Shown piece by piece: positions 1-20,684 of a stretch of 20,684 nucleotides of DNA; position 1 is the first letter of the stretch; every line of letters starts with the position of its first letter. The notes below the pieces were generated by a model. The model did not search any database. It had not been told where the DNA came from and was given only the letters and a program-made list of their open reading frames with translations. The translations under genes were made by a program, and so were the position numbers. The stretch spans positions 1 through 20,684 of IMG/VR virus record IMGVR_UViG_3300048589_000332. One strand, given 5' to 3'. The stretch is from a virus.

Positions 1-3
1 CAA

Positions 4-318
4 ATGGGTGAGGATAGCCCAGCTGTCCTTGCCTATAGGGTTGGTGAACTAGAAAAAGCAAGTCGTGAAGGCTTCAAACAAGTCACAGAAAAGCTCGAGA
101 ATATGTCTCACAACTTCGCTACGCACAAAGATATTGAGGTGGCGAAAGAACAGGCTAAGATGGAGCATGATGCAATATACGCAGAATTAGAAGATATAAA
201 AGATGACGTTCAAAATCTAAAGAAACGAACTTGGGTTCAGAACACTTTGTCTGCAATCTTTGGTGCGGTATTAGCCCTTCTCACGGCATACGCTTTTAAC
301 GGTATCTTTACTAACTAA
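4..318 (+). CDS. XhlA-like coiled-coil protein with C-terminal membrane helix
   Basis: The 104-residue product has a long charged, heptad-like region (about residues 10-75, rich in E, K, L and A). It is followed by one hydrophobic helix near residues 80-98 (TLSAIFGAVLALLTAYAF). This architecture matches hemolysin XhlA-type proteins, which sit beside holin and endolysin in phage lysis cassettes and attach to the membrane. The next genes are a small membrane protein, an amidase and a holin-like protein, which supports a lysis role. The ATG at position 4 is used as start; the ribosome binding site would lie outside the window, so an upstream start cannot be excluded. Family assignment is by architecture only. 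Confidence 0.75.
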   Translation: MGEDSPAVLAYRVGELEKASREGFKQVTEKLENMSHNFATHKDIEVAKEQAKMEHDAIYAELEDIKDDVQNLKKRTWVQNTLSAIFGAVLALLTAYAFNGIFTN

Positions 319-329
319 GGAGATTTAAC

Positions 330-467
330 GTGGAATTAAACGAGATTTTACTCTACTGGTTCTTGTTTGTATCAGCAAGTGCATTAGTAGGTTCTTTTGT
401 TGGAACATTACTAGCACTCGGTACACGAGCACTATATAAGAAGATTAAGAAATGGATGGACAATTAA
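330..467 (+). CDS. Small single-span membrane protein, holin-like
   Basis: This 45-residue protein starts at GTG 330, preceded by AAGGAG at 318-323 with a normal 6-nt spacing. A hydrophobic stretch (about residues 6-32) is followed by a strongly basic tail (RALYKKIKKWMDN). It stops at 467, immediately before the amidase ATG at 468, so the two are translationally linked. A short hydrophobic segment with a charged tail next to an endolysin suggests a second holin or a spanin/regulator-like lysis protein. No sequence family is recognised. Confidence 0.7.
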   Translation: MELNEILLYWFLFVSASALVGSFVGTLLALGTRALYKKIKKWMDN

Positions 468-1628
468 ATGGCTAAGTTATCAGGCATACCGTTCTATCAG
501 GCGAATGGCTCAAACTATTCACCAGGTCGTGAACAGCCTATTAGATACATCACAATCCACCACTCTGCTGGGTGGGAGCAGACATTACGTTACTTGTGGG
601 CTGACCCTAGCCGTAATGGTAGTTCTCACTTCTGGGTAGGTAACGGTCACATCGAACAGTATGTTGACACTAACGATACCGCCTGGACTAATGGTAACTG
701 GCGTTCTAACAATGAGTCAATTACTATCGAGGTTCGTGGAGACTGGCGTGGATACTACGACCAAGCTACACTTGACAACCTAGAGAAACTGTTGCAGAAG
801 TTGCGTACGCTTTACCCGAACGTGGGTATTGAATATCACAAAGATGTATCAGACAAAATTACTCTATGTCCTGCAGACTTGAAGGACAAAGGTTACGCTA
901 AGAAAGTATGGGATAAGGTTACTGCATGGTTAAACCCTGCTCCTAAACCACCTGTACAAAAGATTACTTACACACCTATCACACCTAAGCGTATTAAGCT
1001 AAAGGTTGCTGCTAACTTGTGGGATTTCAATTTCACAGACTGGAGCAAAGCTAAAGCTGTTAAACCTTATGGTCAAGGCAGTGTAATTGATGTTGTAGCA
1101 GTTGCAACAAATGCCCTTGGTGGCAAATACTACATGACCGCATACTCATACAATAATGGTGCTGTTCGTGCAACGAATGGGTTTAACATCAAAGATTGTG
1201 AAGATTATGTACCTGCAGTAACACAACCGCCTACAGTAGAGTTGAAGTGGGAAGCTATGCTTACTCCACGTAAGATGCGACTACTTGTAGATACGTTTGT
1301 GACAGACCTTGATACAATGAAGGAAGTTGGCGAGATTATCAAAGCTGGCACTGACATTGACTTGGTTGATAAGAAAACTGTAAAACCTGGTGTTGTGTAC
1401 GTTCGTTCTAAGTACTCAGCTGGCAAGGATTTGAACCGTGGTCTTCTATTAGACAGATTCGGTGAAGTTCCAGAAGCTCCTGAAGTACCTCGTGAACCAG
1501 TACCAGAACCACCTATTGATGTTGACCCTGATACCCCAGGCAACGGAGACCAGGAAGTTCTTACACTATTGGATAAGATTTGGAAAGCTATTCAAAAAAT
1601 AGCCCTGAAACTAGGAATTAATTTATAA
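468..1628 (+). CDS. N-acetylmuramoyl-L-alanine amidase endolysin (Amidase_2)
   Basis: This endolysin should cleave the amide bond between muramic acid and the peptide stem of peptidoglycan. Residues 1-150 form an Amidase_2 (PGRP-like) domain: TIHHSAG carries zinc ligand His31 (and His32), and the YHKD...LCP segment supplies His124 and Cys134, the other typical ligands. Two beta-rich repeats follow (about 170-245 and 262-330, each beginning RKIKL/RKMRL-like). They resemble SH3-type wall-binding modules, but I cannot name the family. A Pro/Glu linker (about 335-360) leads to an amphipathic C-terminal helix. There is no signal peptide, so release depends on the holin. It lies between two small membrane-protein genes. 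Confidence 0.93.
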   Translation: MAKLSGIPFYQANGSNYSPGREQPIRYITIHHSAGWEQTLRYLWADPSRNGSSHFWVGNGHIEQYVDTNDTAWTNGNWRSNNESITIEVRGDWRGYYDQATLDNLEKLLQKLRTLYPNVGIEYHKDVSDKITLCPADLKDKGYAKKVWDKVTAWLNPAPKPPVQKITYTPITPKRIKLKVAANLWDFNFTDWSKAKAVKPYGQGSVIDVVAVATNALGGKYYMTAYSYNNGAVRATNGFNIKDCEDYVPAVTQPPTVELKWEAMLTPRKMRLLVDTFVTDLDTMKEVGEIIKAGTDIDLVDKKTVKPGVVYVRSKYSAGKDLNRGLLLDRFGEVPEAPEVPREPVPEPPIDVDPDTPGNGDQEVLTLLDKIWKAIQKIALKLGINL

Positions 1629-1645
1629 CAAGTTAGGATTATAAC

Positions 1646-1816
1646 ATGAATGGTAACGCTTTACTAGTACGTGCCTTTAAGACATTCGTACAAGCTGCAT
1701 TAGCAACTTGGGCACTTACAAACTTTGACTTCGGTCAGGCTTCACTCGTTGGTGCAGCTGCAGCAGGTATCTCAGCCTTGATGAACCTGTTCATTCAACC
1801 TTCGGAAGCAAAATAA
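1646..1816 (+). CDS. Holin-like small membrane protein
   Basis: The 56-residue protein starts at ATG 1646, preceded by TTAGGA. It contains an N-terminal amphipathic/hydrophobic segment (TFVQAALATWALTNFDF) and a second Ala-rich hydrophobic segment (ASLVGAAAAGISALMNLFI), then a short polar tail. This is the general look of small phage holins that permeabilise the membrane and release the endolysin. The gene directly follows the amidase. Its stop TAA (1814-1816) overlaps the ATG of the ribonucleotide reductase by one base, so lysis and nucleotide genes share a message. Confidence 0.78.
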   Translation: MNGNALLVRAFKTFVQAALATWALTNFDFGQASLVGAAAAGISALMNLFIQPSEAK

Positions 1817-3714
1817 TGGGGAAGGCTTACTTCCCCTCTTCTTATCAAGAGTTTATATTCTACCGTTCATATTCACGGTGGAATAAGGAACTAGGCAGAC
1901 GTGAGTCGTGGAGCGAAGCTGTTAATCGCTTCATGGCTTACATGAAACAAAAACTAGGTGATAAATTACCAGAGGATGACTTTATTGGTATTACGGATGC
2001 TATCCTCAACCAAGAGATATGCCCTTCTATGCGACTATTATGGTCAGCTGGAGAAGCATGTGAAGCAACCAATGTCGCAGCTTATAACTGTGCATATATA
2101 GTACCTAAGACCTGGCGAGACTTGTCAGAGATTATGTATGTTAGTATGTGTGGTGCAGGATGCGGATTCTCAGTTGAAGAAGATGTAGTTAAACAATTTC
2201 CTTCGATTAAGATGCAATCTGGAGAGAAGCACCCAACTATTGTCGTTGAAGACAGCAAAGAAGGTTGGGCTGAATCATTCGCAAAGGCGTGTGAAATCTG
2301 GGCTGATGGTGGTGATGTAGAAATCGACTACTCACAACTCAGACCTGCAGGTGCTAGATTGAATACTATGGGTGGAACATCCTCGGGATATAAGCCCCTA
2401 GAAGACCTTATGGTTTTCACTAGGGCAAAGATACTAGGTAAGCAAGGAAAAAGGCTTTCAACCCTTGAATTACACGACATAATATGCCAAATTGGGCTAA
2501 TTGTAGTGGCAGGTGGAGTGCGAAGGTCTGCTCTAATCTCTATGTCATCATTAGATGATACGGAAATGAGAGAAGCTAAGAATGGAGAGTTCTGGATTGA
2601 CCACGGGCAACGCTCGATGGCAAACAACTCTGCGGTTTACTTAGAAAAGCCACCTATTCATACACTACTAAAAGAATGGTCGTCCCTCATAGAATCAGGT
2701 ACTGGTGAGAGGGGCATTTTTAATCGTGGGGGTATGGAACAACAAGTTACGGCTAGACGCTGGGATAAAATCAAAGACCAGAGTCATATAGGTATGAACC
2801 CATGCGGTGAAATCTATTTGCGTTCTAAGCAATTTTGTAACTTGACTTCTATTGTTGTTCGTCCTGGAGACACCGAGAATGACTTGATGCGTAAAATGCG
2901 TTATGCCACAATCGTTGGTACTTACCAAGCTACACTTACTGATTTCGGTTACTTGTCACAGGAGTGGAAAGATAACTGTGAAGAAGAACAATTACTTGGC
3001 GTATCTATAACAGGATACTACGATAATTCACTTATACGAACTGACGAGATGTTAGATAAGTTACGTGAGTACAGCATTGTCGTTAACCAAGAGTATGCAG
3101 AACGGTTTGGTTCTAACCCGTCAACTGCTATTACCTGTGTCAAGCCACATGGCAATTCTGGACAACTACTTAATGTAGGTTCTGGAATGCACCCGTGGTT
3201 CTCAAAGTACTTTGTAAGGCGTGTTCGTATTTCTGCGAATGACCCGTTGCTAGTATTGATGGAAGCACATGGTATCCCGTCATACCCTGAAGTTGGGTAT
3301 TCGACATCAACCTCTACTGTGAGAGTTCTGGAGTTTCCTATAAAAGCCCCAGAAGGTGCTGTCACTAACGAAGAGGTATCAGCATTAGATATGCTGCATG
3401 AATGGAAGCGTTTGAAGAAACACTTCACGGAGCATAACCCATCGGTCACTATTTATGTTGGCGAAGATGAATGGGTTGGTGTTCTTGACTTTATCCAGAA
3501 GAACTGGGATATTGTCGGTGGTCTATCTTTTCTGCCAAGAACTGACCACGTTTACCAACTAGCCCCTTATGAAGCTATCACTGAAGAGGAATATAACAAG
3601 AGAGCTGCTCAGATGACTGAAGTTGACTTTACTATGTTACAAGACCTTGAAAGTGAAGATAACACTGAAGGTGCTAAAGAACTAGCTTGTGCTGGTGGTA
3701 ACTGCGAGATTTAA
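1816..3714 (+). CDS. Adenosylcobalamin-dependent (class II) ribonucleoside-triphosphate reductase
   Basis: Class II monomeric ribonucleotide reductase, converting ribonucleoside triphosphates to deoxy forms with a B12-derived radical. Signatures are the first redox cysteine in YNCAY (Cys92), the glycine-rich MCGAGCGFSVEED segment (111-123), RPAGARLNTMGGTSSG, the active-site NPCGE loop (Asn328, Cys330, Glu332) followed by FCNLTS (Cys341), and a C-terminal CAGGNC pair (Cys625/Cys630) that would re-reduce the active site. At 632 residues it is shorter than the Lactobacillus-type enzyme (about 740), as is usual in phages. It overlaps the holin-like gene and ends at a terminator. A glutaredoxin encoded at 9646-9873 on the other strand could be its reductant. 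It needs cobalamin from the host. Confidence 0.96.
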   Translation: MGKAYFPSSYQEFIFYRSYSRWNKELGRRESWSEAVNRFMAYMKQKLGDKLPEDDFIGITDAILNQEICPSMRLLWSAGEACEATNVAAYNCAYIVPKTWRDLSEIMYVSMCGAGCGFSVEEDVVKQFPSIKMQSGEKHPTIVVEDSKEGWAESFAKACEIWADGGDVEIDYSQLRPAGARLNTMGGTSSGYKPLEDLMVFTRAKILGKQGKRLSTLELHDIICQIGLIVVAGGVRRSALISMSSLDDTEMREAKNGEFWIDHGQRSMANNSAVYLEKPPIHTLLKEWSSLIESGTGERGIFNRGGMEQQVTARRWDKIKDQSHIGMNPCGEIYLRSKQFCNLTSIVVRPGDTENDLMRKMRYATIVGTYQATLTDFGYLSQEWKDNCEEEQLLGVSITGYYDNSLIRTDEMLDKLREYSIVVNQEYAERFGSNPSTAITCVKPHGNSGQLLNVGSGMHPWFSKYFVRRVRISANDPLLVLMEAHGIPSYPEVGYSTSTSTVRVLEFPIKAPEGAVTNEEVSALDMLHEWKRLKKHFTEHNPSVTIYVGEDEWVGVLDFIQKNWDIVGGLSFLPRTDHVYQLAPYEAITEEEYNKRAAQMTEVDFTMLQDLESEDNTEGAKELACAGGNCEI

Positions 3715-3728
3715 TCGCAAAAAAATAA

Positions 3729-3761
3729 CCCCCAAGGATTAATTTCCCTGGGGGCTTTTTT
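3729..3761. terminator. Bidirectional rho-independent terminator between converging operons
   Basis: A GC-rich hairpin with five C-G pairs at its base (CCCCC 3729-3733, GGGGG 3750-3754), further pairs above and an A/T loop. A T-run at 3756-3761 follows on the plus strand. Read on the minus strand the same stem is followed by TTATTTTTTTG. It lies just after the ribonucleotide reductase stop and overlaps the stop codon of the opposing gene at 3760, so it should end both transcripts. Confidence 0.9.
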
Positions 3762-4320
3762 ATTTGGCAATTATTTCTGTTGGGACACCTTCTACTACGA
3801 AGAATGAAACACCAAAAATATCACCGAGGTATTCTCTCTTACCTCTATGCCTATCACTGTAAGCAATATGTTGACCTATATCCCTGTCTGACCTAAGATA
3901 ATCGAGAAATCCTCTCGAGCCAATGAAGGCTTTAACATCTCTTCGTGGAGCATTTGCTTCATCAAGGCGGTAGAGGGCATCTCTAATTCCTCGAAATGTG
4001 GGTTCAGCGATGGGGGTACGGTAAATACGCTCCCTGGTTGCAAAGTCATGTGAGACTTCAACTCCTGGGCTATCTCCTCTGAAACGACCCATGAACGGTT
4101 CACCGAGTGCTCCCATTCTGATGTCACCATCTGCTGATACCTCGATACCATATCCTGAAGGGTATTCTTGGCGAAAGGGACGTGACCGTTTCTTGGTCAC
4201 AATCTCCTCTCGTATATCAAACTTAACTGCTATGAGTTCTTCGGCAATTCCTTTGAGGTCTTCGGGAAGACTATTTATCTTCCTTGTTCGAAGTTCCTTC
4301 GGTAAGTGCCTTTGTCCCAT
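3760..4320 (-). CDS. Hypothetical protein, last gene of the minus-strand cluster
   Basis: A 186-residue soluble protein rich in Arg, Asp and Glu, with no membrane segment and no motif I recognise. GGGAG lies 8 nt before the ATG. The start overlaps the end of the coiled-coil gene 4271-4822 by 50 bases in another frame, which suggests coupled translation. It is the distal gene of the long minus-strand transcript and runs into the shared terminator. The overlap and clean ribosome binding site make it a convincing gene, but no function can be assigned. Confidence 0.75.
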   Translation of the reverse strand: MGQRHLPKELRTRKINSLPEDLKGIAEELIAVKFDIREEIVTKKRSRPFRQEYPSGYGIEVSADGDIRMGALGEPFMGRFRGDSPGVEVSHDFATRERIYRTPIAEPTFRGIRDALYRLDEANAPRRDVKAFIGSRGFLDYLRSDRDIGQHIAYSDRHRGKREYLGDIFGVSFFVVEGVPTEIIAK

Positions 4321-4822
4321 TGTTAAGCTCCCTAATTACTTCTGGTGTTGAGTGTGATGCAGCTGCGACCATAGCTACCTTCATAGCGTTCTCACGGTCT
4401 TGTGCTGTGATTTCGTTAATCTTACGAACACCATCTGCAACGCCATCTGCGTAACCTGTCTTGTACTGACCTTCTTCTTTGTCACCAATCTTGGCTTCTA
4501 GGTCATTCAAGAACTCAATCCTTCTTTGGTTAGACTCTTCATTAGCTTCTAGTCGTGCTTCACGGTCTTCTAGCTCAATGCGTTGTGCGGTGAGGTCACG
4601 TGCGTTCTTTCGTTCTTTGTTCAGAATGTCAATCTCTGACTGAAGATTCTTTTGATTCTTCACTAGTGATTTATTTTCTGCTACAGCTTCTTCTAGGCTG
4701 TCTTCTAACTCACGAATCTCTGCAACAAACTGCTTCTTAGCATTTCGGTATGCTTTAGTATATGCTTCGTCTCGTGCTTCGCTAATTGCTTCACGGAACT
4801 TATCGTCACTTAAAAACTTCAT
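4271..4822 (-). CDS. Coiled-coil protein of unknown function
   Basis: The 183-residue product is dominated by a long coiled coil (about residues 15-120) dense in Glu, Lys, Arg and Leu heptads. A more compact C-terminal region follows, with repeated GYADGVADGV and an Ala-rich AMKVAMVAAASH helix. The start is ATG 4822 with AAGGAG 7 nt upstream. That ribosome binding site reads AAGGAGTTA and is one of the perfect matches to the anti-Shine-Dalgarno segment of the plus-strand RNA at 16709-16790. A scaffold or DNA-tethering role is conceivable, but nothing in the sequence decides it. Confidence 0.75.
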   Translation of the reverse strand: MKFLSDDKFREAISEARDEAYTKAYRNAKKQFVAEIRELEDSLEEAVAENKSLVKNQKNLQSEIDILNKERKNARDLTAQRIELEDREARLEANEESNQRRIEFLNDLEAKIGDKEEGQYKTGYADGVADGVRKINEITAQDRENAMKVAMVAAASHSTPEVIRELNNGTKALTEGTSNKEDK

Positions 4823-4831
4823 ATTAACTCC

Positions 4832-5026
4832 TTATTGACAAACTTTCTTAGCGTAATCGTCACCCTGCACGGTTACAAATTGTATAGCTTTACCATTGTT
4901 GATACATGTAACATCAAAGTTGTGGTTATTGTTATTCTGTAGTACTACGCCCCAGATAATAGACCCTACTAAAAATGATACAACTGCAGCCCAAATAGCT
5001 GTGCAGTATACAAATGTCTTATCCAT
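4832..5026 (-). CDS. Small membrane-anchored protein with extracytoplasmic Cys pair
   Basis: A 64-residue protein with a short N-terminus and one clear membrane helix (about residues 9-29, AIWAAVVSFLVGSIIWGVVL). An Asn-rich linker leads to a small domain with two cysteines (Cys41 and the penultimate Cys63) that could form a disulfide outside the membrane. GGGAG lies 4 nt before the ATG. Small membrane proteins of this type in phage early regions often affect superinfection or the host envelope. That is inference; no family is recognised. Confidence 0.72.
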   Translation of the reverse strand: MDKTFVYCTAIWAAVVSFLVGSIIWGVVLQNNNNHNFDVTCINNGKAIQFVTVQGDDYAKKVCQ

Positions 5027-5315
5027 AAAACTCCCTCATTAGTCGTTTCGTTATGTCGTGGTTTATTATGCGTTGACCCATAGAGTCATACGCTGCCACT
5101 ATATTCTTATATCTTATACTCTTGAGACCAACTGGCGTATGGAATGAACCATACTGACCAGTCATGCCCCCTGGAGCACCACCTGCATAAATACAGATGA
5201 TAGCCCCTGCTTTACTACCCCAGATACAGACATCACCTGGTTTTAGTATAGCACCGTACTTATCCCTCTTTTTCAGGGATTCAGTCAGCCGAGATTTGGC
5301 TTGTTGTTCAGCCAT
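5019..5315 (-). CDS. Hypothetical small protein, Gly-rich middle
   Basis: Start chosen at ATG 5315 (MAEQQAKSRLTES...), giving 98 residues. An upstream in-frame start at 5345 would overlap the previous gene more and lacks a ribosome binding site. The N-terminus is a basic helix. The centre has a beta-rich segment (LKPGDVCIWGSKAGAIICIYAGGAPGG) that could be a small SH3-like barrel. The C-terminus is basic. The end overlaps the start of the membrane protein gene at 5026 by 8 bases. No function is recognised. Confidence 0.68.
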   Translation of the reverse strand: MAEQQAKSRLTESLKKRDKYGAILKPGDVCIWGSKAGAIICIYAGGAPGGMTGQYGSFHTPVGLKSIRYKNIVAAYDSMGQRIINHDITKRLMREFYG

Positions 5316-5503
5316 CGTTCCACATCGTGCGGATATGTACCCCACATATAACGTGTCTGTCCAGTCAGGAAGCGGTTAAGACTATCCATCTTAACTGGTG
5401 GAGTATATTCTTTCAAGTCATCGTCTGTGATGAAAACATACTCGTGGTCACTTCCTGGCTCTTTTCGTCTTGTGATTGGGTAAACATCTTCTACTTTAAT
5501 CAT
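5285..5503 (-). CDS. Hypothetical small protein
   Basis: This 72-residue protein starts at ATG 5503 (MIKVEDVYPITRRK...), overlapping the stop of the polynucleotide kinase gene in a TAATG arrangement, with AGAGGGAA upstream inside that gene. It begins with a beta-strand-like segment and has an aromatic-rich second half (YMWGTYPHDVERWLNN). No motif is recognised. It lies within the RNA-repair part of the operon, but a role there is only a positional guess. Confidence 0.7.
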   Translation of the reverse strand: MIKVEDVYPITRRKEPGSDHEYVFITDDDLKEYTPPVKMDSLNRFLTGQTRYMWGTYPHDVERWLNNKPNLG

Positions 5504-6399
5504 TAAAAGTTTCCCTCTGCTACCTGGAAGCATTTAAGCCCAAGTTTACGCCACATATCAACTACTTGGTTTCGGTCATCCATAACGAACTTCACGTTAA
5601 ACCTTGCTTCTACATGTGCACGATACAACTCTTCTTTGATTATTGAATCTTTACGGGTGTCACCTTCAGCTCGAGTGTATAACTCATCGTAAGGGATTCC
5701 GTTAGCTTCTAACCATTCTTCTGTTACTTTTCGGTCTTTACCATCTCTACCAGTAAGAACAATAACCTTATAGCCGTGTTCGTACATCATAGCAGTGACT
5801 ACGCTAACAGCATCATCAACTTCATCATTCATGGCTCGGCTTGCGTCATAAGGACTGCGACCATCTGCGATGTGTGCTAGAGTACCATCAACATCAACTA
5901 TAATACACTCTTCTTTACTATCGTCATATGCCACTGGTGTTACTGGTGGGTCAATGTACTTGTTGTACATCTGATATATGACTTTCTCTGGTACTGGATT
6001 CTCACGTAATGCGTTACGCTTGATACACTCTTTAACTGGTGTGTCAAAGAACTTCTCTTCGTAATCTGCCATAAACTCACCTGCGATGCTCTTGAACTGG
6101 TCAGCATGTTTAGGGTCTAAGTTAGTGTCATCCACTACTACATTTTGTTCGTTTACTAGAGCACGGATGATAATTTCATCACGTAACTGAAGAACAAACG
6201 CTTCATTTGGTCTACTGAACTTGCTATTGTGTAGCATAGCCCGTAGGTCATCTTTGTTCACACGAACCCACCCTTTAGCGACTAGCTCCCGAGCATAGGT
6301 AGTTTTACCTGATGCTGGAAGCCCTTTCAATGCTAAAAGTTTAGGATTGGCTTGTGCAACTTGTCGTTCAACCTTTGGCGGTTGTGTTGCTGTCTCCAT
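5503..6399 (-). CDS. pseT: T4-type polynucleotide kinase / 3'-phosphatase
   Basis: Bifunctional RNA end-healing enzyme: it phosphorylates 5'-OH ends and removes 2',3'-cyclic or 3'-phosphates so that a ligase can seal the break. The N-terminal kinase domain has a P-loop GLPASGKTT (26-34), a DD-L-R segment after it and VVVDDTNLDP (87-96), which matches the T4 Pnkp DTN motif. The C-terminal HAD phosphatase domain has VDVDGTLAH (Asp169, Asp171), the LTGRDG motif and a late FVMDDR motif. Length (298 residues) is like T4 Pnkp. ATG 6399 is preferred over the adjacent TTG, with AAAAGGAG upstream. It belongs with the RNA ligase (7322-8245) and nucleotidyltransferase (8242-8973). Confidence 0.94.
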   Translation of the reverse strand: METATQPPKVERQVAQANPKLLALKGLPASGKTTYARELVAKGWVRVNKDDLRAMLHNSKFSRPNEAFVLQLRDEIIIRALVNEQNVVVDDTNLDPKHADQFKSIAGEFMADYEEKFFDTPVKECIKRNALRENPVPEKVIYQMYNKYIDPPVTPVAYDDSKEECIIVDVDGTLAHIADGRSPYDASRAMNDEVDDAVSVVTAMMYEHGYKVIVLTGRDGKDRKVTEEWLEANGIPYDELYTRAEGDTRKDSIIKEELYRAHVEARFNVKFVMDDRNQVVDMWRKLGLKCFQVAEGNF

Positions 6400-6535
6400 C
6401 AAGACTCCTTTTCAACTCTTCGAGTTTCTTCTTATTCTCCCCAGTATTGAACGGATAGTGAAACCATCCAGCTCCCTTAGATGCAATACTGTAAATCACC
6501 CCAGGAATTGGAAACTTCTTATCTTTACGCTGCAT
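6368..6535 (-). CDS. Hypothetical small protein
   Basis: A 55-residue protein starting at ATG 6535 with GAAGGAG 6 nt upstream. That ribosome binding site contains AAGGAGTTA, a perfect 9-base complement to the exposed segment of the plus-strand RNA at 16741-16749. The first half (KKFPIPGVIYSIASKGAGWFHYPF) looks like a compact beta fold; the second half is a charged helix. It overlaps the start of the polynucleotide kinase gene by 32 bases, suggesting coupled translation. No family is recognised. Confidence 0.7.
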   Translation of the reverse strand: MQRKDKKFPIPGVIYSIASKGAGWFHYPFNTGENKKKLEELKRSLDGDSNTTAKG

Positions 6536-6549
6536 GATTAACTCCTTCT

Positions 6550-6702
6550 TTATTGACAACCTTCGCAGTTCAACTCATCTTGTGGGTCAACTAAGCTAGA
6601 TAGTTGGCGTATCTGGCTCTGGCTCGTTCCCTTCTTCGGGTCTACTTGGCTCATTATCTGGGCTATCTGGTCTAGTTTCTTCTGTGTCTCTTCGTCCGTC
6701 AT
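6550..6702 (-). CDS. Small Gln-rich protein with C-terminal CxxC, overlapping the preceding gene
   Basis: A 50-residue reading frame (MTDEETQKKLDQIAQIMSQ...NCEGCQ) starting at ATG 6702, with GGAGAG 5 nt upstream. The first 107 bases lie out of frame inside the 3' end of the gene 6596-7009. The product is a helical Gln/Asp/Lys-rich segment ending in a CEGC pair two residues from the C-terminus, a typical thiol or metal-binding tail. The good ribosome binding site, sensible composition and filling of the gap before 6535 argue that it is real. It is easy to miss because of the overlap. Confidence 0.65.
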   Translation of the reverse strand: MTDEETQKKLDQIAQIMSQVDPKKGTSQSQIRQLSSLVDPQDELNCEGCQ

Positions 6703-7009
6703 TTTGACTCTCCAATAGGTTTTGTTTGCTGTCGTTGTCGAGTCTGTCAGCTACTAGTGTAGCATAACCTGCTATATCTCTCCATGAGTCAGAATAGTGA
6801 GGGTCTCCATTGACAATTCGAGCAATCTTGTTGACAATCATGTGCAACGCTTCTAGCTCATCAACATGGAAATCTTTGTGCTTAGTTTTACCTGAAACAC
6901 CCATACCGTATTCAATTACTGAGTGGATTCCCTGGGCTATGCCAGCTTGATTAACAAACTGACCATAGCGTGTACCACGTTCTCTTAATACTTCTTCAAC
7001 ACTCATCAT
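6596..7009 (-). CDS. DUF6378-like phage protein
   Basis: The 137-residue product contains RERGTRYGQF...HMIVNKIARIVNGDPHYSDSWRDIAGYATLVADRL. This is the pattern of the small helical DUF6378 family found in many phages; its function is unknown to me. The domain occupies roughly the first 95 residues. The tail after it is Asp/Glu/Pro-rich, probably disordered, and overlaps the 6550-6702 gene in another frame. The start is ATG 7009 (MMSVEEV), with GAGG upstream; the next ATG at 7006 is equally possible. The tail may exist mainly because its DNA also encodes the downstream gene. Confidence 0.75.
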   Translation of the reverse strand: MMSVEEVLRERGTRYGQFVNQAGIAQGIHSVIEYGMGVSGKTKHKDFHVDELEALHMIVNKIARIVNGDPHYSDSWRDIAGYATLVADRLDNDSKQNLLESQNDGRRDTEETRPDSPDNEPSRPEEGNEPEPDTPTI

Positions 7010-7338
7010 ACATACCTCGGGTGAGCTTTGAACCATGCGTTGCTTGCTAGGTCTAATACGATTCTAACATCAACTTCATCTTCAAACTCTTTTACTCGTA
7101 CACTAAATCGACCACTACCAACTTCTGAATCACGGAACTGTTCCTGTGACTGGTAGAAGTACTCAAGTGCACTTTCTGTAAGTCGGGTAATAGTGTCAAC
7201 CAGCTCACTGTGAGAAGGCGGTACATTACTGTCTCCGTAAGTCCAACCGTATAGGTTAAACAGCGGTGCTGCAGCTTGTGCAGCTTCGTGAATCTTGTCG
7301 TGTAGCAATTCTACTGTGATTCTACTTATCGTGTTCAT
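7006..7338 (-). CDS. Hypothetical protein
   Basis: A 110-residue acidic soluble protein: an N-terminal helical part (ELLHDKIHEAAQAAAPLFNLYGWTYGDSNVPPSHSELVDTITRLTESAL) and a C-terminal strand-rich part (SGRFSVRVKEFEDEVDVRIVLDL). It overlaps the RNA ligase end by 17 bases and the following gene by 4. Position inside the RNA-repair region is the only functional hint. No motif is recognised. Confidence 0.7.
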   Translation of the reverse strand: MNTISRITVELLHDKIHEAAQAAAPLFNLYGWTYGDSNVPPSHSELVDTITRLTESALEYFYQSQEQFRDSEVGSGRFSVRVKEFEDEVDVRIVLDLASNAWFKAHPRYV

Positions 7339-8245
7339 TTATTTCCCCTTTAACTAACTCTTCTTTATACCATTGTGCGAGACCGAATACTGAGTACTTG
7401 AGAATGTCTTCCTTATAGATATTCCATAGAACATCTTTGATATTCTCTTTTTCTTCAGCTTCAATGTCAACTCTGGTTTCTTTAATTAACGCTCCGATGT
7501 CTTTAGGAGTACCAGTCAACTCACCATTTTCTCGCAAGTGCTGTACTGCCTTATTCCATCGTGCAACCGTTCGGTAGTTCTCTTTCAGAACTTCAAACTT
7601 GCCCTTACCCGTATTGAGTTTAGACCAGTCTTTCTGGTGTACTTCTTTGAACTCTTCAGTGACGTACTTACCAGACATTACACTGAGAGGAATCTGTCCA
7701 AGGAACATCCAATCCTTGTACGCCTTGACCACGACCCCCTCAACAGACTGTCCACCAAGATAGCTGGGTGTGTCCTTAACCATTTCGAGGACATTAACTG
7801 CGGAAGTTTCTCCTCTAAACAAGAGGGGCACAGCGTCAACCTCAAATAGTTCTGCATATTCACGTATTGTGTCGTAATTATGGTACACTCTCGGCTCAAC
7901 CTCGTACACAGCGAACAATGCGATGTGATTCCGTGGGATTCTATCGTAGGCGAGTGTAGAGTGCCTTGGTGCACATAGTGTTTCCCCGTAGAAGAAAAAT
8001 CCATTTGGTATCCTATCTGCTATACTATTTACATACAAAACTGCAGGTAAAAATAGCTTATCGGCATTATCTGCTTCTATTTCACGCCCCTTTGAGCGTA
8101 TGATAAGTTCACCCTCTGGTGTCTTACCAAAACCGAATTGACTGCCGTCTATCTTTTCAGTTATTTCTACTTCTGTCTCAAACAAATCCAATATTTGTTT
8201 GTCCCCTATGTGTAGAATCTTCGGGAATGCTGATGTCTTACTCAC
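7322..8245 (-). CDS. RNA ligase, Rnl2-like
   Basis: ATP-dependent ligase that seals 3'-OH/5'-phosphate RNA ends through a lysyl-adenylate. The nucleotidyltransferase motifs are in order: motif I EKIDGSQ with Lys31 as the AMP acceptor, motif III FFYGETL (about 84-90), motif IV VEGVVVKAY (about 172-180) and a motif V-like segment near SGKYV (about 195). The helical C-terminal region (about 225-307) is extra. The start is GTG 8245, overlapping the nucleotidyltransferase stop (GTGA), with GAGGAGTTA upstream; eight of those bases match the anti-Shine-Dalgarno segment of the plus-strand RNA. With the Pnkp homologue (5503-6399) it would rejoin cleaved RNAs such as tRNAs. Confidence 0.92.
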   Translation of the reverse strand: MSKTSAFPKILHIGDKQILDLFETEVEITEKIDGSQFGFGKTPEGELIIRSKGREIEADNADKLFLPAVLYVNSIADRIPNGFFFYGETLCAPRHSTLAYDRIPRNHIALFAVYEVEPRVYHNYDTIREYAELFEVDAVPLLFRGETSAVNVLEMVKDTPSYLGGQSVEGVVVKAYKDWMFLGQIPLSVMSGKYVTEEFKEVHQKDWSKLNTGKGKFEVLKENYRTVARWNKAVQHLRENGELTGTPKDIGALIKETRVDIEAEEKENIKDVLWNIYKEDILKYSVFGLAQWYKEELVKGEINEHDK

Positions 8246-8973
8246 TGCTGTAACTCCTCATACATCCATTTATATTCCAGTAGCTCATTATTGTATGCTC
8301 TGTAGATGAAATCTTCAATCCACTCTATGTCTGGCTTCCAATCTATAACTGGGCTAACAGACTCTGCAACTGCTACACGCCTGGACATTTCGTCCATAGC
8401 TGCTACAATCTCAGGAGTGAATGGTCTAATCTCTTCGAGAGACATAGGCTTGATTTTCTTCAATAGCGGATACAGGTCTGAATCTTCCAGGTTACACTTG
8501 AATGTGCCTGATAGTAAGAACTGTTCACACTGCCACATTACTCGAAGGAACGCAACAGCGAACTTCGCAGTTCTATGCTGTCCGAGCACTCCAGCGTCTT
8601 CGAAATTGTAAAACTTATTCCACTGATTGTGAGCATATCCCCTGGATGCAGCGATAAACCGCTTAGTGTCAATGAACTTTTTCCAGTTTTCTTGTAACTC
8701 ACGGTGGATGGCTGACGTTTCGATGACGTTATCACTAAAGAAGACTTCGAGAATGGTTGCGTTGCCGTGGACTGCTTGCTTACAAAAATCAGCAAGTTCG
8801 TACGATGTGTTGTCTTCGTCCCCTTCAATCCAGCTCGTATTTTTAAGCGTACGAAATGGAGAGAGTTTTTCCTTAACATCATGCATATGGATACCACGGT
8901 AGTCAAAATCAGAAGACTCAGTATGTAACCCATGGAGTCTACTGCCGACTAGTACTTTTGCTATCTGTTTCAT
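8242..8973 (-). CDS. RlaP-type nucleotidyltransferase (RNA-repair associated pol beta superfamily)
   Basis: Nucleotidyltransferase with the pol-beta signature near the N-terminus, VGSRLHGLHTESSDFDYRG: Gly10-Ser11 followed by Asp22 and Asp24. This fits the YcgL/RlaP family, which is repeatedly found next to RNA ligases and is proposed to add nucleotides to damaged RNA ends. The rest is helical, as in family members. ATG 8973 is chosen (MKQIAKVLV) because TTGGAG lies 7 nt upstream; a start at 9000 would lack this. The stop overlaps the RNA ligase start, so the two are made together, strengthening the repair assignment. Confidence 0.88.
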   Translation of the reverse strand: MKQIAKVLVGSRLHGLHTESSDFDYRGIHMHDVKEKLSPFRTLKNTSWIEGDEDNTSYELADFCKQAVHGNATILEVFFSDNVIETSAIHRELQENWKKFIDTKRFIAASRGYAHNQWNKFYNFEDAGVLGQHRTAKFAVAFLRVMWQCEQFLLSGTFKCNLEDSDLYPLLKKIKPMSLEEIRPFTPEIVAAMDEMSRRVAVAESVSPVIDWKPDIEWIEDFIYRAYNNELLEYKWMYEELQQ

Positions 8974-9214
8974 AGATATGCTCCAATACTTCTTTTTCAA
9001 AACATGGTAGAACTTTGTTCAAAAAGTCTTCAGGACTGTCAAAATCGAACTCATTGTAAAAGTCAGGCTTATAGGTCACTCTAAACGTGCCTTTTTTAGC
9101 CATTATCCCCACGTTTTTCCACCCATCAACTCGTTTTATGAACTTAGATGAACTGCGTATCACTTTTCCATCTCGTACAACAAACCAGCCTTTATTCTTG
9201 AGATATTTGCTCAT
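8939..9214 (-). CDS. Hypothetical small protein
   Basis: A 91-residue protein with a basic, aromatic first half (KNKGWFVVRDGKVIRSSSKFIKRVDGWKNVGIMAKKGTFRVTYKPDFYNEF) that reads like a small beta barrel, and an acidic helical second half ending near the nucleotidyltransferase start. It overlaps both neighbours (9192-9482 and 8242-8973), so it is translated as part of the operon. No family is recognised. Confidence 0.68.
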   Translation of the reverse strand: MSKYLKNKGWFVVRDGKVIRSSSKFIKRVDGWKNVGIMAKKGTFRVTYKPDFYNEFDFDSPEDFLNKVLPCFEKEVLEHIYETDSKSTSRQ

Positions 9215-9482
9215 TATGGTCTCCCCCTATAAACTTAATTGGTGTTCCATCTTTTGGTAAATGACCACTAAAATCCCAACCATACTCAGCATATCCAAGG
9301 TAGCTACGTTCGTCCATTTGCTTAGTAAGCTCTTCCATGGAATCTGCTTCAACCATAGCCGATTCGTAGTTGAGTAACCTGTACCCATCCTGTGCATCGT
9401 CCATGTTCATCTCAGCCATTTCGTCCCAACCGTACCACTTACCGTTGTGTTCTTTGCCTATCCAAACATTATTCGCTGACAT
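9192..9482 (-). CDS. Hypothetical acidic protein
   Basis: A 96-residue acidic, Trp/Tyr/Met-rich protein (NNVWIGKEHNGKWYGWDEMAEMNMDD...YLGYAEYGWDFSGHLP). ATG 9482 is preferred to GTG 9488 because AAAGG lies 6 nt upstream. The start lies inside the end of the preceding small gene. It is probably a small globular protein; no motif or function is recognised. Confidence 0.68.
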   Translation of the reverse strand: MSANNVWIGKEHNGKWYGWDEMAEMNMDDAQDGYRLLNYESAMVEADSMEELTKQMDERSYLGYAEYGWDFSGHLPKDGTPIKFIGGDHNEQISQE

Positions 9483-9636
9483 AGCCACCCTTTCTTACTG
9501 TGTAGTTAATCATTTTATAGAGCTTGTTCTTGTCTGTATGTGCAATATCACAGTCTCGAGAACTGTCTTCAAACCGAAGGCTTGCAACATATCCCAAATC
9601 TGCGTTCTTACATATTACTATTGACTCAACTTCCAT
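9469..9636 (-). CDS. Hypothetical small protein
   Basis: A 55-residue reading frame (MEVESIVICKNADLGYVASLRFEDSSRDCDIAHTDKNKLYKMINYTVRKGGYVSE) starting at ATG 9636, with TTAGGAGTC upstream at good spacing. It fills the gap between the glutaredoxin gene and 9482 and overlaps the latter by 14 bases. It has two cysteines (9 and 29) but no recognisable motif. The clear ribosome binding site and the packing support it. Confidence 0.65.
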   Translation of the reverse strand: MEVESIVICKNADLGYVASLRFEDSSRDCDIAHTDKNKLYKMINYTVRKGGYVSE

Positions 9637-9645
9637 ACTTGACTC

Positions 9646-9873
9646 CTAAATCAATGACATCAGTCTTGATGGATTCCATCCTATGACGAAATCTTCCCAA
9701 TCTCCCTTAACTGTTATAGGGACTGACATCGCACCCGACTTTTCTATTACTTCCTGGCGTAGCTTCGGGTCTTCGCTTACGTCAACAAGTTGATACTCGA
9801 CTCCTTTCGTGTCTAATAGTTTCGCTACCATCTTACAATATACGCAAGTAGGTGTCTTATAAATCGTTATCAT
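9646..9873 (-). CDS. Glutaredoxin-like thiol-disulfide protein
   Basis: A 75-residue thioredoxin-fold protein with the redox motif TPTCVYCK (Cys10, Cys13) after the first strand, a cis-proline segment SVPITV (about 50-55) and the usual glutaredoxin/NrdH length. It passes electrons by dithiol exchange; the ribonucleotide reductase of this phage is the obvious client, although it is encoded on the other strand in another unit. ATG 9873 is chosen over 9888 because GAGGAAAG sits upstream of it. The gene overlaps the end of 9857-10195. Confidence 0.88.
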   Translation of the reverse strand: MITIYKTPTCVYCKMVAKLLDTKGVEYQLVDVSEDPKLRQEVIEKSGAMSVPITVKGDWEDFVIGWNPSRLMSLI

Positions 9874-10195
9874 CTTTTCTTTCCTCATAGGTTACTTTTA
9901 CTTTAATTTCACCGAGAGGATAGCATCCTTCGGACTGAAGGTACTGAATGTAGTATTCTGCTTCTCGGAGTTCTTTTAATAGTGCCGTTTTGTATGCCCT
10001 GACTGCAGGTAGTAGTTCTCTAGGGTACTTATCCTTCGACCACTTACCATTAGCTTCCAGAGCGAACGTATCAACTCTATCCCCCTGAGTGACAAAAATA
10101 GATGGCACGAGTTTAGCAAGTACAAACTTTTTGTCTTCTTCTGACATGAGTGCTAACTGTTCTTTTAACCACTCATAACTAAACTCTTTAGCCAT
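9857..10195 (-). CDS. Hypothetical protein
   Basis: A 112-residue mostly helical protein (FSYEWLKEQLALMSEEDKKFVLAKLVPSIF...LLPAVRAYKTALLKELREAEYYIQYL) with a short strand-rich acidic end (GEIKVKVTYEERKDD). It abuts the preceding gene (stop at 10196) and overlaps the glutaredoxin start by 17 bases. No motif is recognised. Confidence 0.68.
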   Translation of the reverse strand: MAKEFSYEWLKEQLALMSEEDKKFVLAKLVPSIFVTQGDRVDTFALEANGKWSKDKYPRELLPAVRAYKTALLKELREAEYYIQYLQSEGCYPLGEIKVKVTYEERKDDNDL

Positions 10196-10411
10196 CTAAT
10201 TCTCCCCTAATACTATATTATCTCCTTGATATTCTACACCGTATCCATCTAACACATCATTGGTTAGGTGAATAGCTCTTTCTAGTTCAGAGTATCTCTC
10301 TAGCAGAAAACCTCTGTATTCTAGCAACTGTTCTGGGTTAAAACCCTCTAATATTTCTCGTTCTGACATACCTGGTAGTACTGGCTGTACATACCGTTCA
10401 CTAGATTCCAT
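10196..10411 (-). CDS. Hypothetical small helical protein
   Basis: A 71-residue protein with an N-terminal loop containing VLPGMSEREI, then a helical hairpin (NPEQLLEYRGFLLERYSELERAIHLTNDVLDGYG). The helical middle, with regular charged/hydrophobic spacing, could be a short coiled coil. It starts inside the last 11 bases of the exonuclease gene, indicating coupled translation. No function is recognised. Confidence 0.66.
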   Translation of the reverse strand: MESSERYVQPVLPGMSEREILEGFNPEQLLEYRGFLLERYSELERAIHLTNDVLDGYGVEYQGDNIVLGEN

Positions 10412-11147
10412 TTACAACTCTACCTTTTTTCTTAATTGACGCTTCCGAACACCAACCAAAGCAAGACTGGCACTGGTAACGCTGGCTACTGCCACTACGC
10501 TTATTGTTAAAACCACGCTTGTGGAGATTATCAGAGCCACACTTAGGACAAACAGCATCACGCTGGGTAATATCACCAAGATTAGGATGGGAAGACATAA
10601 AAGGACGCATAAGAAGGTAAATGCTTTCGAGAAGTTTAACATCTTGGTCATTATATTTCCTCATTAACTTAATAGTCTTTTTGCTTGGGTTATCAGACAT
10701 GAAGTCATCTTCAAGGTCTGCGTATCCTATATTTTCCTTCCGACCAACTCCAAGAAAGTCGCCAAGGTCATCGAGTTTGTTTGATTCGAACTTGAACCAA
10801 CGCTTGGCTTCACGTTTAGTATCGACTGTTTTCCGTGGGCTTGGAGGTGTAAGACCTTCAAGGACGAAGAACCTGTTAGCCATCTTATCGTCAAAGCTGC
10901 CACCATTGTGTGCGATAGTAATATCCGCACTATCGAGTAGTTCTTGTAGGCTCTTAACAAAATCGTGATACGTTTTGAAGTCGTGCCGTGATACGAAGTG
11001 GACATTCTTTTCTCCTAACTCCTTGTAAGAGTAACACATCAGTTGTTGAGGACGGATAAACTTAATTACCCTGAAGTCCCAACGGTTTCCGTATCCCTCT
11101 ACTACTGACCTAGAAACTTCTAAGTCATATAATATGATTTTAGCCAT
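10401..11147 (-). CDS. DnaQ-like 3'-5' exonuclease with C-terminal zinc ribbon
   Basis: RNase H-fold exonuclease. Exo motif I is LYDLEV (Asp8, Glu10), exo II is IAHNGGSFD (His80, Asn81, Asp86) and exo III is KYNDQDVKLLE (Asp169, with Asp167 nearby); the HNG-x-FD pattern is that of the YprB/RNase_H_2 type. A zinc ribbon follows (CPKCGSDNL...YQCQSC, Cys200/203/226/229) with a basic end. This is a fusion that likely helps bind nucleic acid. Length is 248 residues. It could trim DNA ends in replication or repair, or act on RNA; the sequence does not decide. It overlaps genes on both sides. Confidence 0.88.
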   Translation of the reverse strand: MAKIILYDLEVSRSVVEGYGNRWDFRVIKFIRPQQLMCYSYKELGEKNVHFVSRHDFKTYHDFVKSLQELLDSADITIAHNGGSFDDKMANRFFVLEGLTPPSPRKTVDTKREAKRWFKFESNKLDDLGDFLGVGRKENIGYADLEDDFMSDNPSKKTIKLMRKYNDQDVKLLESIYLLMRPFMSSHPNLGDITQRDAVCPKCGSDNLHKRGFNNKRSGSSQRYQCQSCFGWCSEASIKKKGRVVNGI

Positions 11148-11229
11148 TGGCTATCTTCTCTACTTCCTCTAACGTAGCTTCGTTGAGTAGCCAAAGCTCT
11201 GTCTCGTCAGGTTGATTTCTATTACTCAT
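11140..11229 (-). CDS. Tiny acidic protein
   Basis: A 29-residue reading frame (MSNRNQPDETELWLLNEATLEEVEKIANG). Its ATG shares one base with the stop of the preceding gene (TAATG), and its stop overlaps the exonuclease start by 8 bases. The overlaps on both sides and the helix-like composition support translation, but there is no strong ribosome binding site of its own, so it would rely on coupling. It may be a translational linker. Confidence 0.5.
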   Translation of the reverse strand: MSNRNQPDETELWLLNEATLEEVEKIANG

Positions 11230-11426
11230 TACCATGTAACCCTTCCAAACCACCGCTTCGATGGCGGAAGTTTAAACTCTTTCTTCTTACGTTTATATGT
11301 ATAGCTGTTGGCATTTTCACGCCTGTTGGGTGGACAATACGAACAACTAGTGTCTCTATCACGCTTCAACCGCTTGTATATTTTAGGGTTGTCAGTCGTT
11401 TCGATTTGTCTTGATAATCTACCCAT
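11229..11426 (-). CDS. Small basic protein with CSYCPPN motif
   Basis: A 65-residue strongly basic protein (RLKRDRDTSCSYCPPNRRENANSYTYKRKKKEFKLPPSKRW). The CxxCPPxR-x-EN pattern resembles small phage proteins that I know only as uncharacterised; it may bind metal or nucleic acid. ATG 11426 is used. An in-frame ATG at 11474 would add 16 residues and has a weak AGG upstream, so the start is unsure. It is the first protein gene after the tRNA cluster. Confidence 0.6.
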   Translation of the reverse strand: MGRLSRQIETTDNPKIYKRLKRDRDTSCSYCPPNRRENANSYTYKRKKKEFKLPPSKRWFGRVTW

Positions 11427-11720
11427 ACAGCTGCTAACCAATTTGCCTGAGTTCGTTTGGGATTCCCAAACCATGAACCTGTGATTAAATCAGGTGGATG
11501 TAAAACAGGACACGAACGCACTCGTCATCTCTTACTCTCCATTGCTGGCTTTTCTACGGAACGGTAATCAACCGCTGCTACGGAAATCTCGTTTGGCTGA
11601 CTTACGCCTGATTAGCATGTGTATGGTACTGATAACAACTCGTTTGTCGTGCATGGAGTATGATTGAGGTTGCGACCCTTGCAAGAACTATATCGTGACT
11701 CATTTGTTATTATCAGTATT
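11427..11720 (-). other. Non-coding stretch between tRNA cluster and protein genes
   Basis: No convincing gene is seen here apart from a possible upstream extension of the 11229-11426 gene to 11474. The region is transcribed with the tRNAs and holds a long-range inverted repeat (11627-11718, listed separately). It also contains a weak T-arm-like hairpin near 11560-11575 (AGCGG stem, loop TTGATTA) without any matching acceptor stem. It may be processed spacer or a structured RNA. Confidence 0.4.
11627..11718 (-). ncRNA. Candidate structured RNA closed by a 12-bp inverted repeat
   Basis: TACTGATAACAA (11627-11638) is mirrored by its complement at 11704-11718, broken only by a 3-base insertion. 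The arms enclose about 65 bases that contain a smaller hairpin (TTGC/GCAA with a 7-base loop). The outer arm ends three bases from the CCA end of the tRNA-like gene at 11721-11859, so the structure would form right at that RNA's 3' side. There is no T-arm, so it is not a tRNA. It could be a processing signal or a separate RNA; this is inference from base pairing alone. Confidence 0.4.
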
Positions 11721-11859
11721 TGGCGGATAGGGATGGAATCGAACCATCGCTTGCAAAGATGATAAATCTCTGACCCTAGTAGACCCTGCACATATCAAGT
11801 GGCAAAATCGTTCAGGCAACCAGGCTAATGCCCGTGCTCTACCTCTGAGCTACCTACCC
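11721..11859 (-). tRNA. Oversized tRNA-like gene (139 nt) with insertion before the anticodon arm
   Basis: The acceptor stem pairs over seven positions (GGGTAGG with CCTATCC, one G-U), followed by G and an encoded CCA. The T-arm is perfect (GATGG, loop TTCGATT, CCATC) and the D-arm is normal (GCTC, AGAGGTA, GAGC). The rest is about 63 nt too long. The best anticodon arm is AGAGA-TTTATCA-TCTTT, giving UAU (Ile) but with C at position 37. About 63 nt starting with a CGGGC-ATTA-GCCTG hairpin separate it from the D-arm. It may be an interrupted, decayed or non-translational tRNA. Confidence 0.55.
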
Positions 11860-11864
11860 ATTTA

Positions 11865-11939
11865 TGGCGACACTGCCGAGAATTGAACTCGGGTCGTATG
11901 CGTGACAAGCATGTGCACTCACCATTGTGCTACAGTGCC
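11865..11939 (-). tRNA. tRNA-Asp (GUC)
   Basis: A complete cloverleaf. Acceptor GGCACTG pairs with CAGTGTC (one G-U), with discriminator G and encoded CCA; the D-arm is GCAC/GTGC; the anticodon loop TTGTCAC gives GUC; the T-arm is CCGAG, TTCAATT, CTCGG. At 75 nt with CCA it is the one fully canonical tRNA of the cluster. The outermost anticodon-stem pair is a C-A mismatch. It should supply tRNA-Asp for GAC/GAU codons. Confidence 0.85.
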
Positions 11940-11942
11940 ATT

Positions 11943-12023
11943 TGGTGGAGTATGTGAGAATCGAACTCACGTCCCAACGGTTTCCACATGTGGATTTACG
12001 GCTGGTCTAACCAACGATACCCC
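11943..12023 (-). tRNA. tRNA-like gene with aberrant D/anticodon region
   Basis: The upper half is sound: acceptor GGGGTAT/ATACTCC (one G-U), discriminator A, encoded CCA, T-arm GTGAG-TTCGATT-CTCAC. The 46 nt between acceptor and T-stem do not give a standard D-arm plus 5-bp/7-nt anticodon arm in any register I tried. What is present is TTGG/CCAG with a 5-nt loop and a 12-nt palindrome (TCCACATGTGGA). A plausible anticodon loop by position, GTGGAAA (Ser GGA), lacks a paired stem. It may be a degenerate tRNA or a tRNA mimic. Confidence 0.5.
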
Positions 12024-12027
12024 AAAT

Positions 12028-12116
12028 TGGTGAAGTAGGACGGACTTGCACCATCTAGTCCTGTTTTACAGACAGTCCTTCTCTCTTGAGTCTACAACTG
12101 GAACACCTTTTACTTT
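12028..12116 (-). tRNA. tRNA-Tyr-like gene (GUA), irregular 5' half
   Basis: The anticodon arm ACTGT-CTGTAAA-ACAGG has a textbook tRNA-Tyr loop (GUA, A37), with one mismatch at the outer pair. The T-arm is GATGG-TGCAAGT-CCGTC, with G instead of T at the second loop position. Acceptor 3' strand CTACTTC, discriminator A and CCA are present. The 5' strand is unclear: AAAGTAA (12110-12116) gives five central pairs and would leave about 12 extra nt between D-like and anticodon arms, whereas GTTGTAG nearer by has two T-T mismatches. The long variable arm usual for bacterial tRNA-Tyr is missing. The 5' end is therefore approximate. Confidence 0.5.
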
Positions 12117-12276
12117 AGGTAAGAAAAGGATAAAAAGAGACCATCAGGACAAGGCTACGAAACCACCAACCAGCCTTTTTCTTGGTCAAACCTGTAGCAC
12201 ACTACAACCACTTAATTCCTGCGTCCAGGCTGTTGTATCGGAATGGTGCTGTTTTCCCGTCCGAACGGGTTATAAA
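12117..12276 (-). other. Spacer between tRNA-like genes, two hairpins, no gene seen
   Basis: No T-arm or open frame of substance is visible on the minus strand. Two stems stand out: CCCGT/ACGGG with a 4-nt loop (12256-12269), eight bases after the tRNA-like gene upstream, and AAGGCT/AGCCTT (12151-12177). They may guide tRNA processing. The plus-strand open frame crossing this region runs through three tRNA-like genes and is not believed. Confidence 0.4.
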
Positions 12277-12387
12277 AGGCAGTCTCTGGACTCGAACCAG
12301 ACGTTGCCCCTTCAAAATAACCTCAGTCCACTTGATACCTACCTGAGTATCGGTATCGTGCTTCCTACTTTGAATCGGCTAACTGCC
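12277..12387 (-). tRNA. Oversized tRNA-like gene (111 nt), no encoded CCA
   Basis: Acceptor GGCAGTT pairs with GACTGCC over seven positions (one G-U), and the T-arm is perfect (TCTGG-TTCGAGT-CCAGA). It ends in TTTT with no CCA, unlike the other four. The 79 nt between acceptor and T-stem are about 38 more than in a normal class I tRNA. A candidate anticodon loop TTTTGAA (Gln UUG, A37) lies at the right distance from the T-arm but its flanks do not pair. A strong GATACC/GGTATC stem (12-nt loop) lies in the extra part. It is the first tRNA-like gene after the lysozyme-like gene. Confidence 0.5.
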
Positions 12388-12444
12388 AGAAAGGAGACGG
12401 CTTAACGCACCGTTCGTGAAGAGACAAGCTCTAGCAGTGTGATA

Positions 12445-12789
12445 CTAATACCAGTTATTGGCGTAATGAAACGCAAGAGCCTGTGAGAAACCGCCATAGC
12501 GTCTCTCTACATAAGACTTCATCCATTTAACTTGGCAAGCACCGTCACCCAAACTACAACCAGACTTACCACAAGGAAGTTCTTGGGCTACGCCACAAGC
12601 TCCTGATGATGGGTTGACTGCATTTGGGTTACATCCAGACTCTTTACCAATTAAGGTCATAGCTGCCTGAATGTCTGATACACCAGCCTGAGCAAGCCAA
12701 TCCGAACAGTTACCACTGACTGCAACCACGCTAATATTTGCGTTCCTGGTCTGCTGTCGTGCTGCTTCTAGTTTAGCTTGCTTTATCCT
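12445..12789 (-). CDS. Lysozyme/transglycosylase-like domain, C-terminal half of a frameshifted gene
   Basis: The -1 frame encodes a basic linker (RIKQAKLEAARQQT) and then a small peptidoglycan-hydrolase-like domain: CSDWLAQAGVSDIQAAMTLIGKESGCNPNAVNPSSGACGVAQ...GDGACQVKWMKSYVERRYGGFSQALAFHYANNWY. The ESG segment contains the likely catalytic Glu; several cysteines suggest disulfides and an exported protein. A GTG at 12729 is the only conventional start in this frame and would cut off the linker, with no good ribosome binding site. The frame joins the upstream coiled-coil gene exactly where expected, so this is read as its continuation after a -1 shift. It could be a second lysin or a wall-remodelling enzyme. 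Confidence 0.75.
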   Translation of the reverse strand, partial: RIKQAKLEAARQQTRNANISVVAVSGNCSDWLAQAGVSDIQAAMTLIGKESGCNPNAVNPSSGACGVAQELPCGKSGCSLGDGACQVKWMKSYVERRYGGFSQALAFHYANNWY

Positions 12790-12800
12790 TTTAACTCGGA
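12783..12800 (-). other. Probable -1 frameshift junction (TTA AAA GGA TAA)
   Basis: The zero frame reads GAG TTA AAA GGA TAA and stops. Shifting back one base at the A-run gives AAA AGG ATA AAG, which enters the lysozyme frame without loss of residues. The lysine tRNA can re-pair on AAA in the -1 frame, and the stop codon lies one codon later. Programmed slippage, a real mutation and an assembly error are all possible. Confidence 0.5.
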
Positions 12801-13052
12801 GTTTTCCTTCTCGAGCTGTTGTATCTTCTCATCTTTTTGTTCGAGGGCTTTATCAGCCTTCTGTTTTTCCGTCAAAACGGTTTCAAGATTCGATTTAATT
12901 TTACTAGTCTCTTGCTGTGATTGACTAAGTGATTGATTCACTTGGTCAAGTGATTGAGCATGAACTCTTTGCACGAACACATAAGCAACTAGAAGGACTG
13001 TAACAACTGCTAGGATAGCTGCTGTCTTAGACCATTTTACGATTGCACGAAT
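12783..13052 (-). CDS. Membrane signal-anchor plus coiled coil, N-terminal half of the lysozyme-like protein
   Basis: Read from ATT 13050-13052, the product begins with a basic segment (IRAIVKWSK), a hydrophobic helix (TAAILAVVTVLLVAYVFV) and QRVHAQ, a good signal peptide or anchor with a possible cleavage site. A coiled coil of about 60 residues follows and stops at 12783. AAAGGA lies 5 nt before the ATT, whereas the first conventional start (GTG 12980) falls after the membrane helix and has no good ribosome binding site. ATT is therefore preferred, giving 89 residues, or 202 when joined to the downstream frame. ATT starts are rare and usually weak. Confidence 0.62.
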   Translation of the reverse strand: MRAIVKWSKTAAILAVVTVLLVAYVFVQRVHAQSLDQVNQSLSQSQQETSKIKSNLETVLTEKQKADKALEQKDEKIQQLEKENSELKG

Positions 13053-13151
13053 AAACGTCCTTTCGTTAGTTGATATTGTAGATGGTAATTAGTCTTGGTT
13101 AGTCGTGTGTGCCTAGTGGCAATTCCAAGGTCTCTCTAATTGTTCTACGCT

Positions 13152-13213
13152 ATATGGTATTATATCAAACTTGACTCAAAAAGTCAATAGTTTTTTACGA
13201 AAATCTGTTGTAG
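13152..13213 (-). promoter_or_regulatory. Promoter P1 (sigma70 type) for the lysozyme-tRNA-RNA repair unit
   Basis: On the minus strand: -35 TTGACT (13182-13187), 17-nt spacer, -10 TATAAT (13159-13164). The spacer ends AAGTTTGA, as in P2 and P3. TTGACT and AGTCAA form an inverted repeat inside the promoter (5-nt gap), a possible operator. CTACAACA lies 18 nt upstream of the -35 (13206-13213). Transcription should start near 13152, leaving a leader of about 100 nt before the ATT start. Confidence 0.9.
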
Positions 13214-13304
13214 TTTATACAATTCGTGGCTGCTGCATCCGTAAAGGAAGCCATTTAACTAAATTACTGGGTCTTACTCCATGTTTCAGGATTGCCCTGC
13301 ACCA

Positions 13305-13619
13305 CTATAACTTATTCATCCAATCTAGGAAATCATAAACTTCTCTGCTAACGATGGGTTCAATGTGAGAACTACCCTTCCTCTCGTTGCACGTATAATG
13401 TGCTGGTTGGATGTTGGTCTCGCTGAATACGAGATGGGGTGCGGATGACCTGCTCTGTATGTGGTCGAGTACCGTCTCAGTAGCAAGCACCCAGTGTCCA
13501 CAGATACCACATAGGTAACATCCGTTGTCTTGAGGGGGATGTTCCTTCTTCCATTTCCTAGTAAACGCTTGCCACTCACGGGTCTTATCTCCTATAGGGT
13601 TTAATGTTGAGTTCTGCAC
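13305..13619 (-). CDS. HNH endonuclease
   Basis: A 104-residue HNH nuclease. A zinc knuckle begins CYLCGIC (Cys34, Cys37, Cys40), then LDHI (Asp52-His53, the first H of the motif), N at 69 in the ETNIQPAH segment, His74, and THCN-like HYTCNERKG (Cys77). Metal-dependent cleavage of DNA is the known activity of the family. In phages such proteins act in packaging, recombination or as free-standing homing enzymes. It overlaps the RusA-type gene by 35 bases, favouring a recombination role over a selfish one. No packaging gene is adjacent. Confidence 0.88.
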   Translation of the reverse strand: MQNSTLNPIGDKTREWQAFTRKWKKEHPPQDNGCYLCGICGHWVLATETVLDHIQSRSSAPHLVFSETNIQPAHYTCNERKGSSHIEPIVSREVYDFLDWMNKL

Positions 13620-13974
13620 GTGGGTTCTCTCTATCTAAATCTGCGTCAGCCCATCCGATTCGGACATGCTTCCAATCATCATCTTCCAGGATACCCAGGT
13701 CTACTAATAAGTCATTGACTGACTCTAGCATGTTACTCACATCACGTCTACGCAAATCTTGGCAGTAGAACATGTAGTTTATTTCGCATTTTAGACCCTT
13801 TATCCAGTTGAAATCTGAGGGTTGAATCGTTTCTAGCTCTTTAGTTGAGTTCTTATGCCACTCGGTGTATCTCTTGCTTGGAAATGACCTTCCTGAACGG
13901 GTATTAATCCTGGCGTTTTTCTTGCTCGGAGTCTGTCCCGTTATCGTTATCTTTAGACCATCTTTTGTTGGCAT
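13585..13974 (-). CDS. rusA: RusA-like Holliday junction resolvase
   Basis: A 129-residue RusA-family protein that would cut four-way DNA junctions. The N-terminus has the typical ITGQTPSKKNARI segment. The catalytic region is RRRDVSNMLESVNDLLVDLGILEDDDW (about 75-101) with Asp78, Asn81, Asp88 and the acidic Asp98-Asp100 cluster matching the family's D-x-N/D...D-x-L...DD pattern. ATG 13974 is chosen (GAGAG upstream) over an in-frame start at 13992. It lies with the HNH, SSB-like and nuclease genes as a recombination group. Confidence 0.92.
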   Translation of the reverse strand: MPTKDGLKITITGQTPSKKNARINTRSGRSFPSKRYTEWHKNSTKELETIQPSDFNWIKGLKCEINYMFYCQDLRRRDVSNMLESVNDLLVDLGILEDDDWKHVRIGWADADLDRENPRAELNIKPYRR

Positions 13975-14083
13975 ACTCTCTCGCCTTCTCACTAGTTAGG
14001 GTTTTAGCGAAGCCCTTCTTCACTCTGCGTTTACCGCCCTTGCGACCAGCAAACTTCTTGATTAACCTAAGAGAGTCGTTCAT
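13904..14083 (-). CDS. Small basic protein, possibly nucleic-acid binding
   Basis: A 59-residue protein (MNDSLRLIKKFAGRKGGKRRVKKGFAKTLTSEKAREYANKRW...) with a very basic N-terminal half, a helix-like TSEKAREYANKRW segment and a polar acidic tail. Start at ATG 14083, overlapping the preceding gene by 17 bases and the RusA gene by 71. A DNA- or RNA-binding accessory of the neighbouring resolvase is plausible but not shown. No family is recognised. Confidence 0.62.
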   Translation of the reverse strand: MNDSLRLIKKFAGRKGGKRRVKKGFAKTLTSEKAREYANKRWSKDNDNGTDSEQEKRQD

Positions 14084-14501
14084 CTTTACGTGCACCCTGC
14101 AAATCAATTACCCTGGACTTGATAGCATCTATCAGGTCGTGTGTATCAGCTGTGATTGACTTGAGTTTCTCGTAAAGTACTTTAGCTTCAGTATATTCAT
14201 TCTGTGCTTGTATGAACTGCTCATCAGTGTACTTAGCGTCACCTGCTGTTGTAGCATTATGTTCTGCTTTGGCTCGAAGGAATGCTTCTCCCTTAGCCTT
14301 CTGCATAAGGGTTTCCTTCTCCATAGCATCTCTATGTGCTGAAACCTTGACCTCTAACAGGGATGCTTTCATAGCACTGAGTTTTACCCCGATGTATGAA
14401 AGAACATCACCTGTTAAACTTTTCAGGAACGCTTCGTCAGACAACTGATAGTTAATCTTCATTATCTTACCGATTATCTCGGCTGTCTGCTCTGGGTTCA
14501 T
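14067..14501 (-). CDS. Helical protein of unknown function
   Basis: A 144-residue almost entirely helical protein with long Ala/Glu/Lys stretches (AMKASLLEVKVSAHRDAMEKETLMQKAKGEAFLRAKAEHN; EYTEAKVLYEKLKSITADTHDLIDAIKSRVIDL), likely a helical bundle or antiparallel coiled coil. It follows the SSB-like gene after one base. Its place between SSB-like and RusA suggests a replication or recombination accessory factor, but no motif confirms this. Confidence 0.7.
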   Translation of the reverse strand: MNPEQTAEIIGKIMKINYQLSDEAFLKSLTGDVLSYIGVKLSAMKASLLEVKVSAHRDAMEKETLMQKAKGEAFLRAKAEHNATTAGDAKYTDEQFIQAQNEYTEAKVLYEKLKSITADTHDLIDAIKSRVIDLQGARKDERLS

Positions 14502-14502
14502 G

Positions 14503-14952
14503 TTAAATATCCAAATCGTCTAGGTCAGGAGCAGTTGTTGGTTCTGCACCAGGGAATACTTTTGCTACACCATCTGGCAATACTACTGATTCGAGTAATG
14601 CGATGATGTGGTCTAGTTTCTCATGTACAGTACCGTCTAGCTCTGAACTGCTACTTGCAGGTGCTGCTGCTTGCGTAGGTGCTTCACCTAATGGACGACT
14701 AGCAGACTTGAAGTTGTAGAATGTACCGAACTTACCATCAATCTGGTTGATGTCTCCATACAACTCGTCACCTGGTTTAATTTCGTTACCTGGCTTTTTG
14801 TTTACGTTAATCCAACCTTTATCGGTCTCGCCTTCTAGCTTAACCTTCCAGGCGTTAAACACATGACCGTCAAACTCTACAGTTTTTGGGGTCTTGTCTT
14901 CCTTGCTAACTGTAGCTTGGAATGCCTGTGCTACCTTATATGCTTGGCTCAT
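14503..14952 (-). CDS. SSB-like protein (OB fold with acidic tail)
   Basis: A 149-residue protein. Residues 1-90 look like an OB fold (AYKVAQAFQATVS...FDGHVFNAWKVKLEG...GWINVNKKPGNEIKPGDELYGDIN...GTFYNFKSASRP), followed by an Ala/Pro/Ser linker, a short helix and an acidic C-terminus, DLDDLDI. That layout (DNA-binding barrel, flexible linker, acidic protein-docking tail) is typical of phage single-strand DNA-binding proteins, though the sequence is divergent. It would protect ssDNA and recruit the nearby nuclease, helicase and resolvase. Confidence 0.68.
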   Translation of the reverse strand: MSQAYKVAQAFQATVSKEDKTPKTVEFDGHVFNAWKVKLEGETDKGWINVNKKPGNEIKPGDELYGDINQIDGKFGTFYNFKSASRPLGEAPTQAAAPASSSSELDGTVHEKLDHIIALLESVVLPDGVAKVFPGAEPTTAPDLDDLDI

Positions 14953-15242
14953 TTCTTTACCGCTTTCTTCTTAGTTGTCTTCTTCTTTAGGTTATCATAC
15001 TTACGTTCTAATGCGTAGTAATTGTCTCGTATGCTTTGTTCTCTACGTGACTCACTCTGGGCGAGATTCTCTGCCCTCTCAGCACGAATTAGTGCTTCTT
15101 CTAGTTCTTTCTTTAGAACTCTATTCTCTTCCTCAAGATGTTGACTCCTACCAACATTGTATGCCAGTAGGGTCAATCGCTCATCTTTAGGGTGCATTCG
15201 TTCTTGGTCTGGATGACCACTGACTGCGTAAGAATCGTACAT
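14949..15242 (-). CDS. Coiled-coil protein with lysine-rich tail
   Basis: A 97-residue protein: a short N-terminal region (MYDSYAVSGHPDQERMHPKDERLTLLAYNVGRS), a coiled coil of about 55 residues (EEENRVLKKELEEALIRAERAENLAQ...) and a tail of mixed Lys/Thr (KKKTTKKKAVKK). The tail is likely to bind nucleic acid. It overlaps the stop of the HIRAN-nuclease gene and the start of the SSB-like gene, so the three are co-translated. Confidence 0.7.
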   Translation of the reverse strand: MYDSYAVSGHPDQERMHPKDERLTLLAYNVGRSQHLEEENRVLKKELEEALIRAERAENLAQSESRREQSIRDNYYALERKYDNLKKKTTKKKAVKK

Positions 15243-16480
15243 TATTCTACCCCTAATATTACTTGACTTATATCAATCACATCGTGACTGAACTCTTCCC
15301 AAGGATTTTCACCTGAGACTAATTTCTCACCATTCATCCAGTAAACATCTAATCCTTCGACAGTCCAACCTGCTCGGTTAAGAATGAATGCGTAGAACGA
15401 AAGCTGTAACCAGTGGTAATCTAACAATTCGTTACCCATAGCTTCTTTGAATGGGCTTGTTGACAACTGATATTTCTTCTCGTGTACGTCTGCATCTGTC
15501 TTGAAGTCCTGGATGCGGATGATTCGTTTCTTGAGGTCAATCACTTTGATACGGTCAATAGAACCACAAAGTTTGAACTCTCTATCCCATACAAACTCTT
15601 CACTGAAGCGGATGTAGTCACCACCGAACAACTCATGGAATGATTCAACAATCTTCTTGAGTACTGGGTTACGACTGAGTGCCTTGTTAGCACCAATCTC
15701 TGGTGGTTTGGTCTTAAACTCTTTGACTGACTTTGTTCTGTCACCTAGCTCATAGTTTCTATCGTAGTTCTCCATCGCATAGTGGATAGAGTTGCCAAAG
15801 TTGGTTGATGCAAGACTGTTAACGTCCCACATTTCACTAATTTGCTTAATCTCAGCATCTGTGAGACTGTGCTTCTTCTGGATAGCTTCGAGGATACTCT
15901 TCGAGTCAAACTCTTGGTAGAACTGTTCTGGGAACTTGCTACCGCTTAGGAATCCTTCTAGCCGTTTGTGACCATTTACTTCTTGAACTTCGATGTTCTT
16001 ACCCAGTAATACACTGTTGTAAGTTGCAGGTTCGACAGTCTTCTTGCCACTAGCGTCAACTACCTGAGTCAGGTAAGCTAGAACCTGTTGCATCTGTTCT
16101 TTAGTAGGTTTAACTGCTTTCTTCACTTCTTCTTTCACTGGTGCTGTCTTTGCTGCAGGTGCTTCTTTGTACTGCAACTCAATGTTTACTCCGAAACTCT
16201 TGCCATCGCCACCTGTGATGGTTGACAATACAATCTCTACTGGAATGTTTGCGTCCATTGATTTAGCAATTTCAAGATTCTTGTCTTTTGCTATGTAGCC
16301 AATAGGCAACCATTCTTCACCCTTGAGAACATCGACTGCTACTGCATTCTTGTCATACTCGTTGTCGGCTTCTCGCCTTACACGCAACTGTTCTTTACCA
16401 GTAAGTGTAGAGATGACTGCTTGTCTGCCTTCAAATGTAACCCCAACTAGCTTACTATTGTATTTGAATAGCTTGCTCAT
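15242..16480 (-). CDS. HIRAN domain fused to PD-(D/E)XK nuclease (RecB/Cas4-like)
   Basis: A 412-residue fusion. Residues 10-105 form a HIRAN domain (LVGVTFEGRQAVIS...READNEYDKNAVAVDV...LPIGYIAKD), a module that binds free 3' DNA ends and stalled forks. After an Ala/Lys/Pro linker (105-125), residues 220-412 carry a RecB-type nuclease: GNSIH (Gly229-His233), EE near 294-295, GSIDRI (Asp309), IQDFKT (Asp325, Lys327) and QLSFYAF (Gln359). It probably processes DNA ends for recombination or replication restart. Start ATG 16480 has AAGGAGTTA upstream, another perfect target of the nearby plus-strand RNA, and overlaps the micropeptide stop. Confidence 0.88.
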   Translation of the reverse strand: MSKLFKYNSKLVGVTFEGRQAVISTLTGKEQLRVRREADNEYDKNAVAVDVLKGEEWLPIGYIAKDKNLEIAKSMDANIPVEIVLSTITGGDGKSFGVNIELQYKEAPAAKTAPVKEEVKKAVKPTKEQMQQVLAYLTQVVDASGKKTVEPATYNSVLLGKNIEVQEVNGHKRLEGFLSGSKFPEQFYQEFDSKSILEAIQKKHSLTDAEIKQISEMWDVNSLASTNFGNSIHYAMENYDRNYELGDRTKSVKEFKTKPPEIGANKALSRNPVLKKIVESFHELFGGDYIRFSEEFVWDREFKLCGSIDRIKVIDLKKRIIRIQDFKTDADVHEKKYQLSTSPFKEAMGNELLDYHWLQLSFYAFILNRAGWTVEGLDVYWMNGEKLVSGENPWEEFSHDVIDISQVILGVE

Positions 16481-16560
16481 TTATCTAACTCCTTCTGGAA
16501 CTTGCGTGATACTAGCAGAACTAGCACTAAAGCCCCTAAAACTGTTAATGTTAATATCAT
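16477..16560 (-). CDS. 27-residue single-span membrane micropeptide
   Basis: MILTLTVLGALVLVLLVSRKFQKELDK: one hydrophobic helix with a basic/polar tail. The ATG at 16560 lies 17 nt after the predicted transcription start of P2 and has GAAAGGA 5 nt upstream. The stop overlaps the HIRAN-nuclease ATG (ATGA), whose ribosome binding site lies within its last codons. Being the first gene of a strongly promoted unit makes translation likely. It may act on the membrane or mainly tune translation of the nuclease. Confidence 0.68.
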   Translation of the reverse strand: MILTLTVLGALVLVLLVSRKFQKELDK

Positions 16561-16576
16561 TTAATCCTTTCACCAT

Positions 16577-16638
16577 ACTAGGGATTATATCAAACTTTGC
16601 TCAAAAAGTCAACCCTTTTTCGTAAAAATGTGTTGTAG
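16577..16638 (-). promoter_or_regulatory. Promoter P2 (sigma70 type) for the nuclease-recombination unit
   Basis: On the minus strand: -35 TTGACT (16607-16612), 17-nt spacer ending AAGTTTGA, -10 TATAAT (16584-16589), then CCCTA as in P3. CTACAACA (16631-16638) lies exactly 18 nt upstream of the -35, as in P1. Transcription starts near 16577, giving a leader of only about 17 nt. Confidence 0.92.
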
Positions 16639-16674
16639 TTTTTACATTTCTATGTCACTACCCCTATAAACCTC

Positions 16675-16703
16675 TTGACATTTGAAAGGAGTTATGGTAT
16701 AAT
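16675..16703 (+). promoter_or_regulatory. Plus-strand promoter of the small RNA
   Basis: Consensus-quality sigma70 promoter reading against the surrounding genes: TTGACA (16675-16680), 17-nt spacer, TATAAT (16698-16703). The start is expected at 16708-16710. It is divergent from P2, whose -35 lies 63 bases away. The spacer contains GAAAGGAGTTA (16684-16694), an exact inverted copy of the RNA's own TAACTCCTTTC. Confidence 0.9.
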
Positions 16704-16708
16704 ACCCA

Positions 16709-16790
16709 GTGTAGAGATTTCTTTGTCGTTACTCTACGCTTAACTCCTTTCTTTGAACCCAGGACTCCCCTATGCCTGGGTTCTTTTTTT
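16709..16790 (+). ncRNA. Short RNA with exposed anti-Shine-Dalgarno segment
   Basis: A promoter and an intrinsic terminator frame a transcript of about 82 nt with no open reading frame. The 5' part folds into a 9-bp stem (AGTGTAGAG, 16708-16716, with CTCTACGCT, 16732-16740; one T-G) and a 15-nt loop. An unpaired stretch TAACTCCTTTC (16741-16751) follows, then the terminator hairpin. The unpaired stretch is the complement of GAAAGGAGTTA. AAGGAGTTA is the ribosome binding site of three genes in this window (starts 4822, 6535, 16480), with 8-base matches at the RNA ligase (8245) and a leader frame (19226). A trans-acting translational repressor is the natural reading; function is inference. Confidence 0.75.
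16755..16790 (+). terminator. Rho-independent terminator of the small RNA
   Basis: GAACCCAGG (16755-16763) pairs perfectly with CCTGGGTTC (16775-16783) around an 11-nt loop, followed by seven T (16784-16790). The T-run overlaps the stop codon of the minus-strand gene 16789-16959. On the minus strand no T-run follows, so it works only for the plus strand. Confidence 0.92.
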
Positions 16791-16959
16791 ATTCCTCGGT
16801 TTTTTCTGGTACTAATTCATGGAAAGTGATAAAATCACTGCCATAATCATTGACTTTTGTTACAAAATCTTCAGGGATGGCGTGTTTCTTACGCAACTCC
16901 GCTACTACTACTTCCAAAACATACTCTTTACTGAACGTGATTTGTCGTGTTTTTGCCAT
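16789..16959 (-). CDS. Small hypothetical protein
   Basis: A 56-residue frame (MAKTRQITFSKEYVLEVVVAELRKKHAIPEDFVTKVNDYGSDFITFHELVPEKTEE) starting at ATG 16959 with AAGGAG 8 nt upstream. The ATG overlaps the stop of the preceding small gene. The pattern (short strand, amphipathic helix, strands) suggests a small alpha/beta protein. No family is recognised. It is the last gene of the P3 unit. Confidence 0.7.
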   Translation of the reverse strand: MAKTRQITFSKEYVLEVVVAELRKKHAIPEDFVTKVNDYGSDFITFHELVPEKTEE

Positions 16960-17102
16960 TACTTATTTCTCCTTGCCTGTTGTTTAGCCTTACGTGTTCT
17001 CTTATTCTTAGCTCTTCGCTTCTCGGTTCTACGTTTTGCTGCTTCGTCTAGTAACCTCTTTCGTGTTATTAGTTTCTCGATAAGGTTGATATTCTTATTC
17101 AT
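16959..17102 (-). CDS. Small very basic protein
   Basis: A 47-residue frame (MNKNINLIEKLITRKRLLDEAAKRRTEKRRAKNKRTRKAKQQARRNK) starting at ATG 17102, 8 bases inside the helicase end. The second half is an almost continuous Arg/Lys helix, so nucleic-acid binding is likely. It is translated together with the helicase and may assist it; this is inference. Confidence 0.66.
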   Translation of the reverse strand: MNKNINLIEKLITRKRLLDEAAKRRTEKRRAKNKRTRKAKQQARRNK

Positions 17103-18327
17103 TTGCTTTACTCTTCTCCTTAAACTTTGCATCTATAGCTCGTGCTACTGCACTAACCATCAATGCTCGTTGATTTATACCCTTCAAATATAGGGTCTCT
17201 AAACTTCGTACTCGTGAGAGTCCCACGTATCCCATTCCTTCCACAAAAGCCTTTGATAGGTCTAATTCTGCGGTATCGAGGGTCATTCCTTGCGATTTAT
17301 GGACGGTGATAGCATACGCCAACCTTATAGGTATTTGTGTAATCGCTGCAGTAGTCCTATCACCACGCTTGTATTCCCACTCTTGAGGGTATACAGTATA
17401 AGCGTACATATCGCCAAAATCAACAACAGGAAAACCGTCAGTTGAAAAATCAGTAACCACACCAATACTTCCATTAAAATACCTGCCTTCTGGGTCATTC
17501 TTTACTGCCATAACGACAGCCCCTAGTTTAATTTCCAATCTTTCAGGTGCTAAAACATTTTTCTGTAGTATTTGCAAGTCATTCCAAGATTGCCCTCGGC
17601 TTGTTCGCAAATAGTAGTGTGTGTCTCCTGGTATCTGTGCCAGTTTCGCACTGTTGATATTCTCAACATCAATGTTCAGCGTATACAATCTAGTTACATT
17701 ATCGGTTGCCTTATGCCCCATACGACTCTTCAAGAGGTCGATGTGTCGTTGTTTCAACGTACCATCACGCATGGCGTTTAAGATGTCCTCTAATCTCGCA
17801 TCGTCTTGTCGGTGCTGCTCCTCTAGGTAACATACCTTGACATTCATTTGCTTCCAAACTTTACTGAATACTATAAACTTACCAGAACCACCTTGTTTCA
17901 CTGGTGGCAACTGAAAGAAGTCTCCAACTAGGATAACTTGAATCCCCCCAAACGGACTATCATTCTCACGGATAATCCTCATGGCTTCATCAACCATATC
18001 CAAGTTATAATCATGCATCATACTGATTTCATCAATTATCAGAACATCAGTTTTGCGTATGTCTTTCTTCCTAGTTTCACTCATTGTATAGATGTAGTCA
18101 TCGTGCAAGTGGTCATCTAACCCCATGCCAGACCAGCTATGTATAGTTTGTCCACCAATATGTGATGATGCAAGTCCAGTAGTGGCAGTAACAACAACTT
18201 TTTTGTGCTTGCGTTTCGCTTGTTTCACAAACTCGTTGATTGTCCATGTTTTACCACTACCAGCCTGTCCTGTCAATAGTACATTCTCGCCAGATAGCAT
18301 TATTTCTATAGCTCGTGCTTGTATCAT
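17095..18327 (-). CDS. Pif1/RecD-like superfamily 1B DNA helicase
   Basis: A 410-residue ATP-driven 5'-3' DNA helicase. Walker A is GQAGSGKT (20-27), Walker B LIIDEISMM (96-104), motif III GDFFQLPPV, then EEQHRQDD (motif IV region) and the C-terminal VHKSQGMTLD...GYVGLSRVRS (motifs V and VI). This matches Pif1-type helicases used for phage replication or recombination. ATG 18327 is preferred (AGGAG upstream, ATGA overlap with the preceding gene) over the longer frame from 18381, which lacks a ribosome binding site. It shares the P3 unit with several small proteins. Confidence 0.93.
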   Translation of the reverse strand: MIQARAIEIMLSGENVLLTGQAGSGKTWTINEFVKQAKRKHKKVVVTATTGLASSHIGGQTIHSWSGMGLDDHLHDDYIYTMSETRKKDIRKTDVLIIDEISMMHDYNLDMVDEAMRIIRENDSPFGGIQVILVGDFFQLPPVKQGGSGKFIVFSKVWKQMNVKVCYLEEQHRQDDARLEDILNAMRDGTLKQRHIDLLKSRMGHKATDNVTRLYTLNIDVENINSAKLAQIPGDTHYYLRTSRGQSWNDLQILQKNVLAPERLEIKLGAVVMAVKNDPEGRYFNGSIGVVTDFSTDGFPVVDFGDMYAYTVYPQEWEYKRGDRTTAAITQIPIRLAYAITVHKSQGMTLDTAELDLSKAFVEGMGYVGLSRVRSLETLYLKGINQRALMVSAVARAIDAKFKEKSKANE

Positions 18328-18602
18328 AATGCTCCTGCTCTCTTTTTGCGTCTCTTGACTTGCCACCCCTGTTGTAACCATGGTGGTCGTTCTTTAGACT
18401 TAATATCTGGTGCTAGTTTTCTAGCTATCTCTAATGCTGTCGTAGTGTACTGCGGTGTTTCACCTTGTGGCACAACCAACTTGACAACCTTCAATCCTTC
18501 GTGCTCTAGTACTTCGGGTTTATTGACAAGTTGCTCCATGCCTTCAATTTCGCCAGATAAGAGATTCCCCTGCCCTGCTTGAACAGCTTTACGTCTTGCC
18601 AT
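18324..18602 (-). CDS. Hypothetical protein preceding the helicase
   Basis: A 92-residue protein with basic ends (MARRKAVQAGQGN...; WLQQGWQVKRRKKRAGAL) and a central region (EVLEHEGLKVVKLVVPQGETPQYTTTALEIARKLAPDI). GGGGGAA precedes the ATG. Its stop overlaps the helicase ATG (ATGA), so the products are made together, and the basic tail would allow DNA contact. A helicase-loading or partner role is a positional guess. Confidence 0.7.
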   Translation of the reverse strand: MARRKAVQAGQGNLLSGEIEGMEQLVNKPEVLEHEGLKVVKLVVPQGETPQYTTTALEIARKLAPDIKSKERPPWLQQGWQVKRRKKRAGAL

Positions 18603-18610
18603 TATTCCCC

Positions 18611-18784
18611 CTATCGCTTCTCAAACTTGATGTGCGTCTCGAATACTAAGATGTTGATTTTGATGCCGTCATCAATAGATACCATGACACCAAATCGCTT
18701 AAAGTTCAAATATGTGTAAACACTCAGTGTAGTCTTCGGTTTACTTTGCTCTTTCGGTCTCTTTGTCGTTACTTTATCGCTCAT
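18611..18784 (-). CDS. Hypothetical small protein
   Basis: A 57-residue protein (MSDKVTTKRPKEQSKPKTTLSVYTYLNFKRFGVMVSIDDGIKINILVFETHIKFEKR). ATG 18784 has AAGAAGGA upstream and is preferred to an in-frame start at 18871, which would lie within the preceding gene. A disordered basic N-terminus is followed by a strand-rich half suggesting a small beta fold. No family is recognised. Confidence 0.66.
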   Translation of the reverse strand: MSDKVTTKRPKEQSKPKTTLSVYTYLNFKRFGVMVSIDDGIKINILVFETHIKFEKR

Positions 18785-18809
18785 TTTCAAATCCTTCTTT
18801 CTTAATTTT

Positions 18810-19010
18810 TTACCTTTGCTGATGTCTATGTAGTGTAGTGGAAAGTCTTGTAACTTCATCGCTGTATTCAATCTCCTCTCGTAGTGCAGTGAATGCCAGT
18901 TCTCTAGTTAGTTCTCCATTATCTACCATTGTCATATAGTCCTCGAATCGCTTCAGCCTATATTCTTTCACTTCTTCTTCAATCTTACGTGGTGATTTCC
19001 ATTCTTCCAT
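18810..19010 (-). CDS. Hypothetical helical protein, first clear gene after the long leader
   Basis: A 66-residue charged helical protein (MEEWKSPRKIEEEVKEYRLKRFEDYMTMVDNGELTRELAFTALREEIEYSDEVTRLSTTLHRHQQR). The ATG at 19010 has GGGGAAAG immediately upstream; GTG 19013 is an alternative. It follows a leader of about 425 nt with several hairpins, one of which (19035-19056) ends about 20 nt before the ribosome binding site, so its translation may be structure-controlled. Confidence 0.68.
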   Translation of the reverse strand: MEEWKSPRKIEEEVKEYRLKRFEDYMTMVDNGELTRELAFTALREEIEYSDEVTRLSTTLHRHQQR

Positions 19011-19436
19011 CACTTTCCCCTATATTTTGTTACTTCGGGGGCTTCTTCTTCCCCGATATTACCACGGACGGGCTGTTAGAAGTTAGCCACTAAGGTGTTG
19101 AACATATAAGATACAGTCTTTATCTACCTAACCACCGTTGCACTTCGCCTTTTTATCGGTCTGTAACATTTCTGATTAGTTATTTCACTTCCCTATAGAA
19201 AGTACTGTACTGATTTTGCGTATCACGCTCAACTCCTTACAGAGTATCGGGGACAGGTTGCTCAAGCCCTCAGAACAATCCTGATATTATGATATTACGC
19301 TCGTGTCGATTTTTTACTATCGAGGTGAATCTGAGAACACCTCGCTTATATGTTGTTTGTCAAAATGCAACTTCACCTTATGGGTTACTCACTCGATTAC
19401 ATTCTGTTTGTTGTGTCGTTATGCCGTTATTAGCAT
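19011..19436 (-). promoter_or_regulatory. Long structured untranslated leader downstream of P3
   Basis: About 425 nt lie between the P3 start site and the first clear gene, in a genome where genes otherwise overlap. Two stable stems are visible on the transcript: CGAGGTG/CACCTCG with a 10-nt loop (19321-19344) and TCGGGG/CCCCGA with an A/G-rich loop (19035-19056). Neither is followed by a T-run, so they are not intrinsic terminators. A possible 13-codon leader frame lies at 19185-19226. It does not match a riboswitch class that I recognise. Confidence 0.55.
19185..19226 (-). CDS. Possible 13-residue leader peptide
   Basis: GTG 19226 with AAGGAG at ideal spacing opens a 13-codon frame, MIRKISTVLSIGK, ending at TGA 19185. 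The ribosome binding site AAGGAGTT is also complementary to eight bases of the plus-strand RNA. In such a short frame chance is a real alternative. No run of one amino acid suggests attenuation by a particular tRNA. Confidence 0.3.
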   Translation of the reverse strand: MIRKISTVLSIGK

Positions 19437-19488
19437 GTAGGGATTATATCAAACTTTAACGCAAAAGTCAAGTACTTTATTGTTGTAG
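19436..19488 (-). promoter_or_regulatory. Promoter P3 (sigma70 type) for the leader-helicase unit
   Basis: On the minus strand: -35 TTGACT (19466-19471), 17-nt spacer ending AAGTTTGA, -10 TATAAT (19443-19448), then CCCTA as in P2. CTACAACA (19481-19488) lies 9 nt upstream of the -35, half the distance seen in P1 and P2, and overlaps the last codons of the gene 19477-19581. Start near 19436. Confidence 0.9.
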
Positions 19489-19581
19489 AATATACAATGC
19501 CCTAATTGTTAACCATATCAGCACTAAAACACCAGCAAACAAAATCAAATTATGGGTATTATTTTTTGGGTCTAATGCCAT
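19477..19581 (-). CDS. 34-residue single-span membrane protein
   Basis: MALDPKNNTHNLILFAGVLVLIWLTIRALYILQQ: a polar N-terminus and one strong membrane helix. ATG 19581 has AAGGTG upstream and lies within the end of the preceding gene in another frame; the stop lies within the promoter region P3. The clean helix and the ribosome binding site support it. The function is unknown. Confidence 0.6.
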   Translation of the reverse strand: MALDPKNNTHNLILFAGVLVLIWLTIRALYILQQ

Positions 19582-19810
19582 ACCACACCTTATCCCAGAA
19601 CACGTCATGTAGTTCAATTATCAAACGATTACCAAACTCTTCATTGTGCTCTTCAGCCCATTTCCAGGCTTCATCTTTTATGCCAGATTTCCCTGCATTT
19701 TGCAACCGTTCCAGCAATTCTTCGTTACCTATCTTTTTTGCGTATTTTATGACATAATTAGTATTCTCTAACTTGAACCTCATTATGCCTTTATAGATTG
19801 ACTCTCTCAT
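19559..19810 (-). CDS. Hypothetical protein
   Basis: An 83-residue charged, helical and Trp-rich protein (NYVIKYAKKIGNEELLERLQNAGKSGIKDEAWKWAEEHNEEFGNRLIIELHDVFWDKVWYGIRPKK). AAAGGA precedes the ATG by 4 nt. It overlaps neighbours at both ends. No motif is recognised. Confidence 0.68.
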   Translation of the reverse strand: MRESIYKGIMRFKLENTNYVIKYAKKIGNEELLERLQNAGKSGIKDEAWKWAEEHNEEFGNRLIIELHDVFWDKVWYGIRPKK

Positions 19811-20199
19811 TTTATCCTTTCTAACAGTTCACGCTTGCTTAAATTGCCTTCATCCCCGTATAGATATTGCGAACAGTCGTCTCCAGATGCATATTGCCAA
19901 CCATCTTTTGTCCAGTTGAAACTGTGTGGTGCTCCGCAACAGTTGCATCCTTCATCTGTTACATCTTGTCCAGTGATACGCTCGAACTCTTCCATCGCTT
20001 CACGAACCGTCTTAAAGTTTTTGCTTGCTTCACCTGCTAGTGCTCCTAGCCATCGCCCTTCAGCATCAGCCTTGAACCACTTGCCCTTTTGGTCTTTATG
20101 CCATTTAATCTTCCAACCTGCTTCTTCTAGCTTGTACCAGTCTTCGTCTTTTAACCACCAACCGCCACCGCTATTGTTGCTACTGTATGTAATTTTCAT
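19807..20199 (-). CDS. Hypothetical protein with CNCCGAPH motif
   Basis: A 130-residue protein rich in Trp, Gly and Lys. The first half (SSNNSGGGWWLKDEDWYKLEEAGWKIKWHKDQKGKWFKADAEGRWLGALAGEASKNF) looks like a small compact fold. A helix follows (VREAMEEFERITGQDVTDEG), then CNCCGAPHSFNW, which could bind a metal, and a Trp/Tyr-rich end. The start overlaps the preceding stop (ATGA). No family is recognised. Confidence 0.7.
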   Translation of the reverse strand: MKITYSSNNSGGGWWLKDEDWYKLEEAGWKIKWHKDQKGKWFKADAEGRWLGALAGEASKNFKTVREAMEEFERITGQDVTDEGCNCCGAPHSFNWTKDGWQYASGDDCSQYLYGDEGNLSKRELLERIK

Positions 20200-20285
20200 T
20201 CCCCGTGCTCCTCTATTGCCTTTAGTAGTTTCTCTTCTGCTATTTCGTCAGGTGTTTTAACCCTTTTAATCGTCTTCTTCTTCAT
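20196..20285 (-). CDS. 29-residue small protein
   Basis: MKKKTIKRVKTPDEIAEEKLLKAIEEHGE, from ATG 20285 with AAAGGG 8 nt upstream, overlapping the preceding gene by 20 bases and the next by an ATGA. A basic start and an acidic helix; it may mostly serve translational coupling. A longer frame in the same phase from 20417 would run across the better-supported gene 20266-20430 and is not preferred. Confidence 0.5.
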   Translation of the reverse strand: MKKKTIKRVKTPDEIAEEKLLKAIEEHGE

Positions 20286-20430
20286 ATTCAGCCCTTTCTG
20301 CTGCTTCATCCATTCTTGCATCCATCTCACATTCTTGCATAAAGTCAAGGTGGTCTTCGTAACATGGTTGACAATTTCTATAGTGTTCTTCGTTGTGTCT
20401 ACTATGAGTACCATCATTCAAGTCTATCAT
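20266..20430 (-). CDS. Small acidic protein with His/Cys cluster
   Basis: A 54-residue frame (MIDLNDGTHSRHNEEHYRNCQPCYEDHLDFMQECEMDARMDEAAERAEYEEEDD) starting at ATG 20430 with GGGAGA upstream and an ATGA overlap with the preceding gene. HxxxHYRNCQPCYEDH contains a CxxC flanked by histidines, a likely metal-binding site, followed by a very acidic helix. No family is recognised. Confidence 0.66.
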   Translation of the reverse strand: MIDLNDGTHSRHNEEHYRNCQPCYEDHLDFMQECEMDARMDEAAERAEYEEEDD

Positions 20431-20606
20431 AGGTAGTTCTCCCGTATCTTGATTACATGTTTCACTACTTCTGAGTCTTCCCCTTGGTCTTTAATCAGCT
20501 TATTAATCAGCTTATCCCAGCGGTCTAACTCTTCTAGTGTCAATGTTGCCCCGTATCTCCATGCTTCGTCAAAATCTGTTAGTGTCGTTCGTTTTAGATA
20601 GCTCAT
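20427..20606 (-). CDS. Small helical protein
   Basis: A 59-residue frame (MSYLKRTTLTDFDEAWRYGATLTLEELDRWDKLINKLIKDQGEDSEVVKHVIKIRENYL) from ATG 20606, with AAGGAG 6 nt upstream. The stop overlaps the next ATG. The product is a charged helical protein of unknown role. Confidence 0.68.
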   Translation of the reverse strand: MSYLKRTTLTDFDEAWRYGATLTLEELDRWDKLINKLIKDQGEDSEVVKHVIKIRENYL

Positions 20607-20615
20607 ATTATCTCC

Positions 20616-20684
20616 TTATTTAACCTTTAGTGGCATTATTAAACCATAACCAGCGTTGTCTGTCGAGGTATTCTCAAACACCAT
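20616..20684 (-). CDS. C-terminal end of a gene running off the window
   Basis: The last 22 codons of a minus-strand frame (...FENTSTDNAGYGLIMPLKVK) ending at TAA 20616-20618, next to the ribosome binding site of 20427-20606. An ATG happens to sit at the very edge, but the true start is probably outside the window. Nothing can be said of its function. Confidence 0.45.
   Translation of the reverse strand: MVFENTSTDNAGYGLIMPLKVK

Follow-up and report, generated by a model that had tools for sequence, protein, structure and literature searches.

A conserved putative small RNA with an anti-Shine-Dalgarno tail between the helicase and exonuclease genes of uncultured phages

The window, i.e. the whole stretch of DNA that was analysed, is an entire IMG/VR record of 20,684 bases. 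Between the genes of a PIF1-like helicase and of a protein combining a HIRAN domain with an exonuclease, it holds a short frame-free transcription unit with its own promoter and intrinsic terminator (Table 1), features of a stand-alone small RNA that are conserved in relatives. A preliminary description of this DNA had reported a consensus promoter, a 9-bp hairpin, an unpaired segment and a terminator, without a reading frame and oriented against all neighbouring genes, and each of these elements was recovered in the same order and place. The promoter, a perfect one of the sigma-70 type, has its -35 hexamer TTGACA at 16675-16680 and, after a 17-bp spacer, its -10 hexamer TATAAT at 16698-16703, preceded by TG; it was the sole 12/12 match on either strand in the 10.7 kb scanned. 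The transcript would start at A16708/G16709 and end in the T run. Its 5' hairpin encloses a 15-nt loop, AUUUCUUUGUCGUUA (16717-16731), and is followed by unpaired TTAACTCCTTTCT, which lies between the hairpin and the terminator as described; the unpaired tail reads TAACTCCTTTC at 16741-16751. The terminator arms (16755-16763 and 16775-16783) are followed by T7. The predicted fold has an energy of -26.9 kcal/mol, compared to -12.5 +/- 2.3 for shuffles. No ORF of at least 40 aa was listed on the plus strand within the RNA, which is intergenic, runs opposite to the helicase, the exonuclease and their operon, and has its terminator end meeting the end of the neighbouring gene (16788/16789).

Table 1. 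Positions of the small RNA, its parts and its neighbours in the window.
Feature	Position	Strand	Basis
PIF1-like helicase	17095-18381	-	Pfam PIF1 9e-37; synteny
Intrinsic terminator, GAACCCAGG-loop-CCTGGGTTC-TTTTTTT	16755-16790	+	sequence and fold
Anti-Shine-Dalgarno tail, UUAACUCCUUUCU	16740-16752	+	unpaired from 16741, in every fold
5' hairpin, 9 bp	16708-16740	+	arms 16708-16716 and 16732-16740
Small RNA, about 80 nt	16708-16788	+	fold z -6.4; CM score
Small-RNA promoter	16675-16703	+	12/12 match; hexamers kept in relatives
Divergent promoter of the exonuclease operon	16584-16612	-	divergent layout shared by relatives
Ribosome binding site of the HIRAN-exonuclease, AAGGAGTTA, best candidate phage target	16486-16494	-	complementarity to the tail; kept in 7 out of 11 lineages as AAGGAGTT(A/G)
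HIRAN domain and exonuclease protein	15242-16480	-	Pfam HIRAN 1.1e-8; PHROG 298 exonuclease 4e-19

The promoters of the small RNA and of the exonuclease operon share one region, with about 62 bp from -35 to -35. A promoter class of the form TTGACTTTT-N-AGTTTGATATAAT, preceded by a palindrome of the type TTGTA-N5-TACAA that is likely a site for a shared regulator, recurs in these phage genomes and is found in the window at 16584-16650, 13159-13225 and 19443-19500. It was also observed that part of the spacer of the small-RNA promoter (GAAAGGAGTTA, 16684-16694) forms an exact 11-bp inverted repeat of the tail; this repeat is kept, or nearly so, in the close relatives of the window and is absent in G009, G011, G013 and G014. 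Elsewhere on the minus strand, a PNKP-type kinase/phosphatase (5503-6402) and an RNA ligase (7322-8245) probably constitute an RNA repair pair, which occurs group-wide.

As consensus scans by themselves did not rise above chance (24 promoter-like sites were observed versus 21 expected, and promoters and terminators together were at about shuffle level), relatives were sought. A PIF1-like helicase search of IMG/VR yielded 13 contigs with 66-99% protein identity, and a pattern scan added one more (L023/G014), giving a total of 14. G010 and G012 were excluded, since these contigs end at or before the helicase-exonuclease junction. The small RNA, complete with promoter and terminator, was found in all 13 junction-spanning contigs (12 relatives and the window), invariably in the same orientation and between the convergent helicase, with zero to two small genes intervening, and the divergent HIRAN-exonuclease. 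These contigs correspond to 11 distinct lineages, as G003, G004 and G005 look like one phage.

The 45-nt core, i.e. hairpin plus tail, is 91-100% identical to that of the window in 12 contigs (the window counted) and 71% identical in the most divergent one, G013. With the very close G001 set aside, identity is 57-74% over 120 bases on the upstream side and 44-68% over 60 bases on the downstream side. Helicase genes share as little as 65% identity in nucleotides, with a near-saturated 46-59% where only third positions of codons for conserved residues are counted, and the HIRAN-exonuclease shares 44-62% identity in the most distant relatives. Each promoter hexamer carries at most one change while the spacer varies freely, and the terminator stems vary in sequence with the pairing kept, e.g. 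GAACCCAGG/CCTGGGTTC, GAACACTTGG/CCAGGTGTTC and GAACCACTGAG/CTCGGTGGTTC. The loop is nearly invariant: its first base is G in distant relatives, and UUC has become UUA/UAU-like in G013 only. A change from U-G to U-A in the 5' stem of L023/L018 keeps the pair; covariation is uninformative for this stem, because it hardly varies. G013 retains the 5' hairpin, has a small extra hairpin inserted after it, and carries an unpaired ACTCCTTCCC (ACTCCTT), with CUCCUU, beyond the insertion. The unpaired segment, whose possible loss from promoter-keeping relatives the preliminary description had considered, is accordingly kept in 12 contigs and displaced, but present, in the 13th.

A CM of the core (R1) scored 74-79 bits in 12 contigs and 34 in G013, with at most 22.6 bits elsewhere in the phage sequences searched; as R1 was built from seven of the scored sequences, their own scores are high by construction. 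The 22.6-bit hit, in G008 at 14099, was rejected as antisense within a coding stretch. Two looser IMG/VR scans for variant RNAs with other stems added only L105 and L106, both within coding regions and likewise discarded. No family in Rfam (release 15), including VrrA (RF01456) and STnc240 (RF02074), scored above its gathering cut-off, the best being 21.3 bits versus 50. An exact-pattern scan of genome contigs for host homologues gave 0 matches, and the distantly related phages MW202692 and MW202697 from Manatee Spring are without the small RNA. Judged by these sequence comparisons, hairpin and tail are under strong purifying selection, and the small RNA gene is almost certainly real, conserved and functional. 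As it is almost unchanged in phages whose synonymous sites are nearly saturated, it offers a clean case in which to ask why a virus needs an RNA.

The host is tentatively placed in the Saccharibacteria. A peptidoglycan-type protein (12445-12729) had only two relatives among genome contigs, namely in a Candidatus Saccharibacteria MAG and in another bacterial MAG. This protein is apparently split on the minus strand (12445-12729 and 12783-12980), possibly by a frame change or as two genes. Within the tentative phylum, the amidase (0 out of 145) and the terminase (1 out of 380, weak) gave no firm support, and R1 reached 23 bits at best in 380 genomes from the phylum to which the Saccharibacteria MAG belongs, a chance-like score compared to 74-79. 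By terminase, the closest named phage is an uncultured podovirus from Manatee Spring (44%), which is without the small RNA.

Over 9 nt, CUCCUUUCU in the tail is identical to the 3' tail of the 16S rRNA (GGATCACCTCCTTTCTAG) of this Saccharibacteria MAG, so the tail should be able to pair with any strong Shine-Dalgarno site, and the conserved UUAA located 5' of CUCCUUUCU would add a preference for AAGGAGTTAA. AAGGAGTTA occurs six times in the window versus 0.35 expected: in the RNA, in its promoter spacer, in three ribosome binding sites (4822, 6535 and 16480) and once inside a coding region (11016). Enrichment of tail matches was assessed in seven phage genomes with CTCCTTTCT fixed and its 5' flank randomised, counting at least 9 contiguous pairs. 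The real flank matched 19 phage ribosome binding sites compared to a mean of 4.9, and 19 was reached by 0.9% of random flanks, or 1.8% when these were T-rich. While the real flank was the best of 64 trinucleotides, TAT came close behind at 18; the enrichment is thus present but modest, at about 1%.

The combination of AGGAG with a following TTA (AGGAGTTA) was found at 17 out of 109 phage sites versus 2 out of 124 interior coding positions. With the window left out, it was found at 14 out of 100 phage sites versus 2 out of 68 in 506 kb of Saccharibacteria-phylum DNA (Fisher p = 0.017), p-values here being optimistic because the phages are related and the sites include orthologues that are not independent. 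AGGAG in general precedes 28% of phage genes versus 12% in the tentative host phylum, i.e. it is about twice as common, so that a tail of this kind would encounter phage mRNAs more frequently; both host-phylum comparisons depend on the tentative host, whereas the existence of the RNA does not. Gene starts were taken from a simple script, not from a trained gene finder. AAGGAG also stands before several genes that had been said to use different ribosome binding sites, e.g. those at 330, 5503, 16789 and 20427, so the tail would pair there too, over at least 6 bases.

Five targets had been named in the preliminary description, and AAGGAGTTA is indeed, as claimed, the ribosome binding site of three of them, i.e. 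the coiled-coil gene (4822), the small gene at 6535 and the exonuclease (16480). The exonuclease holds up best: AAGGAGTT(A/G) precedes it in the window, G001, G002, G003-5, G006, G008 and G011 (7 out of 11 lineages) and is absent in G007, G009, G013 and G014. In the window, G001 and G011, the bases of this site also encode the end (KELDK) of a leader peptide, while in G003-5 and G002 the site is kept with bases that encode no KELDK. In G013, where the tail has changed, the exonuclease site did not follow. The gene at 6535 also stands, with AGGAGTT or better in its five relatives, and the match of the coiled-coil gene is clearly kept only in G001 and G008 among the relatives. The remaining two did not hold: the match before the RNA ligase (8245) is lost in G001, in which the ligase is 99% identical, and the supposed ribosome binding site of a leader frame at 19226 is in fact the 3' arm of a hairpin that is conserved within a structured non-coding leader of about 420 nt.

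When all gene starts of a phage were ranked by the energy of the duplex that they would form with the tail of that phage, the exonuclease came at rank 3-11 where the match is present, usually in the upper quarter of the genes of its genome. It was never clearly first, the rank 1 in G009 resulting from a mis-set start, and it was therefore rejected as the top target by this measure. The genome-wide duplex scan, an interaction prediction proposed in the preliminary description, gave no outstanding orthologous target shared by several phages, and no target with pairing conserved wherever the RNA occurs was found among the 11 lineages.

The leader peptide overlapping the exonuclease start (16480-16560, minus strand) has about 27 codons, is membrane-like and reads MILTLTVLGALVLVLLVSRKFQKELDK in the window; versions of it occur in several relatives. 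The structured leader of about 420 nt, in turn, lies behind promoter P19471 (19436-19010, minus strand) and ends just before the helicase-operon genes. RNAalifold on four phages gave 88 pairs, 18 of which have both sides changed with the pairing kept. Two other, apparently unrelated long non-coding leaders precede the helicase operon in other phages of the group (L032:18855-19240, L034:4530-4850 and L038 ~15000-15390, minus; the G004/G006 and G011/G013 types), and leader types may be exchanged between phages. Neither the P19471 leader nor the alternative ones matched Rfam. Other structured RNAs noticed were an Rfam tRNA match with about 65 extra bases (11724-11859, minus strand), left uncalled by ARAGORN and situated beside a normal tRNA-Asp, a similar long tRNA-like match in L038:5068-5176, and a short tmRNA-like match in L034:14093-14174.

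No conserved partner of the loop was found in the phage genomes. Words complementary to the loop (AACGACAA) are over-represented, but they are scattered, mainly over coding regions, and form no conserved sites. Pairing of loop and tail with the leader behind P19471, which has TAACGACA repeats and, in the window, a 13-bp match AAGGAGTTGAGCG, was considered and rejected, as this leader type is present in only four of the phages compared and its GGAGT is explained by its own hairpin. A nearly invariant loop without a conserved phage partner points to a second contact, perhaps with a protein or a host RNA.

The reading that we tentatively prefer is that of a trans-acting phage sRNA which masks strong Shine-Dalgarno sites of early phage mRNAs, with the exonuclease as the leading candidate. 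The small RNA would be transcribed by the host polymerase, and its tail would pair with phage mRNAs at ribosome binding sites of the AAGGAGTTA type; the likeliest of these belongs to the exonuclease operon, which is made from the adjacent divergent promoter. Such pairing would block 30S binding and thereby cap or time translation, while the loop would serve as a second contact with a protein or an RNA. The retention of the tail even in G013, the enrichment at ribosome binding sites and the exonuclease site in 7 out of 11 lineages favour masking; opposed to it are the missing universal target, the invariant loop that is left over, and the fact that CUCCUU fits any strong Shine-Dalgarno site. 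Of the preliminary description, the first part, a phage small RNA that stands alone and exposes an anti-Shine-Dalgarno segment, is strongly borne out by conservation in 13 contigs, while the joint repression of a subset of genes is weakly supported. Masking makes a direct prediction, i.e. an effect of the tail on the translation of AAGGAGTTA-led messages, that of the adjacent exonuclease first.

That loop and tail are both near-invariant, yet lack a phage target common to every phage, is what would be expected if the partner were a slowly changing host RNA. Host messages, or a small RNA of the host, might then be the main targets of the phage RNA, with loop and tail pairing to one conserved host RNA that would be shut down or freed early in infection, and the near-consensus promoter fits early use by the host polymerase. 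However, the host is only tentative and AGGAG sites are less frequent in the group to which it is assigned, and we consider this explanation rather unlikely. The conserved loop lends itself also to another explanation, in which the hairpin would be a protein-binding module (for a host RNase, RNA chaperone, ribosomal protein or defence protein) and the RNA a decoy whose tail mimics the 16S tail. Its 15 nt are nearly unchanged over the lineages while no complementary site is conserved, CUCCUUUCU equals the 16S 3' tail, and the phage encodes the PNKP-like kinase/phosphatase and RNA ligase, which makes an RNA conflict plausible. As no match to known decoy RNAs was obtained, and the conserved UUAA of the tail is absent from 16S rRNA, a decoy seems unlikely. 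A related proposal, to which we assign a low probability, is that the RNA copies the 16S 3' tail of the ribosome and competes for strong Shine-Dalgarno sites, with the nearly invariant loop docking the RNA to a host factor. If true, a whole class of messages rather than one gene would be throttled by a phage whose host is an uncultured, ultra-small bacterium, tentatively of the Saccharibacteria.

A role in cis appears improbable. The divergent promoter and the terminator could insulate or prime, e.g. as antisense to helicase-exonuclease read-through or as a replication primer, with the RNA as a by-product, and the fixed position, the orientation antisense to the surrounding operon and a terminator that faces the helicase agree with this; a cis role does not, however, need 45 nt of conserved sequence alongside a promoter spacer and a terminator stem that are free to vary. 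A replication origin was considered and rejected, as the extremes of cumulative GC skew in G001, G011 and G013 lie away from the small-RNA site; the end of the G004 contig is close to this site by coincidence. That promoter, hairpin and terminator came together by chance, for which only the shuffle-level consensus scans would speak, is practically refuted by conservation in 13 contigs despite near-saturated synonymous sites.

The RNA belongs to a previously undescribed family of a known kind, in uncultured podovirus-like phages. Nothing relevant emerged from a literature search on small RNAs of Saccharibacteria phages, and small or noncoding RNA goes unmentioned in a paper on CPR phages (PMC10746230). 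Stand-alone phage sRNAs include lambda OOP, which is antisense to cII, as well as PreS, AgvB, which mimics host-sRNA targets, and 24B_1 (PMC12197685). With OOP the present RNA shares being a short phage transcript opposite an adjoining operon, but no Rfam family matches its hairpin or tail, and an OOP-like cis-antisense role was rejected because the RNA is intergenic, without overlap with a coding region. VrrA (RF01456) is built similarly, with a hairpin, an unpaired UUAACUCCU and a terminator, and through UUAACUCCU it gives the best sub-threshold Rfam alignment; at 21 bits versus a gathering cut-off of 50 (E 0.14), this is a similar design and not membership, and the shared UUAACUCCU is a matter of chance or convergence. 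The 16S rRNA 3' tail is identical over the 9 nt of CUCCUUUCU, but has GGAUCAC where the small RNA has its conserved UUAA. Nearest by the mechanism proposed here is the c4 RNA of P1 and P7, which prevents translation by base-pairing in the region of a ribosome binding site and is described as having its complementary sequences in loops and a single target mRNA (ant, antirepressor) in immunity (PMC12197685). Both are phage-encoded RNAs, known or proposed to pair around a ribosome binding site; the small RNA described here differs from c4 in carrying its complementary sequence in an unpaired tail, in having its own promoter and terminator, and in that its candidate targets are plural.
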